Shown here one piece after another: positions 1 to 64,000 of a DNA stretch of 64,000 nt. Source of the stretch: Rhodohalobacter mucosus. GTDB lineage: Bacteria; Bacteroidota; Rhodothermia; Balneolales; Balneolaceae. Position 1 is the stretch's first letter. Every line of letters starts with the position of its first letter. Location of the stretch: positions 186,001 to 250,000 of the forward strand of contig NZ_QGGB01000009.1 in NCBI RefSeq assembly GCF_003150675.1, in the 5' to 3' direction. Below the pieces are notes generated by a model. That model was not told the origin of the DNA, ran no database searches, and was given only the letters and a program-made list of their open reading frames with translations. Made by a program: the position numbers and the translations under genes.

Positions 1-584
1 ACCAGCTGATATTCCGGATCAACCGTAAACCATCCCACAAGGGCCAGGGCCGCTGCAGTCAACACAAGATTGATAATATTCTGACCGGGAAGAGCAATGC
101 GTCCGCCGCCGATGAACCCTTTCAGCTTACCGAATGCAATAAAGGAGCCGGTAAATGTAATGGAGCCGATCAGGATACTGAGACCGGTTGTAATCAGTGC
201 CTGCACTTCGAAAGACCCCGTTTCGAGCCTGCTAAACTCACCCCAGGCAACCAGTGCGGATGCACCGCCTCCAAATCCGTTGAAAACGGCCACCATTTCG
301 GGCATCGCGGTCATTTTTACTTTTTTTGCAGCAAATGCTCCCAGAAGGGCTCCCAGTATGACGCCTGCTATAATGAACTCAAAAGAGATAATATCACGGT
401 CGAACAGGGTTACGAATACCCCGATGAACATACCGATTGAGGCAAGCTGGTTTCCTGATCGTGCCGTTGCAGGCGACCCCAGACGTCTGATCCCTACAAT
501 AAAGAAACCGGTAGCAATAAGATAGATCAGCTGTATGCTGTTGGGAATATAGCTTTGAATAAAATCGGGAAGAAACTGACTCAT
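1..584 (-). CDS. pntB: NAD(P) transhydrogenase subunit beta, C-terminal part beyond window (partial)
   Basis: This is the membrane beta subunit of the proton-translocating transhydrogenase, which moves hydride between NADH and NADP+ in the inner membrane. The first ~195 residues are readable from the ATG at 584 and run off the window edge without a stop. They contain several hydrophobic segments, the loop RRLGSPATARSGNQLASIG and the motif PEMVAVFNGFGGGASALVA, both typical of PntB. The start is supported by an AAGGAGGA Shine-Dalgarno 8-9 nt upstream, lying inside the end of the preceding gene. It overlaps pntAB by an ATGA junction, which suggests translational coupling. The NADP(H)-binding C-terminal domain lies outside the window. 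Confidence 0.93.
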   Translation of the reverse strand, partial: MSQFLPDFIQSYIPNSIQLIYLIATGFFIVGIRRLGSPATARSGNQLASIGMFIGVFVTLFDRDIISFEFIIAGVILGALLGAFAAKKVKMTAMPEMVAVFNGFGGGASALVAWGEFSRLETGSFEVQALITTGLSILIGSITFTGSFIAFGKLKGFIGGGRIALPGQNIINLVLTAAALALVGWFTVDPEYQL

Positions 585-871
585 TTGTCATCCTCCTTTT
601 TTTTGAACATCTCCAGCATGCGGTCTGTGACCATAAATCCGCCCACAACGTTAATGGTGGCGAAAACAATGGCCACAAATCCAATCCACTGTGCGTAGAC
701 GCTTTCTGATCCGCCGGCAATGATGAGAGCACCGATAAGCGTGATGCCGGAGATGGCGTTTGCGCCCGACATCAGAGGCGTATGCAGAGTGGGGGGTACC
801 TTGGAGATCAGTTCAAAGCCTACAAAGGAGGCCAGAACAAAAATGAACAGGTTAAAAATGAGATCTTCCAT
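581..871 (-). CDS. pntAB: NAD(P) transhydrogenase subunit alpha, part 2 (membrane segment)
   Basis: A 96-residue membrane protein with three to four hydrophobic helices. It corresponds to the transmembrane C-terminal part of PntA, encoded separately as in the three-subunit transhydrogenases of many Bacteroidota and Alphaproteobacteria. The stretch PPTLHTPLMSGANAISG is a family signature. It ends in a charged tail (FKKKEDDK). It lies between the soluble alpha-1 gene upstream (71-bp gap) and pntB, with which it shares an ATGA overlap, so the three genes form one operon. The symbol follows common usage for the split gene. Confidence 0.93.
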   Translation of the reverse strand: MEDLIFNLFIFVLASFVGFELISKVPPTLHTPLMSGANAISGITLIGALIIAGGSESVYAQWIGFVAIVFATINVVGGFMVTDRMLEMFKKKEDDK

Positions 872-942
872 GCGGTTCGGTTTCTATCTTATTCAGTATT
901 GATCAGTTGCCGGGTTTTATCTGCCGGCAGACTGCTAATGAG

Positions 943-2070
943 TTAGTTTAAATTATCTTTCACAAACGGGGAAACCAGTTCACCCTGATGTGTGACGGTC
1001 GCGTTGACGATGATTTGGTCCTCAAAGTTATATTCCGGTTTACCTTCCTTGATGAGAAGACTCAAAAGAGACATAAGGTTTTTTGAGTAAAGCTTGCTTG
1101 CATGAAAGGCCAGTGAACTGGGTATGTTAAATGGGGCCACGATCCTGACGCCTTGATGGACAATCGTCTCACCGGGTTTGGTTACTTCGCAATTTCCGCC
1201 CTGTTCGGCAGCTATATCGACGATAACCGAGCCGGGGCTCATGTCTTCAACCATGGCTTTGGTGACCAGTAAAGGTGCCGGCCTTCCCGGAATAAGAGCT
1301 GTTGTGATAACAATATCGGATTTGCGGACATGATCATGAATAACTTCGCGCTGCTTCTGTTTGTTTTTTTCCGATAGTTCTTTTGCGTATCCGCCTTCAG
1401 TTTCTGATGCTTCCTCGAGCGGAACATCGACAAATTTAGCCCCAAGACTTTCCACCTGCTCCTTGACGGCCGGGCGAATATCGAAAGCCTCTACAACGGC
1501 ACCCAGCCTTTTGGCTGTTGCAATTGCCTGCAAACCGGCAACGCCGGCGCCCAGTACCAATACCTTGGCCGGGGGTATGGTTCCGGCAGCGGTCATCATC
1601 ATGGGCAGATATCTATCAAGTTGATTTGCACCCATCAGGGCAGCCTTGTATCCCGCAATGTTGCTCATGGATGAGAGCGCATCCATCGACTGAGCGCGAC
1701 TGATGCGGGGAATGGTATCCATGGCCAGTGCCGTAATGTTTTGAAGTTTTAAAAGCTCCACATATGTTTCATTTTGAAGCGGCCAGATAAACGATACCAG
1801 TGTGGCGCCTGCTTTCATTTTCCGTATAACGGGCTCGGCAGGTGCCTGAACTGCCAGCAGAATATCGCACCCTGATATAAGGGAGTCCCTGCTGTTCGAA
1901 AGAGTGGCCCCGGCTTCTGTGTACATCTGATCGGTGTAGCTCGAGGCTGTGCCCGCGCCGCTTTCGACGTGTACTTCCACTCCAAGCTTCACCAGGGCTG
2001 CAACCCCTTCCGGCGTAAGGGCGACCCGCTTTTCGTGCTGTTCTGTTTCCTTACAGACTGATGCAATCAA
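943..2070 (-). CDS. pntAA: NAD(P) transhydrogenase subunit alpha, part 1 (NAD-binding)
   Basis: A 375-residue soluble NAD(H)-binding subunit of the transhydrogenase and first gene of the pnt operon. The N-terminus (KETEQHEKRVALTPEGV) is the alanine-dehydrogenase/PNT N-terminal domain. RAQSMDALSSMSNIAGYKA near residue 125-143 is characteristic of PntA. A Rossmann motif GAGVAG is at 174-179. It ends shortly after the soluble domain, as expected when the membrane part is a separate gene. It starts at an ATG and is divergent from trxB, with about 200 bp between them that presumably hold both promoters. Confidence 0.95.
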   Translation of the reverse strand: MIASVCKETEQHEKRVALTPEGVAALVKLGVEVHVESGAGTASSYTDQMYTEAGATLSNSRDSLISGCDILLAVQAPAEPVIRKMKAGATLVSFIWPLQNETYVELLKLQNITALAMDTIPRISRAQSMDALSSMSNIAGYKAALMGANQLDRYLPMMMTAAGTIPPAKVLVLGAGVAGLQAIATAKRLGAVVEAFDIRPAVKEQVESLGAKFVDVPLEEASETEGGYAKELSEKNKQKQREVIHDHVRKSDIVITTALIPGRPAPLLVTKAMVEDMSPGSVIVDIAAEQGGNCEVTKPGETIVHQGVRIVAPFNIPSSLAFHASKLYSKNLMSLLSLLIKEGKPEYNFEDQIIVNATVTHQGELVSPFVKDNLN

Positions 2071-2270
2071 GAGAATACCTCCGTAACTTTTGTTCGCACT
2101 AAATTATCGAAAAAAAGATGAATTGCAACCCATCCCGGCAGAAAAGCGATTCAACAGTATCCATTTATTTCAATCGCGGTTTCTCTATCAATTTGATAAA
2201 GAACATCAACTGTATCAGGGCGGAAATTTTCGTAATTTAGCACGATAAGAAAAAAACAAAATTGCAGAAC

Positions 2271-3248
2271 ATGAAAGATATTGAAGGAAAAACATACGAC
2301 GTGGTAATTGTTGGCAGCGGACCCGCAGGTTTGACTGCCGCGCTGTATGCTGCCAGAGCGGATCTCAATCCAATTATTTTTGAGGGACCTGAACCCGGCG
2401 GACAGCTGATGCAGACCACAGACGTAGAGAACTACCCGGGCTATCCGGAAGGCGTTATGGGTCCTAAAATGATGGAGGATTTCCGCCAACAGGCAAAGCG
2501 TTTCGGTGCAGACTGCCGCTACGGATATGTAACCCGGATCGATTTTGACAATCGTCCATACAAGCTTACGGTGGATGAAGAGGCGACCGTTTATGCTCAT
2601 GCAATTATTATTGCGACAGGTGCTTCTGCAATGTGGCTTGATCTGCCAAGTGAACAGCGTCTACGCGGAAAAGGAGTAAGCGCCTGTGCTACGTGCGATG
2701 GGGCTTTTTTCCGGAATGAACATGTTGTTATTGTGGGTGGTGGCGATACGGCAATGGAGGAAGCAACATTTCTCACCAAGTTTGCAAGCAAGGTAACCGT
2801 GATTCATCGGAGGGATGAATTGCGCGCTTCCAAAGCGATGCAGAACCGTGCATTCGAAAACGAGAAAATAGAGTTTATGTGGGACTCTGAACTCCAGGAA
2901 GTAATGGGCGAGCAGGCCGTTCAGGGTGTAAAAGTTAAAAACAACAAAACCGGTGAGGTCACAACGCTTGAGGACGTAACGGGTGTTTTTATAGCGATTG
3001 GCCACAAACCGAATACGGATCTGTTCAAGGGTGTACTCTCCATGGATGATGTGGGCTACATTAAAACCAAAGGTCAGTCTACCGAAACCGACCTCCCGGG
3101 TATTTTTGCTAGCGGCGACGCTATGGATCCGATCTATCGCCAGGCCGTCACTGCGGCGGGAACCGGCTGCCGCGCTGCTCTTGATGCAGAGCGATATTTA
3201 GCTGATAACAAAGACGAGAAAGCAATCGCTCAGGAGCACTGGAAGTAG
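2271..3248 (+). CDS. trxB: thioredoxin-disulfide reductase
   Basis: A 325-residue flavoprotein that reduces thioredoxin with NADPH in the cytoplasm. The FAD motif GSGPAG is at residues 15-20, the redox-active pair CATC at 139-142, and the NADPH motif GGGDTAMEEA begins at about 156. The C-terminal FAD segment (IFASGDAMDPIYRQAVTAAGTGC) is present. A TTG nine bases upstream is in frame, but the ATG at 2271 fits the family N-terminus better. The length is normal for the low-molecular-weight class. It is divergent from the pnt operon. Confidence 0.95.
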   Translation: MKDIEGKTYDVVIVGSGPAGLTAALYAARADLNPIIFEGPEPGGQLMQTTDVENYPGYPEGVMGPKMMEDFRQQAKRFGADCRYGYVTRIDFDNRPYKLTVDEEATVYAHAIIIATGASAMWLDLPSEQRLRGKGVSACATCDGAFFRNEHVVIVGGGDTAMEEATFLTKFASKVTVIHRRDELRASKAMQNRAFENEKIEFMWDSELQEVMGEQAVQGVKVKNNKTGEVTTLEDVTGVFIAIGHKPNTDLFKGVLSMDDVGYIKTKGQSTETDLPGIFASGDAMDPIYRQAVTAAGTGCRAALDAERYLADNKDEKAIAQEHWK

Positions 3249-3253
3249 CCCCC

Positions 3254-3381
3254 TATTCGTCCGACGACTAAGGAAGAAACCCTGCTAAGATTACGCAACA
3301 ATCAGTTGTCTGACGGATGCCGGACGGTCGATTGATTGGGGCGTTCGTGGATGGGGATTCTTCCAATCGTCAGTCGAGCGG
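3254..3381. repeat. degenerate inverted repeat in the trxB/DUF4342 gap
   Basis: The two ends of this intergenic stretch resemble each other in inverted orientation: CGTCCGACGACTAAGGAAGA near 3259 against the complement of the segment near 3356-3380. Both halves end in GGAAGAA and contain a GTC-GAC core. It resembles the longer inverted-repeat element at 35903-36129 but is more decayed. No gene is seen here. It may act as a convergent transcription stop between trxB and the next gene. Confidence 0.3.
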
Positions 3382-3394
3382 GATTAACCAAATC

Positions 3395-3838
3395 TTAAGA
3401 TTTCTTCTTTTTACCTACCGTTTTATCGGCCTCCCCTTTCTTTTTTGAAGAGGATTTTTTTGACTTCGACTCTTTTTTCTCCTTCTCTTTTGCTTCTTTT
3501 TCAACCGTATCATCATCGTCTTCATCAATTTCGATGATTTCCGCCTCCACTTCATACTCGTCGGTGGATTCATCGATCTCTTTTTCCACAAACACGCGAA
3601 CGTCGCTTGCGTAAAGAAGAAGCGTTGAAATGGCCGTTAGAACCGGTGCGTAGAATGCAAAAAAGGCGGTTCCTGCTACACCGACGGTTAACTGACTCTG
3701 AAACAGAACCTTTCCATCCTTGTTTTTAACGACCACCCTGCGTGCATTGCCTTCCCTGATGAGGCGCCGGATCTGGGAGATGATTTCACTGACGGTACCC
3801 TGAATTTCTTCCATTATCGTTCTGCTGGAATTTTCCAT
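3395..3838 (-). CDS. DUF4342 family protein with acidic/basic tail
   Basis: A 147-residue protein. Residues ~1-85 match the DUF4342 pattern: a short helical N-terminus, the segment IREGNARRVVVKNKDGKVLF, then a hydrophobic stretch (LTVGVAGTAFFAFYAPVLTA) that may associate with the membrane. The C-terminal ~60 residues are low complexity: a Glu/Asp-rich block (IEIDEDDDD) followed by Lys/Ser-rich sequence. A longer reading from 3886 is open, but the ATG at 3838 has an AGAGG ribosome-binding site 7 nt upstream and gives the standard family start. The function is unknown. It is divergent from comM. Confidence 0.7.
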   Translation of the reverse strand: MENSSRTIMEEIQGTVSEIISQIRRLIREGNARRVVVKNKDGKVLFQSQLTVGVAGTAFFAFYAPVLTAISTLLLYASDVRVFVEKEIDESTDEYEVEAEIIEIDEDDDDTVEKEAKEKEKKESKSKKSSSKKKGEADKTVGKKKKS

Positions 3839-3928
3839 GTCATGACCTCTTTTTTCAAAAAAATGTGTAAGGGATTTCGTATTCATGGTTCATACTACGA
3901 AAGGAGATAGATAAAGATTCAATAAATC

Positions 3929-4584
3929 ATGCTGTCAAGAGTATACTGCGCGTCAACCATCGGGGTAGATGCGCGTCTTATCGAAGTGGAAGTGCACATG
4001 AGCGGTGGCGTGCCGAAATATTTTCTTGTGGGTCTGCCCGACCGTGCAGTGAGCGAGTCGAAAGACCGGATCGATGCGGCTCTGAAAAATGCAGGAGCCC
4101 GTTTTCCCCGGGGGCGGATTACCGTGAATATGGCACCCGCAGACCTGCCCAAAGAAGGAAGTGCTTTTGATCTGCCCATTGCGGTAAGCCTGCTGGCTGT
4201 TTCAGACCAGATTGTAACAGACAAGCTGCAGCGATCATTGATATTGGGCGAACTGGCGCTTGATGGAAAGCTGCGTCCGGTAAAAGGTGTGCTGCCGATG
4301 GCCGTGGAAGCCAGAAACCGCGGCCTGGAATATGTGCTTGTGCCGGAGGCAAACGGAAATGAAGCAGCCGTTGTGGATGGAATATGTGTTATGGGATTTC
4401 AGTCCCTCCAGCAGGTAATGGAGTGGCTGCAAAATGAGAAAAGCATGCAGCCTGTGCATGTAGATCCAAAGGCACTGTTCAAAAAAAACGGCCAGCAGGA
4501 ACTGCTCGACTTTGAGGACGTTCGCGGACAGGAAAACGTAAAGCGTGCACTGGAGGTGGCGGCAGCGGGAGGCCATAACCTGAT
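3929..4584 (+). pseudogene. comM: comM (YifB), 5' fragment, interrupted by an integrative element
   Basis: This is the N-terminal half of ComM, the hexameric AAA+ helicase that promotes branch migration when incoming DNA is integrated during natural transformation. Residues 1-218 contain the Lon-protease-like (S5-fold) N-terminal domain (SGGVPKYFLVGLPDRAVSESKDRI) and the lead-in to the ATPase (DVRGQENVKRALEVAAAGGHNL). The reading frame is broken at Ile219, whose codon is shared with the AT core at 4583-4584. It continues for five foreign residues and stops at 4601-4603. The rest of the gene resumes at 14155. An in-frame TAA directly upstream fixes the start at or after 3929. Joined to its 3' part it makes a 513-residue ComM, the normal length. 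Confidence 0.95.
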
Positions 4585-4601
4585 TACAGTATATATGGTT
4601 T
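4583..4601. other. attL: AT core plus right half-site of attP
   Basis: The left junction. The 2-bp core AT (4583-4584) is followed by the 17-bp arm TACAGTATATATGGTTT (4585-4601). The reverse complement of this arm matches the arm at the right junction at 13 of 17 positions, as expected for the two halves of a serine-integrase attP site. The large recombinase gene ends only 17 bp further in, the usual position for an integrase next to its site. Confidence 0.85.
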
Positions 4602-4617
4602 AAAACCCGTCAAAATG

Positions 4618-6420
4618 TCAGCTGCTACTTTTCTGTGCGCGGATTTTGATTTTTCTGTCGGCCACTCTCTGTCGTTCCCTTGCGATGTCCTCTAGGGTAA
4701 CATCACCACCCTCGATGGTAAGTACACTATCCAGTTGGTCGTTTATGATCACCAAAGTCCTTCGTACATCGTCCCTGAATTGTATTTCGAGGGTGGTATA
4801 GGTATAACCTTCCTCCTCTTCTACCCAAAACCCCACTTGAATTTGGTCGATAAGACGTTGCAACTTACTCCGCAATGCTACACGTAGGTTAATCCGTTCT
4901 TGTCCTTCTGCGTTGGATAATCGCTCGATTAAATCACTTATGTCTTTTAACCGCTGGGAGGTGTGTTGGGCCGAATTGGTTAATTCATTTATGCGGGATT
5001 CAAGGTCGGATTTTCTTTTTTCTAAGTCTTCCTTCTGCTCCTTCCTTTCTTTGTATCTGTTTTTAACTTCCTCACCAAGTTCCATGTTATCGAGAAGGTT
5101 CTCGAGTCCTTTCTCCACCTGCGTTAACTCCCCGTCCACCTCTTGGAGTTCTTTCTGGGCTGTAACAAGTTCGGTCTCTCTAGCCTCATTACCTGGTAGT
5201 ATGTCTGAAGGATCAAGCCCTTTACAGTAGCGTAGAAGAATGGGTTCGACTATATCGTATCTGATCTTTCTGTCTTCCGTGCAGTTTAAGTTCCGGGTAT
5301 TATCATCACAGCGGAGCTTTGGGCGGTTATCCCCCTTGTCAATGTACCGCATGGAATCCCCGCATGCAGCGCATTTGACTAAATGGACAAACAGGTTCTT
5401 GGCCTTACCTGTCTTTCCTCCTCCTCTCCCAGACTTCTTACGATTGATCTCAAAAACTGACTGGACACGATCAAAGAGTTTCTTGTCGATAATAGGTGGG
5501 AAATAGTTTTTGATGGGCTTACCTACAGGTTCGCGTTTTCTAGTTCCATCTTCCTTGAAGCTATTTGTGTGTGGCTGATACTCACCTAGAACACGTCTGT
5601 CTTTCAGGTACCTGTTAATAGTACTTCTCCTCCATCTACCGGATTTGTTCCGTTTACCTTTTGGGAAGTAAATGCCCTCCATTTGGTTTAACTCCCGTTC
5701 AATGCGGTAAGTCCCTTTACCGTTTGCTTTCATTTGGAACATTAACCTGATAGCCCCAACCACATTCTCCGGCTCACCTTTTTTATTTTTGTAGTTTTCA
5801 TCCTTAACAATAAATCTCTCATCACGACTCTTGGACTCATCCCAATCTTTATTGTTCTCTAACCACATTGGGGTCATCCCAGAAATTTTTCCATTACCTT
5901 CTCGCGCCCTCTTTCTTTCCTGTTCCCGTTTATCAGTTATGAGTTCAGACTTCCGTTTACTCTCCGTGTAAGCTCGTTGTATTTCGCCAACTAACCTGTA
6001 GATAACACCTGCGTCATTGTTAAACTTATGTAGGGTTATTTCTTGGGCAGTAGAATCCAGAACAACAATGGTTACACCTGCTTCCAAAATCTGAATAAAC
6101 AATTTTTGGGCCTCGGACTGTTTTAGTCGAGTCAACCTATCAACAGATTCAATGATCAATAATGAACCTGAGGGTATCTGGCCTTTGTCGATCTTGTCAA
6201 GAAATTTACCTAATTCACCATGTTTAATGTGCTTACCTGAATAACCCGAAACCCCAAGATCACGTAATGGGACTAATTCAAATTCTTTACCATCTTCTTC
6301 CTTTAGATGCTTTAAATACTTGTTGGTGGCCTCAATTTGACGTCTCTCGGAATCTCCTTCCGCTTGTTCGGGTGTGGAAAACCGGATATACGAGTACGCT
6401 TTGGGTTTGATTGGTTCCAT
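4618..6420 (-). CDS. large serine recombinase (probable integrase of the element)
   Basis: A 600-residue site-specific recombinase likely to catalyse integration and excision at comM. The resolvase domain begins YSYIRFSTPEQ, with the nucleophile at about Ser15, and includes ESVDRLTR near 91-98. The recombinase domain follows (GAIRLMFQMKANGKGTYRIE, around 220-270). A zinc ribbon has Cys at about 350, 353, 371 and 380, and a long charged coiled coil (~416-490) precedes the C-terminus. This is the full large-serine-recombinase layout. An upstream GTG (6477) is open, but the ATG at 6420 matches the family start. It sits directly inside attL. Confidence 0.93.
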   Translation of the reverse strand: MEPIKPKAYSYIRFSTPEQAEGDSERRQIEATNKYLKHLKEEDGKEFELVPLRDLGVSGYSGKHIKHGELGKFLDKIDKGQIPSGSLLIIESVDRLTRLKQSEAQKLFIQILEAGVTIVVLDSTAQEITLHKFNNDAGVIYRLVGEIQRAYTESKRKSELITDKREQERKRAREGNGKISGMTPMWLENNKDWDESKSRDERFIVKDENYKNKKGEPENVVGAIRLMFQMKANGKGTYRIERELNQMEGIYFPKGKRNKSGRWRRSTINRYLKDRRVLGEYQPHTNSFKEDGTRKREPVGKPIKNYFPPIIDKKLFDRVQSVFEINRKKSGRGGGKTGKAKNLFVHLVKCAACGDSMRYIDKGDNRPKLRCDDNTRNLNCTEDRKIRYDIVEPILLRYCKGLDPSDILPGNEARETELVTAQKELQEVDGELTQVEKGLENLLDNMELGEEVKNRYKERKEQKEDLEKRKSDLESRINELTNSAQHTSQRLKDISDLIERLSNAEGQERINLRVALRSKLQRLIDQIQVGFWVEEEEGYTYTTLEIQFRDDVRRTLVIINDQLDSVLTIEGGDVTLEDIARERQRVADRKIKIRAQKSSS

Positions 6421-6525
6421 GACTGGTAGGTTTAATATGGAGTTAAAAATACTTGAATAATTTAGTAATACGAACACCGGCCCCGGATGGAGTTAACCGC
6501 TCTGCGTGCCAGAGAGCCACTAATC

Positions 6526-7431
6526 TCACAGTCTGTCAAGCACGTCTTGGGTGGGGTCTGTGAACTCGTCATGGCCGGGGATGATTAATTCCTTGGCCTC
6601 CCGGAGTTTGGCCAGCAGCTGCTTCCTGTGAAGAACTTGTGAATCAATGGGGGGTTCCAGGCCCATGTACACATTTAATTCCTCCGCCGCTTTCCGCATC
6701 TCAGGAAGGGAGGGAGTGCGTTTGAGGGAAGGCTTGGACTGGCCCTCACTATCGGTAAACCGCAACCAAATCTTCCGAACCTGTGCCGAATGAAATTTCT
6801 TCCCTCTGCGGGTACGGTATCCCTCCTCATTCAACTTGTCCGCGATGGACTGGTAACTCTGTCCCTCCTCCCGCAGGGGCCTAATGAAATGGTAGGCATG
6901 GCGGGTATTGGTATCTGTACGGGCCTTACGGGAAATAGCGGCCCAAGCCTTTTCCCGGGCCCCAGGGGGAAACGTGCCCTGCTGGTTCCCCCATTCCCCG
7001 GACTGGTACTTCTCAGACTGGCGGATACCTTCCTTGGTACGTTTGGATATGATCTCTGCTTCATGCTGAGCCATAGTGGCCATGACTCCCAGCACCATGG
7101 TATTGTTGGCCTCGGGCAGGTCAACGATGGTGAAGCCGACTCCGGCCTGGTCCAGTTCCTCCTTTAGTGTAAATAGGAATTTGACGTTCCTGCTCAGGCG
7201 GTCCAGCTTGGCCACCAATAACGTGGCCCCCTCATCCTTGCACAACTGGATTGCGGATTTAAGGACCGGCCTGTTGCCGTTGGTTCCGCTTTCTACTTCC
7301 GTGAACCTGTCAATGACTTCGGCAGCTTTACCTTTCAGGAACTGGTTGACGGATTCCTCTTGGGCCTTTATACCGTTACCCTCTGCTCCTTGGTGTTTGG
7401 TACTGACCCTGTAATATGCGACGTATTTCAT
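6526..7431 (-). CDS. serine recombinase/resolvase family protein
   Basis: A 301-residue second serine recombinase. The N-terminal resolvase domain starts MKYVAYYRVSTKHQ with the nucleophile at about Ser10. It contains LLVAKLDRLSRNVKFLFTL and AEIISKRTKEGIR, and continues into a recombinase-like helical segment (REEGQSYQSIADKLNEEGYRTRRGKKFHSAQVRKIW). It lacks the zinc ribbon and coiled coil of its neighbour. Similar ~300-residue recombinases are common in Bacteroidota mobile elements. Whether it resolves element multimers, inverts DNA, or helps integration cannot be told from the sequence. It is transcribed in the same direction as the large recombinase, about 100 bp upstream of it. Confidence 0.9.
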   Translation of the reverse strand: MKYVAYYRVSTKHQGAEGNGIKAQEESVNQFLKGKAAEVIDRFTEVESGTNGNRPVLKSAIQLCKDEGATLLVAKLDRLSRNVKFLFTLKEELDQAGVGFTIVDLPEANNTMVLGVMATMAQHEAEIISKRTKEGIRQSEKYQSGEWGNQQGTFPPGAREKAWAAISRKARTDTNTRHAYHFIRPLREEGQSYQSIADKLNEEGYRTRRGKKFHSAQVRKIWLRFTDSEGQSKPSLKRTPSLPEMRKAAEELNVYMGLEPPIDSQVLHRKQLLAKLREAKELIIPGHDEFTDPTQDVLDRL

Positions 7432-7494
7432 GGCGTTAGGGATTGGTTGGTATGGATAAGAGCCAGTAACCCATTCACAGGTTACTGGGACAGT

Positions 7495-7785
7495 TTATTT
7501 GAATGAGTACTTTCCTTCCTTGTCCTCCTGTACCAACTTCTCAAACTTGTTGTACTTGGGGTTTTTGGAATCCGACAGGATGACGTTGGCCGTGGCCTCC
7601 GTGATTCCTTTCTTAATCAGCACATTCTTCAACTCCTTACGGGTTTTGTCTCCTTTCTTGATCAGCGGAGTAAGGATTTCCCGGGCCTGTACGGCCATGG
7701 GTTTCTTCTTGGGGGTAGGCTTTTTGCTGCTGGCAGTTTTCTTTTTGGTTGTTTTTTTGGCGGTATTGGTTCTTGCTTTTGACAT
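7495..7785 (-). CDS. small basic protein with histone-H1-like lysine tail
   Basis: A 96-residue protein. The first ~30 residues are almost only Lys, Thr, Ala, Ser and Pro (for example KKTTKKKTASSKKPTPKKK), as in histone-H1-like bacterial DNA-compaction tails. The remaining ~65 residues look like a compact helical or winged-helix domain (AREILTPLIKKGDKTRKELKNV). A role in DNA binding or nucleoid architecture on the element is inferred, not shown. The real family is not identified. It lies upstream of the two recombinases in the same orientation. Confidence 0.75.
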   Translation of the reverse strand: MSKARTNTAKKTTKKKTASSKKPTPKKKPMAVQAREILTPLIKKGDKTRKELKNVLIKKGITEATANVILSDSKNPKYNKFEKLVQEDKEGKYSFK

Positions 7786-7971
7786 AACGTGGTAGGTTTT
7801 GTTATCTGTTCAAGCACCTGTTTTGTAGGTACTTAGTTCGTCTTATAAGCAAGTAAACAAGATGATTGCCAAGATACAACGGAAATGTTACGGACGTAAC
7901 AATTTTGTTATAGACTACCCGGACCCTGAAAAAACTGTGTAAGGGATTGTCCTTTTTTGGTTCTTACTTAT

Positions 7972-8127
7972 ATGGAGGAGGCCCGGTTATCATATCTTTG
8001 CACCCAAGCAGCAGACGGGAGAATAACACTTGAGGAGTGGTCGGAATTACTGGGGTACATGGTACTTGATCCTCAAATTTGGGAAATGATCAGGATGGAA
8101 GGGATACTAAGAGGAATATTTAGATAG
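7972..8127 (+). CDS. possible 51-residue protein on the opposite strand of the element
   Basis: An ATG at 7972 opens 51 codons to the TAG at 8125-8127. The peptide (starts MEEARLSYLCTQAADGRITL, followed by EEWSELLGYMVLDPQIWEMI) is helical and acidic, a bit like the N-terminal helices of anti-sigma/FecR proteins. That resemblance is weak. It fills an otherwise empty 350-bp gap and would be the only plus-strand gene in the element. No clear Shine-Dalgarno sequence is seen. It could be a chance ORF. Confidence 0.35.
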   Translation: MEEARLSYLCTQAADGRITLEEWSELLGYMVLDPQIWEMIRMEGILRGIFR

Positions 8128-8138
8128 TTTGAACAAAT

Positions 8139-8534
8139 TCATTGTACAACCTGCCGAATTTCGATAAATACTTCAGTATGGCGCTTGTAAACGGATAGTA
8201 CTTTCGCAAAAAGTTCTTCCTTCTCTAAAACCTTGAGAACTTTCTTGTTTTCATCTTTTGGTATATACCCAACCATCTTCCCTTTAAGGTTCCTAACCTC
8301 AATTGCATTTTTATCGTACTCGTTACCTGGGTCGTGAAAAAGTTCAACATAATCACCTGGTCTAACCTTACCGCTATGGTGCGGTACTCCTGCTACACTA
8401 CATTCATAAAACTTTTTTGACTTAGACTCATCGTAATACTTCTTTTTTTCTTCGGGCGACTTCTTTGGAAATAGAAACACCATCAAGAGGTAAAGGACGA
8501 TCAATACTATGAAGATTGTAGATACAGTATCCAT
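8139..8534 (-). CDS. membrane-anchored HIRAN domain protein
   Basis: A 131-residue protein. An N-terminal transmembrane helix (residues ~4-23, IFIVLIVLYLLMVFLF) is followed by a charged linker. A HIRAN domain then fills residues ~42-125: YECSVAGVPHH, then GDYVELFHDPGNEYDKNAIE and GKMVGYIPKDENKK, the pattern of HIRAN domains that bind 3' ssDNA ends in HLTF/Rad5-type proteins. In bacteria HIRAN often occurs alone in mobile regions. Anchoring it to the membrane is unusual and suggests it meets DNA at the cell envelope; that is inference. It is in the same orientation as its element neighbours. Confidence 0.8.
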   Translation of the reverse strand: MDTVSTIFIVLIVLYLLMVFLFPKKSPEEKKKYYDESKSKKFYECSVAGVPHHSGKVRPGDYVELFHDPGNEYDKNAIEVRNLKGKMVGYIPKDENKKVLKVLEKEELFAKVLSVYKRHTEVFIEIRQVVQ

Positions 8535-8652
8535 TTTTTTATATCTAATTGTATCTAAATCTTAATAAAACCTTTTGTTTATACCCAAATTAAAATCTGC
8601 TTCCTTAGTTTAAAATCCCCACCCACAGTTAACGTGAGCAGGGAATAGTTGT

Positions 8653-8931
8653 TTACGGAAGATAAATTCGGTGCATCTGCACCTCTTCTTTTTCCTTAAT
8701 ACCAATGATACGGGTAGGTACCACCGGTTTTTCTATGAGGTAGAACCTCTGACCGTCGTCAGTTCTGTAGATTTCTCTTACAGAACCATCTGATAAGGTC
8801 ATTTCATACTCCGGCGAAGTTAAATCACCAGACACGCTCGAGGTGAACGATGCCTCCCCTTGCGTATTAGTTGTATTTTGGTTAGATTTTAATTGATGCA
8901 TATAAATATTGATTATATGTGAATATTTCAT
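8653..8931 (-). CDS. hypothetical protein of the element
   Basis: A 92-residue protein with no recognised domain. The first half is polar and rich in Asn, Ser and Thr. The second half has a beta-rich look (EYEMTLSDGSVREIYRTDDG, then FYLIEKPVVPTRIIGIKEKE). A second ATG ten codons in (8901) is an alternative start. It is A+T-richer than the host genes around the element. No function is proposed. Confidence 0.5.
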   Translation of the reverse strand: MKYSHIINIYMHQLKSNQNTTNTQGEASFTSSVSGDLTSPEYEMTLSDGSVREIYRTDDGQRFYLIEKPVVPTRIIGIKEKEEVQMHRIYLP

Positions 8932-9366
8932 GGCTTAAGCCGCCAAGCAAATAAGCCATCTGTAGATATTGATTACCTACCTCTTAAGTATCAGCAAAAA
9001 CTATACCTAGCGCTTAAATCCTGCCATATTAGAAGGAATTATGCGCTTTTTTTATGCTTTTGCGCCATATCGTCACCTCTAAAACTTAATGTCATTTAGG
9101 CATATGGGGCGGATCACCTAATTTATTTATCCCACCTGATCGTAATAACCTTTGTTTTCTGCATGATTCGTAGGGTTCCGTCTAACGAACTTTACATAAT
9201 GTATCTTATACAACATTCAAGTGTCTGAAAATAATAGACTTGAATAATCCCTATTTGACGAAATTTTAAGCAACTCAAAGTCGTAAGGTGGGGTATGTGT
9301 ACGGGATAGTGGAGGGAGTACGAGAGACGTGGAATCTCGTGGTCATATAAACAAAGCAGGGGTAAC
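8932..9366. other. 435-bp element gap without a recognised gene
   Basis: No convincing coding sequence was seen on either strand. It contains a short imperfect hairpin around 9040-9066 with GCGC near its ends, and is otherwise unremarkable. It separates the two leftward groups of element genes and may hold the promoter of the downstream (leftward) group. Confidence 0.4.
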
Positions 9367-10152
9367 TTACCCAAGGCCCAAACGCTCCTTCCGCAACCAA
9401 GCCGGATCGGTCTCCACACTGGGTATTTCATCGGACAGGGAGCCAAGGGACAGGTCAAAGTCCTCCAGTTCCAAGGAATCGGGGCCAGTTGGTGGGGTGG
9501 CAGCCCCCTGTGATTTGGTATTATTTTCTTGCCTGAGGCGGATTCGTGTCTTCTCAGGTTCTCTATCTCCCTCACCCTCCCTATTGGTACCAACTCCCTC
9601 TGCGGTGTAGTCACCGGTAACCATGTGGGAGTCTATGAAGGACTGCACTTGTGGGGTAAACGTGTGGTCAGGACTGGCGGAGTATATCTTGGCCTGTAGG
9701 GCAACGTAGGTCTTCAGCTCTGTAGTGGACAAGGCCTGTAGGCCCTCGTTTATCTGCTGCTCCATTTGGTACCCCTCGCTCTCTTTTTCCCTGTCTTGGT
9801 ACTCCCGTAGCTTGGCGGCAATCTTAGCCAATAGTTCGTAGGTGGAACGGGCTTCCCGTATGGCCTCCAGTTCCAGCCGCCCGTAACCTTTGTCTTGGGC
9901 CTGGTCCATGATGGTTTTGGTGCGGTCCAGGAGGGACTTTATCCCATCCAGTATTCCCTCGGAATGGCGCTGGGCGTCTTGTTGGACCGTACGTACCAGT
10001 TTCTCAGGGAGGTGGTTAAGGGCATGGCGCCGGATGACTTGGTAGTCCAACCCGTACTTTTCACCTATTTGGGTGTATGGGATGTTGGCGACGATGTCCT
10101 TTTCAATGTCTTTGGTGTCTGGGTGACTGCATACCCGGCATACTTGTGGCAT
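9367..10152 (-). CDS. zinc-finger/HTH protein resembling phage terminase small-subunit-like regulators
   Basis: A 261-residue protein. The N-terminus has CRVCSHPDTKDIEKDI followed by a helix-turn-helix (YTQIGEKYGLDYQVIRRHAL) ending NHLPEKLV. This Cys-pair plus HTH arrangement is widespread in phage and mobile-element proteins often labelled as small-terminase-like. Residues ~60-150 are long amphipathic helices, probably for oligomerisation. The C-terminal ~80 residues are acidic and disordered. No large terminase is present in the element, so a DNA-binding or partition-like role is as likely as packaging. It reads away from the iteron region. Confidence 0.6.
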   Translation of the reverse strand: MPQVCRVCSHPDTKDIEKDIVANIPYTQIGEKYGLDYQVIRRHALNHLPEKLVRTVQQDAQRHSEGILDGIKSLLDRTKTIMDQAQDKGYGRLELEAIREARSTYELLAKIAAKLREYQDREKESEGYQMEQQINEGLQALSTTELKTYVALQAKIYSASPDHTFTPQVQSFIDSHMVTGDYTAEGVGTNREGEGDREPEKTRIRLRQENNTKSQGAATPPTGPDSLELEDFDLSLGSLSDEIPSVETDPAWLRKERLGLG

Positions 10153-10460
10153 TTGTTTGGGGGTTTAATTCATGTTTGGGTGTGGGTGGTTGGTAGTGAA
10201 GGGGTTCCCCTTTTGGTATAGGCAGGTGGAGGAACAGCCCAGTGGGAACCCCACAGTGTAAACTGCATGGGATACGTCCATAGGTAGCACTTGGCTGAGT
10301 GGACGGAGTATCCAGTGGGGTATTCATTGCATGTTAGAGTTCCCATTTATTGCATGTTTAAAAAATCGCGCTGTCCAAACGAAGTGAAGGACGTTACGCT
10401 ATCTTAAAAGTTCTTATTTCGAAGCTTATATGAGTGTATAGTATATCTATGGAATCGTGC

Positions 10461-10548
10461 ATTACGGAATTGGGATTTGGACCTTACGGATTTGGAAAAT
10501 GAAGATTACGGAATTGGGATTTGAACATTACGGAATTGGTTTTCGAGT
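10461..10548. repeat. four direct repeats with exact 22-bp period (iteron-like)
   Basis: The core TTACGGA occurs at 10462, 10484, 10506 and 10528, spaced exactly 22 bp (two helical turns). Copies 1 and 3 share almost the whole 22 bp (ATTACGGAATTGGGATTTG in both). Copy 4 is identical over the first 13 bp and copy 2 is more diverged. This is the arrangement of plasmid iterons bound by Rep. The array ends 6 bp from the 3' end of the winged-helix gene at 10555-11481, beside an A+T-rich stretch. It is probably a replication origin or an autoregulatory or partition site; this is inferred from spacing only. Confidence 0.8.
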
Positions 10549-10554
10549 ATGTGT

Positions 10555-11481
10555 TTATCCATCATATAGAAACTTAGGCCTCAAATAGACTTTAAAAATT
10601 GGTTTTGTCTGATGGACTCTTTCCACCAGTCCCAAGTCCACCAATTCACTGACTATTTCTCTTGTGTCTGTATAGGGGGTACGTGCCAACTGGAACAACT
10701 CCTTGAGGGTTGTATTGCAAATGTCCCACTTTCGATCACTGTACTTTTTAGTGTCCAACTCTAGGGTCTCAGAGTTATAAAGCTCATTATCATAAACCTC
10801 ATCAAGTGTTTTAATCCTTATACCTTCAATCTGCTGGTAAGCATCGCGATCAAAAAATGCTTTTGAACGCATAGCCCAATACAACGCCTTTGCTTTACGG
10901 CTCAATTTGGCCCAAACTCCGCTATCAATAATGCAGGAGTGAAAGGTTATAAATTCGGTTGCCCACTTATGTGGGTCGAGTTTTTCAGATCCATACCGGT
11001 AGAATGCCGGTAAATATTCATGACCACGACGTTTACCATCCTTCCATTCTCGAACCTGCAGAAAAGGAACTGGAATCTCATCCTTTATATTAAACATGAC
11101 ATTTACAAGACGTATGATTCCTTTGTCAACAGCACCCGGCCATATACCTGCAAGTTTCCCAATGTTCTCCCTAGAAATTCGTACCCACTTAGTATCGTCC
11201 CTAAAATCGGCTCGGCAACATAAAACTGGATAGATTGCAACTGCATTTTTATATCTACCGAAATTCCAATCCTGATCAAGTTTCGGAAGGTAAATATGCT
11301 TTACCATGTTCATTTCCTCTTTGTCCTTAAACTGTACTTCTTTCGGTCTATCATAGATACTGGCAAAATATTCTTTCTGCTTTTGCTTCTTATTCTCGAC
11401 ACTATCTTTTTTCTGCCGTTTGACGTCAGATATGACTGCATTGTACCAGTCAAATTTGGGTCTTCTTTTAGTGCGTTTCAT
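10555..11481 (-). CDS. Rep-like winged-helix protein (candidate replication initiator)
   Basis: A 308-residue protein that is not firmly recognised. A basic N-terminus (~40 residues) precedes a folded region. The segment LSRKAKALYWAMRSKAFFDR around 200 and the C-terminal TTLKELFQLARTPYTDTREI, then LVDLGLVERV, look like two winged-helix units, as in Rep proteins of theta plasmids. Its position next to four 22-bp iterons supports this reading. The iterons are at its 3' end, whereas Rep iterons are more often upstream, which is a point against. It starts at an ATG and is preceded by a terminator-like hairpin at 11595-11631. Confidence 0.55.
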   Translation of the reverse strand: MKRTKRRPKFDWYNAVISDVKRQKKDSVENKKQKQKEYFASIYDRPKEVQFKDKEEMNMVKHIYLPKLDQDWNFGRYKNAVAIYPVLCCRADFRDDTKWVRISRENIGKLAGIWPGAVDKGIIRLVNVMFNIKDEIPVPFLQVREWKDGKRRGHEYLPAFYRYGSEKLDPHKWATEFITFHSCIIDSGVWAKLSRKAKALYWAMRSKAFFDRDAYQQIEGIRIKTLDEVYDNELYNSETLELDTKKYSDRKWDICNTTLKELFQLARTPYTDTREIVSELVDLGLVERVHQTKPIFKVYLRPKFLYDG

Positions 11482-11594
11482 GTGTGTTCTCCAGCGTTAC
11501 TGTTCCCCTTTTAATGAAGGACAAGGAAGGGTTGGGGAGAACAACCAACCTTTTCGGCGTGCACTGCCTATCCTGTCCAATACCAGTGTCAGTA

Positions 11595-11631
11595 GAAAAA
11601 ACAGGCCGAGGTTATACCAACCCCGACCTGT
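11595..11631 (-). terminator. rho-independent terminator after the 286-residue gene
   Basis: Read on the minus strand, the hairpin CAGGTCGGGGTT / AACCTCGGCCTG (two mismatches, short loop) is followed directly by six T. It lies about 90 bp past the stop of the gene at 11721-12581 and before the start of the Rep-like gene, so it probably separates two transcription units of the element. Confidence 0.65.
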
Positions 11632-11720
11632 ACAAATTGGAACCACTATGTCAGGTGGTCCCTCGGAGACAAAAGCAACCCAGTCCTGTCAAAAACACGG
11701 GTGCACTTTATTGAGTGTTA

Positions 11721-12581
11721 TCAGACCTCTTGGAGTTCTGTTACGGGTTTGGCATCCTTAGGCCAGTTGGGGTTTTCGGGGTATCCTTCACATTCAAATT
11801 TCGCCCAGCGCCAAAGCCCTTTCCTATCCACACCCCCGGGATAGCCTGGAACGTGGGTGCCTTCCTGTTCTGCTTTCTTTACCCGTTCCTCATGCCACTC
11901 TCGTTGCCTATTGTTTAGGGCCTGACGAGTGAGTCCGTGTTCCTTCTTCCAAGCATCACTCATTTGCTTGTAGTGAAAGAGTGTCATTAGGTGGTAGGGG
12001 GAGGTTGGTTCATCAATAAAGGGTACGCCCTTAGACGTCCTGTTTATCTTCTGGCCGTCAATCCCCCCATCTCTATCACTCATGCCAATGGGGCCGTACT
12101 CAAGCATGATTGAACTGCGTTCCCTTGCTTTCTTCTCCTTCTCCTTTTCGATGAGTTCCCTTAGGTAATTGGCCTCTTGGATTCGGACATCAAGTATGGC
12201 TTCCCTCTCTAACCTAAGTTTGAGTAATTCAAAAGGCCACTCTTTTGGGGGTTCCAGAACCTTACCATCCCTGACTTGCTGCTTGGCCCATGTTTTGAAC
12301 CGTTTGTGGAGTTCTAAAAGTTGCTTTTTCATACCCGGAATAAGGGCCAGTTTCCATTTCCCGTTGTAGAGGTAGTGGTAATCACGGAGGGGGTTACCCA
12401 CAAGTTCTACCAATGCTCCTTTGGGATTAGACAGGATTGAGCTGTCCCGGAAACTCCGGTTACGTACGGATTTATTGAAAACTGGTGATTTAGACATTGC
12501 CGTCCGTAGTGCCGAGTCATAGATAGGATGGACTCCTTCCGGGTATCGCCTGTCATCACCTTTATGCTTGGTTCGTCTCAT
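11721..12581 (-). CDS. hypothetical protein of the element
   Basis: A 286-residue, strongly charged protein with no domain I can name. A central stretch (~residues 85-160) is helical and rich in Lys, Arg and Glu (RELIEKEKEKKARERS). The C-terminal part contains Trp-rich segments (GLWRWAKFECEGYPENPNWP). It follows a 59-residue gene after a 10-bp gap on the same strand, and is ended by the hairpin at 11595-11631. A nucleic-acid-binding role is possible from its charge only. Confidence 0.6.
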   Translation of the reverse strand: MRRTKHKGDDRRYPEGVHPIYDSALRTAMSKSPVFNKSVRNRSFRDSSILSNPKGALVELVGNPLRDYHYLYNGKWKLALIPGMKKQLLELHKRFKTWAKQQVRDGKVLEPPKEWPFELLKLRLEREAILDVRIQEANYLRELIEKEKEKKARERSSIMLEYGPIGMSDRDGGIDGQKINRTSKGVPFIDEPTSPYHLMTLFHYKQMSDAWKKEHGLTRQALNNRQREWHEERVKKAEQEGTHVPGYPGGVDRKGLWRWAKFECEGYPENPNWPKDAKPVTELQEV

Positions 12582-12591
12582 GTTCTATTCA

Positions 12592-12771
12592 TTATTTAGG
12601 GTTAATGCCTAAGGGGTATAGCATTTCGGGTTCTTTCCGGGTCATATCCGGGCTCTCAGACTGAGTTTGTAGCTGCATACCAGCCGGCAGGAGCAGATCG
12701 GAGCCCTCGGGTTTGGACTGTTGCTCTACGTACCCGGATTGCATTATTTGAAGTTTGAATCCATCGTTCAT
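12592..12771 (-). CDS. 59-residue hypothetical protein with a strong Shine-Dalgarno
   Basis: The ATG at 12771 is preceded by AAGGAGG with a 5-nt spacer, one of the best ribosome-binding sites in the window, and opens 59 codons to a TAA at 12592-12594. The product (starts MNDGFKLQIMQSGYVEQQSK) is polar, rich in Gln, Ser, Pro and Met, and probably unstructured. It lies between a tiny membrane ORF and the 286-residue gene, all on the same strand. The function is unknown; the Shine-Dalgarno sequence is the main reason to call it. Confidence 0.6.
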   Translation of the reverse strand: MNDGFKLQIMQSGYVEQQSKPEGSDLLLPAGMQLQTQSESPDMTRKEPEMLYPLGINPK

Positions 12772-12783
12772 ATGTACCTCCTT

Positions 12784-12864
12784 CTAGAAGATTATCAATA
12801 GGGTTAAGATCACGAACAGCACTGCACAGTATAGGATCGAGTTGGGGGGTTTAGGACTCCGCAT
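12784..12864 (-). CDS. possible 26-residue single-helix membrane peptide
   Basis: An ATG at 12864 inside the end of the XRE gene opens 26 codons. After a short MRSPKPPNS head the rest (ILYCAVLFVILTLLIIF) is one hydrophobic helix. It overlaps the upstream gene by 14 bp, and its stop codon abuts the Shine-Dalgarno of the 59-residue gene, so it could be translated by coupling. No Shine-Dalgarno of its own is visible. Tiny phage or toxin-like membrane peptides look like this, but a chance ORF is possible. Confidence 0.35.
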   Translation of the reverse strand: MRSPKPPNSILYCAVLFVILTLLIIF

Positions 12865-13078
12865 GGTACACACCATTTGATATGATGATTGCCATGTCTT
12901 CCGTCTTCCGCCAGTCAATGGGTCCAAGGATGGATTCAATACGCTTGCGGGTTATTTCCTGGGGGATGGTTTTCCCCCTTTCAATATTGCTGATGGTCAT
13001 ATTGGTAACCCCGCATACCCTTGCAAGGTCTTCCTGACTCCAACCGTTTTTAATCCGTGCAACTCTCAGTGTGTCCAT
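12851..13078 (-). CDS. XRE-family HTH transcriptional regulator
   Basis: A 75-residue Cro/CI-type repressor-like protein. The HTH is RVARIKNGWSQEDLARVCGV followed by TNMTISNIERGKTIP. The C-terminus adds about 20 residues. An in-frame GTG at 13090 is a possible earlier start, but the ATG at 13078 fits better. Its position next to the DUF3102 gene, with an A+T-rich gap between, suggests it controls the element's right-hand promoter. The last codons overlap a small membrane ORF. Confidence 0.85.
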   Translation of the reverse strand: MDTLRVARIKNGWSQEDLARVCGVTNMTISNIERGKTIPQEITRKRIESILGPIDWRKTEDMAIIISNGVYHAES

Positions 13079-13205
13079 GTATATTTTCACGATTATGTCT
13101 AAGTTTCATAGACCATAATATTTGTGAAAATTAAAAACAAAGTTCTCACTTGTATTTTTTATAAAACCACGGAACTTCTAATGTTCAGATTGAAATCTCT
13201 AATTT

Positions 13206-13985
13206 TTAGAGATATTTAGTACCGTCCTCCGTTGATGTTGGCTTAAACAACCCTTCTCCTCCGCACAATTCTCTCTCTAATTCTTGGAGTTTTTCAATAA
13301 TCTTTTGGATGAATTTTATGACCTTTTTGTGCTCCGGATCGTTAGGATCGAACGGGATAAGCCAAGCCATTTCACGGGCCGATTTAATGGCTGAATTCAA
13401 TTTCTCAAGAATATCTCCAATCCCGAAATACATTGTCCGACGGGCATTGATATTCATCCGATGTTTATTCTGATTCATAAAGCTATCCTCATCCAGCTTC
13501 CTGCGATCTTTGACTGTTTTTTCAACCTCTTTCAAGAACTGGTTTCCCCCTACAGTACCTTCCATCATCAAATCATGGAAATTTCTTATCTCATCAAGTT
13601 GCCTACGATCAATTGAACCGTTTTCTTCAACATGCTCGTCCATAATTGTAAGAGCATCCTCAGGGAAATCATTACGTGTCATTAAAAGCAGATCTTTCAT
13701 AGAAAGACAGTTTAACATACGTGTCCGGTTTTTAAAGGTCCTATAAACTCGCATGTAGAAGTAGGCGGTTGTATAGGGCAGATCGTCTGCAAAAGTTGTT
13801 TTAATCCAAGACATAAAACTACCATGGGGTAGTATTCTTTTAGCTTCATCAAGTAGCTTGCCAATCTCAAAAAAGTCCTTCTTAAGATTTATGATACCGT
13901 TTTGAATATCACGTTCTATTTTTGAGATTCTCAATTTTTGAGAACGATCGAGGTCTTCATAATAATTGAATTTTGTTCCTTCCAT
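13206..13985 (-). CDS. DUF3102-like protein of the element
   Basis: A 259-residue protein. The segment FFEIGKLLDEAKRILPHGSF followed by MSWIKTTFADDLPYTTAYFYMRVY (residues ~40-80) is the hallmark of DUF3102, found on plasmids, integrative elements and prophages and probably DNA-binding. The remainder is helical with a long C-terminal coiled-coil-like helix (KKVIKFIQKIIEKLQELERE). It is the first leftward gene inside attR. A TATAAT-like box on the minus strand at 14024-14029 could be its -10 element, without a clear -35. Confidence 0.7.
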   Translation of the reverse strand: MEGTKFNYYEDLDRSQKLRISKIERDIQNGIINLKKDFFEIGKLLDEAKRILPHGSFMSWIKTTFADDLPYTTAYFYMRVYRTFKNRTRMLNCLSMKDLLLMTRNDFPEDALTIMDEHVEENGSIDRRQLDEIRNFHDLMMEGTVGGNQFLKEVEKTVKDRRKLDEDSFMNQNKHRMNINARRTMYFGIGDILEKLNSAIKSAREMAWLIPFDPNDPEHKKVIKFIQKIIEKLQELERELCGGEGLFKPTSTEDGTKYL

Positions 13986-14135
13986 TGTATTGGGGGTTTG
14001 GTTATTGGTTGTTTCCTTACTGTATTATACAGGCCCAACCCCCTTTTTTCGGCTGTCAATTATTCAGAAATAAACGGACTTAGGATCCCCTAAAAAACTC
14101 AATAAATAGTCTTTTTCGGCTTTTTCAGTATTATT

Positions 14136-14154
14136 AAACTATACACAATGTAAT
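14136..14154. other. attR: left half-site of attP plus AT core
   Basis: The right junction. The 17-bp arm AAACTATACACAATGTA (14136-14152) is followed by the core AT (14153-14154) and then host comM sequence CATGGTAGG. The arm pairs with the attL arm as an imperfect inverted repeat, 13 of 17 positions, centred on AT. The left and right junctions share only those two bases, as expected from 2-bp staggered serine recombination. Confidence 0.85.
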
Positions 14155-15040
14155 CATGGTAGGCCCGCCTGGTTCGGGTAAAACCATGATGGCCCGGCGC
14201 ATTCCCACCATATTACCATCACTTACCCTCAATGAGGCTTTGGAAACCACGAAAATTCACTCTGTGGCAGGCCTTATGGAGCCCGGGAAATCCCTCGTTA
14301 CCCACCGGCCTTTCAGAAGTCCCCATCATACGGTATCTGACGTAGCCCTGGTGGGAGGCGGCAGCATACCCATGCCGGGCGAAATATCCATGGCTCACAA
14401 CGGGGTACTGTTTCTGGATGAACTACCCGAATTCAAGAGGAGTGCATTGGAGGTGATGCGTCAGCCGCTGGAAGACGGATCCGTGAGCATTTCCAGGGCG
14501 AGAATGAGCGTAAGCTATCCCAGCAGAATTATGCTGGTGGCATCAATGAATCCCTCTCCCACGGGCGACTGGTTTGATGCAGACGATCAGAACGGTGCAA
14601 CCCAAATACAGATGCAGCGTTATCTTGGAAAGATCAGCGGTCCGCTGCTCGACCGGATCGACCTTCACGTGGAGGTGGAAAAGGTGAGTTTTGATGAGCT
14701 TTCCTCCAAATCGAAGGGTGAAAGCTCGTCCATAATCCGGAAACGGGTTGTTGAAGCGAGGGAAATTCAGGGAAGACGCTTTCTGGGAATGGAGAATGTA
14801 TACTGCAATGCACAGATGTCGACCAAAATGGCGCGCAGGATCTGCAAAATCGATACAGACGGGGAGAATATGCTGAAAAAGGCAATGAATAGCTTCGGTC
14901 TTTCGGCGCGTGCATTCGACAGAATATTAAAAGTATCCCGTACCATTGCGGACCTGGACAGGAATGAACAGATCCGCTCCAATCATATTGCAGAGGCTAT
15001 TCAATACCGGAATCTCGACCGGGAGGGGTGGCTGGGGTGA
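14153..15040 (+). pseudogene. comM: comM (YifB), 3' fragment carrying the AAA+ domain
   Basis: This is the continuation of ComM after the inserted element. From the ATG at 14156 it reads MVGPPGSGKTMMARRIPTIL, so the fragment starts two residues before the Walker A motif and could in principle be translated on its own (294 residues). Walker B is GVLFLDELPE, sensor region ISGPLLDRIDLHVEV, and a C-terminal helical Mg-chelatase-like domain (FGLSARAFDRILKVSRTIAD) completes the family length. The Cys-rich motif of proteobacterial ComM is replaced by MNPSPTGDWFDADDQNG, as usual in Bacteroidota. No Shine-Dalgarno precedes the ATG. A short GGGGC/GCCCC hairpin follows the stop. Confidence 0.95.
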
Positions 15041-15223
15041 GGGGCAGAACACGCCCCAATTTAATCTACATTAGCTTAATCTAAGTGAAACGTATCTTTC
15101 CGTTTTATAGATTGCCATCATAGATCAGTGAGAGAATTGAGGTTTCTGCCTTTAAAAAACGACAGGCGGAAACAATCCAGCAGTTTTTGATGTAGATATA
15201 TCAGTGACTAAAACGGAGACCCC

Positions 15224-15310
15224 ATGAAGAGAAGCTATTCACCATACTACCCAGGCAACTGGATCTTCACGCTGCCTTTCGTTCTGCTGCTTCTTTATAT
15301 CTTTGTATAA
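15224..15310 (+). CDS. 28-residue single-pass membrane protein
   Basis: The ATG at 15224 has GGAG 5 nt upstream and opens 28 codons to the TAA at 15308-15310. The peptide has a polar, aromatic head (MKRSYSPYYPGNW) and one hydrophobic helix (IFTLPFVLLLLYIFV). It is free-standing in the gap between the comM 3' end and the convergent SDR gene. The good ribosome-binding site and sharply bipartite composition favour a real small protein. The family is unknown. Confidence 0.5.
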   Translation: MKRSYSPYYPGNWIFTLPFVLLLLYIFV

Positions 15311-15358
15311 AGACAAGCACCTGTTGGGCGTTTATGAATTGAGCCCAATACATTTTTA

Positions 15359-16081
15359 TCAGATCCGGTCCAGAATCCAGTTTGGCGTTAATTTGATCAG
15401 CCAGGCTACAAGACGCCACCTTCTGGTTATGTAGGAGTATGATTTTCTTTTTTCGATATCATCCAGCATCTGACTTACCGCTTTTTCCGTTTTGGCAACC
15501 CAGAACATTCCTTTTTTCCCTTCCGTCATTTCACTCTCCACGAATCCGGGAATCACATCCGTTACAACAATATCCTCCCGGATCTTGTTGCTGCGCTGCC
15601 GGTATGCCTGCATGTAGGTGGAGATAAACGCCTTGGAAGCGCTGTAGGGTGCGGCGCGGGAAGATCCAAAGAGGCCTGCAATGCTCGATACCCCCACGAT
15701 TTGGCCGTGTCCCTGTTTTCTGAAATACTGGAATGCTTCACCGAAGAGCTGCACAAAGCCGCTTACGTTTACATCGATCACTTTCTGCTCCATTCCGGTG
15801 ACGGAGGAAGCCTGGTAGTTTGAAATGCCTGCATTCAGCACAATAATATCCATGCCGCCCATCTCCTGAATCAGGTCATGCAGAGCTTTTTTTGCTTCCT
15901 CAAAGCGGGTTACATCCATTTGCACGTGGTGAAAATCCTCACCAAGTTCATCCTTCAGCGATCTCAGGCGTTCAACCCTTCGGCCGGTGCCGCCTGTAAT
16001 GTACCCCCGCCTGCGGGCCTGGCGTGCCAACTCCTCGCCTATTCCCGACGTGGCACCAATAATAACGATTCGTTTGCTCAC
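15359..16081 (-). CDS. short-chain dehydrogenase/reductase family oxidoreductase
   Basis: A 240-residue classical SDR. The cofactor motif GATSGIGE is at about 9-16, NAG at 84-86, the catalytic Ser at about 133, and the YSASK catalytic tetrad segment at 146-150. The C-terminus (ITRRWRLVAWLIKLTPNWIL) is hydrophobic/amphipathic and may bind membrane. The Arg-rich loop after the second strand suggests NADP preference. The reading starts at a GTG (16081); no nearby ATG fits. The substrate is unknown. It lies just downstream of the DUF6580 gene on the same strand (16-bp gap), so the two may be co-transcribed. Confidence 0.88.
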   Translation of the reverse strand: MSKRIVIIGATSGIGEELARQARRRGYITGGTGRRVERLRSLKDELGEDFHHVQMDVTRFEEAKKALHDLIQEMGGMDIIVLNAGISNYQASSVTGMEQKVIDVNVSGFVQLFGEAFQYFRKQGHGQIVGVSSIAGLFGSSRAAPYSASKAFISTYMQAYRQRSNKIREDIVVTDVIPGFVESEMTEGKKGMFWVAKTEKAVSQMLDDIEKRKSYSYITRRWRLVAWLIKLTPNWILDRI

Positions 16082-16097
16082 AAGTGAGTTTGGCTGA

Positions 16098-16661
16098 TTA
16101 ACTGTCCTGAAATACGGGACTCAGTGTGGGATACCGGCGGGTGATGTATTCAAAACCGCCAAAGAGCACTCCTGAGTAGATCAGGTCTCCGGCTAAGGTG
16201 TAGTGAAAGAAAGGAACGGCTGCGGTGTAGCACATTGCAAGTCCCTCGAGAGTGAGGGGGTACATCGGACTGCTGAGCCACACTCCGAAATTACTTATAA
16301 CGAAAAAGATGGTGGATGCGCCAAGGGCACCGCCCAAAACACGCCCAAAAGAGACCTTTCGGAGCAGGTAATAACCCAGAACTGCAATCATCGCAAAAGA
16401 GCCGTAGATAAAGAGTGCTCCGCTGCTGAACCATGCAAACCCTTCATAGTATTCAGCATATCTCATATTGTTTAGAAATAGGTCGCTGGCCCAAAGGGCT
16501 GCAAGAGGGATGATCAAAGCCCATTTTTTATCCTTGAAATAGGCCATTCCGAACAGTGCAATAGCCCCGAGCGGTGTGAAATTGTACGCGTGCGGGAGCA
16601 GTCTTGAGAGCACTGCAAAAAGGATAAAGCCTGATATGAGATAGAAAGTAGTACGTTTCAT
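16098..16661 (-). CDS. DUF6580 family integral membrane protein
   Basis: A 187-residue protein with about five transmembrane helices. LLPHAYNFTPLGAIALFGMA and PLAALWASDLFLNN near the N-terminus, FFVISNFGVWLSSPMYPLT in the middle, and TLAGDLIYSGVLFGG near the end are the recurring motifs of this Bacteroidota-enriched family. Its helical layout recalls the S-components of ECF transporters, which is only a suggestion. The ATG at 16661 is preferred over a longer open reading to 16733, because family members start at the equivalent of MKRTTFYLIS. Confidence 0.75.
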   Translation of the reverse strand: MKRTTFYLISGFILFAVLSRLLPHAYNFTPLGAIALFGMAYFKDKKWALIIPLAALWASDLFLNNMRYAEYYEGFAWFSSGALFIYGSFAMIAVLGYYLLRKVSFGRVLGGALGASTIFFVISNFGVWLSSPMYPLTLEGLAMCYTAAVPFFHYTLAGDLIYSGVLFGGFEYITRRYPTLSPVFQDS

Positions 16662-16779
16662 GAAATTTGATTGCCTTATTGCATTCTGAAGGTCGATGTG
16701 CGGGAAAGGCTGAATAGCCGCCGCTGTATACATTCGAATATCAAATATAAGGGATGAAGAGCAAAAGTGTGAGGGGAGA

Positions 16780-16813
16780 AAAAAGAAAAAGCCCCGGTTT
16801 TGGCGGGGCTTTT
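16780..16813 (-). terminator. rho-independent terminator of the YceI gene
   Basis: A perfect 10-bp stem AAAAGCCCCG / CGGGGCTTTT (16787-16796 with 16804-16813) and 7-nt loop, followed on the minus strand by a further T-rich run. It lies about 23 bp after the YceI stop. Confidence 0.85.
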
Positions 16814-16835
16814 CCAGAAGGGATAAAAAATGAAA

Positions 16836-17450
16836 TCAGATAGCAGTCGTCAGTTCAAGATTCAGCTGAATATTTACCTGATTGCCCACTACTGCGGTTG
16901 CCGCCCAGTCGCCGGTTCCTACACCATAGTCGTTCCGCATCAGTTCAGCACTGGCCCGGATACCTGCTACACGGGTATTCTCCTGCATCGGGTGATCCAT
17001 AACGCCAAGAAGTTCAAAGGGCAATTCGAAATCACGGGTAATATCGCGGATGGTCATCTCCCCTTTTGCAATAAATCCACCTTCACCATCTTCTACGATT
17101 TCACTACTCACAAAACGGATATTCGGCCATTGAGCAGCGTTGAAAAAGTCTTCCGACATCAGGTGGTTGTCGCGCCGTTCATTCCTTGTATCAATTCCGG
17201 ATACCGGAATGGTTACATCAATGCGGCTCTCTTCCAGGTTTGCCGGGTCAAAATTAACCGTTGCGGAATAATCCCGGAAAGTTCCGTCTACCGGAGTGAA
17301 AAAGTGATTTATGGTAAAGTTTATAGCACTGTGGGCCTTGTCAATTTCCCATGACGTAGCATCTGCCGTTTTGTTGTCGACAGTGGTATATGCGGCTGCG
17401 AAGAGAAATGTAATGGCGAGTAGGGTGGTTCGTATAATTGTATTGTACAT
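16836..17450 (-). CDS. YceI family periplasmic lipid-binding-like protein
   Basis: A 204-residue secreted protein. A signal peptide is visible (TTLLAITFLFAAAYT, residues ~8-22). The mature part is the YceI lipocalin-like barrel: WEIDKAHSAINFTINHFFTP, SRIDVTIPVSGIDTRNERRD, MIRD-type segment MTIRDITRDFELPFEL. YceI proteins bind isoprenoid or other hydrophobic ligands in the periplasm and are often induced by stress; the ligand here is unknown. It is a single gene with its own terminator. Confidence 0.9.
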   Translation of the reverse strand: MYNTIIRTTLLAITFLFAAAYTTVDNKTADATSWEIDKAHSAINFTINHFFTPVDGTFRDYSATVNFDPANLEESRIDVTIPVSGIDTRNERRDNHLMSEDFFNAAQWPNIRFVSSEIVEDGEGGFIAKGEMTIRDITRDFELPFELLGVMDHPMQENTRVAGIRASAELMRNDYGVGTGDWAATAVVGNQVNIQLNLELTTAI

Positions 17451-17654
17451 GACTAATTAAGAGTTTGTTGAAATTGTTTCAATGTTAAACGATCAGATTG
17501 AATCGACCGTTCCAGCTTTATTGTTTTGAGAAATATAATTCTATACGGGCCTGTATCGTTTCAGCTTTCTGTAAAGAAAGTGTAACCATTGTTTAACATG
17601 GGGCTATATGATGCAAGAGCATGGATGCCGTCGGTGCCTGCGTATTGGGGTCTG

Positions 17655-18275
17655 TTACTCTTCCTCTTCCTCTTCCTCTTTTAGAGAGGCAGGATCAATA
17701 GTGTATCGCCAGGGCCGGTGCGCGTCTTCTTCGGCATAGTCTATTCCAATGCGTTTTGAACGGGCAATGTCGGAAGGAGAGATCATAAGGGGGGTATCTT
17801 CAATCCATACCGGTTTAGTAAACAGAGACGTTTTATTGAAATGGGTTGTGATACCAAGTGCCTGCGTGAATTTTCCGGGGCCGCTGGTAAGATTCTTAAA
17901 AGTTGTGCCCCCACGCCTCTGCTGCATCCGTTCCACACCAGATTCCGGTAGAACAGCTCTCACCAAAACTGCATCCGCCAACCCCTCCCGGTTGGTTACA
18001 ACATTGAACAGGTGGTGAATGCCGTAGCAAAGATAGATATACGCGTGGCCCGGTTTACCGAACATCACCTCGGTTCGCGGTGTGCGCTTTCCGTTGTTGG
18101 CGTGGCATGCTTTGTCGCCCCGCCCGCAGTAAGCTTCCGTTTCAATAATAATTCCCGAGGTAAAATGACCGTCGATGAGTGTGCAGAGACGTTTTCCCAG
18201 CAGTTCCCGGCTCACCAGGGTAACGTCAGATCTTGAATAGAAGGAAACGGGCAAAAGATTCTCCGGACTTCTCAT
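17655..18275 (-). CDS. DNA-3-methyladenine glycosylase, AAG/MPG type
   Basis: A 206-residue base-excision repair enzyme removing alkylated and deaminated purines. ELLGKRL, the catalytic-Glu segment IIIETEAYCGRGDKACHA, HAYIYLCYGIHHLFNVV and RAVLPESGVERM are all classical AAG motifs. The extreme C-terminus is a run of seven Glu encoded by a GAGGAA hexanucleotide repeat, which may vary in length by slippage. It lies 14 bp downstream of the BrkB gene on the same strand. Confidence 0.92.
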   Translation of the reverse strand: MRSPENLLPVSFYSRSDVTLVSRELLGKRLCTLIDGHFTSGIIIETEAYCGRGDKACHANNGKRTPRTEVMFGKPGHAYIYLCYGIHHLFNVVTNREGLADAVLVRAVLPESGVERMQQRRGGTTFKNLTSGPGKFTQALGITTHFNKTSLFTKPVWIEDTPLMISPSDIARSKRIGIDYAEEDAHRPWRYTIDPASLKEEEEEEE

Positions 18276-18289
18276 ACATAGCTTCTTTT

Positions 18290-19216
18290 CTATGAAATAG
18301 CAGTGTAGGGGTTCTTTTCAATCGCAGGCGCGGGTTCCAGATAGGTGTCCTGGTAGGCTCTTGCCAGAATGGCTGTGAGCACAAACAGTACAGCCGAGTA
18401 AAAAACCCATATGCCGATGATTACAATAACGGTGTATCCCTGATAATAATATCTATACGCAGTAAGTGCGTATTCCAGATAAACGGATACTCCATACTTC
18501 GCGATTTCAAAAAGGAGCGTGTAGGTCAGCGCACCCACGAGGGCCACGCGGGGGTGTATTCTGCGCTCACTGATATAGCGGAAAATGGCATAGAAAAGCA
18601 GCGGGGCAAAAATAACGGGAATCACGTACGTGAGCATGTCGGATATCCACCCCAGCTCAATCTCAATATCGGCATAAGGAATCACAATCGTGTCGAACGC
18701 AAAAAGTGAAATAATGGAAATGGCCATGGTAAAAAAGAGAAACACTCCTCCGATAACGCCAAAAGCAAAAAAGTTATGAATAAGCTCCATCGCCGGGTGC
18801 TTCCGGTCCTCAATTTCAAAAACATCAAAAATCACATGTTTAATGGTGTGAAATAGGCCTTGTGAGAAGAACAGAAGAATGATAAGACCGATAATTCCGA
18901 AGATTTGACGGGCTCCCACAAGCGGAAGAATAATATCTTCAAGCGTTACCGCACCTTCAATCAGGTCGCCCGACTGTGTTTCAAAATTGAGTCTTGGAAG
19001 GAGTTCGCGGCCGTAACGGATCAGCTCCTCAAATGCGGCTTCAATAGATAGAATGTAACCCAGGATTGAAATCAGGATCAGCGTGAAGGGGATGGCACAA
19101 ATAAACAGATTAAAGGAAATCGCTGATGCATTGAAAAATACATGTTTTTCCAGCACAAGCTCACCCGCCAGCTTCCAGAATCGGGATAATTTCTTTTTGT
19201 CAATATCAGCGATCAT
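18290..19216 (-). CDS. YihY/BrkB family inner membrane protein
   Basis: A 308-residue protein with about six transmembrane helices. The start region (NASAISFNLFICAIPFTLIL) and the later RYISERRIHPRVALVGAL segment match the YihY/virulence-factor BrkB family. Despite old naming as ribonuclease BN, these are membrane proteins of unsettled function. The gene upstream is divergent (mutS) and the AAG glycosylase gene follows it on the same strand. Confidence 0.88.
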   Translation of the reverse strand: MIADIDKKKLSRFWKLAGELVLEKHVFFNASAISFNLFICAIPFTLILISILGYILSIEAAFEELIRYGRELLPRLNFETQSGDLIEGAVTLEDIILPLVGARQIFGIIGLIILLFFSQGLFHTIKHVIFDVFEIEDRKHPAMELIHNFFAFGVIGGVFLFFTMAISIISLFAFDTIVIPYADIEIELGWISDMLTYVIPVIFAPLLFYAIFRYISERRIHPRVALVGALTYTLLFEIAKYGVSVYLEYALTAYRYYYQGYTVIVIIGIWVFYSAVLFVLTAILARAYQDTYLEPAPAIEKNPYTAIS

Positions 19217-19368
19217 GAAAAGTAAAAATAAACGGAAGCAGTGTTAAAGCCAATTTTGTATACATGTCTCATCCATTATACTGAATCGGCTTTCTAAAAA
19301 AAGGTGAGAAATCAATACCTTTACAATCAACAGGGTAATTGAACAATTCTGAGGTATCCGCCTGCGCC

Positions 19369-22038
19369 ATGACAAAGAAAAAGAAGCAGACACCGCTGAT
19401 GCGGCAATATTTTGAGATCAAGGAGAAGCATCCGGGCACCATTTTGCTGTTCAGGGTGGGTGATTTTTATGAAACCTTTGCGGATGACGCCGTACTTATC
19501 AGCAAAGAACTTGGCATCACCCTTACCAAACGCAACAATGGCGGAGATCAGACACCGCTTGCGGGTTTTCCGTATCATGCACTCGATACCTACCTTCCCA
19601 AACTGGTTAAGCGGGGATTCCGGGTTGCTATATGTGAGCAGACCGAAGACCCCGAGACTGCAAAAAAGGCCGGTAAAAAAATTGTGGACCGTGAGGTAAC
19701 CGAAATCACCACCCCCGGTATCACGCTCTCTGAGAAGTTGCTGCAGCACAAGCGCAACAATTACATTGTATCTCTACACTGGGCGGGGGGGACGGCCGGT
19801 ATCTCTTTTTCAGATATCTCGACCGGAGAGTTTGCTCTAAGCCAGGTATCCAGGCCCGAACTTGACAGCCTGTTGCAGTCGCTGCAGCCTTCCGAAATTC
19901 TGGTGCAGAAAAAATACAAGAATAAGCTGTCCGATGAGCTGAATGCCTACAATACTACCTTCATTGACGACTGGGTGTACGAAGGAGATTACGGCTACAA
20001 ACTTCTCACCGATCACTTCAAAACCCATTCGCTGAAAGGATACGGCGTGGAAGAGCTGGAGGTCGCACATACGGCTGCGGGTTCGCTTCTTCACTACATG
20101 CAGGAAACACAAAAATCTTCCCTGGGGCACCTTCGAAGACTTTATGCATACGAAAACGCAGACTATATGTCGCTCGATGGCTCCACAAAACGAAACCTGG
20201 AGCTCACTGCCAGTATGCAGGAGGGAGGTACCGACGGAACCCTGGTATCCATTCTGGATGAAACAAGTACTGCGATGGGCGGTCGCCTGCTTCGCAAATG
20301 GATTATGCGTCCGCTAAAGCAGATCAGGCCGATTGAGGAGCGGCTCGACGCTGTGGATGTGCTGGTGAAAGATCATGTGCGGCGTGAGGATTTGCGGGAA
20401 GAACTTCAGCAGATTGGAGACCTGGAGAGGCTCATCAGCCGGATCAGCGTTGGCCGTACAAACGCCAGGGACCTTAAGCAGCTGCAGCTTTCACTGGAGC
20501 AGGTTCCGAAAGTAAAAATGCAGATCGGGAATAGTGATAATCAGCTGCTCAGCTCCATTTATGAGAGGCTGAAAATGATGGTGGACCTCCAGGAGAGAAT
20601 AAGTCATGCACTGGTGGAAGAGCCTCCGGCGAGCATTCGCGACGGGGGTATTTTTGCCGATGGTTTTCATGAGGATCTGGATGAGCTGCGGGAGATTGCG
20701 CGGAACGGGAAGACCTATATCGCAAAAATAAAGGACAAACTGGCAAAAGAGGCCGGAATTCCGTCTCTCAAGATCGGATACAATAAGGTATTCGGATATT
20801 ACATTGAGGTTACCAACACCCATAAGGATAAAGTTCCGGATCATTTTATCCGGAAACAGACGCTTGTTAACTCCGAGCGGTACATTACGCCGGAGCTGAA
20901 AGAGGTGGAGGAGAAGGTGCTGTCGGCCGAAGACCGAAGCAAAACGCTTGAAGGAGAACTCTTTGAAGAGCTTCGCATCTATGTGTCCGAATTTACCGAT
21001 GATATACAGCAGATCGCACATGCCCTTGCAGAACTCGACTGCATTCAAAGCTTTGCAGAGGTGGCTTTTCGCAACAGCTATGTGCGTCCGGACGTGAATG
21101 AGGAGGATGTAATCGATATATCGCGCGGCCGGCATCCCGTAGTTGAAAAGACACTTCCCCCCGGTGAGCCCTTTATCCCCAACAATATCCATCTGGATAA
21201 CAGCGAATACCAGATCCTGATGATCACAGGGCCCAATATGGCGGGTAAAAGCATTATTCTGAGGCAGACCGGCCTGCTGGTGCTAATGGCGCAGATAGGG
21301 TGCTTTGTTCCGGCCGACAAGGCAACCATCGGTCTTGTAGACAAAATCTTTACGCGCGTGGGTGCGTCAGATAACCTGGCCGCCGGTGAGAGTACCTTCC
21401 TGGTGGAGATGAACGAGGCGGCCAATATTCTCAACAATGCAACGCCAAAATCACTGATTCTGCTTGATGAGGTGGGGCGTGGAACCAGCACTTTCGACGG
21501 ACTCAGCATTGCATGGTCTCTGTCAGAATATCTCCATAATAAACCCGAAGTGGCTGCAAAAACCCTGTTTGCCACACACTACCATGAACTGAATGAGCTG
21601 GAGAGCCGCTATGAGAGGATTAAGAATTTTAATGTGCAGGTAAAGGAACATGACGGGAAGGTTATCTTTCTCAGGAAACTGGTTCGGGGAGGGGCAGATC
21701 ACAGCTACGGTATCCAGGTGGCTAATATGGCGGGCCTGCCGGATGTTGTCATTAACCGCGCAAAAGAGATACTGGCCAACCTTGAAAGTCACAGTCTCGA
21801 TGTGAGCCACGACGGAAACGGTGCTATAGGAAAAACTGCAAAGAAAAAAGATGCCGCCCGTAAAACGGTGCAGCAGGTAGAGAGCCAGGGCCAGCTGCCG
21901 CAGATGACGCTGTTCGGTTCACAGATGGATCCAAACGTTGAAACCCTGATCAACAAGCTGGAGGCCAGCGATCCGGAAAGAATGACGCCCATTGAAGCGC
22001 TGCTGCTTTTGAGTGAACTGAAGAGATTGGCGAAGTAA
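19369..22038 (+). CDS. mutS: DNA mismatch repair protein MutS
   Basis: An 889-residue MutS1 that recognises mismatches and recruits MutL. The mismatch-contacting motif VGDFYETFADDA is near residue 30, the clamp and lever regions follow, Walker A GPNMAGKS is at ~621-628, and Walker B DEVGRGTSTFDG starts near 700. The C-terminal tail includes a Lys/Ala linker and a final helix-rich dimerisation segment. A TTG ten codons upstream is in frame, but the ATG at 19369 (MTKKKKQTPLMRQYFEIK) is the natural start. Divergent from brkB. Confidence 0.97.
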   Translation: MTKKKKQTPLMRQYFEIKEKHPGTILLFRVGDFYETFADDAVLISKELGITLTKRNNGGDQTPLAGFPYHALDTYLPKLVKRGFRVAICEQTEDPETAKKAGKKIVDREVTEITTPGITLSEKLLQHKRNNYIVSLHWAGGTAGISFSDISTGEFALSQVSRPELDSLLQSLQPSEILVQKKYKNKLSDELNAYNTTFIDDWVYEGDYGYKLLTDHFKTHSLKGYGVEELEVAHTAAGSLLHYMQETQKSSLGHLRRLYAYENADYMSLDGSTKRNLELTASMQEGGTDGTLVSILDETSTAMGGRLLRKWIMRPLKQIRPIEERLDAVDVLVKDHVRREDLREELQQIGDLERLISRISVGRTNARDLKQLQLSLEQVPKVKMQIGNSDNQLLSSIYERLKMMVDLQERISHALVEEPPASIRDGGIFADGFHEDLDELREIARNGKTYIAKIKDKLAKEAGIPSLKIGYNKVFGYYIEVTNTHKDKVPDHFIRKQTLVNSERYITPELKEVEEKVLSAEDRSKTLEGELFEELRIYVSEFTDDIQQIAHALAELDCIQSFAEVAFRNSYVRPDVNEEDVIDISRGRHPVVEKTLPPGEPFIPNNIHLDNSEYQILMITGPNMAGKSIILRQTGLLVLMAQIGCFVPADKATIGLVDKIFTRVGASDNLAAGESTFLVEMNEAANILNNATPKSLILLDEVGRGTSTFDGLSIAWSLSEYLHNKPEVAAKTLFATHYHELNELESRYERIKNFNVQVKEHDGKVIFLRKLVRGGADHSYGIQVANMAGLPDVVINRAKEILANLESHSLDVSHDGNGAIGKTAKKKDAARKTVQQVESQGQLPQMTLFGSQMDPNVETLINKLEASDPERMTPIEALLLLSELKRLAK

Positions 22039-22141
22039 CCGGTGGCACCTATTGGTGGCGCGGACACGGACTCCTTGGAATCCCCAAAAAATATGCTTTT
22101 ACTAAAGAGATAGTACTTTTTTGAAAAAAGTCCCCGATAAC

Positions 22142-23155
22142 ATGAAAAATTTTTTTACAGTCTCTTTTTTCATTTTGCTGGCAGGTTGCTCAGAAGAGCG
22201 TCCGGAGTTTCAGCATTTTCTAGACGGGGAACCCCAGGATCAGGCAGAACGAATAGTCACAGTGCTGGATAGTCCGGTTGATATCCTGAACTTTTCGGAT
22301 TTTGACATCTACTCACCGGGCACCCTTGAACAAAATAGCACACATCTTTTCCTGATTGATTTCGGATCCTACTCAATCATTAAATTGGCAAAAGAGAACT
22401 TCCAGCAGCCGGAGACAATTTTATTCCGTGAGGGAAGCGGTCCGGGTGAACTTCAATCGCTGCAATCTATCGCAGCGGGTGAAAAACATCTCTATGCAGG
22501 AGATCCAAGGCAGCGAAGGATCGTTGTGACGGATACGGATGGCAATCACATCAGGGATATTGAGGCCCGTTTTTCCCCAGACAACTTAGTGTATGTGGGT
22601 GAGGATATGTTGTTGAATTATGATGCCCATCAGCAGGATAACCTATTCACTTTTTACGACATGTATAGGGATTCGATGAGTGGTTTTGAAGAGATCGAAT
22701 TTGGGTTCAGTGAAGTAATGAAGTATCCCGGATATCTTTCAGCTAATGGATCATCCATTTATTTCTCCGGCTATTCAGAACCTCTGTTGAGAAAATATTC
22801 GATCAATGGGGAGCTTCTGTTTTCCAGAAAAACGATTGATAATTTTGATACCTCAGATCAGTATGAAGAGAGAACCATGGGTGACAACAGAATTGTAACC
22901 TTCAGCGATGATGCGCTCTTTTCAGCCATTGATGTGAGTCAACAGGGAGAGTACCTTTATGTGATTCCTTATCACAACGGGAATAAGGATTACAAATATA
23001 TTGACCTGTACAGTTCTGAGACCGGCCGATATGTGAAGACGTACACGCTGGAATACTATCCCCGAAAAATTATTACGGATGAAAATTTTATTCACATGCT
23101 TGTCCGGGATGGGGAAGACAACCTTTTGGTAAAATACCGTTATCCGAATCCATGA
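22142..23155 (+). CDS. 6-bladed beta-propeller lipoprotein
   Basis: A 337-residue protein with a lipoprotein signal (SFFILLAGC, lipidated Cys16), hence probably outer-membrane or periplasmic. Repeated strand patterns such as LFLIDFGSYSIIKLAKENFQ, FREGSGPGELQSLQSI and LYAGDPRQRRIVVTDTDGNH are those of Bacteroidota 6-bladed propeller (NHL-like) proteins. The motif GxGPGELxxxxSI is diagnostic. A paralogue lies at 32876-33949. Its role is unknown; such proteins often sit near surface nutrient-uptake systems, but none is seen here. The ATG at 22142 is preferred to a TTG at 22121. Confidence 0.82.
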   Translation: MKNFFTVSFFILLAGCSEERPEFQHFLDGEPQDQAERIVTVLDSPVDILNFSDFDIYSPGTLEQNSTHLFLIDFGSYSIIKLAKENFQQPETILFREGSGPGELQSLQSIAAGEKHLYAGDPRQRRIVVTDTDGNHIRDIEARFSPDNLVYVGEDMLLNYDAHQQDNLFTFYDMYRDSMSGFEEIEFGFSEVMKYPGYLSANGSSIYFSGYSEPLLRKYSINGELLFSRKTIDNFDTSDQYEERTMGDNRIVTFSDDALFSAIDVSQQGEYLYVIPYHNGNKDYKYIDLYSSETGRYVKTYTLEYYPRKIITDENFIHMLVRDGEDNLLVKYRYPNP

Positions 23156-23242
23156 AAACGGAACAGCACATTTTTCAGGCTGATTTGGAAAATTTGATCA
23201 CACGCAGAGTCTGTTTACAATAACAAGAGGAGGAATAGATAG

Positions 23243-24283
23243 ATGAAAGCCATGCGCCTGCATCATACCGGAACAATGAATAACCGGCCTTCACCCCTCA
23301 GGCTGGAGGATGTGCCGGATCCTCATCCGGAAGCCGGTGAGCTTCTCCTTCAGGTATCCGTATGCGGGGTATGCCATACCGAGCTGGATGAAATTGAAGG
23401 CCGTACACCGCCGCCGGAACTGCCGGTTACACCGGGACACCAGGTGATAGGCACGGTTTTGACAACCGGCCGCGGTGTGAGCGGATTTTCTCAGGGCGAC
23501 CGCGTAGGGGTCGGGTGGATCTATTCAGCCTGCGGTGAGTGTGAGCACTGCAGAAACGGAAATGAAAACTTGTGCGAAAACTTTATTGCAACGGGCCGGG
23601 ATGCAGATGGCGGCTATGCGGAAAAGATGACCGTTCCTGCAGAGTATGCCGTTCGGGTTCCCGATGATTTGTCGGATGAGTCTGCCGCACCCCTGCTCTG
23701 TGCAGGGGCAATCGGGTATCGCTCACTTATGCTTACGGGCATTGAAAACGGACAAAAGCTGGGCCTTACCGGTTTCGGAGCATCGGGCCACCTGGTGCTG
23801 AATCTTGTAAAGCACCATTATCCTGACACAGAGGTCTTTGTTTTTGCACGGAATCCGCGAGAGCGCGAATTTGCAATGGAATTGGGTGCGGTATGGGCGG
23901 GTGATACGGACGAGGAGCCGCCGGAAAAACTGCATGCCGTGATTGATACCACTCCTGCATGGAAACCCGTTGTGGAGGCACTGAAGTCGCTGGAGCCCGG
24001 GGGAAGGCTTGTGATTAATGCGATTCGGAAGGAGGCGGGCGACAAAGAGTACCTGGAGAACCTGAACTATGAACGCGATCTCTGGATGGAGAAAGAGATT
24101 AAATCGGTTGCCAATGTAACGCGCAGGGACCTGTCGGAAATGCTGAGGCTTGCAGCAAAATACGGCATCAGGCCGGAAGTACGGGAATTTCCGCTTGAGG
24201 CAGCCAATAAGGCTCTTCAGGAGGTAAAAAATGGAGACATACGGGGTGCAAAGGTGCTAAGGATATCTGAAAATATGTCCTGA
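23243..24283 (+). CDS. zinc-dependent alcohol dehydrogenase family protein
   Basis: A 346-residue medium-chain dehydrogenase. The catalytic zinc site is suggested by Cys44 (CGVCHTEL) and His66 (GHQVIG). The structural zinc site has Cys at 97, 100, 103 and 111 (CGECEHCRNGNENLC). The Rossmann region GLTGFGASGHLVLNLVK follows near 175. A strong AGAGGAGG ribosome-binding site precedes the ATG. It resembles the AdhP-like group acting on primary alcohols or aldehydes; the true substrate is not deducible. A GntR-type regulator gene lies about 100 bp downstream on the same strand and may or may not control it. Confidence 0.9.
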   Translation: MKAMRLHHTGTMNNRPSPLRLEDVPDPHPEAGELLLQVSVCGVCHTELDEIEGRTPPPELPVTPGHQVIGTVLTTGRGVSGFSQGDRVGVGWIYSACGECEHCRNGNENLCENFIATGRDADGGYAEKMTVPAEYAVRVPDDLSDESAAPLLCAGAIGYRSLMLTGIENGQKLGLTGFGASGHLVLNLVKHHYPDTEVFVFARNPREREFAMELGAVWAGDTDEEPPEKLHAVIDTTPAWKPVVEALKSLEPGGRLVINAIRKEAGDKEYLENLNYERDLWMEKEIKSVANVTRRDLSEMLRLAAKYGIRPEVREFPLEAANKALQEVKNGDIRGAKVLRISENMS

Positions 24284-24387
24284 ACCGTCAAGGCTTCCCG
24301 TTTTGGGAAACGTCGAGCCGTAATTGGACATTCTCGCTGTTCAAAAGATGGTACATAAGCTTTTCAAGCCCTACCTTACCTGCCTCT

Positions 24388-25281
24388 ATGCAGCACTCTG
24401 CCAAACATATCGCCGACCGTATCCGGTTGATGATTTCCACCAAACAGTTTCAGGTTGGAGAACTGCTTCCGTCCACCAGGGTTCTGGGAAAACAGCTTGG
24501 AGCAAGTTTTCATACTGTGAGAAAAGCGTACCACCAGCTTGCGGCTGAGGGGCTAATCCGGTCAGAGCAGGGGCGCGGATTTGTGGTAAACCGACAAAGC
24601 ACAAAACTGGATAAGTCGGAACGAATCGAATTGGGTACCGAAAAAATGCAGGCGTTGCTTGAAGAGCTGATTGGCTATGGGCTTGACGAGGCAGAGATAG
24701 AAGCGATTTTTGAAGAGCAGGTGAGTTTTATGGAATGGCCCGACCGGATTCAGAGCATTGCAACTGTGGGTGAAACCAGAGAGCTTGCCAGACTGCTTTC
24801 CGATTCCATCAAAAAACAGGTTGGGGTAAAAAGTGATCTGCTGCTTGCCGATGAATATGATGAAGCGGTGAATTATGACGCTCTATTTGTGCCCATTCAT
24901 CTTGTTGGAGGCTTTCGCAGCCTGACCGACACCATTCGTATCCTGCCTGTTGTCTTTCATTATGATGCAGACGTACTGCTGTCCATCATGGACCGTGCTG
25001 CGATTGAAGCTATCGGGCTCGTAACGGCTGAGGAGGGATCGATTACAAAAATTATCAATGAGCTTAAATCCCTCATGAAATTTGAGGGTGCTTTTGTGGC
25101 CGGCGCAACCTACGGCAAGTCGCTGCCGCTATTTGTGCGGAATACGGATCTCATTCTGTATACACCTGCAAGCGCACGGCTTGTGGAAGAGAAAGTACCC
25201 GAGAAAAAACGAATCAGGCTGGAGTATATCCTTTCTGAGAAGAGTGCGGATATGATACGGTCGGAGTTGTGGGATCAGTGA
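24388..25281 (+). CDS. GntR-family regulator with unidentified C-terminal sensor domain
   Basis: A 297-residue protein. Residues ~1-70 form a GntR winged helix (IADRIRLMISTKQFQVGELLPSTRVLGKQL, then VRKAYHQLAAEGLIRSEQGRGF, quoted as two pieces of one motif region). A ~35-residue linker helix follows. Residues ~120-297 look like an alpha/beta domain with alternating strands and helices, possibly related to periplasmic-binding-like ligand domains of some GntR proteins; I cannot name it. The ligand and target are unknown. The gap downstream holds three different heptamer repeat tracts. Confidence 0.7.
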   Translation: MQHSAKHIADRIRLMISTKQFQVGELLPSTRVLGKQLGASFHTVRKAYHQLAAEGLIRSEQGRGFVVNRQSTKLDKSERIELGTEKMQALLEELIGYGLDEAEIEAIFEEQVSFMEWPDRIQSIATVGETRELARLLSDSIKKQVGVKSDLLLADEYDEAVNYDALFVPIHLVGGFRSLTDTIRILPVVFHYDADVLLSIMDRAAIEAIGLVTAEEGSITKIINELKSLMKFEGAFVAGATYGKSLPLFVRNTDLILYTPASARLVEEKVPEKKRIRLEYILSEKSADMIRSELWDQ

Positions 25282-25291
25282 GGTGTTTTAG

Positions 25292-25485
25292 TATTGAGTA
25301 GTGAGACGTCAAACGTCAGACGTGAAACGGGAGACAATGATTTGCAATCTCAGATGTTTTTTAAGCTTTGCCCTTGCTGACCACTGACCACTGACCACTG
25401 ACCACTCGTTCAGATTCTGTAATGAAAACGGTTTGAAGCTTCATTATCTTTTGCCAATTGCCAATTGCCAATTGCCATTTGCCTT
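25292..25485. repeat. three heptanucleotide tandem tracts
   Basis: Tract 1 (25292-25336): six adjoining degenerate 7-mers, of the type TATTGAG passing into ACGTCAA/ACGTCAG/ACGTGAA. Tract 2 (25378-25405): TGACCAC repeated exactly four times. Tract 3 (25451-25485): TTGCCAA three times, then TTGCCAT and TTGCCTT. The units differ but the period is always 7. The tracts lie between the GntR gene and the helicase gene; tract 3 ends 17 bp before the helicase ATG. They resemble the heptameric STRR sequences known in cyanobacteria. Confidence 0.9.
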
Positions 25486-25502
25486 TTCACTCTTCATTCA
25501 AA

Positions 25503-27425
25503 ATGCCAGAGATTAAAAAACTGATTCAAAACGCAATTTCAGCCCTCGAGGCAGAGATTGAAACGGTGAGAGAGAAGCCTTCCACTGATATTCTTTTTAA
25601 TGGGGAGAGGGTTAAAGGAGGACCGGCTGACATGGTTGATTACCGTTTTGAATCGCATCAGCCCGCCATCCGTTTTGCTGAAGAGATCAAGGCCAGGTCG
25701 GGTGAAAAGAGCTGGCTGGTTCATCCATTATCATTTGAGGACAATGTGGTTACACTTCGTTTCCCGGAGGATGCGGGCAATAGAATTGACGAGCTGCAAG
25801 TGGAGTGGGAGAACGACTTCATACTGAAGAGAACACTCTCACGCATTATGAGTCTGCAGGAAAATGAAAACGGTGAATTTAAACGCCTTGAGAGGCTATT
25901 TGATCCGGCCGGCGAGACTGTACCGGCTACGAAAGAGATTGCGGAAGATGGCTTGCGTAACGAGGCTCAGCGAGAGGCCATAGATATGGCAATGAGTCGC
26001 CGAACCGTTTTTATCTGGGGCCCTCCGGGAACCGGAAAAACCGCTACACTGGGATATATAATTGCCAACTATCTGAAACAGGGCAAAAAGGTGCTTTTTG
26101 CGTCCAATACCAACCGCGCCGTGGACGTGGGTTTGCTGAGTGCGCTTGACGCCATGCAGCAAATCGGTTGCCAGGTCCCGCAGCATCGAATAACCCGTTT
26201 TGGGGATGCCGCACTCAATGCTGAGAAGCTGGACGTATACCTATTCGATGTACAGCTTGAGCAGATCCGTGATCGGAAAAAGCAGGAAGCCGGTGAATGG
26301 ATTTCACTGATGAGTAACCGGGAGCAGGCTCTCCGCAAGGTAGAAAAAAGGCTGCGCGATGGAAAACAGCCTACCAGCAACCAGGAACTTGAGCTGAAAC
26401 TGATCAATCAAAAGATTAAGGATGCGGGCGGCCTGGAAGTTCTGGAGGATAAGCTGGATGAGCTGAACCAGGTTAACGACCGTGCGGAGCTTTGGAAAAA
26501 GCAGTTTGTGGCTACCACACTTGCAAAAGTGTGCACATCAGACCTTTTTCACGACATCGAGTTTGATGCGGTTGTTGTGGATGAAGGATCGATGGCAAGC
26601 CTTCCCTATCTGATGGTGCTTGCATCACATGCCAAATGGCATATGGTCGTGGTGGGCGATCCTATGCAGCTTCCGCCCATTGCACTTACAGCAGACACAG
26701 AAGCGCGCGATTTTCTTGAAAAGGACATTTTTACAACCGTATCTGCTGCAGATAAGGGTGAAGAACTGTTCCGGTGGCATGACGATCATCCGGAATTTAC
26801 CGCATTCTTCGATACACAATACCGGCTCGAATCTTCCCTGGCTGATGTAATCAGCACGGTTTTCTATGAAGGCCGCCTTAAAACAGGAAAGCTTGAGAAC
26901 CGTTCTCTCGACCGGCTTTCCGATCGCGCCTTTCACCTGGTGGATACCTCGAAGTACGGGCCCTATCTCGAACAGAAATCGGGAGAAAGAGGCTTCAAGC
27001 CGGTAAACATGGTTCATCAGGAGGTTATTGAGCGATTGGTTAAAAACATGGAAGGGAAAGGCATTTTCATGGAACAGGTAGGTATTATTGTTCCGTTTAG
27101 AAGTGTAGTGTACGATCTGCGAAACCGGCTTTATGAGGCCGGGGTTCGAAATGTGGAGGTGGGTACCATCCACACCTTTCAGGGCCGGGAAAAGGAATAC
27201 ATTATCTTTGACACGGTTATGAGCGGCGAAAAACAGCGGGGCGGTGTTCGCCACTACTCAGTACGCCCCCTTGATGAAGAGAAAAACGGACTGAGCGTGC
27301 CCAGACTGCTGAACGTGGCTTTTTCCAGGAGCCGCAAAGAACTGATTGTAATTGCCGATATGGGACACATCCGGAAAGTATACGGGAATAAGTTTCTGGG
27401 AAGGCTTCTGGGGAGAATTTCTTAG
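25503..27425 (+). CDS. superfamily 1 DNA/RNA helicase, UPF1/IGHMBP2-like
   Basis: A 640-residue AAA_11/AAA_12-type helicase. Walker A GPPGTGKTATLGY is at 173-185 and a Walker B variant VVVDEGSMA near 357-365 (DEGS instead of the common DEAS/DEAQ). Further motifs are VVGDPMQLPP, FFDTQYRLESSLADV, VGTIHTFQGREKEYIIFDTV and LLNVAFSRSRKELIVIAD. A long coiled insertion (~250-330) lies between motifs Ia and II. This class unwinds DNA or RNA 5' to 3'; the cellular role is unknown. A TTG start at 25458 would place the N-terminus inside the heptamer tract, so the ATG at 25503 is preferred. Confidence 0.85.
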   Translation: MPEIKKLIQNAISALEAEIETVREKPSTDILFNGERVKGGPADMVDYRFESHQPAIRFAEEIKARSGEKSWLVHPLSFEDNVVTLRFPEDAGNRIDELQVEWENDFILKRTLSRIMSLQENENGEFKRLERLFDPAGETVPATKEIAEDGLRNEAQREAIDMAMSRRTVFIWGPPGTGKTATLGYIIANYLKQGKKVLFASNTNRAVDVGLLSALDAMQQIGCQVPQHRITRFGDAALNAEKLDVYLFDVQLEQIRDRKKQEAGEWISLMSNREQALRKVEKRLRDGKQPTSNQELELKLINQKIKDAGGLEVLEDKLDELNQVNDRAELWKKQFVATTLAKVCTSDLFHDIEFDAVVVDEGSMASLPYLMVLASHAKWHMVVVGDPMQLPPIALTADTEARDFLEKDIFTTVSAADKGEELFRWHDDHPEFTAFFDTQYRLESSLADVISTVFYEGRLKTGKLENRSLDRLSDRAFHLVDTSKYGPYLEQKSGERGFKPVNMVHQEVIERLVKNMEGKGIFMEQVGIIVPFRSVVYDLRNRLYEAGVRNVEVGTIHTFQGREKEYIIFDTVMSGEKQRGGVRHYSVRPLDEEKNGLSVPRLLNVAFSRSRKELIVIADMGHIRKVYGNKFLGRLLGRIS

Positions 27426-27576
27426 TATTGAGTATTGAGAGGGGGTTTGTTCGCAATGCCCCGGGATCGGGTTACACACCCCTGGTGGTACGCTGAACGC
27501 TTAACCACCTGTCCCCTCTCAAGAGGGGATTCTATTGAGTCCCAAGCAACCCCCTTCTCATTACTCACTACTTAGT
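27424..27576. repeat. intergenic inverted-repeat element with heptamer ends
   Basis: The segment begins AGTATTGAGTATTGAG (two 7-mers) followed by AGGGGG, and ends CCCCCTTCTCATTACTCACT, whose complement is AGTGAGTAATGAGAAGGGGG, so the ends form an imperfect inverted repeat of about 25 bp. Inside are shorter palindromes such as CCCCTCTCAAGAGGGG. It fills the convergent gap between the helicase and kynA. It may serve as a bidirectional terminator and looks like a small non-autonomous repeat. Confidence 0.6.
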
Positions 27577-27583
27577 TTCCCTG

Positions 27584-28378
27584 CTAAAACTTCGACCGGA
27601 TCTCCCATAAATCAGGGAAAATAGGGTTGTTCAGCGTTCGGCGCAGGTATTTGGCTCCGTCGGACCCGCCTGTCCCGCGCTTGGTGCCGATTGTGCGTTC
27701 CACCATTTTCACGTGACGGTAACGCCACTCCATGAGGCCTTCATCATAATCGATCATCAGTTCGCAAAGAAGCGCCGTTTCAGGATCGTTGTTCATGATG
27801 TCGACCAACAGCTTTTGATTGTACTCCGAAGGTTCATGAACCAACCCCTGATCATTTACCCGTTCCGGCCATTCCACGTTGTACTCTTTGTGCTGAAGAT
27901 ATGTACAGAAACTCTCCCAAAGCGTGTATTCCTTCTCGCGGTTCAGCAGGTTTTGCTGAAGGTCGGGCTGGTCTTTATGAACGTCAATGATATGCTTTGA
28001 ACGCATGCCGCAAACGATCTCCATTTCTCGGAACTGCACGGACTGAAAGCCGCTTGCATTCTGTAGAAATCCGCGAAAACTGTTGAACTCAAGAGGAGTC
28101 ATGGTCTCAAGCACATCCACCTGGGAGACCATGGTTTTCAGAATGGTAAGCACCCGCCGCATCGTTTTCGCAGCCCCCCACGTATTTCCTGACTTCAAGT
28201 CTGCCCTGAACTTGTCAAGTTCATGAAGAATTTGTTTGAACCAAAGCTCATACACCTGGTGAATGACGATAAAAAGCATCTCATCGTGCTCGGCGGGTTT
28301 AGACTCGGGCTTCTGAAGATTTAGAAGCTCCTTTACTTTCAGATAAGACGTGTAGGTGAGGCTCTCGGATTGACTCAT
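27584..28378 (-). CDS. kynA: tryptophan 2,3-dioxygenase
   Basis: A 264-residue cytoplasmic heme enzyme that opens the indole ring of L-tryptophan to N-formylkynurenine. The distal segment HDEMLFIVIHQVYELWFKQ contains the active-site His40. The proximal heme ligand is His222 in WRYRHVKMVERTIG, followed by the GTKRGTGGSDG loop that closes over substrate. The length is normal. No other kynurenine-pathway gene is in the window. Flanked on both sides by repeat-rich gaps. Confidence 0.95.
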   Translation of the reverse strand: MSQSESLTYTSYLKVKELLNLQKPESKPAEHDEMLFIVIHQVYELWFKQILHELDKFRADLKSGNTWGAAKTMRRVLTILKTMVSQVDVLETMTPLEFNSFRGFLQNASGFQSVQFREMEIVCGMRSKHIIDVHKDQPDLQQNLLNREKEYTLWESFCTYLQHKEYNVEWPERVNDQGLVHEPSEYNQKLLVDIMNNDPETALLCELMIDYDEGLMEWRYRHVKMVERTIGTKRGTGGSDGAKYLRRTLNNPIFPDLWEIRSKF

Positions 28379-28476
28379 GTGGCTGTGTGGCAGGATGATG
28401 GATTCCGGTTTTCGGGAATATAGGGATTATAGTCGTGAGTCCTGAGTCGTGGGTGTTGAGAAGGATTTAGATTCTA

Positions 28477-28575
28477 CAGACATGGTATGTCTGTTCCATA
28501 CAATGTCATCGATCAACTTCGAATAGGGGTTTCGAACCGGTGCGTTGTTCGGCTCCTGACAGACATACCATGTCT
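28477..28575. repeat. REP-like palindrome pair, copy 1
   Basis: Starts with CAGACATGGTATGTCTG (28477-28493), itself a near-perfect palindrome, and ends with the complementary CAGACATACCATGTCT (28560-28575). The intervening 66 bp differ from those in copy 2. This head-to-tail arrangement with conserved hairpins and variable middle is like the paired REP/BIME units mobilised by REP-associated tyrosine transposases; no such transposase is in this window. Confidence 0.75.
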
Positions 28576-28670
28576 TAAACCATGATGCCGTGGCAGATGA
28601 TTGTCCTTAGCTCACCCTTCAAAATAAGCTGTTTTCAACATGGGTCATGGTAATTGGGGCGTTACGAATA

Positions 28671-28768
28671 CAGACATGGTATGTCTGCTTGAGGCATATT
28701 TTCAATCCGGATCGAGTCATGGTTTAGAAAGCGATTCAGGCAAGGTGCAGGACAGACATACCATGTCT
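28671..28768. repeat. REP-like palindrome pair, copy 2
   Basis: Same terminal palindromes as copy 1: CAGACATGGTATGTCTG at 28671-28687 and CAGACATACCATGTCT at 28753-28768. The copies are offset by 193-194 bp, so pair length and pair spacing are nearly constant. The centre sequence is unrelated to that of copy 1, so selection or mobility seems to act on the hairpins. Confidence 0.75.
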
Positions 28769-28802
28769 TAAATCTCAATACTCAATACTCAATACTCAAT
28801 TC

Positions 28803-30557
28803 TCAAGAGTCCCTACACCACTCCTCAAACTCTTTCCTGCTCTTTGTATTCAATACCCGTGCCGGTTCGAATTTTGCTTTTCGGGCAATCATCACACCAT
28901 AACGGATATAATCGATTCCGTCTGTGCTGTGCGCATCGGGGTTAATGCAGGTGATAAGACCCGTTTCACCGGCCTTGTTTCCGTATCGCCAGTCCAGATC
29001 GAGCCGCCAAGGATTGGCATTGATTTCGATCACGGTATTGTGCTTTGCAGCCAGTTCAATCAGTTTATTGAGATCCAGCTTACTTTCCTCGCGCTTGAGG
29101 AGCAGGCGTCCGGTCGGGTGGCCCACGATCCGCGTAAACGGATTCTTGATTGCTGCCTCGAACCGCTGCATCATCTTCTCAAGGGGCATTTCCATACCGC
29201 TGTGCACGCTGGCTATTACAAAGTCGAAGCCGGCCAGAATCTCGTCGGGGTAGTCGAGCGAACCGTCGCTGAGAATGTCGGATTCAATTCCCTTGAAGAT
29301 TCTGAAGTTTTTACCATCTGCTTCATACTCCCGGTTCAGTTCGTCGATCTCTTCCCACTGCTTTCTGACATCTTCAAGGGTAAGACCGCCGGCATAGGCC
29401 GCCGTTTTGGAGTGGTCGGTAAGTCCCAGATATTCATATCCGCGGTCCATACAGGCTTCCGCCATCTGTCTGATGGTATACTTGCCATCGCTCCATGTGC
29501 TGTGCGCGTGCACAACGCCCCTAATATTCTCTTCTTCGACCAGATCCATTGACTCATGCTGTTCATAATAGTCAAACTCTCCGCGGTCTTCCCTGTGCTC
29601 CGGGGGGATAAAATGGAGATCCAGTTTTTTGTAAATGGCGGATTCAGAATCGGTTTTCACGGGCCGATCAAAATCGGTATCGCCATCTTCGGTTAGTTTA
29701 AATAGGCCGTACTCATTCAGGGCCATTCCACGCTCTCGGGCGCGCTGACGAAGAACAATATTGTGCTCCTTGCTCCCGGTGAAATACATCAGGGCAGCGG
29801 CGTATTGATCCGGTTTTACGATACGGAGATCCACCTGTCGGCCCGTTTCGGTTCGCACGGAGCTTTTGGTTTCTCCTTGTCCCAAAATTTCCACGATCAG
29901 TTCATGGTTTACAAATGCGTCAAAAATCGATTCAGCATCTTTCTGATCTGCTGCTGCAAGAATATCGATGTCACCAATGGTTTCCCTTCGCCGGCGCAGG
30001 GACCCCGCAATCCCGCACTGCTGTACCCCCTTGATGTTTTTCACGAATTCAAAGACGGGTTCTGCGATTTCGAGTGCCTGATCCAGATGGGCCCGTTCAC
30101 CGTACTTTTCCAGATATGCAATGGATTTGAGAATTTTATCGGCCGATTTTTGTCCCAGTCCGGGCAGATCGGCCACCGCACCGCTCTGGCACGCCTCTTT
30201 AAGCTGGGTGAGTTCGGTGATCTCCAGTTCTTTGTGGATTTTCACAATATTTTTAGGTCCCAGTCCCGAAATATTCAGCCATTCGATGAGCCCTTTGGGT
30301 ACGCGCTCTTTGAGCGCTTCCAACACGGGCATGGTTCCGGTTTCGGCAAAAGCTTTAATGTCTTCCGCAATGGATTTGCCGATTCCCTTGATGCCGGTCA
30401 GGGTATCTTCTTCGACATGTTTATTGATGTCATCGTTGAGTCCCTCGATTGTCTGTGCGGCACGGTCGAATGCAATGGCTCGGAACCGATTTTCTCCGGC
30501 CAGCTGCATCAGGTTGTATACTTCACGAAGTTTTGCGGCGACGTCCTGGTTGGTCAT
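28803..30557 (-). CDS. polX: DNA polymerase/3'-5' exonuclease PolX
   Basis: A 584-residue family X polymerase with a C-terminal PHP nuclease. N-terminal helix-hairpin-helix repeats (LTGIKGIGKSIAEDIKAF, LNISGLGPKNIVKIHKEL, LPGLGQKSADKI) are followed by the nucleotidyltransferase motif GSLRRRRETIGDIDILAA near 185-202 and the thumb. The PHP domain begins VHAHSTWSDGKYTIRQM (~345) and carries GLTDHSKTA, SVHSGMEMP and NPDAHSTDGIDYI metal-ligand motifs. It functions in base-excision gap filling and end processing. Its stop overlaps the edge of the CTCAATA repeat tract. Confidence 0.95.
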   Translation of the reverse strand: MTNQDVAAKLREVYNLMQLAGENRFRAIAFDRAAQTIEGLNDDINKHVEEDTLTGIKGIGKSIAEDIKAFAETGTMPVLEALKERVPKGLIEWLNISGLGPKNIVKIHKELEITELTQLKEACQSGAVADLPGLGQKSADKILKSIAYLEKYGERAHLDQALEIAEPVFEFVKNIKGVQQCGIAGSLRRRRETIGDIDILAAADQKDAESIFDAFVNHELIVEILGQGETKSSVRTETGRQVDLRIVKPDQYAAALMYFTGSKEHNIVLRQRARERGMALNEYGLFKLTEDGDTDFDRPVKTDSESAIYKKLDLHFIPPEHREDRGEFDYYEQHESMDLVEEENIRGVVHAHSTWSDGKYTIRQMAEACMDRGYEYLGLTDHSKTAAYAGGLTLEDVRKQWEEIDELNREYEADGKNFRIFKGIESDILSDGSLDYPDEILAGFDFVIASVHSGMEMPLEKMMQRFEAAIKNPFTRIVGHPTGRLLLKREESKLDLNKLIELAAKHNTVIEINANPWRLDLDWRYGNKAGETGLITCINPDAHSTDGIDYIRYGVMIARKAKFEPARVLNTKSRKEFEEWCRDS

Positions 30558-30818
30558 AAACGTTAAAAATTATGAGGTTGTATTAAGTATGCCACGGGAG
30601 GCACGGAAGAGGTGAATAATGATTTTCATCACGGGTCTTACGGTTATTAAAAGGATGAATTAACGGATATTCAAGATTTCTGAATTATATAAAGTAAGAT
30701 ATCCTTAAATCCGTTTCAGGTGATTCTGTTTGTATTCCTTTTTACGGTGAAAAAATGGAGTCTGTCTCTTTACATTTCGAATGGAAAACTGCTATCTTTA
30801 TAAGCTCGATATCAAAAA

Positions 30819-30902
30819 GCCCTGGTGGCGGAATTGGTAGACGCGCACGCTTGAGGGGCGTGTGGCCTAACGGCCGTGATGGTTCGACTCCATTCCAGGG
30901 CA
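30819..30902 (+). tRNA. tRNA-Leu (anticodon GAG)
   Basis: An 84-nt class II tRNA. The acceptor stem GCCCTGG pairs with CCAGGGC and A follows as discriminator; CCA is not encoded. The anticodon stem CACGC/GCGTG encloses TTGAGGG with GAG at 30853-30855. The long variable arm (TGGCC-TAA-CGGCC) and T arm GGTTCGACTCC are intact. A TATCTTTA box at 30793-30800 could be a Bacteroidota-type -7 promoter element. A strong terminator follows. Confidence 0.97.
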
Positions 30903-30907
30903 CATAC

Positions 30908-30944
30908 AAAAAAGCTCGTAATTGAAAAATTACGAGCTTTTTTT
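30908..30944 (+). terminator. rho-independent terminator of tRNA-Leu
   Basis: A perfect 16-bp stem AAAAAAGCTCGTAATT / AATTACGAGCTTTTTT with GAAA loop and trailing T run, 5 bp after the tRNA. An almost identical hairpin (31417-31452) lies in the second repeat copy. The GIY-YIG gene begins immediately past it. Confidence 0.92.
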
Positions 30945-30951
30945 ATTATGG

Positions 30952-31197
30952 ATGATGATCCATGTGTATGCCATTAAAAGTCTGAACCGGAACTACATCT
31001 ACGTTGGGATGACTGACGAGCTTGAGAGACGATTGGATCAGCATCAGAATGGGTATGAAAAGACTACACGCCCATATCGGCCATTTAAGCTTATTTACAC
31101 CGAATTACATCAAGGCCGGAAATCTGCAAGAGCGCGGGAAAAGTATTTGAAGTCTGCTGCTGGGAAACGATTTCTTCGTTCACTTATCAAAAATTAA
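30952..31197 (+). CDS. GIY-YIG nuclease family protein, copy 1
   Basis: An 81-residue single-domain GIY-YIG protein. The signature is present as HVYAIKSLNRNYIYVGMTDE (VYA for GIY, YVG for YIG), followed by the catalytic-Arg helix LERRLDQHQNGYEK and the metal-binding Glu in AREKYLKSAAGKR. These small UPF0213/YhbQ-like proteins are widespread in Bacteroidota, with unproven roles, possibly DNA repair or selfish spread. Two adjacent ATGs (30952, 30955) follow the tRNA terminator; no Shine-Dalgarno is seen. It is part of a duplicated unit. Confidence 0.85.
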   Translation: MMIHVYAIKSLNRNYIYVGMTDELERRLDQHQNGYEKTTRPYRPFKLIYTELHQGRKSARAREKYLKSAAGKRFLRSLIKN

Positions 31198-31201
31198 AAA
31201 C

Positions 31202-31671
31202 CGGCCGTGATGGTTCGACCCTGCCTGACTGCACGGAAGAATGGATTATTAAATTATATTGTGAGATGGTTGTTCATGCTTTTTCATAATTATGAACGGC
31301 AGGCAGGCCTGCCTGACTGCACGGAATACTCAGTCTGGTGTCATATTTTGATCAATGACTGAAATCAGGTTATTTCAAATTATGAACGGCAGGCAGGTCC
31401 ATTCCAGGGCACATACAAAAAGCTCGTAATTGAAAAATTACGAGCTTTTTTTATTATGGATGATGATTCATGTGTATGCCATTAAAAGTCTGAACCGGAA
31501 CTATATCTACGTTGGGATGACTGACGAGCTTGAGAGACGATTGGATCAGCATCAGAATGGGTATGAAAAGACTACACGCCCATATCGGCCATTTAAGCTT
31601 ATTTACACCGAATTACATCAAGGCCGGAAATCTGCAAGAGCGCAGGAAAAGTATTTGAAGTCTGCTGCCGG
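31202..31671. repeat. tandem duplication, copy 2, interrupted
   Basis: The second copy begins with the same 18-bp tRNA fragment (31202-31219). It is then interrupted by 178 bp of paired inverted-repeat elements and resumes with TCCATTCCAGGGCACATAC (31398) exactly where the first part stopped. Homology with copy 1 ends at 31671, inside the nuclease gene. Without the insert the two tRNA pieces would join seamlessly, so the insertion was later than the duplication and caused no target-site duplication. Confidence 0.9.
31220..31397. mobile_element. two adjoining ~90-bp inverted-repeat elements inserted in the tRNA remnant
   Basis: Unit 1 (31220-31307, 88 bp) and unit 2 (31308-31397, 90 bp) both begin CCTGCCTGACTGCACGGAA (last base or two vary) and end TTATGAACGGCAGGCAGG. 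The ends are inverted repeats of CCTGCCTG. The middles are unrelated. They encode nothing. They resemble miniature or REP-type elements; the insertion point splits the duplicated tRNA fragment between C and T of the T arm. Confidence 0.8.
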
Positions 31672-31699
31672 GTTTAACTATGATTGTCGTATTCAATAA
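31460..31699 (+). CDS. GIY-YIG nuclease family protein, copy 2 with altered C-terminus
   Basis: A 79-residue duplicate of the GIY-YIG protein at 30952. It is almost identical up to KYLKSAAG, including the catalytic Arg and Glu (one change, AREKY to AQEKY). The last ten residues (FNYDCRIQ and stop) are unrelated to copy 1, because homology ends at 31671. The missing part is a C-terminal helix, so folding may be affected. It follows a copy of the tRNA terminator rather than a tRNA gene, so its expression is uncertain. Probably a decaying duplicate. Confidence 0.7.
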   Translation: MMIHVYAIKSLNRNYIYVGMTDELERRLDQHQNGYEKTTRPYRPFKLIYTELHQGRKSARAQEKYLKSAAGFNYDCRIQ

Positions 31700-31839
31700 G
31701 GAATGTGATTGCGACTATTTCACGTATCTGATAGCAAACCGGCTGTGTCGGTGAGCAGTAGTATTTCCAATTCGTAAATCCATCTGAAATAAATATATTC
31801 GGCTCACGGGGATTAAAACCAAATCAGATTGGAGTATTT

Positions 31840-32250
31840 ATGAAGATGACTTTTTTCGAAGAGTTCAAAAAATTTGCGATGCGGGGTAATGTGCTTGATC
31901 TGGCCGTGGCCGTTGTGGTCGGTGCAGCTTTTGGGCGCATCATTACTTCTCTGGTCGATGACGTGATTATGCCGCCAATCGGACTATTACTGGCCGGTAT
32001 TGATTTCAGTGAGTTCAGAATTACCCTGCAGGAAGCCACAGCCGGTGCAGCCGCAGTAACCATCAACTATGGTGTGTTTGTGCAGCAAATTGTTAATTTT
32101 CTGATCGTGGCATTCGCCATTTTTGTGGTGATCAAAACATTTGAAAAAATGAAGCGAAAAGAAGATGAAAAACCTGCTGAACCGGCACAGCCGCCCGCAC
32201 AGGAAGTGCTTCTGACGGAGATCCGCGACCTGCTTAAGGATAAATCATAA
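31840..32250 (+). CDS. mscL: large-conductance mechanosensitive channel MscL
   Basis: A 136-residue inner-membrane pentameric channel that opens under hypo-osmotic shock. The N-terminal amphipathic helix and TM1 are seen in EFKKFAMRGNVLDLAVAVVV followed by GAAFGRIITSLVDDVIMP. TM2 is VNFLIVAFAIFVVIKTF. A charged Pro/Glu linker and the C-terminal bundle helix LLTEIRDLLKDK complete it. A GGAG ribosome-binding site precedes the ATG. An imperfect C/G palindrome just downstream (around 32288) might end the transcript. Confidence 0.97.
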   Translation: MKMTFFEEFKKFAMRGNVLDLAVAVVVGAAFGRIITSLVDDVIMPPIGLLLAGIDFSEFRITLQEATAGAAAVTINYGVFVQQIVNFLIVAFAIFVVIKTFEKMKRKEDEKPAEPAQPPAQEVLLTEIRDLLKDKS

Positions 32251-32430
32251 GTAAATTACCAGATCGGTGTTTGCAGCAGATGGGCCAAACCCCCGGGGGA
32301 GGTTTACTCCGGTTTGCAAAATGATTTGCAATGCCGTGCCTGCATACCATTTTTTAATTATACTGTACCATAAGGCTGTGGATTACAGATAGTACTATTT
32401 ATTCAACAAAACCTAACCGGTAAATTAATT

Positions 32431-32772
32431 ATGGAATACTCTACTCTTGAAAAGAAAAACTGTGTTGTAGTAGCTTTAAAGGGGAATTTAATGGGGGGTC
32501 CCGCAAGCGCCGACTTCCAGGCAATGGTTAAGGATCAGATTGAAAAAGGGGAGACGAACCTGATTGGTGATCTGAGCGAGGTGGACTTTATGAATTCATC
32601 TGGACTCGGAGTTCTTATTTCATCGCTCATTTCGTTAAGGAAAGAAGGCGGAGACTTCAAGCTTTGCAGCGCCACCGACCGAATAAAAAGCCTTCTAAAA
32701 GTTTCAAAGCTGTTCACGGTTTTCGACATGTACGAAACACTGGATGAAGCCATTGCCGCCTATCAGGATTGA
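32431..32772 (+). CDS. STAS-domain anti-sigma-factor antagonist
   Basis: A 113-residue single STAS domain. The conserved phosphorylation segment is LSEVDFMNSSGLGVLISSLI, with the serine pair near residue 56. It resembles SpoIIAA/RsbV-type antagonists that bind a serine kinase (RsbW-like) to release a sigma factor or a downstream phosphatase pathway. No kinase or phosphatase partner gene is adjacent, so the target is unknown. Single gene with about 180 bp upstream. Confidence 0.88.
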   Translation: MEYSTLEKKNCVVVALKGNLMGGPASADFQAMVKDQIEKGETNLIGDLSEVDFMNSSGLGVLISSLISLRKEGGDFKLCSATDRIKSLLKVSKLFTVFDMYETLDEAIAAYQD

Positions 32773-32875
32773 GCTATTATCAGTTTCTACAACATTTTTT
32801 TGTCCTCAGCCGTCGCATCATTAAGATGTGAATGGTTGGAAGGCTAAATATGTGAATCAAACTTGATTCATCGCG

Positions 32876-33949
32876 ATGTACACATTAATGAAATCTTCCT
32901 ATCCAATCAGGTATTTAGCTGTTGTTTTAGGAATTACTTTTGTTGTAGGTTGCTCTTCACAGGTAGAGACAAATTCTATTCAGCGTAATTTGGAATTTGT
33001 TGAATCAATTGGTCACAGTAGTTCTGAAGCATACATAACAAGAAGCAGATCTGTGTCCAGTGATTTGCAAAGATATTTCTATATAGCTGATCAAGGCCTT
33101 GCTATAGTCCATCAATACACACTTGATGGTGATTTTGTCAAATCAATCGGAAGAAGAGGTAGGGGCCCCGGTGAATTCTCGGGAAACATGAATGTCTATG
33201 CCAAAGGTGATTCATTATTAGTTACTGATTTTACCAATTTAACGGTTTCACTTTTTCATTCAGATGGGGAGTTAATAAATACATTTAATCTGGAAGAACG
33301 TCATTCTACGGAGTTTCAATTCTTTAATGGTTTACTAGTTACCGGCCATTCCTACTCTTTACCGTTTGGTACAGATTATGAAGATGAAGAATTGCTACAT
33401 CTCTATGATTCAGATGGTAACGTTAAACATGGTTTTGGTGAGTTCTTAGAATTTAAAGAACCTGTACCATCCATAATCCAAAAAAATTTTACTGCTGTAT
33501 TAAATGGGGAGCTTCATGTTGTTTTTATGTTTTTTCCCGAGTATAAAATTTATACCAAGAATGGTGATCTGAAGAAATCTTTTCGGCTTGATGAAGTAAT
33601 TCCTAATCTCAATTATGAGACAAATGATAAAGAGTCAATTGGTGATTTTATTGATTCGAGAGTTAATGATTTAACAGGGAGAGTTGGTGGATTATTTATT
33701 TCGGGTGAAAGGATTTTTGTGTCACTAGCCAATGATAGTCTTTTACAAATTGAAGAGTTAAAACTACGGGAGGCAAAATTAGTGCATGTAAGGAGCTATA
33801 ACTATCCATTAATAGACGGAGACAGAAACGTAATTGGATACATTGATTTTTTCTATAGTGAAAAAGATAACATGTTCTACATTCTGGAAAACGAGCAATA
33901 TGAAGGCTTTGTGGTATCTAAGTATGGTGTAATTAATGATCCAAATTAA
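32876..33949 (+). CDS. 6-bladed beta-propeller lipoprotein (paralogue)
   Basis: A 357-residue lipoprotein with a lipobox (VLGITFVVGC, Cys26 from the first Met; an ATG four codons later at 32888 is also possible). The hallmark FVKSIGRRGRGPGEF and strand repeats such as SLLVTDFTNLTVSLFHSDGE match the propeller family seen also at 22142-23155. The gene is clearly A+T-richer than its neighbours, which may mean a different history. The function is unknown. Confidence 0.8.
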   Translation: MYTLMKSSYPIRYLAVVLGITFVVGCSSQVETNSIQRNLEFVESIGHSSSEAYITRSRSVSSDLQRYFYIADQGLAIVHQYTLDGDFVKSIGRRGRGPGEFSGNMNVYAKGDSLLVTDFTNLTVSLFHSDGELINTFNLEERHSTEFQFFNGLLVTGHSYSLPFGTDYEDEELLHLYDSDGNVKHGFGEFLEFKEPVPSIIQKNFTAVLNGELHVVFMFFPEYKIYTKNGDLKKSFRLDEVIPNLNYETNDKESIGDFIDSRVNDLTGRVGGLFISGERIFVSLANDSLLQIEELKLREAKLVHVRSYNYPLIDGDRNVIGYIDFFYSEKDNMFYILENEQYEGFVVSKYGVINDPN

Positions 33950-33966
33950 CCATTAACTTCCACTTA

Positions 33967-34545
33967 ATGAGTAGTGATTACCTAAGTCGATGCAAATGGG
34001 CAGCTAATACCTCCGACGAGTACATTACCTATCATGATGAAGAGTGGGGTGTGCCGGTGCATGACGACCGAACCCATTTCGAGTTCCTGATTCTGGAGGG
34101 TGCACAGGCCGGTTTGAGCTGGAGCACCATTCTTAAAAAACGAAGCGGATACCGGAAGGCGTTTGCAGGATTTGATCCGGCTATTGTGGCCGATTATACC
34201 GAAAGCAAAATTGAGGAACTGCTGCAGAATCCTGGCATCGTACGGAATCGGCTCAAGGTAAAATCTGCGGTTCGGAATGCACGGGAGTTCCTCAAAATTC
34301 AGGACGGGTTCGGCTCATTTGACGCCTATATATGGCAATTTGTGGATAATAAACCGATCATCAACTGCTGGAAAAGCCTCTCTGAAGTTCCGGCAAAAAC
34401 GGAAGTATCCGACCGGATATCAAAAGACCTCAGGAAGCGAGGATTCAATTTCGTGGGAAGCACCATCATCTACGCGTACATGCAGGCCTGCGGACTGGTG
34501 AACGATCATACGGTCGACTGCTTTAGACGCCGGGAATTGCTTTGA
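33967..34545 (+). CDS. tag: DNA-3-methyladenine glycosylase I
   Basis: A 192-residue Tag enzyme, excising 3-methyladenine. CKWAANTSDEYITYHDEEWG at the N-terminus and HFEFLILEGAQAGLSWSTIL carry the catalytic Glu and base-pocket residues. FVGSTIIYAYMQACGLVNDH with the terminal His and Cys forms the zinc snap together with Cys8 and His22-type residues. It starts 17 bp after the lipoprotein gene. The window thus has two different 3-methyladenine glycosylases. Confidence 0.95.
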   Translation: MSSDYLSRCKWAANTSDEYITYHDEEWGVPVHDDRTHFEFLILEGAQAGLSWSTILKKRSGYRKAFAGFDPAIVADYTESKIEELLQNPGIVRNRLKVKSAVRNAREFLKIQDGFGSFDAYIWQFVDNKPIINCWKSLSEVPAKTEVSDRISKDLRKRGFNFVGSTIIYAYMQACGLVNDHTVDCFRRRELL

Positions 34546-34552
34546 ATTATTT

Positions 34553-35647
34553 TCAGTAGTCGTAGGCAGCCCTAAGCGTGAGAAATTCATTGATGTTGTT
34601 CATATCGAGCACGCCCACCAACTCACCATTGTCAACAACGGGAAAGAAATTTCGGTCACCCCTGCGAAGCTGTCTGTACACGCCCGGCAGCGGGTCGCCA
34701 GCTTCCAGGGTCACAAAGTCCGTCTTCATGACACCATCGATGGACGTATCGCGGGAGTTGCTGTGAAGGGCTTCCGCTATATCGTTCATAAACAGGATAC
34801 CGACCGGTTTGCCGTTTTCGGCAATGATAAAGTCCTGTTCCGTACTGGCAAGAATCCGGTCAACAGCATCCTGCAGGGTGTCACCGGGCTTCATGGTTGT
34901 GAAATCAGTGATCATGGCATCACGAATATCGTTGCCCTTCAGGATACTGATTTGCTGAATCATGATGTTTTCGGAATGGGCCCCGAAGTAGATGAAGACA
35001 GCGATCACGGTGAGGATAATATTGAAAAACAGCCCGAAGAGAAAAAAGAGAAGCGCCATAAATTTGCCCAGGCCGGCTGCTGTTTTTGTAGCCTGCACAC
35101 GGCTCATCCGGGTCGAAAGCAGGGCCCTGAAAATACGGCCGCCATCCATCGGGAATGCCGGGATGAGATTGAAAACGACCAGGGCAACGTTCACCGAGAA
35201 CAGATAAAATAGAAAGTTGGCGGCATTGATGGTGCTGAGCTGCTCTTCGAGCACTTCCGGGTCATCCACCAGGAAATTGTCGATGGGGACGAAGAGGTAG
35301 AGTATGAGAGCGATCGCTACATTTACCAGCGGACCCGCAATGGCAATCACAAATTCCTGCATCGGATCTTCGGGCATCTCATTGAGGCTTGCAACTCCCC
35401 CGATGGGCAGCAGGGTAATGCTTCGCGTGCCCACTCCGAACTTTCTTGCAGTAAGGGCATGACCAAATTCATGTAAAACAACGCAGAAGAAGAGAGCAAA
35501 TATAAAAAGCGAGTTCCAGAGCAGTTCCGTCAGGGTGCCATCGTTACTGTACACCATAAAACCGATGAATAGAAAAAGAAGCCAGAAGGTCCAGTGAATC
35601 TGTACCTTAATGCCGGCATACCGGCCCAGGTTTAGAGATGCACTCAT
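34553..35647 (-). CDS. site-2-type M50 metalloprotease with CBS pair
   Basis: A 364-residue membrane protease. The zinc motif HEFGH is at 59-63 in a transmembrane helix, and the third-ligand motif FPMDGGRIFRALL is near 167. About six helices are visible. The C-terminal third holds two CBS motifs (MITDFTTMKPGDTLQDAVDR and VMKTDFVTLEAGDPLPGVYR), which usually sense adenine nucleotides. This matches the SpoIVFB/Rip3-like subgroup of intramembrane proteases. Substrate unknown. Convergent with tag, eight bp apart. Confidence 0.92.
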   Translation of the reverse strand: MSASLNLGRYAGIKVQIHWTFWLLFLFIGFMVYSNDGTLTELLWNSLFIFALFFCVVLHEFGHALTARKFGVGTRSITLLPIGGVASLNEMPEDPMQEFVIAIAGPLVNVAIALILYLFVPIDNFLVDDPEVLEEQLSTINAANFLFYLFSVNVALVVFNLIPAFPMDGGRIFRALLSTRMSRVQATKTAAGLGKFMALLFFLFGLFFNIILTVIAVFIYFGAHSENIMIQQISILKGNDIRDAMITDFTTMKPGDTLQDAVDRILASTEQDFIIAENGKPVGILFMNDIAEALHSNSRDTSIDGVMKTDFVTLEAGDPLPGVYRQLRRGDRNFFPVVDNGELVGVLDMNNINEFLTLRAAYDY

Positions 35648-35734
35648 AACATTTATTGGGTTAGAGTTATGTCTGTACTTACAATATTATGAATGCAGCA
35701 AACTTATCAAAGGGGGAAGGAGTATTGAGTTGGG

Positions 35735-36388
35735 TTGACACTTGTTCGTTGTTACTGGTTAGTTGTGGATTGGAAGTGTTAAAGTGTTTGTATGTTAAGG
35801 TGTTAATGAAACAGCACTTTATCGGTTTCTGTGTTCGTTGGTTTCTTCCGGTTTCTCCCTCATTGGCGGCGCAGGAAGAGTAAAGTTCTTTCCAAAAACC
35901 ATGAGCGCCGCCCTTTTGTAACACCCCGCGCTTGTCATGTCGACTGCTCGATCCGTCCCGAGCGGTCCGGGGCGGAGAGTGAACGGTGACATCTCCATAC
36001 CTGTCGCAGGGGCAAGCTTTGGCAAAACTTTTTGCTATGCCGGGGGAGGGGATCCCTCCATTCGTTCTCCGTCGGCTGACGGATCACTCAGTCGGGATGA
36101 CAAGTGCACGGGGTACTTGTGCGGCGCTCTAAATTCCTAAATTGAACAAAGATTTTCCTGCGCCGCATTACAGTATGAGAGACAGAAGGCAAAAGGGAGA
36201 AGGTAAAAGTGAAAAGGCAGCGAATTCCCAGGGTTAACCGAGGAACCGCCCAAACAATCAACTGATCATGTCTTTTTTTCCTTAATACTCTAACACGTTA
36301 ACACACTGATCTCTGATTGTCGGTATGCGAAATCTGATCTCAGATTGCCTTGAACCCTGCACCCTGCACTCTGTACCCTGTACCCAGC
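35735..36388. repeat. M50-fabF gap: four heptamer tracts around an inverted-repeat element
   Basis: A 742-bp gap with no convincing gene. Tracts with a 7-bp period are: 35735-35804, degenerate units of type TTGTTAC; 36184-36218, AAAAGGN-type, five units; 36284-36318, five degenerate units including TAACACG and TTAACAC; 36354-36388, ACCCTGC/ACCCTGT-type, five units ending one base before the fabF stop. The IR element 35903-36129 lies between the first and second tracts. Confidence 0.8.
35903..36129. repeat. 227-bp intergenic element with long terminal inverted repeats
   Basis: The ends GAGCGCCGC ... CTTGTCATGTCGACTG (35903-35946) and the complement of CAGTCGGGATGACAAG ... GCGGCGCTC (36089-36129) form imperfect inverted repeats of about 40 bp. 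The two halves are themselves alike when read outward-in (TGTCAT-CGACTG, then GATCCGTC, CGGAG, GAACG/GAATGG, and a GACATCTCC or GGAGGGATC box). This is the style of TGTCAT-type intergenic repeats seen in Bacteroidota genomes. No coding capacity. Confidence 0.7.
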
Positions 36389-36389
36389 T

Positions 36390-37637
36390 CTACACTTTTC
36401 TGAACACCACAACCGCATTGTGTCCGCCGAAACCGAAGTTATTGCTCATCATGGCATTCACTTTTGTCTGACGTGCCTCGCCGAGTACGATGTCGATTTC
36501 ATCCGGTATTTCAGGGTCAACGGTCTGTGTATTGATGGTCGGTGTAAGTACATCCTCTTTTACACTCATAATGGACAACAGGGCCTCCATCGCTCCGGCA
36601 GCGCCCAGCAGGTGTCCGGTCATGGATTTGGATGCCGTAACCACAGGCTGTTTGCTGCTCTCCTTGTAGAGGTTTGCAACTGCAATCATCTCACTGATGT
36701 CGCCGACGGGGGTTGAGGTGGAATGAGTATTGATGGCGCTGATGTCGCCTGGAGCAAGTCCGGCCTCCTGAAGAGCAAGCTTCATGCCGCGCAGAGCCCC
36801 AATGCCCTCCGGATGAGTGGCCGTAAGGTGATAGGCATCGGCCGTCATGGCGGCGCCCGATACTTCCGCATAAATTGTGGCCCCACGTGCTTTTGCATGC
36901 TCATACTCTTCGAGAACCAGTGCACAGGAGCCTTCTCCCATTACAAAACCGTCGCGCTCGGGATCGAACGGCCTGGATGCCGTTGCGGGTGAATCGTTTC
37001 GAGTACTCATAGCTTTCATAGCCGTAAAACCGCCAATGGTGGCTTCCGTAACCGGCGCTTCTGAGCCGCCCGCAATAAAAGCTTTGGCCTTGCCCATGCG
37101 GATGTAGTTGAATGCATCCATGATCGCCGTATTGGAACTGGCACAAGCAGAAATCGTGGTATAGTTGACCCCCATCAGCCCAAACTTCATGGAGATCATG
37201 CCTGAAGCCATGTTCGGAATCATTCTGGGTACAAAAAACGGGCTGAACCTGGGCGTATAATCACTTTCAAAATAACTTTTCATCTCATCCTCGAAGGTAC
37301 CCATACCACCCTGTCCCGTACCCCAGATTACGCCAACGTCAAAGGGGGACTGCCTGTCCATATCCAGGCCTGAATCTCCAAATGCCTCATGTGCGGCGTA
37401 GAGAGCATACTGTGTGAACAGGTCGGAACGCTTGATCTCATTTCGGTCGAGGCAGCTTTTCGGGTCAAAATCCTTTACCTCGCAAGCAAAATGCGTCTTG
37501 AACTTCTCGGGGTTAAACTTGGTGATTGGGGCTGCTCCGCTAAATCCTTCTACAGCATTTTTCCAGGTTGCCTGTGCACTGTTTCCAAGGGGCGTAACCG
37601 CGCCAATGCCGGTTACCACAACGCGAATATCATTCAT
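36390..37637 (-). CDS. fabF: beta-ketoacyl-ACP synthase II
   Basis: A 415-residue condensing enzyme elongating acyl-ACP with malonyl-ACP in type II fatty acid synthesis. The nucleophile is Cys165 in TISACASSNTAI. The catalytic His residues are in INTHSTSTPVGD and SMTGHLLGAAGAMEA. The C-terminal GFGGHNAVVVF is typical. Standard FabF length. No acpP or other fab gene is adjacent, so it is a stand-alone copy that may serve a specialised or housekeeping role. Confidence 0.94.
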   Translation of the reverse strand: MNDIRVVVTGIGAVTPLGNSAQATWKNAVEGFSGAAPITKFNPEKFKTHFACEVKDFDPKSCLDRNEIKRSDLFTQYALYAAHEAFGDSGLDMDRQSPFDVGVIWGTGQGGMGTFEDEMKSYFESDYTPRFSPFFVPRMIPNMASGMISMKFGLMGVNYTTISACASSNTAIMDAFNYIRMGKAKAFIAGGSEAPVTEATIGGFTAMKAMSTRNDSPATASRPFDPERDGFVMGEGSCALVLEEYEHAKARGATIYAEVSGAAMTADAYHLTATHPEGIGALRGMKLALQEAGLAPGDISAINTHSTSTPVGDISEMIAVANLYKESSKQPVVTASKSMTGHLLGAAGAMEALLSIMSVKEDVLTPTINTQTVDPEIPDEIDIVLGEARQTKVNAMMSNNFGFGGHNAVVVFRKV

Positions 37638-37806
37638 CGAAATAGGGATTAATCAGTTTAAGAGACTGGTAGATGGTGGTATAGGCGGATAAGATAAGGA
37701 AAAGCATTCTGAGGGGATAGTTTCATTTATGCGCTCTCAAAATGATGATGGTATCCAAAAAAAAATTTTTGATTGAACGGTTGTGATGTGAATTACTCCC
37801 ATTCGT

Positions 37807-37818
37807 AAAAGCGCTTTT
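37807..37818. promoter_or_regulatory. perfect 12-bp palindrome in the amt upstream region
   Basis: AAAAGCGCTTTT is a perfect palindrome 114 bp before the amt start. A TTGACA at 37871-37876 followed after 15 bp by TACAAT within an A+T-rich stretch may be the promoter. The palindrome could be an operator for a nitrogen-responsive or other regulator. Its function is inferred from position only. Confidence 0.3.
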
Positions 37819-37931
37819 CCATTTTCGTATAAATAATTTATGTCATAATTATTATAAACCTAAAATAGTATTGACAAGGCTTTTATATATATACAATTTT
37901 TAGGCGTTAATTTTAACCAACCAAAACCAGT

Positions 37932-39371
37932 ATGAGCAGAAACGTTAAATCTCTCATTTTTTTTACGTCACTTATTTTCTTTGCAGGCTATATAGCCTAC
38001 GCAGGTCATTCGGAACCACTCGCTGAAGCGGCGAATTCTGATATGGCAATAGCCGTCGAAACAGCTGAAATATCGCAGAATGACGGTTTTGCTACCGTTG
38101 AAGAGTTTATGGCCTCCCCGGGATTTCCAAAATTTATGATTGATAACCTCTGGATTTTGATCGCCGCCGGGCTTGTGTTCATTATGCACCTGGGTTTTGC
38201 CTCTGTTGAGAGCGGCCTCACGCAGGCCAAAAACTCGGTGAACGTAATCTATAAGAACGTCTTTATTCTCTGTATGGGTATTCTGACCTATGCATTTGTA
38301 GGGTTTCAGATTATGTATCCGGGCGATTTTAACGGGTTCTTCGGCTTCGGAGGGTTTGGCATCGGTTTTGATGCATCCGACCCTGTGGGAATGCTTACTT
38401 CAGGTTACGGCATGGATATGACCATCTGGAGTGATTTTATTTTCCAGGCTATGTTTGCCGCAACAGCGGCCACTATCGTTTCAGGTTGTGTAACAGGCCG
38501 TGTTAAGCTGATCTCGTTCATGCTGTTCGGAACCATTCTTGTTTCATTGATCTACCCGATAACGGGCAGCTGGCAGTGGGGCGGCGGATGGCTGTCGGAA
38601 CTTGGATTCTATGATTTTGCAGGATCAACACTGGTACATGCAGTCGGCGGTTTCGCGGGACTGGCCTGTGTTCTGATACTGGGCGCCAGAAAAGGAAAGT
38701 TTGACAGCGGACGGGTTAACATTATACCGGGCCACAGTATTCCGCTGGCAACCGTGGGTGTATTTCTTCTATGGTTTGGGTGGTTTGGCTTTAACGGAGG
38801 TTCCGTACTGAGTGCCGATCCGGCCACCGTATCCTACGTTTTTGTTACCACGGCTCTCGCAGCCTGCGCCGGTGCCATTGCATCAATGCTCACCACACAG
38901 GTCGTATTCAGAAGCCTGGACGCACCGATGGCTCTTAACGGTATCCTGGCGGGCCTGGTAGGCATCACTGCCGGAGCAGACGTCATCTCACCGCTCGCGG
39001 CGGTGGCAGTTGGAGCTATTGCAGGGGTTCTGGTGGTTCTGGCCATCACATTCTTCGACCGCATGAAAGTTGATGATCCGGTCGGGGCAATATCGGTTCA
39101 CGGTATATGCGGAGTCTGGGGAACTCTGGCTGTAGGCCTGTTTGTACCTCAGTACAGTTTCTTCACCCAGCTTATTGGTACGTTGTCAGTCATAACGTTC
39201 ACCTTTATTCTATCCTACGCTCTGTTCAGCCTGATCAAGTTTGCCATAGGCGTAAGGGTGACTGATGGAGTGGAGGCTGCAGGACTGGATATTTCTGAGC
39301 ACGGCAACAGTGCCTACCCCTATTTTGCAGGAATTGAAACCGAAGCGGCTGCAACTGCCGATAAAAGCTGA
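37932..39371 (+). CDS. amt: ammonium transporter
   Basis: A 479-residue Amt/MEP/Rh protein. An N-terminal signal-like helix (SLIFFTSLIFFAGYIAYAG) and ~35 polar residues precede 11 transmembrane helices starting at DNLWILIAAGLVFIMHLGFA. The signatures FVGFQIMYPG, GSWQWGGGWLSELGFYDFAG followed by STLVHAVGGFAGLACV, and ISVHGICGVWGTLAVGLF carry the twin His pore residues. No glnK is adjacent. A strong terminator follows, and then a porin gene, in the same orientation. Confidence 0.96.
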   Translation: MSRNVKSLIFFTSLIFFAGYIAYAGHSEPLAEAANSDMAIAVETAEISQNDGFATVEEFMASPGFPKFMIDNLWILIAAGLVFIMHLGFASVESGLTQAKNSVNVIYKNVFILCMGILTYAFVGFQIMYPGDFNGFFGFGGFGIGFDASDPVGMLTSGYGMDMTIWSDFIFQAMFAATAATIVSGCVTGRVKLISFMLFGTILVSLIYPITGSWQWGGGWLSELGFYDFAGSTLVHAVGGFAGLACVLILGARKGKFDSGRVNIIPGHSIPLATVGVFLLWFGWFGFNGGSVLSADPATVSYVFVTTALAACAGAIASMLTTQVVFRSLDAPMALNGILAGLVGITAGADVISPLAAVAVGAIAGVLVVLAITFFDRMKVDDPVGAISVHGICGVWGTLAVGLFVPQYSFFTQLIGTLSVITFTFILSYALFSLIKFAIGVRVTDGVEAAGLDISEHGNSAYPYFAGIETEAAATADKS

Positions 39372-39400
39372 CTACAAGAACTTGTTGAATAACAAGAAAA

Positions 39401-39438
39401 AAAAGAGCACCGAGGATTGCGGAATCCGGTGCTCTTTT
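39401..39438 (+). terminator. rho-independent terminator after amt
   Basis: A perfect 12-bp stem AAAAGAGCACCG / CGGTGCTCTTTT with a 14-nt loop, A-rich before and T-rich at the end, so it may act in both directions. It separates amt from the porin gene. Confidence 0.88.
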
Positions 39439-39489
39439 AGTTTCCAACTTGATCGATAAAACCAATAGAAACCAATAAAATATACTGCT

Positions 39490-40161
39490 ATGAACAACAA
39501 ACTGAAAACCCTTTTAGCCCTTGGAATGCTCTTCACGCTTGCAGGCCAGGAGGCATATGCACAGGTAAGCCTGGGAGCCGATTTTGTGAACCGTTATGTA
39601 TGGCGCGGTGCCGACTTTGGTAACTCACCCAGTATACAGCCCGATATCAACTACTCAGCGGGAGGGTTTGAGCTGGGAACCTGGGCCGCATTTGCCACAA
39701 ACGGGAATCCTGCAGGCACAGAAGTTGACTTCTATGCTTCCTACACATTTGATACCGATGCAGGCAGTTTTCAGTTGATGCTCACCGACTATACCTTCCC
39801 GCAGGCTCCTGAAGGGAACTACTTTCAGGCTTCATCGCACTTTCTGGAAGCCGGTGTAGGATACGGCGGCACTGAGAAATTTCCGATAAGCATCTTTACA
39901 GGAATGTTTTTCACCAACGACGATGACTATTCAATCTACTCGGAGGTTGGGTATGCGGTGAACAATGTGGAACTGTTTGTGGGTGTAACGCCTGCAGCAT
40001 CCGCGCTCTATGCAACAGACGGCCCCGCTGTAATTAATACGGGTATCACTGTAAGCAAAGACCTGCCACTGACGGACCTCTTTTCCCTTGCACTGTCCGG
40101 ATCCGTTATCGCCAACCCCTATTCCGACAATCTATATATGCTTTTCGGAATCGGGTTCTAA
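39490..40161 (+). CDS. TorF family putative outer-membrane porin
   Basis: A 223-residue secreted protein. A signal peptide (KTLLALGMLFTLAGQEAYA, cleavage after AYA) is followed by a beta-barrel pattern with alternating strands and a terminal Phe (MLFGIGF). VSLGADFVNRYVWRGADFG is the TorF family signature at the mature N-terminus, and the pattern GFELGTWAAFATNG recurs. It lies directly downstream of amt, beyond a terminator, so it has its own promoter but may act in passage of small nitrogen compounds across the outer membrane; that link is only inferred from position. Confidence 0.8.
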   Translation: MNNKLKTLLALGMLFTLAGQEAYAQVSLGADFVNRYVWRGADFGNSPSIQPDINYSAGGFELGTWAAFATNGNPAGTEVDFYASYTFDTDAGSFQLMLTDYTFPQAPEGNYFQASSHFLEAGVGYGGTEKFPISIFTGMFFTNDDDYSIYSEVGYAVNNVELFVGVTPAASALYATDGPAVINTGITVSKDLPLTDLFSLALSGSVIANPYSDNLYMLFGIGF

Positions 40162-40182
40162 AAATGCGGAAACGGTTCTGAC

Positions 40183-40238
40183 TACCGGAATTGAAAGCAG
40201 AATGAAGCACACCACAGTTCTGCTTTCAGTAACCGGTA
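40183..40238. terminator. hairpin between convergent porin and UPF0182 genes
   Basis: TACCGG (40183) pairs with CCGGTA (40233), and inside it GAAAGCAGAA (40193-40202) pairs perfectly with TTCTGCTTTC (40218-40227). A T tract is lacking on both sides, so it is either a weak bidirectional terminator or an mRNA 3' stabiliser. Confidence 0.5.
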
Positions 40239-42962
40239 TCAAAGGTTGTTGATCAATTCGTCCAGTTCGGCCAGGAGTTCACCGTAACGTGTCCAGTTGC
40301 CGTCTTCAAGTGCACTGCGCATGTCGCTCCAGAGTGTTTGAATCTCCTCCAGCTGCCGGGCGGTTATGGTTGATACAGCCTGTTCGGGCAACTGAATGCC
40401 TGTAAGGGAGTCTGCAGCTATGGGTTCAACACCCGGCAGTACAAATTCATCTGACTGGCCAAAGATATCAAAAATGGCTTGTTCAATGGTGGGCTGCATG
40501 GAAATATTGTCTCCAATTGATACGATGACCCGCTGAAGCTGTGGAATATCTACGCCTTCAGCAAGCAGAAATACAGGCTCCACATAAAGAAAGGAGTCCT
40601 CAATCGGTATTACCATCAGGTTACCCCGGATCACACGCGAACCGCGCTGATCCCAGAGTGCGATCTGTCTGGAGATTTCGGGATCCTGATCAATGCGTGC
40701 ATCGATCTGTGCAGGTCCATAGATCAGCCTCTCTTTTGGAAGACGATAGACAACCAGCTCACCGTAACTGCCCGGATCCGATTTTGCGGCAATCCATGAG
40801 ATCATGTTGTCACGGTTTTCGGGAGTGAGAGGCGAAATGAGCATAAACTCAAGCTTCTCCTCACCGGGTAACCTTGCCAGTACATAATAGGGCTCCATGA
40901 TCACCTGACGCCCTCCGTACTTTTCATTGGGACGTTCCCAGAGATCCTCCTGGTTGTAAAAAACCTGCGGACGGGTCATGTGATAACGGTTGAATATTTC
41001 GAGCTGCACTTCAAAAAGATCCTGCGGATAGCGAAAATGCTCTTCCAGGCCGGCCGGGATCTCTGACGCGGGCTTGAACAGATCAGGAAAAATAGAACGG
41101 TACACCTCCAGCACGGGGTCTTCCTCATCAATCATATAGTAATCGACAGATCCGTTATATGCATCAATCACAATTTTAACCGAATTGCGGATATAGTTAA
41201 AGCGGTTGTTGTACGGCTGTGAATAGGGAAAGGATGAGGATGTTGTGTAGGCGTCCTGGATCCAGAAGAGGCGTCCGTCCTGCATCACCAGATAGGGATC
41301 CCGATCAAGTGTCAGGAAGGGCGTGATGCGGTTGACACGCTCCTGAACGCTGCGCCAGATCTGAAGCCGGCTCTCGGGAAGAATATCATCGGTCAGCAGT
41401 ATGTTGATGTCTCCCAGTTCCCAGGCAAACAGCAGTTTTCTGAAGTAGCTGCTGAACTGGATGCCGCCGGTTCCGTCGTAATTGATATAGACGTTCTCAT
41501 TGCCATCGGGATAGTGGAGTTCGTCCAGCTCTGTGTTTACAATATAGTATCCCGAGCTGTTTTCCCCATAGTAGATCGCGGGGTTTTCAACTTCAAGTTC
41601 AGGTGAGTCGGCGGCCGGGGGGATATTCCTCACAATCATGTTGGGTTCGCCCTGGCTGTTGGCTTCGGTAACAGGGCTCATCACCATTCCGAATCCGTGG
41701 GTATACTGCATATGCCGGTTTTGCCAGGTATCGGACTGGCTGGGCAGTTCCCGCGCAATTTCCCTTGCTGCAAGCATCATTTGTGTAACTTTGCCGTCTA
41801 CGGTGTAACGGTCGTTGTCCACATTGTAAAATTCATAGTACGACCTGATTTCCTGAAGCTGCTTGTAGGTATTGATGAGCAGCCGGGGGTCCCACAGCCG
41901 GATATTGTCAACCGCATCCTGATTGTTTCGGATATCCGCTATACCAAGCGTGTCTTCTGCCTGATAATCAATTTCCCGAATAGTATGGAGGTTGTATGCA
42001 AGCCGCGTCATTTCAATATTGGATTCCAGGTAAGGGGTTTCGAGCTCAAGCTCGTTTGGCACAACCTGAAACTGCTGAACCATTCCCGGCAGCAGGCCCC
42101 TTCCAACAACCAGCACAATCAGGATCAGTCCGGCTGCTATCGGTACAATCTTATTCGCCTTGAGCTTGTACCCCACAAGCATTACGACTGCAATGAGCAG
42201 CGTGAGCACAAATAGAATCCAGAGCGCGGGCAGATGAATGGCTACATCGGTATAGGTTGCGCCGTAAACAAGCCCTCCGGTGTTCAGTACCAGCTTGTAG
42301 CGGGCAAGCCAGAAGCCCCAGGCCAGAAAGAGGAGCCATATGGCAATATTCACCTTAAGGTGATTGAGAACGGATGATCTTGCATCAAATGATGTTGGCG
42401 ATTTGACCATCAGAAGCCCTGAGAAGATATAGGCAAGCGCAAGAAGAGCCGTGGTAATAAACGATACGGAAACGAGTGAACCCTGAATCATATCCCAGAA
42501 TGGCAGGCGAAACATGTAAAATCCCACGTCCTTGCCAAAAAGCGGATCTGCCTCACCAACCGGCATGCTGCTGATAAACCGCAGGGATTCATCCCACCGA
42601 AGATAAAAGCTGAGCGCAAAAAAGAGTGCGAAAACCAGGGCGCCAAGCGTAAAGAACTGGCGAATACGTTTGAGAACAAAATCGCTGCCGATGTTGATAT
42701 TTGATCCCTGCAGCGGGGATGCACTCAGGTTGGCATATTGCAGTTGACCGGCAAGAAATCTGAAATTGAAGATGAAGTAGACGGCAGCGACCAGGAAAGA
42801 GAGAAGTACCAGGATGATCTGAGTGCCTTTCAGTGTCCAGAAGATTTCGGTGTAGCCAAGTTCGGAAAGCCACATCCATTCAAAGATCCAGCTGGATGAA
42901 ATCGATAGAATGATCAAAGGAATCGCGATGAGACCAATGATTTTAAGTAAACGTGTATTCAT
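40239..42962 (-). CDS. UPF0182 family large membrane protein
   Basis: A 907-residue protein of the UPF0182/COG1615 family, function unknown. About seven transmembrane helices fill the first ~290 residues (for example LIAIPLIILSISSSWIFEWM at the start). A large extracytoplasmic domain follows with the conserved pieces YNLHTIREIDYQAED, RLWDPRLLINTYKQLQEIRSYYEF, YTHGFGMVMSPV, RNIPP and the late MEPYYVLARLPGEEKLEFML. The C-terminus ends in a helical DUF-like tail (WSDMRSALEDGNWTRYGELL). The length is typical. Confidence 0.93.
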   Translation of the reverse strand: MNTRLLKIIGLIAIPLIILSISSSWIFEWMWLSELGYTEIFWTLKGTQIILVLLSFLVAAVYFIFNFRFLAGQLQYANLSASPLQGSNINIGSDFVLKRIRQFFTLGALVFALFFALSFYLRWDESLRFISSMPVGEADPLFGKDVGFYMFRLPFWDMIQGSLVSVSFITTALLALAYIFSGLLMVKSPTSFDARSSVLNHLKVNIAIWLLFLAWGFWLARYKLVLNTGGLVYGATYTDVAIHLPALWILFVLTLLIAVVMLVGYKLKANKIVPIAAGLILIVLVVGRGLLPGMVQQFQVVPNELELETPYLESNIEMTRLAYNLHTIREIDYQAEDTLGIADIRNNQDAVDNIRLWDPRLLINTYKQLQEIRSYYEFYNVDNDRYTVDGKVTQMMLAAREIARELPSQSDTWQNRHMQYTHGFGMVMSPVTEANSQGEPNMIVRNIPPAADSPELEVENPAIYYGENSSGYYIVNTELDELHYPDGNENVYINYDGTGGIQFSSYFRKLLFAWELGDINILLTDDILPESRLQIWRSVQERVNRITPFLTLDRDPYLVMQDGRLFWIQDAYTTSSSFPYSQPYNNRFNYIRNSVKIVIDAYNGSVDYYMIDEEDPVLEVYRSIFPDLFKPASEIPAGLEEHFRYPQDLFEVQLEIFNRYHMTRPQVFYNQEDLWERPNEKYGGRQVIMEPYYVLARLPGEEKLEFMLISPLTPENRDNMISWIAAKSDPGSYGELVVYRLPKERLIYGPAQIDARIDQDPEISRQIALWDQRGSRVIRGNLMVIPIEDSFLYVEPVFLLAEGVDIPQLQRVIVSIGDNISMQPTIEQAIFDIFGQSDEFVLPGVEPIAADSLTGIQLPEQAVSTITARQLEEIQTLWSDMRSALEDGNWTRYGELLAELDELINNL

Positions 42963-43072
42963 GGACGATAGACCAAAAGCCTTTTTGAAATTGATGAAGG
43001 CTAAAAATACAAATTCATAGCCTCAAATGTTTGATTACCGTCTATGAAGAACGCAGCAAGCTTTGTCCTGCA

Positions 43073-43279
43073 TTACCTGTAGCGGGGCCTGAATGTGGCA
43101 GCATCCAGGATAGACCACAGATGTATAATCCATCCCAAAAGAACTATCCAAAGTACGGATGCCATAACAAACATGACCAGGGCCATTAAGAGCCTGCCCT
43201 GCAAAAGCTGACCCAATCCAGGGATGAAGAAACTGGCTAGAGCTGCGATGACGTTTCCTGCTGATCCTTGTCCACTCAT
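43073..43279 (-). CDS. small TM2-like membrane protein
   Basis: A 68-residue protein with two hydrophobic helices. ALASFFIPGLGQLLQGRLLM recalls the PGLGQ-type motif of TM2-domain and related small membrane proteins. The second helix is ASVLWIVLLGWIIHLWSIL, with a basic C-terminus. The function is unknown. It is divergent from a small zinc-ribbon membrane protein, about 55 bp apart, and the two may work together. Confidence 0.72.
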   Translation of the reverse strand: MSGQGSAGNVIAALASFFIPGLGQLLQGRLLMALVMFVMASVLWIVLLGWIIHLWSILDAATFRPRYR

Positions 43280-43333
43280 GACAATATCGTATTTTAATTA
43301 ACGGTTGTATCTCTGTACGGAAATCAGAAGAAA

Positions 43334-43504
43334 TTGTTTAAGACTTCCCAAAATACGAAAGAGTGCCCCGGCTGTGCGATGGAAACGGACAGCAGGGATC
43401 AGGTATGTCCGATTTGCGGATATGAATTTCCTGAACAGTCAAAATCTGCACAAATTGCAGCCTGGGTATTTATTGTGCTTATTCTTTTCTGGCTCCTGTT
43501 CTGA
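43334..43504 (+). CDS. zinc-ribbon plus membrane-anchor miniprotein
   Basis: A 56-residue protein read from a TTG at 43334 (no in-frame ATG precedes the first Cys). It has a compact zinc ribbon, CPGCAMETDSRDQVCPICGY, followed by a short linker and one C-terminal transmembrane helix (AAWVFIVLILFWLLF). The arrangement is complete and convincing despite the unusual start codon, whose exact position is uncertain. Similar zinc-ribbon/TM proteins are common but uncharacterised. Convergent with pdxB. Confidence 0.65.
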   Translation: MFKTSQNTKECPGCAMETDSRDQVCPICGYEFPEQSKSAQIAAWVFIVLILFWLLF

Positions 43505-43521
43505 AAGGTGTTTTCTGCCGT

Positions 43522-44643
43522 TTATTTTATCAGTCGCTCTGCTTCTTCGGGAATGTTCTTTACACCATGGCGTTTAAAATGCGCAATCAGCGTAGCATAC
43601 TCGAAGCGTGTGGGTGTGGATGTGCGAAGGCGGTTAAATCCGTCAGATTTAACGGCATCAGGATGTTCCTTTAGCTTTCGGAGCTCGCTGTCGTAGTAGT
43701 CAACCTTATTGATCTCCCATAAAAAATCGGCAAGCTCCGGAGTTTCAGAAAAAACAGGCAGTGCGTGGTCCGGAACGGCCGGTTCTGCGGAAGCAGGCAT
43801 TTCCAGTGAAAAGTGTTCGCAGAGCTGTTCGAGCACCATTCGGGTTGCAGCAGTTTTAGCCTCCCGGGAATAGCCTGCTATATGGGGAGTGGCAATAAAG
43901 GCCGATTGTGCAACAGTGTCGGAAAATGCCGGTTCGTGTTCCCAGACGTCCAGAACACAATCCCTGAGAGTACCCCTGTGAATCGCATCCAGAAGTGCCC
44001 GTTCATCTACCACCCCACCCCTGGCGGCATTGATGATGAGCTGAAAGGGGCTTCGGAGCCACGAGCTGCTTAACATATGAAAGGTGGAATGTGGTCCGGC
44101 TAATGTAAGCGGCGTGTGAAATGTCAGAATATTGCACGATAGAAGCTCATCTTCTGATGCAGAGACAAAATGGGGCTCCGATATTGCCCTGGGAGGGTCG
44201 TATGCTGCATACCCTATTTCGAATGCCGACAGCAGATCTATAACAGCGCTGCCGGTGTTGCCGCAACCCACCACGCCTACACGAAGATCTTCTGTAGTTT
44301 GTTTACGGATGTGCGACCATCTCAGAATTGCCGTCAAAACATACTCGGCAACCGCACGTGCGTTACATCCGGGAGAGTGCGCAAAACGAACGCCGATTCT
44401 TTCCAGATGCTCCCGATCCACGTGGTCGAACCCGGCTGTGGCCGTTCCGATAAATGATAGGTTGCCCGCAACGGGCAGGGTGTCAGAATTGATCCTGCTC
44501 ACCGTACGAATCAGTAATGCATCGTAATCCGCCGCATCTGCAGGCAATCCGTTAGCTGGTTCAAAAAAGGAAAGCTCTGCACTGGTGGGTGCCATTTTTT
44601 CTGCATGATACAGGTGCTTGTCGGCCAGTATACGTACGTTCAT
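43522..44643 (-). CDS. pdxB: 4-phosphoerythronate dehydrogenase
   Basis: A 373-residue D-isomer-specific 2-hydroxyacid dehydrogenase for the second step of DXP-dependent pyridoxal phosphate synthesis. FIGTATAGFDHVDREHLERI, GVVGCGNTGSAVIDLLSAFE (NAD motif near 125) and LINAARGGVVDERALLDAI mark the two domains, with the catalytic His in FIATPHIAGYSREAKT. A C-terminal extension (~290-373) matches the dimerisation domain that distinguishes PdxB from SerA-like enzymes. No other pdx gene is nearby. Confidence 0.9.
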   Translation of the reverse strand: MNVRILADKHLYHAEKMAPTSAELSFFEPANGLPADAADYDALLIRTVSRINSDTLPVAGNLSFIGTATAGFDHVDREHLERIGVRFAHSPGCNARAVAEYVLTAILRWSHIRKQTTEDLRVGVVGCGNTGSAVIDLLSAFEIGYAAYDPPRAISEPHFVSASEDELLSCNILTFHTPLTLAGPHSTFHMLSSSWLRSPFQLIINAARGGVVDERALLDAIHRGTLRDCVLDVWEHEPAFSDTVAQSAFIATPHIAGYSREAKTAATRMVLEQLCEHFSLEMPASAEPAVPDHALPVFSETPELADFLWEINKVDYYDSELRKLKEHPDAVKSDGFNRLRTSTPTRFEYATLIAHFKRHGVKNIPEEAERLIK

Positions 44644-44937
44644 ACCTGAAAAAATAGAAAAAATTGATGATATCCATTTTCAAATAAAGTGAGCCCAAGA
44701 TTGGGGATACCGGGGGAAAAGGAGCTAATTGTATTTCGTTTCTTTTCCAGATTCACGCTTACATTGTTTTTATGACTGATTTTCAGCTCTTCAGGAGCCG
44801 TTGAAAATTGAATTATGCTCATTATCAGCCGGATACAAACGAGAGCTGAATGCTGCAGGTCATAAAAAACTGTTCAGCATTCAAAAAACGGCGTACTTTT
44901 CAATAAGTTTGAAAGACGAAACGTTATCATGATGTAA

Positions 44938-46293
44938 ATGACAGATATGGCCGGAGAAAAGTTTAATGCAGTAACATTAATTCGAAAGAAACGGGACAAG
45001 GGAACGCTTACATCCGATGAAATCCGTTTCCTGATACGCTCTTATACGGAAGATTCACTGCCCGATTATCAGATGAGCGCTTTTCTCATGGCTTGCTATC
45101 TGAACGGACTGAACACGGAAGAGGCTGCAGCGCTCACAAAATCGATGCTGCACAGCGGTATTGTACTGGATCTCAATGAAGTACCGGGTTTAAAAGTGGA
45201 TAAACACTCAACGGGAGGAGTGGGTGATAAACTCAGCCTCATACTGGCACCCATCGTTGCGGCGTGCGGTGTGCCGGTGCCCATGATATCGGGACGTGGA
45301 CTGGGACACACCGGCGGAACTCTTGACAAACTGGAATCCATACCCGGGTTTACGGTAGATATGACCCTTGATCGTTACAGGGAAATATTGAAGAAACACC
45401 ATCTGGTACTTGCAGGCCAGACGGAGGACATCGCGCCGGCTGATAAGCGTCTTTACGCTCTGAGGGATGTTACTGCAACGGTGGAGTCCATACCGCTGAT
45501 AGCGGGAAGTATTATGAGTAAAAAACTGGCAGAAGGAATCGACGCGCTGGTGCTGGATGTGAAATTTGGATCCGGCGCATTTATGAAGAATAAGGAAAAT
45601 GCTACTGAACTTGCGCGTACCCTGGTTAATATCGGTGAGGAGTTTGGCAAAGAGACCATTGCCTATCTCACCAACATGGATCAGCCGCTTGGCTATGCAG
45701 TAGGCAACTGGCTGGAAGTTCGTGAGAGTATAGACGCCCTGCAGGGTGACGGACCGGAAGATGTGATGGAAATAACGCACCTGCTTGCCGGCACGATGAT
45801 ATATCTGGGTGATAAAGCAGATTCTGTGGATGAAGGAGTCCGTTTAAGCCGCCAGGCCGTCAGTGACGGATCTGCCATGGAGAAATGGATTGATATTGTG
45901 AAGGAGCAGGGTGGAGACGCCGGCATGATCATGCAACCTGAATCATATAAAAAAGCTGATTATATTGGCAATGTTACTGCACAAAGCAACGGCTACATTA
46001 CGGAAATGGATACCTTTGCGCTGGGTATGGTGGCTGTTGAGCTGGGAGCAGGCCGCCGGGAAAAAGATGATAGCGTGGATCCGGCCGCTGGATTCATGCT
46101 TCACAAAAAAACAGGAGATACCGTGAAGCAGGGTGAAACAATTGCGGTACTCCATACGAACAAGAAGAATATGTTAGACGCAGCCGGAACATCGTTACTT
46201 GAGGCAATTACAATCAATGATTCAAAACCTGCCCCTAAAAAGTTGATTACACACCGGATTGACAAAAAAGGAGTACACGAATACGCGGATTAA
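44938..46293 (+). CDS. pyrimidine-nucleoside (thymidine) phosphorylase
   Basis: A 451-residue phosphorylase cleaving thymidine, and possibly uridine, to base and (deoxy)ribose-1-phosphate. The N-terminal helical domain begins NAVTLIRKKRDKGTLTSDEI. The phosphate site KHSTGGVGDKLSLIL is at ~83-97, followed by MISGRGLGHTGGTLDKLESI. The central MSKKLAEGIDALVLDVKFGS and a C-terminal PYNP domain (MVAVELGAGRREKDDSVDPA) are in place. It is either DeoA or Pdp; the sequence alone does not separate them, so no symbol is given. It starts just upstream of the pspA cluster. Confidence 0.93.
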   Translation: MTDMAGEKFNAVTLIRKKRDKGTLTSDEIRFLIRSYTEDSLPDYQMSAFLMACYLNGLNTEEAAALTKSMLHSGIVLDLNEVPGLKVDKHSTGGVGDKLSLILAPIVAACGVPVPMISGRGLGHTGGTLDKLESIPGFTVDMTLDRYREILKKHHLVLAGQTEDIAPADKRLYALRDVTATVESIPLIAGSIMSKKLAEGIDALVLDVKFGSGAFMKNKENATELARTLVNIGEEFGKETIAYLTNMDQPLGYAVGNWLEVRESIDALQGDGPEDVMEITHLLAGTMIYLGDKADSVDEGVRLSRQAVSDGSAMEKWIDIVKEQGGDAGMIMQPESYKKADYIGNVTAQSNGYITEMDTFALGMVAVELGAGRREKDDSVDPAAGFMLHKKTGDTVKQGETIAVLHTNKKNMLDAAGTSLLEAITINDSKPAPKKLITHRIDKKGVHEYAD

Positions 46294-46363
46294 CTGTTGT
46301 TTAACACAAAAAAAGAAGTACATTTAATGCTGCACATGGCAATTCAAACAAAATCTTAACACC

Positions 46364-47134
46364 ATGTTTCAACGATTTATCCGAGCAATCAAATCTCTAT
46401 TTGGAGGAATGATCAGTTCGATGGAAGATCCCAAACTGATTCTTGAACAGAACATTCGGGAACTGAATGAACAGATTCCCCAGATGAATGAAAATATTGC
46501 AACTGTAAAGGCCAATGCAGTTATGCTTCGGAAAGAAGTGGAGCGATATGAAAAAACCATTCAGGAAGTAACTGCAAAAATCAAGTCGGCCATCAACGCA
46601 GACAGGGATGATCTGGCCGAGGGATATGCATTGCAGCTGGAAAAGGCACGTGAAAACCTGCAGCACTCCAGGGATCAGCTTAAATTTGCCGATCAGGCCT
46701 ATGAAAAGGCGCTCAAGGTGAAAAAAGCGTTTATGCGGGAGAAAGACCGTAAAATCAAGGAAGCCCGTGAGGCTCTGCGTGCCAGTGAACGTGCGGAATG
46801 GCAGTCGAAAGTGGCCGATGCACTCGAAACATTTGAAATGGGCGGTCTCGACCAGACGCACACTGAGATGGTGAATCGTCTGAATGAGGAGACGGCAAGA
46901 AATGAAGCCCGGATGGAAATTGCGCTCGAAAGCGTGGATACGGAGACCATGGAGATTGAAGCAAATGCCGAGAAACTTCGGGCACAGGAGCTGGTGAACC
47001 AATTCAAGCAGGAGATGGGCAAATCAGCTGCACCCGAAGAAAAAGAGAAGAAAATTGAGGTGGATGAGTCTGCCGGCAAGGAAAAGGAAAAAGAGTCAGG
47101 TAAAACAGTAGGGCGCGATCGAACCAAAGCGTGA
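46364..47134 (+). CDS. pspA: PspA/IM30 family protein
   Basis: A 256-residue ESCRT-III-like membrane-stress protein. The N-terminal amphipathic helix (FQRFIRAIKSLFGGMISSME) binds membranes. DPKLILEQNIRELNEQIPQM opens the long helical hairpin that fills residues ~25-190. The C-terminal ~40 residues (APEEKEKKIEVDESAGKEKE) are charged and disordered, longer than in E. coli PspA. It is the first gene of a same-strand cluster with two unknown coiled-coil proteins and an AAA ATPase. No PspF or PspBC homologue is present. Confidence 0.93.
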   Translation: MFQRFIRAIKSLFGGMISSMEDPKLILEQNIRELNEQIPQMNENIATVKANAVMLRKEVERYEKTIQEVTAKIKSAINADRDDLAEGYALQLEKARENLQHSRDQLKFADQAYEKALKVKKAFMREKDRKIKEAREALRASERAEWQSKVADALETFEMGGLDQTHTEMVNRLNEETARNEARMEIALESVDTETMEIEANAEKLRAQELVNQFKQEMGKSAAPEEKEKKIEVDESAGKEKEKESGKTVGRDRTKA

Positions 47135-47203
47135 TATAACGCATTGGCACAGATCCCTGCTGCGTGTTTTCAACACTGAACATTTGACCGAGACCACAAT
47201 AGT

Positions 47204-47665
47204 ATGTCAACCAGCAGTGAACAAGATCGGGAACGACTCAAGGAGGAGTACAAAGAGCATTACAGAAAAATTCGTGATGCGAAGGAGAAACTTCAGCGAT
47301 CAAAGTATGTCCGGAATGTGAATGACGCCATGCAGAAAATGAATGCGGATGAATTGCTTTCATCCGTTGATGATTTTCTGGGAAGCGTGCGCAATAAAAT
47401 GGTGAATATCGAAGCCCGTTTGGATGTTGCCATGGACCAGTTTCTGGAGGATCATCCCGACACGGAAGAGCAGGATGAAGAGCTCAGAAAGGCCAAAGCT
47501 CACGATACGCTAAAACAGATTAAGCAGGAAATGGGAATGCTTTACAGCGAGATCGAACATCAGGCACGGCATATGAAGGTTGAAAAAACGGTGGGTAAAA
47601 AAGAAGATACGGTTTCCGGCGATAGCGACATCAAAAGCCGGGAAGATGACGAAGATCAAAAATAG
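47204..47665 (+). CDS. coiled-coil protein of the psp cluster
   Basis: A 153-residue soluble helical protein of unknown family. The N-terminus is a charged coiled coil (RERLKEEYKEHYRKIRDAKE). A middle segment, MNADELLSSVDDFLGSVRNK, recalls a helical bundle. The acidic/basic tail resembles the tail of the upstream PspA (both contain KTVG.. followed by D/E/K-rich sequence), suggesting co-evolution or a shared interaction surface. It sits 69 bp after pspA and 5 bp before the next gene. Confidence 0.7.
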   Translation: MSTSSEQDRERLKEEYKEHYRKIRDAKEKLQRSKYVRNVNDAMQKMNADELLSSVDDFLGSVRNKMVNIEARLDVAMDQFLEDHPDTEEQDEELRKAKAHDTLKQIKQEMGMLYSEIEHQARHMKVEKTVGKKEDTVSGDSDIKSREDDEDQK

Positions 47666-47670
47666 ATGAA

Positions 47671-48552
47671 ATGAGCAGTGAAAAAGAAAATATAAACTTT
47701 ACCAAAGAGGCATTTCTGCACCCGGTAAACCTGGTATGCCTGCTGGTTGGCACAATTACGGCTCTTGTTTTCAACGAGATGGGTTCTGTGGCGGATACCA
47801 TCCTTACCATGACATTCGGAGCCGAACTTATTTACCTTGGTGTGGTGCCCCGGCTCCCTTCGTACCAGAAAAACATCCGGCATAAAAAGCAGAAGGAGCG
47901 TAATGAAGATTCGGGCGATAAGATGATCTTTTATCAATTGGATGCACGGTCTCAGAAACGTTTTTTGGTGCTCAAACATATCAGCGGTGAGGTGAAAAAG
48001 AATTTTGATACGCTTCCCTATAGTTCAAAATCCATGCTGGAGCATATCAGGGATAAAATGGAGGATCTGCTCACAACCTATCTCACCCTTCTGGACATGA
48101 ACCGCAGATTTCAGATCTACATGAACTCCGAAGTAGAGGAAGAACTGCGTCAGAAGGTTGCTCAACAGGAAGATGAGCTTGAAGAGATTGACTCGGAACA
48201 GCTTAAGAAGACCCGAGAGCGGAGGCTTCAGATTCTGAACAAAAGACTTCGTAAATTTGATTCCGCCAAAGAGAAGTACCTTATCTGTGAAACGCACCTG
48301 GAAACGATTGAAGACGCAATTCGCTATATTTACGAACAATCAATGACCATGCCGAATGCCGAGGATGTGGGGCAGCAGCTCGACAGACTTTTGAGTGAAA
48401 TGGAGGAGACCACCTCCATCATCGAGGAGCTGGATCAGGACCTGCTTCCCGGATTCGAAAATCTGGATCATGAACTGGAACTTGCTGAGCTTCGCAAGGA
48501 AGCGGAAATGCTTCACAAAGAGACGGAACAGAAAGTCAAAAAGAATATATGA
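47671..48552 (+). CDS. two-helix membrane protein with long coiled coil, psp cluster
   Basis: A 293-residue protein of unknown family. Two hydrophobic segments lie near residues 16-38 and 42-60 (VNLVCLLVGTITALVFNEMG and TILTMTFGAELIYLGVVP), making a membrane hairpin. The rest (~75-293) is almost wholly charged helix with coiled-coil heptads (EEELRQKVAQQEDELEEIDS; MEETTSIIEELDQDLLPGF). It could be a membrane partner for PspA, in place of PspBC; that is inference from layout. It overlaps the enoyl-CoA hydratase gene by an ATGA junction. Confidence 0.7.
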   Translation: MSSEKENINFTKEAFLHPVNLVCLLVGTITALVFNEMGSVADTILTMTFGAELIYLGVVPRLPSYQKNIRHKKQKERNEDSGDKMIFYQLDARSQKRFLVLKHISGEVKKNFDTLPYSSKSMLEHIRDKMEDLLTTYLTLLDMNRRFQIYMNSEVEEELRQKVAQQEDELEEIDSEQLKKTRERRLQILNKRLRKFDSAKEKYLICETHLETIEDAIRYIYEQSMTMPNAEDVGQQLDRLLSEMEETTSIIEELDQDLLPGFENLDHELELAELRKEAEMLHKETEQKVKKNI

Positions 48553-49334
48553 CACCAGGACATTATGAAACCCTTCTGCTCGACATTGATCAGGATGGGA
48601 TAGCACTGCTTACAGTGAACCGCCCCGATAAACTGAACGCACTCAACAGTACCGTTCTCAGCGAACTGGAAAGCACGGTGACCCGCATTCGGGAGGACGA
48701 TGACGTTAAACTGGTAATACTTACGGGTGCAGGTGAAAAGGCGTTCGTGGCGGGTGCAGATATCAAAGAACTCAATACCCTGAACTCTGAATCAGGAGAA
48801 GAACTCTCGCGAAGGGGGCAGGAAGTTTTTGCCGGTTTTGAAAACCTGGGAAAACCTGTTATTGCACTTGTGAACGGCTATGCCCTGGGAGGGGGTGCCG
48901 AACTTGCGATGGCATGCCATATGCGGATTGCTACCGACAATGCGGTTTTTGGGCTGCCCGAGGTGGGGCTCGGACTGATACCGGGTTATGGGGGAACACA
49001 GCGTCTTCCGGCTCTGATTGGAAAATCGAAAGCCATGGAGCTTATTTTGACGGGGGGGCAGGTGAAAGCAGGAGAAGCAATGTCACTGGGTCTCGTGAAC
49101 GGTGTATATTCGACTGAGCAGGCTTTGGATGAAGCCAAAAAACTTGCATCAAAAATCTTGAAAAATGGTCCCGTAGCCGTCGAAAAAGCCATCGAAGCCG
49201 TTAATTCTTCAGACAGGCCCGATGGCTTTGAAAAAGAGGCTGCGCTTTTTGGCGAATTGTGTGATACGGAAGATTTCAAAGAAGGTACTTCGGCCTTTCT
49301 TGATAAGCGAAAACCGGACTTTAAAGGACGGTAG
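48549..49334 (+). CDS. enoyl-CoA hydratase/isomerase family protein
   Basis: A 261-residue crotonase-fold enzyme. The oxyanion-hole segment FVAGADIKEL is near residue 68. GYALGGGAELAMACHMRIAT and FGLPEVGLGLIPGYGGTQRL include the two catalytic Glu positions, as in true hydratases of beta-oxidation. The length is normal. It shares an ATGA overlap with the upstream membrane protein gene and is followed 11 bp later by the CNNM gene, so it is transcribed within this cluster, though its reaction has no clear link to membrane stress. Confidence 0.93.
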   Translation: MTPGHYETLLLDIDQDGIALLTVNRPDKLNALNSTVLSELESTVTRIREDDDVKLVILTGAGEKAFVAGADIKELNTLNSESGEELSRRGQEVFAGFENLGKPVIALVNGYALGGGAELAMACHMRIATDNAVFGLPEVGLGLIPGYGGTQRLPALIGKSKAMELILTGGQVKAGEAMSLGLVNGVYSTEQALDEAKKLASKILKNGPVAVEKAIEAVNSSDRPDGFEKEAALFGELCDTEDFKEGTSAFLDKRKPDFKGR

Positions 49335-49345
49335 TCCCTCTTTTC

Positions 49346-50632
49346 ATGACCGAAATTCTTATTATAGCTGCCACTGTTCTTCTGAGCGGGTTTTTTTCAG
49401 GTTCGGAAATGGCGTTTGTTACCGCCAACAGGCTCAAGGTGGAGATTGAATCACGCAGAAACTCATTGCAGGGACGGTCTATTGCCTTTTTCAGCGAGAA
49501 CCCTTCTACTTTTCTCACAACCACGCTCGTAGGCAACAACATTGTAAATGTGCTGTATGCAACGCTCATGGCCATCTACCTGGCTGAGCCGATTCAGTAT
49601 GCCTACAGCTCTCTTTTTGGATCCATGCCATCGGAAGCGGTGATATTGCTTATTCAGACAATCTTTGCATCGATTCTGATCCTTCTGTTTGGTGAAATTC
49701 TTCCGAAAGCAATTTTCCGGATACAGGCTGATTTTATGGTCAGAGCAGTAGCGATCCCCCTACGGATTCTGAATGTTGTTTTAAAACCACTCATCATGGT
49801 ATCCAATTCAGCCTCCGGCGTATTGGTGAGGCTGTTCAGCGCCGGAAGCGAAAGAAGCGACAAAGTATTTCGCCGCCAGGATGTGGAGATGATTTTCAAG
49901 GAACTTCGCGACAGCGGAGGAGGCCAGGATATCGATGAGGACGACTCAACCATACTTCATAACGTACTGGAACTATCGAATAAGCGTGTGAAGGAGACGA
50001 TGGTGCCCAGGACCGAGATCGTAGCAGTGGAGAAAAGTACATCGATTGAAGATCTTAAGAATACATTTATCTCGTCCGGTTACTCCAAAGTACCGGTCTA
50101 TCAGGATACCATTGATGATGTAATCGGGGTTGTTTTCGCATATGACATGTTCAATAACCCCTCTGCGGTTTCGGAAATACTGCGCCCTGTGAAGCTGATA
50201 CCGTCCTCTAAAAAATCGAAGGACCTTCTGCAGGAATTCCGTCAAAGCAATGTATCCGTTGCCATTGTAATAGACGAGTACGGGGGTACTGCCGGCATGG
50301 TCACGATTGAGGATCTTATAGAAGAAGTTGTGGGTGATATTCAGGATGAATATGACAAGGATGAGGACGTGATTAAAAAGATATCAGAACGTACCTATGT
50401 CATTTCAGGAAATGTGGAACTGGATGAGCTGGAAGAGAAATATCCTGAGATAGAACTCAATGAAGAGGGAGAAGATGCGTTTGAAACCCTTGCAGGCTAT
50501 ATAATAAATCACATTGGACGAATACCGAAGGTGAACGAAGAGATTCAGATTCGCGGAAACAAATTTATCATCAGCAAGGCAACCCCCAACAGGCTTGAAA
50601 CAGTAAAACTTGTTTTGGGTGAGGAAAACTGA
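49346..50632 (+). CDS. CNNM/CorC-type hemolysin family transporter
   Basis: A 428-residue membrane protein. A DUF21 (CNNM) domain with about four helices begins IIAATVLLSGFFSGSEMAFV. Two CBS motifs follow (ETMVPRTEIVAVEKSTSIED and ILRPVKLIPSSKKSKDLLQE). The C-terminal CorC/HlyC domain contains IDEYGGTAGMVTIEDLIEEV followed by VGDIQDEYD. These proteins are Mg2+/Co2+ efflux or transport factors. It lies 11 bp after the hydratase gene and 68 bp before the AAA gene. Confidence 0.92.
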   Translation: MTEILIIAATVLLSGFFSGSEMAFVTANRLKVEIESRRNSLQGRSIAFFSENPSTFLTTTLVGNNIVNVLYATLMAIYLAEPIQYAYSSLFGSMPSEAVILLIQTIFASILILLFGEILPKAIFRIQADFMVRAVAIPLRILNVVLKPLIMVSNSASGVLVRLFSAGSERSDKVFRRQDVEMIFKELRDSGGGQDIDEDDSTILHNVLELSNKRVKETMVPRTEIVAVEKSTSIEDLKNTFISSGYSKVPVYQDTIDDVIGVVFAYDMFNNPSAVSEILRPVKLIPSSKKSKDLLQEFRQSNVSVAIVIDEYGGTAGMVTIEDLIEEVVGDIQDEYDKDEDVIKKISERTYVISGNVELDELEEKYPEIELNEEGEDAFETLAGYIINHIGRIPKVNEEIQIRGNKFIISKATPNRLETVKLVLGEEN

Positions 50633-50700
50633 GGGCGATTTGCCGTATTCGCTGATTCATTCACTGCATCAGCTTCATTCTAAGGATACAAAGAAACAAT

Positions 50701-52413
50701 ATGCTAGATTACTATCCGGGCTGGGCCAGGGAATTTGCTAAGAAATACCTGAGCCGTACGCTGAACCAATTTATTCTTCATGGCAATGTACACGACCTGG
50801 TACCTGCGGGTGAGGGTGACGGGCGTAATTTTATTCGTCTGAAAACATTTCTGGCCGAAGATTTCTTTGGGGCCAGAGACATCGTCATCTTTTATGATCG
50901 TTCTTCAGGAATTTATTTCAGGGATGAAGAGTCGCAGCGTGATTTCAGCCTGGCATTATCGGGAAGGGATACAATTGCGGGCACCAATTACTCCAAAAAA
51001 CTTCCAAAGGATCCGGTGGGAGCATTTTCCGTGCTGGAACAGTACTTCAGGATCCGTCTCGACCAGCAGAAAAGCGTTGCTTTCATTGTAGACTTTTCGG
51101 AAACCATAGTTCCCGCCAACGAAGCTGGCAGCACGGGGAGCGAAGACAGGAATGCGCTCGTTTATCTCCTCAAATGGGCGCACGACTCACTATTTTTGGC
51201 TTCAGATTTTACCACGGTACTTATCACCGAAAATTTATCTGACGTCAACCGGAACCTCATTCAGAATCCGTACTCCTCAGAGATCAGAATACCGCTGCCC
51301 GATGAAGATGAGCGCCTCGAATATCTTGCTCATGAAACGGATCCGGATGAATTTGAAAAAATTTCCGACGTGCCTAAACCCGTTGTAGCGCAAATGGCGG
51401 CCGGACTGGGCTATCTGAAGCTGAAGAGCATTCTTTCGAATGCCAGGGAGAATGAGGAGAAAATCACGTTTTCTTCCCTTACGGAGACCAAAAAAGAGCT
51501 CATTGAAGCGGAGGCGTACGGTCTGCTTGAATTTGTGTCTACAGAGAGGACCCTTGATCACGTAGCAGGCCATCATTCTGTTAAAGAGCATCTTCGGGAC
51601 GCGGTTGAGGCACTTAAGAATGGCCGCCGGGATGTTCTGCCCATGGGATACCTGGTTTGCGGACCTGTGGGCACGGGTAAAACCTTTCTGGTAACTTGCT
51701 TTTCCGGTGAGGTGGGTGTTCCGATGGTGAAACTGAAGAATTTCAGAAGCCAGTGGCAGGGTGTAACCGAAGGGAACCTGGAGAAGATTTTAAACCTGCT
51801 TCGCGCAATGGCGCCGGTTGCCGTCATGATTGATGAAGCTGATGCCTATCTGGGCAATCGAAGTGCCTCGGGCGACAGCGGTGTCTCAAGCCGTGTGTTT
51901 TCTCAGATTGCCACAGCCATGAGCGATACTTCCAACCGCGGAAGGATCATCTGGTTTTTGATGACGGCACGGCCCGACCTGATGCCGGTGGATTTAAAGC
52001 GCCAGGGCCGGGCTGAAGAGCATATTGCACTTTTTCCTCCCGAAAGCGAAGAAGAAAGGGTGGAGCTTTATGAGGTGATGAAGAAGAAAACAGGGTTAAA
52101 AATGTCTGAACCTTACATTCCGAAAGCTGTAAGGAAAGGAAGTGTCCGGTACTCCGGGGCAGACATGGAAGCTGCGCTGACGCGTGCTAAATTCCGTGCC
52201 GCTTCTGCCGGAAAAACGGAGGTTGACCCGGATATGCTCGACGAGGTGTTTGATGACTTTCTGCCGCCCACGTATCCGGAAGAGGTGGAACTTCAAACCC
52301 TTGCGGCGGTAATAGAGTGCACATCGAGGGCACTATTGCCCGAGCGTTTTCGTAATTTAGGCCGTGATAAAGTTCTGAAACGAATGGAACAGCTTAAAAA
52401 AACCGCCCGGTAA
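50701..52413 (+). CDS. AAA+ ATPase with a long N-terminal domain
   Basis: A 570-residue AAA+ protein. The first ~280 residues form an unassigned alpha/beta domain that looks like a degenerate ATPase fold (LNQFILHGNVHDLVPAGEGD; AFIVDFSETIVP). The AAA core has Walker A GPVGTGKT at 321-328 and Walker B VAVMIDEAD with Asp378, a pore-type loop (FRSQWQGVTEGNLEKI), then sensor and arginine-finger segment DLMPVDLKRQGRAEEHIALF. It recalls the Ycf46-like and spastin/FtsH-like families. As the last unknown of the pspA cluster it might remodel PspA polymers; that is inference. Confidence 0.78.
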   Translation: MLDYYPGWAREFAKKYLSRTLNQFILHGNVHDLVPAGEGDGRNFIRLKTFLAEDFFGARDIVIFYDRSSGIYFRDEESQRDFSLALSGRDTIAGTNYSKKLPKDPVGAFSVLEQYFRIRLDQQKSVAFIVDFSETIVPANEAGSTGSEDRNALVYLLKWAHDSLFLASDFTTVLITENLSDVNRNLIQNPYSSEIRIPLPDEDERLEYLAHETDPDEFEKISDVPKPVVAQMAAGLGYLKLKSILSNARENEEKITFSSLTETKKELIEAEAYGLLEFVSTERTLDHVAGHHSVKEHLRDAVEALKNGRRDVLPMGYLVCGPVGTGKTFLVTCFSGEVGVPMVKLKNFRSQWQGVTEGNLEKILNLLRAMAPVAVMIDEADAYLGNRSASGDSGVSSRVFSQIATAMSDTSNRGRIIWFLMTARPDLMPVDLKRQGRAEEHIALFPPESEEERVELYEVMKKKTGLKMSEPYIPKAVRKGSVRYSGADMEAALTRAKFRAASAGKTEVDPDMLDEVFDDFLPPTYPEEVELQTLAAVIECTSRALLPERFRNLGRDKVLKRMEQLKKTAR

Positions 52414-52422
52414 ACTTTACGG

Positions 52423-53577
52423 ATGTCAAGTAAAGAAGAAATACTTTCCGAAATACGCGAAACAATCGATCGCCTGGATGAAACGATTGTAAAAGCTCTT
52501 GGTAAACGACAGCGCATCGTACAGGAGATTATTGCAGGAAAGATTGAAGATTCGAGGGATATACGCGATCCCAAAAGAGAAGAGGTACTGCTCGACAAAA
52601 TCAGAAAAATGGGCGCTGAAGAAGGTGTCGATCCCTATTTTCTGGAACAGCTCTTCCGGGAGATTATACACCATTCAGTCCGCTATCAGACACATGCTCT
52701 GGTTGACCATCAAAACAGCAAATCAGCTGAAAAAACAATACGTGTGGCCTACCAGGGTACAGATGGAGCGTTCAGCCATCAGGCAGCGATGCGTCATTTT
52801 GACCAGCGGTATGATGAAGTGGACTGTATCGGGTTCACGCGGTTCGATCAGGCTGCCGAAGCGGTGGTGCAGCAGAATGCGGACGTAGCGATACTCCCGA
52901 TTGAAAATACCACGGCGGGATCCATCAACGATACCTACGACCTGCTCGCGGATAAACATCTTTTTATCATAGGCGAAGAGGTGCTTCGGATAATTCATTG
53001 CCTTATGGCCTGTGAAAAAGTGGAGATTTCTCACATCAGAAGGGTGCTCTCGCATCCGCAGGCGATTGCACAGTGTTCAAGATTCCTGGCCGGCCTTTCG
53101 CGGTGTCATGTAGAGTCTTATTTTGATACGGCAATGGCAGCCCGGAAAGTGGGCAATGAGGGTGATCTTTCACAGGCGGCCATAGCCAGCGCATATGCAG
53201 CAGAGATATATGGCCTTCAGATATTGGAAAGGGATTTGGCTAATCAGCCCGAAAACTATACGCGGTTTGTGGTGGTTTCGCGGGAGCCCGTAGCTTGCGA
53301 TCCGCAGCTCAACTGCAAAACATCCCTGATATTTGCCACCATACATGAAAAAGGCGCACTTCTGAAAAGTTTAAATATGCTTGCCGATTGCGGTGTAAAT
53401 ATGAGCAAGCTTGAATCAAGGCCACGGCCCGGTCACCCATGGCAGTCGCTCTTTTATCTGGATCTTGAAGGCAGTAAAGACGAACCCCGCTTGGCTGAGG
53501 GGCTGAAACAACTTGAGAGAAACGCACCATTTTTTAAAATTCTGGGCAGCTATCCTGTCAGAGAAGGAAAATGGTGA
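52423..53577 (+). CDS. pheA: bifunctional chorismate mutase/prephenate dehydratase
   Basis: A 384-residue P-protein for phenylalanine synthesis. Residues ~1-90 are an AroQ-type chorismate mutase (LSEIRETIDRLDETIVKALG). The prephenate dehydratase domain follows (IRVAYQGTDGAFSHQAAMRH; ILPIENTTAGSINDTYDLL; the catalytic Thr-Arg-Phe in ENYTRFVVVS). The C-terminal ACT domain has SKLESRPRPGHPWQSLFYLD with the ESRP Phe-binding motif. It begins 9 bp after the AAA gene, so may be co-transcribed with that cluster. Confidence 0.95.
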   Translation: MSSKEEILSEIRETIDRLDETIVKALGKRQRIVQEIIAGKIEDSRDIRDPKREEVLLDKIRKMGAEEGVDPYFLEQLFREIIHHSVRYQTHALVDHQNSKSAEKTIRVAYQGTDGAFSHQAAMRHFDQRYDEVDCIGFTRFDQAAEAVVQQNADVAILPIENTTAGSINDTYDLLADKHLFIIGEEVLRIIHCLMACEKVEISHIRRVLSHPQAIAQCSRFLAGLSRCHVESYFDTAMAARKVGNEGDLSQAAIASAYAAEIYGLQILERDLANQPENYTRFVVVSREPVACDPQLNCKTSLIFATIHEKGALLKSLNMLADCGVNMSKLESRPRPGHPWQSLFYLDLEGSKDEPRLAEGLKQLERNAPFFKILGSYPVREGKW

Positions 53578-53664
53578 TGCGGATCAGCCGGTCAGCGTAT
53601 ACCTCTGCAGCCGTTCAAAGACCGGCGGTAACATGGTATTGTATAACAAACTATTGAGATCGAC

Positions 53665-56600
53665 ATGAAGTTTACGCCTTTTCGTATTTCACTGATCTAT
53701 TTCATTTTTGCACTACTCTGGATCACAACTACCGATACCATTCTGGAGTGGTTTATTGACGACATAGATGCGCTTACTCTGATGCAAACCGTTAAAGGTA
53801 TATTTTATATAACCCTTACAGCGATTGCGTTATATCTCATGATGAAAAGCCATGAGAGGTACATTTCTCAAAATGAAAAGAAGCTAAGGCAAAATGAGGA
53901 GTGGTTTTCATTAACTTCAGAGAGTGCAAATATTGCAAAATGGGAATGGTTTCCGAAAACAGGTGAAATAAAGCTGGACAATATCTGGACAAGCCTTACC
54001 GGTTATTCCACTGAGGACCTTGAGACGGGCAACATCAATGCATGGAAATCGATGCTTCATCCGGATGACGTTTCCAGGTTCGAGCATGCTATGAACGAGC
54101 ATGTATCAGGAAAGAAAAGCACATACGAATGCGAACTGAGATTAAAACATAAGGACGGCCACTGGATTCATATACTCAGCAGGGGGAAGGCCATTGAATG
54201 GGATAAGAATGATGAACCGATACGGCTTGTCGGAGCCCACATTGATATAACGGACAGAAAAGTAATTGAAGATAATCTTGCCTACCAGGCGTCCCTGTTA
54301 TCCAATGTATCGGATGCAGTACTCTCTCTTAATAAAAATATGGAGGTGGCAAGCTGGAATAAGGCGGCTGAGAGAATCTACGGCTGGAGCTACGAAGATG
54401 TAATTGGCAAGTTTGTAGATGATATGATCACCACCCGTTTTGAACCGGGTACAACGCCTGAGAGTCTTTATGAAGAACTTCTGGAAACCGGGTTTTGGGA
54501 GGGTGAACTGACCCAGACCGGTAAAGATGGGAGGGAGGTTCAGGTTCAAAGCTCCGTTACCCTGATGAGGGATTCGGAGAGTGAGATTTCTGATATTATT
54601 GCCGTAAACCGTGATATCACGGAGCGCCTTAATTACGAAAGAGAGAACAGGCTGCTTGCCAATGTGTTCAAAAAATCGAACACAGCTCTTGCCGTAAGTA
54701 GTCACGATTCTGAAAAACTTCTGCGGGTAAATCAGGCATATGCCGATTTATTCGGTTATGAACCGGAAGAGATGGTCGGCATGGATATTTACGGAAGTTT
54801 GTATCCGGAATCTGAGAGCGTACACAGAACCAAGAGAAAGAAGCGGCTTGATGAGCATGGCTCCATCACATTTGAGAGCAAATTGAAACGAAGAGACGGA
54901 GCCGAATTCTACTGTATCATCAACCTTTCAACTGTAAAGGAAAGCGACCAGGATCAGACCTATCGCATTGCAACCGTTCAGGATATTAGCAACCTGAAGA
55001 AAATTCAGGACCAGATTGTACATGAGAGACAGCGCTTTGAATTGGCAGCAAGCACCGTATCTGATGTGGTGTGGGAATGGAACCCGATTCAAAATGAGCT
55101 TTGGTGGGGAGAGGGCATTGAGACGGTAATGGGTTACTCTGAAGAAGACTATAGAGGCAAAAATCTGTTCTGGCATGAACATATTTACGAGGAAGACCGT
55201 GAGGATACCGTCAAGAGCATGGAAACTGTTGAAAACAGTGATGCAACGGAGTGGCATCGTGAATACAGGTTCCTGGCTGCAGACGGCAGCGTGAGAAACG
55301 TTCGCGACAGCGCAGTTTTAATCCGGGACGAAGAGGGAGAGCTGCTTCGTATTATCGGCGCAATGGTGGACGTTACCCGTGTGCAGGAATTTCAGGATAC
55401 ATTGAACCGTGAACGAAACCGGTTTGAGCTGATTGCGCGCAGTGCAAATGATGTTCTCTATGAGAGAAACCTGAAAACAGATGCAATCTGGTGGAGCGAA
55501 GGATGGCTGCACCGGTTTGACTACCGGGAGGGGGATATCGGGCAAACGGTTGCGTGGTGGAAGGAAAGAATACATCCTCATGATCTGGGAAAGATTGTAA
55601 CGAGCATGCAAAAGTCGATTTTGCAGAACGAGGACTCATGGTCGGGCAAATACCGTTTTCTGAACGGGAACGGGGAATACCGGATCGTACAGGACAAGGG
55701 ATATTTTGTGAAAAATGATGAAGGGAAACCATCCCAGCTGGTAGGGGCCATCTCGGACATTACATCTGACGAAATGGCAAAAATGGAGCTCAAAAAATCT
55801 GAGCAGCAGTACAGGCTTCTGTTCGAAAAAAGCCCGTTGCCGATGTACATCTATAACCCCGAGACGCTTGGCATCATTACGGTTAACCGGGCGGCTATCA
55901 ATAGGTTCGGTTACTCAGAAAGTGAGCTTAAATCCATGAAGATCTATGATCTTCACCCAATAGAAGAGCAGGAGGACGTGCTTGCTGAAATTAAGAAAAG
56001 CCTCAGGAAAAAAAGTACGGGTTTCGATGTCTGGACCCAGGTTACCAAGAACGGCGACCGGCTGATTATGGAATTATCCGGATCGCAGATATTCTATCAG
56101 GATGATATCCAGCGGCTTGTCATTGCCAAAGACGTTACAGAACGCCGTTTGGCCGAGCGACGGCTTAAAGCATCCGAAGAACAGTACAGGCTGCTTTTTG
56201 AGAAGAATCCGGTACCCATGTGGATCTATGATCCGGATACGTACAGATTTACGGCTTCAAATGACGCTGCCGGAAATAAGTACGGTTATAGTGAAGAGGA
56301 ATTTCTTCAAATGACAATTTTTGATCTGCATAAAAAAGATGAGGCAGAGTATGTGCGTAATACAGCGGATAAAAATAAGCATGCAGAAACCATTTCCTTT
56401 ACGGAATCAAAGCACCTTACCAAAAGCGGTAATCAGCTTATAGTAGAAATATCTGCTTCACATATTCTGTACAAGGAGAAGAGTCAGAGGCTGGTTATAG
56501 CAAATGATATAACAGAACAGAGAAAGGCTGAAGAGAGAGCAATCAGTGCGATTCTGGAAGGTGAAGAGAGAGAGCGTCAGCGTATTGCAAAGGATCTTCA

Positions 56601-57180
56601 TGACGGCCTGGGACAGTATCTTTCAGCTGCTAACATGAATCTGGAAACGGTTTTTGAAGATGCCACGTCACTATCCGACAATCTGGCACAGACGTTCACC
56701 AACGGTCTTGAGCTTTTGAATTATGCCATTTCAGAAACCCGCAATATTTCTCAGAATCTACTTCCAAAAGCGATCCAGGACTATGGACTGGAACTGGCGC
56801 TCGAAGCGCTGGTTAATCAGCTGAAAGGCCACAATGACATTGATTTTTACCTTTATCAAAAACTGGACGGTATTGAGATACCCGATAATATTCAGATTAA
56901 TCTGTACAGGATCGCTCAGGAAGCCATCAATAATGCCATTCGCCATGGAAAACCCGCAAAAATCAACGTACAAAATATATACTCACAGGGTGAGGTGCTT
57001 TTAACAGTGGAAGATGACGGGACAGGGTTTGATGTAGATAATGTGGGCCCGGGTGGAATCGGATTGCAGAGTATGAAAACTAGAGTTGGTGCAATGGCAG
57101 CAAATATAGATATTGTTAGTACGATGGGCAGAGGTACAATAATATCAGTAATTGTTCCACTAACAAATAATAACTCCTGA
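53665..57180 (+). CDS. membrane-anchored multi-PAS sensor histidine kinase, NarL-type (HisKA_3)
   Basis: A 1171-residue sensor kinase. Two N-terminal transmembrane helices (~7-24 and ~37-60) are followed by seven PAS/PAC units at about 75-205, 205-325, 330-450, 455-578, 580-712, 715-830 and 835-955. Repeats 4 and 5, and 6 and 7, are especially alike (LLFEKSPLPMYIYNPET against LLFEKNPVPMWIYDPDT), pointing to internal duplication. The HisKA_3 phospho-acceptor is His979 in RQRIAKDLHDGLGQYLSAAN. The ATPase domain is complete (AQEAINNAIRHGKPAK; DDGTGFD). Its regulator gene follows after 2 bp. Confidence 0.93.
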   Translation: MKFTPFRISLIYFIFALLWITTTDTILEWFIDDIDALTLMQTVKGIFYITLTAIALYLMMKSHERYISQNEKKLRQNEEWFSLTSESANIAKWEWFPKTGEIKLDNIWTSLTGYSTEDLETGNINAWKSMLHPDDVSRFEHAMNEHVSGKKSTYECELRLKHKDGHWIHILSRGKAIEWDKNDEPIRLVGAHIDITDRKVIEDNLAYQASLLSNVSDAVLSLNKNMEVASWNKAAERIYGWSYEDVIGKFVDDMITTRFEPGTTPESLYEELLETGFWEGELTQTGKDGREVQVQSSVTLMRDSESEISDIIAVNRDITERLNYERENRLLANVFKKSNTALAVSSHDSEKLLRVNQAYADLFGYEPEEMVGMDIYGSLYPESESVHRTKRKKRLDEHGSITFESKLKRRDGAEFYCIINLSTVKESDQDQTYRIATVQDISNLKKIQDQIVHERQRFELAASTVSDVVWEWNPIQNELWWGEGIETVMGYSEEDYRGKNLFWHEHIYEEDREDTVKSMETVENSDATEWHREYRFLAADGSVRNVRDSAVLIRDEEGELLRIIGAMVDVTRVQEFQDTLNRERNRFELIARSANDVLYERNLKTDAIWWSEGWLHRFDYREGDIGQTVAWWKERIHPHDLGKIVTSMQKSILQNEDSWSGKYRFLNGNGEYRIVQDKGYFVKNDEGKPSQLVGAISDITSDEMAKMELKKSEQQYRLLFEKSPLPMYIYNPETLGIITVNRAAINRFGYSESELKSMKIYDLHPIEEQEDVLAEIKKSLRKKSTGFDVWTQVTKNGDRLIMELSGSQIFYQDDIQRLVIAKDVTERRLAERRLKASEEQYRLLFEKNPVPMWIYDPDTYRFTASNDAAGNKYGYSEEEFLQMTIFDLHKKDEAEYVRNTADKNKHAETISFTESKHLTKSGNQLIVEISASHILYKEKSQRLVIANDITEQRKAEERAISAILEGEERERQRIAKDLHDGLGQYLSAANMNLETVFEDATSLSDNLAQTFTNGLELLNYAISETRNISQNLLPKAIQDYGLELALEALVNQLKGHNDIDFYLYQKLDGIEIPDNIQINLYRIAQEAINNAIRHGKPAKINVQNIYSQGEVLLTVEDDGTGFDVDNVGPGGIGLQSMKTRVGAMAANIDIVSTMGRGTIISVIVPLTNNNS

Positions 57181-57182
57181 TT

Positions 57183-57842
57183 ATGGCAAACATTAAGATT
57201 CTTCTTGCTGATGACCATAAGATAGTTCGAGACGGAATTAAGCTGATGCTAGAATCTCAGGCGGGAATCGATGTGGTTGCAGAGGCAGAAGATGGAATGG
57301 AGGTGCTAAAGAAGCTTGACCACCAGGTTGTGGATCTGATTGTGATGGACATCAATATGCCTGAAATGGACGGTATTACAGCCACCCGTGCCATAAAGGA
57401 AAAGTACCCGGATTTGAAGGTTCTGGCACTTACCATGAGCAACGATGATCTGCATATCCGCCAGATGATCCAGGCGGGAGCTTCCGGTTACATCATGAAA
57501 AGCGCAGGCCGCAATGAGCTGAAAGAGGCGATTCATACCATCATGGACGGTAAGCACTATTTCAGTGATGAGGCTACCCAAAGTATCATGATGGACCTGG
57601 TTAAGGGCAAGGGAAAATCATCAAGCCCGGATCCAATTCACATTACTGACCGGGAACTGGAAATTCTTGAATTGATCGTTCAGGAGTACACAAACCAGGA
57701 GATCGCAGAAAAGCTCTATATCAGCAGCCGTACGGTGGATGCACACCGCAGAAATCTGCTCCAAAAGACGGGGGCACGCAACACAGCCGGCCTTGTTAAA
57801 TATGCATTTCAGCATAACCTTGTTTCTCCGAAAGACGAGTAG
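57183..57842 (+). CDS. NarL/LuxR-family response regulator
   Basis: A 219-residue regulator and certain partner of the upstream kinase, from the 2-bp spacing. The receiver has the acidic pair in LLADDHKIVRDG, phospho-Asp in LIVMDINMPEMDG (~Asp55), Thr in ALTMSNDD and Lys in GYIMKSAGRNEL. The LuxR-type HTH is ITDRELEILELIVQEYTNQE followed by IAEKLYISSRTVDAHRRNL. It should activate target promoters when phosphorylated. A 110-bp gap then leads to a lone receiver. Confidence 0.96.
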   Translation: MANIKILLADDHKIVRDGIKLMLESQAGIDVVAEAEDGMEVLKKLDHQVVDLIVMDINMPEMDGITATRAIKEKYPDLKVLALTMSNDDLHIRQMIQAGASGYIMKSAGRNELKEAIHTIMDGKHYFSDEATQSIMMDLVKGKGKSSSPDPIHITDRELEILELIVQEYTNQEIAEKLYISSRTVDAHRRNLLQKTGARNTAGLVKYAFQHNLVSPKDE

Positions 57843-57952
57843 ATTCTGCTGCATTCATAAAAAACTATGTAGGTAGAAACACTTAAGCTATTCCGGTGAA
57901 TTTAGGCTCTTTGCCCTATAGAGTAATTCTCTGCCCTGCAGTAGCTTGAAGT

Positions 57953-58360
57953 ATGGCCCCGGGCAACGAACTCCATATCACCATAATAAGTCAGAAATCA
58001 CCCAGAGCAGCTGTGCTGAAACGTACGATAACCGACGCAATGGGAGATCATGCATCGGTTGAAATTCAGGACGCTGAAGAGATGAAAAAGAGAGATAATG
58101 ACCTTGAAACGGATATTTGCATTGTCGATTTAATGAGTTCCAGGGATACGGCCCGAACCACAATCACAGGGGTCAGAGAGTTATTTCCAAGGGCGGGAAT
58201 TATTGCCATGCATATCTATACAACTGCAGAGCTTGTGCGGCCGCTGATCGAACAGGGAGCCGACGGATACCTGACATACGACCCTTCCAGAAAGGAATTG
58301 GTGGGCTCTATCCGGGAAGTGGCTGCCGGAAATAAATATCTTCCCGCTTTCATCAGTTAG
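57953..58360 (+). CDS. stand-alone degenerate receiver-domain protein
   Basis: A 135-residue protein with the receiver fold but no effector domain. It aligns with NarL-type receivers (phospho-Asp equivalent in ICIVDLMSS; QGADGYLTYDPSRKELVGSI). The acidic pair of strand 1 is replaced by polar residues (IISQKSPRAA), and the conserved Lys is lost (GYLTYD in place of GYLLKD-type). It is therefore probably a phosphorylation-independent pseudo-receiver. It lies between a full two-component pair and a degenerate kinase, so it may be an adaptor in the same network. Confidence 0.75.
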   Translation: MAPGNELHITIISQKSPRAAVLKRTITDAMGDHASVEIQDAEEMKKRDNDLETDICIVDLMSSRDTARTTITGVRELFPRAGIIAMHIYTTAELVRPLIEQGADGYLTYDPSRKELVGSIREVAAGNKYLPAFIS

Positions 58361-58492
58361 ACATAAACACCTAGGTTTATAAAGCTTGCTTTGTACGCAT
58401 CTTAACAGGAAATAAATTAAGATTTTTACGTCTGTTGCCGAAAAGTATAAGTGACGAGATTGTGCGCTAACGGGTTCGTAAACGATTATAAA

Positions 58493-60679
58493 ATGTTAGA
58501 TGTGAAGCCAGATAAAAATCGATCGGTATCTGATGTTCAGCTTATCAATGCCATGCCCGGCGCGGCTGCGGTACTGGATAGCCATGGACATGTTGTGCTT
58601 TCAAACAAAAAATGGAACGACCATTCTGGCTCTGCCTACTGGTTTGGAGAAACGGTGGGTGGAGGAAACTATTTTGAGAAGTGCCGCCAGCGGATTGAAG
58701 ATGGGAATGACTATGCACTGAAGGTTCTGTTTGGTTTGCGTAGCGTTATTGACGGTGAAAAAGATCACTTCGAGCTATCCATCCCCGCCGGTGATTATAT
58801 GGATAGCATATGGTACAAGCTTTTCATAACAAGTACAGGCAATGCCGGTCAGGCGCTGATATTTTTTGAAGATATCAGTAAAAGTATGGAGTCGTTGCGC
58901 AATTTTCGGGAATCGTCGGAAGTATACAGCCAGCAATTTAACAATTCTCTCGCCGGCATTATTCTGGGAACACCCGAAGGCCGCATCATCGACGTAAACC
59001 CGGCTGCATGTAAGATGCTTGGATACTCCCGTGAAGAGCTGCTGGATGGGGGCCGAAGCCTTATAGTGGATGTAAACTCGCCTCTGAACAAAGAGATGTA
59101 TAAGGAGAGAGAGGAGAAATCGAGCTACGAGGGTGAAAAAGAGTACATCCATAAAAACGGATCCATCGTAACCGTGGAAGTTTGTTCCCTGCTGTTCAGG
59201 AACAAGAATGGTGATTTGAGAACCATGAATACTTTCAGGGATAAAAGTATGGAAAAAGAGAGCATTCAGAACCTGAAGGATGAACGCAGATTTACAAAAG
59301 CGGCTATAAACAGCATTCCGAATGCTTTCTTTGTTATCGATGACGATTATCGGCTGGTGCAATGGAATAACCCGTTTTTTGATGAACTGGGCTACGACAA
59401 TGATTGTCTGGAGGGAATCTCCGTATTTGAAATAATTCCCCGGCATGAACGCAACAGGGTTTCGGCTGTTCTGGCTGAAGCATTTGAAACGGGAACCGGC
59501 CATGTGATAACGGAGGTGATATCAAAAAAAGCAGACGGACAGCACTATCACTTTTTTGGAAATACTTTCGAAAGCAAAGGGAAAAAATACCTGGTGGGAA
59601 CCGGGACCGATATAACGGATCTGATAGAAACAGAAAAGGAAAAAGACAAGAACTACGAGCTACTGTCCCAGCTTTTTGAAACCTCTCCCCTGGGAATGGT
59701 AATGCTTAAGCCAGACATGCGTGTGGCAAAAGTAAATGAGAGTTTTGCAAACCTGTTCGGGTATAGCAAGCTTGAAATCATCGGCGAGAACCTTGACGAA
59801 TTGATTGTACATAAAGAGGAACGCGAAGCAAACCGGGTTTTTAATACGGCTGTATTTGCGGGTACGGTTATGAAAAAAGAGGCTATCCGGTATACAAAAG
59901 AGAAAAAAGCCCTGAATACAATTATAAATACGGTTCCGATCTACGAAGCCGGCAGTGTTGTAGGTGCATTCGGTATCTATGTGGATGTAACCGAGCAGAA
60001 GGAGCTGGAATCCCGCATTCAAAAATCGCTCAAAGAGAAGGATATTTTACTTCAGGAAGTACATCATCGGGTGAAAAACAACCTTGCCATCATATCGGGG
60101 CTGCTGGACCTCCAGATAATGGAAGAGGAAAATTCCCAGATGCAATACAAACTGAATGAGGTGAGAAGCCGCATCTTTTCTATTGCCAAGATTCATGAAA
60201 GTCTGTACGAAAAAGAGGATGTTGTGCAGATCCGTTTCGACGAATACCTGGAATCTGTGCTTTCTGCTCTGCCTCAGAAGAGTATACAAAATGGTACGGA
60301 AGTTACCTTTAAAACGGATATTGGCCCTGTTATGCTAAACCTGAATCAGGCAGTTCCCTTTGGCATGGCTGTCAATGAGCTGATGAACGTGATATTTATG
60401 GATCGATCCGGCATTGATAAAATCAGTGTGGCACTCAGGGAAGAAAAAGGCAAGGTGCATCTATCAATCAAAGGCAAGGGAATACAAACAGAAGAATTAC
60501 GGCCTGAAGATACAGATGATACATTTCACAAGACGCTCATCAGGATCTTCCTGTCGCAGATCAACGGGATAATGGACGTGTCGGCAGAAGATGAAACCAG
60601 GATTTCAGTTTCGTTCTCAAAAATGAATGTAAGGGGATCGAGCAGCTCGGTACTCAGCGCTAACGAATTAATAGGTTAA
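58493..60679 (+). CDS. multi-PAS HisKA_2-type kinase with eroded ATP-binding site
   Basis: A 728-residue cytoplasmic protein. Four PAS-like units cover about 15-130, 135-265, 270-390 and 395-510. The HisKA_2 dimerisation motif is LLQEVHHRVKNNLAIISGLL with His at 524/525. The following HATPase-like part keeps a distorted N box (FGMAVNELMNVIF), but the D-x-G-x-G position reads SIKGKGI, with Lys for the ATP-binding Asp, and later boxes are not found. It is probably unable to bind ATP in the usual way. A GTG at 58451 is open, but the ATG at 58493 is preferred. Confidence 0.78.
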   Translation: MLDVKPDKNRSVSDVQLINAMPGAAAVLDSHGHVVLSNKKWNDHSGSAYWFGETVGGGNYFEKCRQRIEDGNDYALKVLFGLRSVIDGEKDHFELSIPAGDYMDSIWYKLFITSTGNAGQALIFFEDISKSMESLRNFRESSEVYSQQFNNSLAGIILGTPEGRIIDVNPAACKMLGYSREELLDGGRSLIVDVNSPLNKEMYKEREEKSSYEGEKEYIHKNGSIVTVEVCSLLFRNKNGDLRTMNTFRDKSMEKESIQNLKDERRFTKAAINSIPNAFFVIDDDYRLVQWNNPFFDELGYDNDCLEGISVFEIIPRHERNRVSAVLAEAFETGTGHVITEVISKKADGQHYHFFGNTFESKGKKYLVGTGTDITDLIETEKEKDKNYELLSQLFETSPLGMVMLKPDMRVAKVNESFANLFGYSKLEIIGENLDELIVHKEEREANRVFNTAVFAGTVMKKEAIRYTKEKKALNTIINTVPIYEAGSVVGAFGIYVDVTEQKELESRIQKSLKEKDILLQEVHHRVKNNLAIISGLLDLQIMEEENSQMQYKLNEVRSRIFSIAKIHESLYEKEDVVQIRFDEYLESVLSALPQKSIQNGTEVTFKTDIGPVMLNLNQAVPFGMAVNELMNVIFMDRSGIDKISVALREEKGKVHLSIKGKGIQTEELRPEDTDDTFHKTLIRIFLSQINGIMDVSAEDETRISVSFSKMNVRGSSSSVLSANELIG

Positions 60680-60701
60680 TCATAAAACATCAGGTATTGG
60701 A

Positions 60702-61070
60702 ATGCGTGTTTTGATTATTGAAGACGATATGATACTGGCTCTGAGCCTTGAAATCATGCTGAAAAAGCTTGGATATACATATATCCGTAAAGCACATACA
60801 GGCGAAAAAGCACTTGAAACCATGGTGGATTTTAAGCCGGATCTGATGCTGGTTGATATTTTTTTGGGTGCCGGTATCTCCGGAATTGATGTGGTGAAAA
60901 AAATTCAGGAAAGGGAAAATGTGCCCGTAATCTACATTACAGGCAATTCTGACGACTATCACCGCAGCCTTGCCGATCAAACGGACTATCTGAGTTACCT
61001 TGTAAAACCAATTACATTTAATGAATTGAAGAAAGCGCTCGATAAGGAGAATATAAACATTGCATCATAG
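60702..61070 (+). CDS. CheY-like single-domain response regulator
   Basis: A 122-residue receiver without effector. All functional residues are visible: VLIIEDDMILALSLEIMLKK (acidic pair), phospho-Asp in PDLMLVDIFLGAGISG, Thr/Ser in VIYITGNSDD, and Lys in SYLVKPITFNELK. It is similar to receivers paired with HisKA_2-type light or stress kinases. It starts 22 bp after the preceding kinase gene and shares its last base with the next kinase start codon, so the three genes form one transcript. Confidence 0.93.
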   Translation: MRVLIIEDDMILALSLEIMLKKLGYTYIRKAHTGEKALETMVDFKPDLMLVDIFLGAGISGIDVVKKIQERENVPVIYITGNSDDYHRSLADQTDYLSYLVKPITFNELKKALDKENINIAS

Positions 61071-62320
61071 TGAATATACTGGCTAACATATCATCCACAC
61101 ACTCTCAGGATCTCCCGATTGATCCCGTCAGGGAAAAAGAGCGGCTGGAGTCTCTGCAGTCGTATGATGTGCTTGATACAGGCCAGGAGAAGGAATTTGA
61201 TGATCTGACGCGGCTTGCCGCAGAATTCTGTGATGCCCCGGCTGCCATGGTTAATTTGATTGATGAACACCGGCAGTGGACCAAGTCGGTATACGGCCGG
61301 GATGAAAATGCAGGACGGGAGCTGCCAAGGAATGAGTCGATTTGCCGGTATACCATCTATGAACCGGACTATTTAGAAGTTCAGGATCTCAGCGCAGATT
61401 CACGCTTTAACCGGCTCTCTTACGTTAATGGTTATCCTAACCTGCGATATTATCTGGGGGTACCGCTTAAAGATAATAGGGGCAACGGAATTGGCGCACT
61501 GTGCGTGCTCGACACAAAACCCCGAAGCATGAGTGAGCAGCAAATCAGACAGCTGTTTACCATTGCAAGCCAGGTGATGGCACGACTCGACCTGCACAGA
61601 AGAAATGATGAACTCATTAAGCTCAATGAGCACAAGGTAACTCTGATGCAGATGCTCAGCCATGATATGCGTTCTCCTATTAATGGGGTCATAGGTATGA
61701 GCAGCATACTTGCCGATGAAATTGATGACGAGGATCATCGGGAAATGGTTTCCATTCTTGAGCAGAGTGCAATTCAGTTGAATCAGATGGTGGACGAAAT
61801 CATGAACTACTCTCTGATCGAGACAAACGGGTTTCAGCTTCAAAAAGAAGCCACTGATATTAGTGAGACCGTGGATAATATTGAGAAGCTCTACAAGCCG
61901 TTTTCGAAAGCAAAGGGAATTGGCCTGTCGGTTCAAAACGACATCGAGGCAGCGGTTTTTGTAGATAAGAATAAGTTTGAGCAGATATTGGGCAATTTGA
62001 TTTCCAACGCACTGAAGTTTACACGCGAGGGCGGACACGTAAATGCATCTCTGGCACTGCAACGGAAACAAGACGGCGGACATGTACTGAAACTGGATGT
62101 TGAGGATAACGGCATCGGAATGGAAGCCGAGAAAGCATCCGCACTTTTTGATGAAAGCAGCAAGTTGTCGCGAAGTGGTACATCAGGTGAGAAAGGTACA
62201 GGGCTGGGTTTGTCGATCATAAAATATTTTGTTGATCTTCATGCCGGAAATATTGAGGTTAAAAGCTGGCCGGGAAAAGGCACCGTATTTACGGTAACGA
62301 TCCCGGTTGCCATAGCGTAA
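61070..62320 (+). CDS. GAF-domain sensor histidine kinase
   Basis: A 416-residue soluble kinase starting at a GTG whose G is the last base of the preceding stop codon. A GAF domain fills residues ~25-180 (EFDDLTRLAAEFCDAPAAMV; YYLGVPLKDNRGNGIGALCV). The HisKA motif is MQMLSHDMRSPINGVIGMSS with phospho-His198. The ATPase domain is complete (FEQILGNLISNALKFTREGG; DVEDNGIGME; KGTGLGLSIIKYFVDLHAG). It probably phosphorylates the upstream CheY-like receiver. The stimulus is unknown. Confidence 0.93.
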   Translation: MNILANISSTHSQDLPIDPVREKERLESLQSYDVLDTGQEKEFDDLTRLAAEFCDAPAAMVNLIDEHRQWTKSVYGRDENAGRELPRNESICRYTIYEPDYLEVQDLSADSRFNRLSYVNGYPNLRYYLGVPLKDNRGNGIGALCVLDTKPRSMSEQQIRQLFTIASQVMARLDLHRRNDELIKLNEHKVTLMQMLSHDMRSPINGVIGMSSILADEIDDEDHREMVSILEQSAIQLNQMVDEIMNYSLIETNGFQLQKEATDISETVDNIEKLYKPFSKAKGIGLSVQNDIEAAVFVDKNKFEQILGNLISNALKFTREGGHVNASLALQRKQDGGHVLKLDVEDNGIGMEAEKASALFDESSKLSRSGTSGEKGTGLGLSIIKYFVDLHAGNIEVKSWPGKGTVFTVTIPVAIA

Positions 62321-62366
62321 ACTGCGTTGTGGGTACATACTTTTAACCTTTATCCATCAACCGGAA

Positions 62367-62861
62367 TTGGACCAGAAAGAAGATATTTTCAGAAAAGCAG
62401 AAAAGCTGCTGGCTGAAAAGCAGCTCAGCATTGAATCGTCGGACCGGTCGCGGCCATGGGGCGGTTTTTATGTGGTAAAAGAAGAACAGGCTTCCCGGTT
62501 TATCCGGACATTCTTTCCCTCGCTAAAGGTTGCCGATTTCCAGAAATTCTCAAAACTGAGCCCCAAATTGCTGATGGTGGCCCCGGAGAGAAGACTCTCC
62601 TGGCAGTATCATCACCGCCGTTCAGAAATCTGGCGTGTGATCCACGGTACGGTTGGAGTTATTGTGAGTGATACGGATGAGCAGGGTCCGGTCAGGGTAC
62701 TTGTAGAGGGAGACAGCATCAGCCTGAATGAGGGTGAACGCCACAGGCTGGTCGGTCTTGATAACTGGGCTGTACTTGCCGAGATCTGGCAGCACACCAA
62801 ACCGGGCGAACCCTCGGATGAAGAGGATATCGTGCGGCTTGAAGACGACTTTGGCAGGTAG
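62367..62861 (+). CDS. cupin protein, phosphomannose isomerase type II-like
   Basis: A 164-residue single cupin. SRPWGGFYVVKEEQ at ~30, the metal-ligand block LSWQYHHRRSEIWRVIHGTV and a later VEGDSISLNEGERHRLVGLD match the C-terminal cupin of mannose-6-phosphate isomerase/mannose-1-phosphate guanylyltransferase enzymes, but no nucleotidyltransferase domain is attached. Isomerisation of mannose-6-phosphate is therefore plausible, not proved. It starts with TTG at 62367, with no in-frame ATG that keeps the domain whole. Confidence 0.8.
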   Translation: MDQKEDIFRKAEKLLAEKQLSIESSDRSRPWGGFYVVKEEQASRFIRTFFPSLKVADFQKFSKLSPKLLMVAPERRLSWQYHHRRSEIWRVIHGTVGVIVSDTDEQGPVRVLVEGDSISLNEGERHRLVGLDNWAVLAEIWQHTKPGEPSDEEDIVRLEDDFGR

Positions 62862-63028
62862 ATGGCAGCCGGTAACAACGCGCAAACTGCTGCTTCAGGG
62901 TACTTTTGAGGGTACCGTTTACGTTAATACAACTCAGGCAGCGTCCATAGGCCGTATTGCCGGCAACCCGCTTGCAGAGCGCAGTTCCTTGCGAGGCAGG
63001 TTTTTTTGTTATAAAAAATGCATATTAA

Positions 63029-63070
63029 TACAAAGAAAGGTGGTCGGATGTCAGACTGCCTTTCTTTGTA
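63029..63070. repeat. perfect 12-bp inverted repeat upstream of relA/spoT
   Basis: TACAAAGAAAGG (63029-63040) and CCTTTCTTTGTA (63059-63070) are perfect complements around an 18-nt centre. No T tract follows, so it is not a standard terminator. It lies 73 bp before the relA/spoT start. It could be a regulatory site or a small repeat remnant. The rest of the 281-bp gap shows nothing clear. Confidence 0.6.
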
Positions 63071-63143
63071 TAGCACCCATGTGAACTTCAGGCGGGAAAG
63101 TGAAGTTACAATAGTATTAATGATCATAAATCTGTAACCGTAT

Positions 63144-64000
63144 ATGGCAAAAGTGGATACGGATATCCGCGAACAAATTGAGCAGTATGAGCTCGACAGA
63201 ACTCAGCAGCTGGAGCTTGCCGAGCTGCTTAAGATATGCCATGATCAATTGGGAGAAACGGACGACGCACTTGTTACCCTCGCCTTCAAGCTTTGCTGCA
63301 AGTCGCATGAGGGAGTAACTCGTGCTTCCGGAGAACCCTACTACCAGCATCCGGTGGAAGTAGCCAAAATAATGGCTGATGACTTCAATATTGATGACGA
63401 ATCGGTAGTTGCCTCCCTGCTTCACGACACGGTTGAAGATACATCCGTTACCCTCGAAATGGTCGAGGAGTTGTTCAACCCTACGGTCCGGCACCTGATC
63501 GACGGTGTTACAAAGATTACCGGTGTGTTTGAAAGCCGGAATACGGAACAGGCGGAGACATTCATGAAGCTGATCCTCTCTATGGCGGAGGATATTCGCG
63601 TGGTATTGATCAAGTTTGCCGACAGGCTTCACAACATGAGGACCATCAGCCATTTGCCAAGGCAGAAGCAGCTTAAAAAGGCTACAGAAACCATGGAGCT
63701 TTATGCACCCCTGGCACACAGGTTCGGGTTGTTTAAAATTAAAAATGAATTTGAAGACCTCTGCTTCAAGGTTATCGATCCGAACTCATTTAAATTTATT
63801 GTACGAAAGCTGCGCGATAAGAAGGAAGCCAGGGAGCATTTTATTGAAAAGTTTATGGAGCCGGTTGAAAATGTTCTGAAGGGTCAGAATTTTTCATTTG
63901 AAATCAAGGGAAGGCCCAAGCATATCTACTCGATCTACCGGAAAATGCAGATGCAGCAGAAGCCATTCGAAGAGATTTATGATCTGTTTGCTATCCGCAT
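63144..64000 (+). CDS. RelA/SpoT family (p)ppGpp synthetase/hydrolase (partial, 5' part)
   Basis: The N-terminal ~286 residues of a Rel/SpoT enzyme, cut by the window end. The HD hydrolase domain is present with its metal motif (VVASLLHDTVEDTSVTLEMV; VLIKFADRLHNMRTI; KATETMELYAPLAHRFGLFK). The synthetase domain begins (FSFEIKGRPKHIYSIYRKMQ; YDLFAIRI). The intact HD motif indicates hydrolase activity. The symbol is left open because rel, relA and spoT cannot be separated here. Start at ATG 63144. Confidence 0.95.
   Translation, partial: MAKVDTDIREQIEQYELDRTQQLELAELLKICHDQLGETDDALVTLAFKLCCKSHEGVTRASGEPYYQHPVEVAKIMADDFNIDDESVVASLLHDTVEDTSVTLEMVEELFNPTVRHLIDGVTKITGVFESRNTEQAETFMKLILSMAEDIRVVLIKFADRLHNMRTISHLPRQKQLKKATETMELYAPLAHRFGLFKIKNEFEDLCFKVIDPNSFKFIVRKLRDKKEAREHFIEKFMEPVENVLKGQNFSFEIKGRPKHIYSIYRKMQMQQKPFEEIYDLFAIR

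Follow-up and report, generated by a model that had tools for sequence, protein, structure and literature searches.

A short GIY-YIG nuclease gene lies beside the tRNA-Leu(GAG) gene of Rhodohalobacter mucosus and is repeated in tandem together with a piece of that tRNA. A preliminary description of this DNA proposed that the arrangement is a minimal selfish module. Does the locus hold such a unit, and how would the host tRNA survive it? We analyzed the whole 64,000-nt stretch surrounding the locus (the window), in which tRNA-Leu(GAG) is the sole tRNA found by ARAGORN, along with homologous loci in R. mucosus, its relatives and more distant genomes.

Anatomy of the locus and its nuclease

The features of the locus are listed in Table 1. 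The tandem direct repeat includes the 3′ end of the tRNA, the terminator and the GIY-YIG ORF, and its copies are identical at 289 of 294 columns (30871–31164 versus 31202–31219 joined to 31398–31672). Thus, the tandem repeat of ~98% identity in the preliminary description is real, as is the completeness of the tRNA according to ARAGORN. However, the 331-nt offset of the proposed unit applies to no more than its initial 18 nt (30871 to 31202); beyond an insert of 178 nt, the offset is 509 and then 508 nt. This insert, at 31220–31397, splits the second tRNA piece in the T-loop, between tRNA nt 70 and 71. The preliminary description was silent on the insert, the most informative part of the locus, and on palindromes, isotype specificity and recurrent tandem copies.

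Table 1. Features of the tRNA-Leu(GAG) locus, in window coordinates
Feature	Positions	Strand	Basis
Intact tRNA-Leu, anticodon GAG	30819..30903	+	ARAGORN; Rfam RF00005, 49.9 bits at the locus
Terminator-like hairpin and T run 3′ of the intact tRNA	30908..30943	+	Inverted repeat I4, 16-nt arms, 100% complementary
GIY-YIG ORF copy 1, 81 aa (80 aa from the next ATG, 30955)	30952..31197	+	PF01541, E 3e-17; translation
Displaced tRNA-Leu, tRNA nt 53–70	31202..31219	+	18/18 identical to 30871–30888
Inserted unit 1, 88 nt, ends CCTGCCTG...CAGGCAGG	31220..31307	.	Repeats D6 and D7; unit alignment
Inserted unit 2, 90 nt, ends as unit 1, middle different	31308..31397	.	Repeats; unit alignment
Displaced tRNA-Leu resuming after the insert, tRNA nt 71–85	31398..31412	+	15/15 identical
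Second terminator copy	31413..31454	+	Inverted repeat I2
GIY-YIG ORF copy 2, 79 aa, last 8 residues replaced	31460..31699	+	PF01541, E 1.4e-16; translation

The 88-nt and 90-nt units of the insert have both ends in common (CCTGCCTGACTGCACGGAA ... AATTATGAACGGCAGGCAGG), and these end patterns gave 0 chance matches in 100 shuffles. A whole-genome search for the 88-nt unit returned the two window units only, with no third copy. The sequence GGCAGGCAGG occurs at 17 places in the R. mucosus genome, two of them within the window unit; it was rejected as a genome-wide repeat, as the 10 places inspected among the other 15 all look like ordinary sequence by eye.

Both window ORFs match Pfam PF01541, with 63.1 and 61 bits against a cut-off of 22.6. 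In copy 2, an R beside the conserved E is changed to Q and the last 8 residues are unrelated to those of copy 1; therefore, it is no faithful copy, and the earlier claim that the gene was duplicated as one unit stands for the family match of both ORFs but not for the C-terminus of the 79-residue second one. The catalytic Y, Y-x-G, R and E do not vary in alignments of 14 and of 39 sequences. Together with the PF01541 match and the fold, these residues place the protein in the GIY-YIG nuclease superfamily. The fold model, with a pLDDT of 96.6, is predicted to be Slx1/UPF0213-like: Foldseek ranked UPF0213 1zg2 closest (E 4e-4, the only match below E 0.001), followed by At-HIGLE and Slx1, with I-TevI lower. 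A protein of 80 residues is too small to hold a separate DNA-binding domain such as those of I-TevI and SegB, the latter being larger than this ~80-aa nuclease. The median dN/dS was 0.28 over 47 non-independent pairs, many near dS saturation, and the gene appears to be under purifying selection.

The nuclease gene is free-standing, lying outside any intron and beside its presumed tRNA target. The ORF list contains no integrase-sized ORF between the tRNA copies, the GIY-YIG ORF being the one with a family match, and an integrase island was ruled out on this ground. Similarly, a group I intron was ruled out: ARAGORN reports the intact upstream tRNA as uninterrupted, and at Rfam gathering scores 49 loci gave only tRNA matches, with no group I intron or rRNA.

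Linkage to tRNA genes and occupancy of sites

The R. mucosus genome contains 10 PF01541 matches, 8 of which have a short frame. Seven of these 8 genes lie in tRNA-associated units, at Leu (two tandem), Met, Ser, Met and Gly (two tandem), and the second copies at Leu and Gly are ~0.5 kb from the intact tRNA. The one short gene away from a tRNA encodes a 102-residue protein between repeats by eye (L006). The longer frames have 628 residues (L007, UvrC-like by size) and 287 residues (L009, near a contig end). At tRNA-Gly(GCC) of R. mucosus (L018 of G000, 1056–1500), 5′ parts of tRNA-Gly and palindromes are arrayed upstream of the intact tRNA, with the GIY units downstream.

We surveyed 20 relatives, 12 of them of the same genus, and counted 41 short GIY matches, leaving out four fragments with frames of 31–94 residues; L101, among those counted, probably represents a fragment of UvrC. 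A tRNA lies within 300 nt of 24 of the 41, on the same strand in all 24, and these tRNAs are Val, Leu, Asn, Asp, Met, Pro, Gly and Ser. Of 30 tRNA-linked loci (25 from relatives and 5 from R. mucosus), 24 contain an additional stretch matching the tRNA. On a tree of 48 proteins, built on few columns and with 14 open forks, the tRNA label changes 14 times against a shuffled mean of 31.6, and 0 of 200 shuffles were as low. As judged from this tree, the isotype is strongly clustered and related GIY lineages appear tied to other tRNA isotypes. At L086 (~1501–1710), a short GIY gene seemingly interrupts a Y1-type transposase gene by eye.

The tRNA-Leu(GAG) locus was seen in 16 of 21 genomes, and its occupancy is patchy. 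The gene is present in R. mucosus (G000) and in G018, and its start can be made out by eye where a contig of G020 ends. In G002 the GIY gene is decayed, while G008 has a displaced tRNA copy and a different palindrome, the gene being absent. No unit is present in 11 genomes (G003, G005, G006, G007, G009, G011, G013, G014, G015, G016 and G019), of which G011 and G014 have one 11-nt tRNA match each. Orthologous empty alleles thus exist; in particular, the sequence following the empty site of G006 resembles by eye the ORF 3′ of the window unit, which we take to be mscL. G018 belongs to another family, and it has an insert with identical ends at the identical T-loop position.

A search with the Leu-type alignment yielded 268 relatives; our analysis covered the 80 best. 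They come mostly from Bacteroidota, with Balneolota, Ignavibacteriota, Chlorobiota and several Patescibacteria; many are metagenome-assembled genomes, whose bins can contain foreign contigs, one record is labelled Rhodobacteraceae, and L142 is apparently the same contig as L065 of G018. ARAGORN found a tRNA at 72 of these best 80 loci, and in every one of the 72 the nearest is a same-strand tRNA-Leu. It lies within 300 nt of the gene in 70 of the 80 (36 downstream and 34 upstream of the gene), and the other 8 loci have tRNA-Leu-like pieces adjoining the gene by eye. A further tRNA match within 1.2 kb of the gene accompanies 69 of the 72, a few of only 11–16 nt. By eye, the layout is either intact tRNA, gene and broken 3′ part, or broken 5′ part, gene and intact tRNA.

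The anticodons at Leu-type loci are CAA, TAA, CAG, GAG and TAG. On a weak tree of 81 rows, anticodon labels change 23 times against a shuffled mean of 26.5 (2 of 200 as low); they cluster so little that the gene looks as if it moves among isoacceptors yet stays in tRNA-Leu. Phylum labels change 19 times against 20.7 (4 of 200 as low). With 5 starred branches among 78 inner ones, the tree is poorly resolved, and transfer between phyla was dropped as a candidate conclusion for this reason.

Tandem copies recur. G149 has two arrays of 3 identical tandem units, and G072 has 8 GIY matches in a row. The latter array (L359, G072:C34:6000-10800) includes tRNA-like 3′ pieces and TCCGCC palindromes by eye, and ARAGORN finds no intact tRNA in its 4.8 kb. 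At L186, a seemingly full-length tRNA-Leu(CAA) with the 20-nt palindrome in the D-arm lies 3′ of the GIY gene by eye.

Across a phylum sample, strong GIY matches (E 1e-13) occur in 82 of 148 genomes. Our census of 88 loci was taken from the top of a longer match list: 28 starting loci and 60 more in list order, with tandem neighbours and loci already sampled left out. A tRNA lies within 300 nt of 21 of 106 GIY domain matches in the census, on the same strand in all 21 and from 12 isotypes; therefore, the tRNA association is only partial outside the Leu-type subfamily. Of the earlier suggestion that small GIY-YIG genes recur beside tRNA or rRNA genes, the tRNA half is borne out, in part only beyond the Leu-type subfamily, and the rRNA half is not supported, with only tRNA matches in the 49 loci. 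Among 62 census loci without a tRNA in 500 nt, 27 are flanked on both sides by a direct repeat of 16 nt or longer, versus 1 of 57 pairs of control windows, which did not span the gene and measured 350 rather than 400 nt. Many of the direct repeats around non-tRNA GIY genes are REP-like by eye. Short GIY genes away from tRNAs often sit between direct repeats, as at L006, L063, L069, L100, L107, L109 and census loci.

Palindromes in displaced tRNA copies and elsewhere

Among the best 80 of 268 Leu-type loci, CCTGCCTGCCGGCAGGCAGG (at most 5 mismatches) lies within 450 nt of the gene at 59, 21 of them exact. Its arm motif is present within that distance at 69 and one or the other at 75, leaving 5 Leu-type loci at which the palindrome is not recognisable (L158, L166, L167, L183 and L190). 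In the controls, each test gave 1 match in 215,147 nt of far flanks and 0 of 80 in shuffled near regions. The palindrome was not found at tRNA-Leu(GAG) in the 13 relatives that have no intact unit there (the 11 empty sites, G002 and G008).

Of 97 raw insertion events in tRNA copies, 50 were kept, in 43 loci; they are 16–60 nt long with a palindrome-like start, and most discarded events contain tRNA sequence, reflecting tandem copies. Forty-nine of the 50 lie at loops or stem/loop boundaries, against a chance expectation of 39% stem-internal, and the remaining one is placed nominally within a stem, with an uncertainty of one base. Counted by 18 distinct flank contexts, because the events share ancestry, the bias has a p value of 0.0016; by 8 region types, the value is 0.11, or 0.03 without the ambiguous event. 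In G149, the whole anticodon arm of a tRNA-Pro is swapped for TCCCGACAGGTCGGGA by eye, in three identical tandem units. Comparison of orthologous loci does not give the plain slippage breakpoints named earlier as a counter-explanation: an empty site exists in G006, and displaced copies have palindromic inserts at tRNA loops.

Within R. mucosus, 13 of 39 distinct tRNA sequences have extra partial copies nearby (12–42 nt), for which another intact tRNA is not the source. Nuclease-free arrays are present at Asp (~101 nt), Ala(GGC) (175 nt), Leu(TAA) (109/168 nt), Arg (121 nt) and Glu (198 nt), and most of their units have a palindrome at the point where the tRNA resumes, by eye. In a relative (L106), array units open, by eye, with ~24 nt from the nuclease ORF joined to tRNA sequence, and because of this fusion nuclease-free arrays look like internal-deletion derivatives. 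The palindrome type CCCGANNNNTCGGG occurs at 63 places in the R. mucosus genome, versus 0 for the reversed control. The TCCCGA...TCGGGA palindrome was found in Asp, Gly, Pro and Asn tRNA copies in the genus; thus, palindrome type is not strictly isotype-specific there.

The exact Leu-type palindrome is also dispersed, with 35 sites in 12 of the 148 genomes of the phylum sample; a tRNA lies within 600 nt of 2 of the sites and a GIY gene within 600 nt of 1. All 12 palindrome-bearing genomes have a strong GIY match of some type, versus 70 of 136 others (Fisher p 6e-4; p 0.013 at genus level, species not being independent). A Leu-type protein match (E 1e-6) is present in 9 of the 12 and absent from 3; ten further genomes, picked for their lack of strong GIY matches, were set aside as an unfair control for this count. 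At L222, L234, L238–L241, L243 and L244 (G027 and G068), the exact 20-nt palindrome forms part of larger REP-like hairpins, seemingly placed close to the tips, by eye.

A proposed homing-type unit, rival readings and known systems

We consider the unit to be probably a minimal, free-standing and isotype-specific chromosomal mobile element of the homing type that leaves an intact tRNA. It would consist of the gene for an ~80-residue Slx1/UPF0213-like GIY-YIG nuclease and a piece of the host tRNA gene. Inserting inside one tRNA gene, the unit would itself supply the tRNA half that the insertion would destroy, so that an intact tRNA remains and the host survives; a gene downstream of the intact tRNA would carry the 3′ half and the terminator, and a gene upstream, the 5′ half. 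The nuclease would cut its own tRNA gene in an isotype-specific manner (for the Leu-type subfamily, tRNA-Leu of any isoacceptor), and the break would be repaired from a unit-bearing copy. Repeated cutting and out-of-register repair could then yield tandem copies, internal-deletion arrays and altered second nucleases such as that of the window. The leftover tRNA half beyond the nuclease gene has acquired palindromic hairpins at tRNA loop positions, which may shield the displaced copy from being cut or be traces of insertion directed by hairpins. The isotype tie, the regenerated tRNA, the recurrent tandem copies and the existence of empty and decayed alleles are consistent with homing through a nuclease that cuts the tRNA gene. 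The selfish module of the preliminary description is thereby much strengthened by the homologue survey, with the tRNA association and the empty sites in its favour and partial association outside the Leu-type subfamily as its limit. Neither of the two outcomes named beforehand as refuting it was observed.

Several observations sit uneasily with this homing reading. The intact tRNA adjoining the gene should be a target too, and no protecting feature was found there. The exact palindrome is mostly away from tRNAs (33 of 35 sites) and from GIY genes (34 of 35) within 600 nt. Moreover, 17 of the 41 matches in relatives and 67 of the 88 census loci have no tRNA within 300 nt. Also on this side are the shortness of the nuclease, with no space for a DNA-binding domain of its own, the 3 palindrome-bearing genomes that lack a Leu-type protein match, the 5 Leu-type loci at which the palindrome is not recognisable, the sharing of one palindrome type among tRNA isotypes in the genus, and the tRNA-copy-type palindromes close to two Y1 genes of R. 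mucosus. A wider reading, which we put forward only tentatively, would make short GIY-YIG nucleases and palindromes a distinct class of mobile DNA acting on hairpins. In that case, the Slx1-like nuclease would open extruded hairpins (tRNA-gene arms or REP hairpins), with palindromes inserted or swapped at loops. A single system, dispersed through Bacteroidota, related phyla and Patescibacteria, would then occupy two habitats, as tRNA-locked units and as GIY genes flanked by REP.

The palindromes might instead be mobile themselves, as REP-like elements that are moved by a Y1/RAYT transposase or some different enzyme and that lodge in hairpin loops, those of non-essential tRNA copies among them, with the GIY gene as a passenger. 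Their dispersal mostly without a GIY gene or tRNA near and the several exact copies at REP-like hairpin tips (by eye) agree with this, as do Y1 transposases in 12 of 15 genomes tested, with 7 in R. mucosus. Two of 6 inspected Y1 genes of R. mucosus have palindromes of the tRNA-copy type within ~0.6 kb, TCCGCC..GGCGGA (L364) and TCCCGA..TCGGGA (L365), so a part for Y1 transposases is possible, and in G097 (L366) one Leu-type palindrome lies ~70 nt from a Y1 gene. Nevertheless, three of the 6 (L367–L369) are flanked by other palindrome repeats and one (L370) by none, no Y1 gene lies within the unit, and no Y1 match (E 1e-5) was found in G151, in G018, which has the Leu unit, or in G027, which has the most palindromes (12). 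The far greater palindrome density beside Leu-type GIY genes than in the flanks and the strong GIY matches in every palindrome-bearing genome also argue against a mere passenger, and we regard this reading as rather unlikely.

Less likely still is a host function, in which a structure-specific repair nuclease is kept beside tRNA genes, for example for replication–transcription conflicts, and the tandem copies are passive. The Slx1-like fold and the purifying selection would suit it, whereas the patchy occupancy with empty, decayed and multiplied states, the isotype-specific lineages and the broken tRNA copies as usual companions (24 of 30 and 69 of 72) would not. We give slightly less credit, and little overall, to an RNA-level system in which the nuclease cuts tRNA-Leu RNA and the broken copies are decoys or regulators, in the manner of defence or toxin-like systems. 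Inserts at tRNA loops would be favoured by action on RNA too, and the arrangement is same-strand; however, broken copies often lack one tRNA half, palindromes occur in non-tRNA DNA too, and the nearest folds include branched-DNA nucleases. Finally, ordinary duplication at the tRNA by slippage or unequal exchange, with the nuclease a coincidental neighbour, would account for direct tandem repeats of 98% identity in the window but not for the identical layout in many unrelated genomes or the palindromic inserts at loops, and we hold it to be very improbable.

If the homing reading is true, the unit would be a very small autonomous selfish element, with its home set by tRNA isotype, that multiplies while the host tRNA is kept intact. 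The numerous partial copies of tRNAs in these genomes, and the palindrome common to Bacteroidota and Patescibacteria, could then be traced to it. It would also be an experimentally simple system of one 80-residue protein, one 20-nt palindrome and one tRNA gene for the study of how palindromic repeats and tandem amplification relate to homing.

Integrative elements and islands in tRNA genes restore the tRNA 3′ end and leave a displaced 3′ copy, and the tandem repeats of E. coli tyrT reportedly contain tandem copies of a tRNA 3′ end. The present unit differs from both in having no integrase, a size of ~300 nt, either tRNA half carried, and palindromes. The closest folds and sequences to the window protein are the UPF0213 and Slx1 nucleases (PDB 1zg2, 1ywl, 7cq3, 6seh and 7wme), which are not known to be tRNA-linked mobile units. 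REP elements with RAYT (Y1) likewise involve short dispersed palindromes, and non-tRNA GIY genes often lie between REP-like repeats; however, the unit has a GIY nuclease in place of a Y1 gene, and a Y1 match is absent from 2 of the 12 palindrome-bearing genomes. GIY-YIG homing endonucleases are also reported within group I introns of tRNA genes (PMC3984707); a homing-type endonuclease in tRNA genes would be common to both systems, but the unit has no intron.

In the open-access literature, we found neither such chromosomal units nor the palindrome described, and SegB of phages T4/T6 is the only close precedent. SegB is a free-standing GIY-YIG homing endonuclease that cuts within tRNA genes and drives recombination-dependent tandem amplification of a tRNA together with C-terminally truncated SegB (PMC13096335). 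The C-terminally altered ORF copy 2 of the window resembles this outcome by analogy. The passages covered here report no isotype preference of SegB and mention no palindromes in tRNA copies (PMC13096335). On that basis, both nucleases are of the GIY-YIG type, free-standing and located beside tRNA genes, whereas SegB is phage-borne and the R. mucosus unit is chromosomal, with an ~80-aa nuclease, isotype-locked lineages, a regenerated intact tRNA and palindromes.
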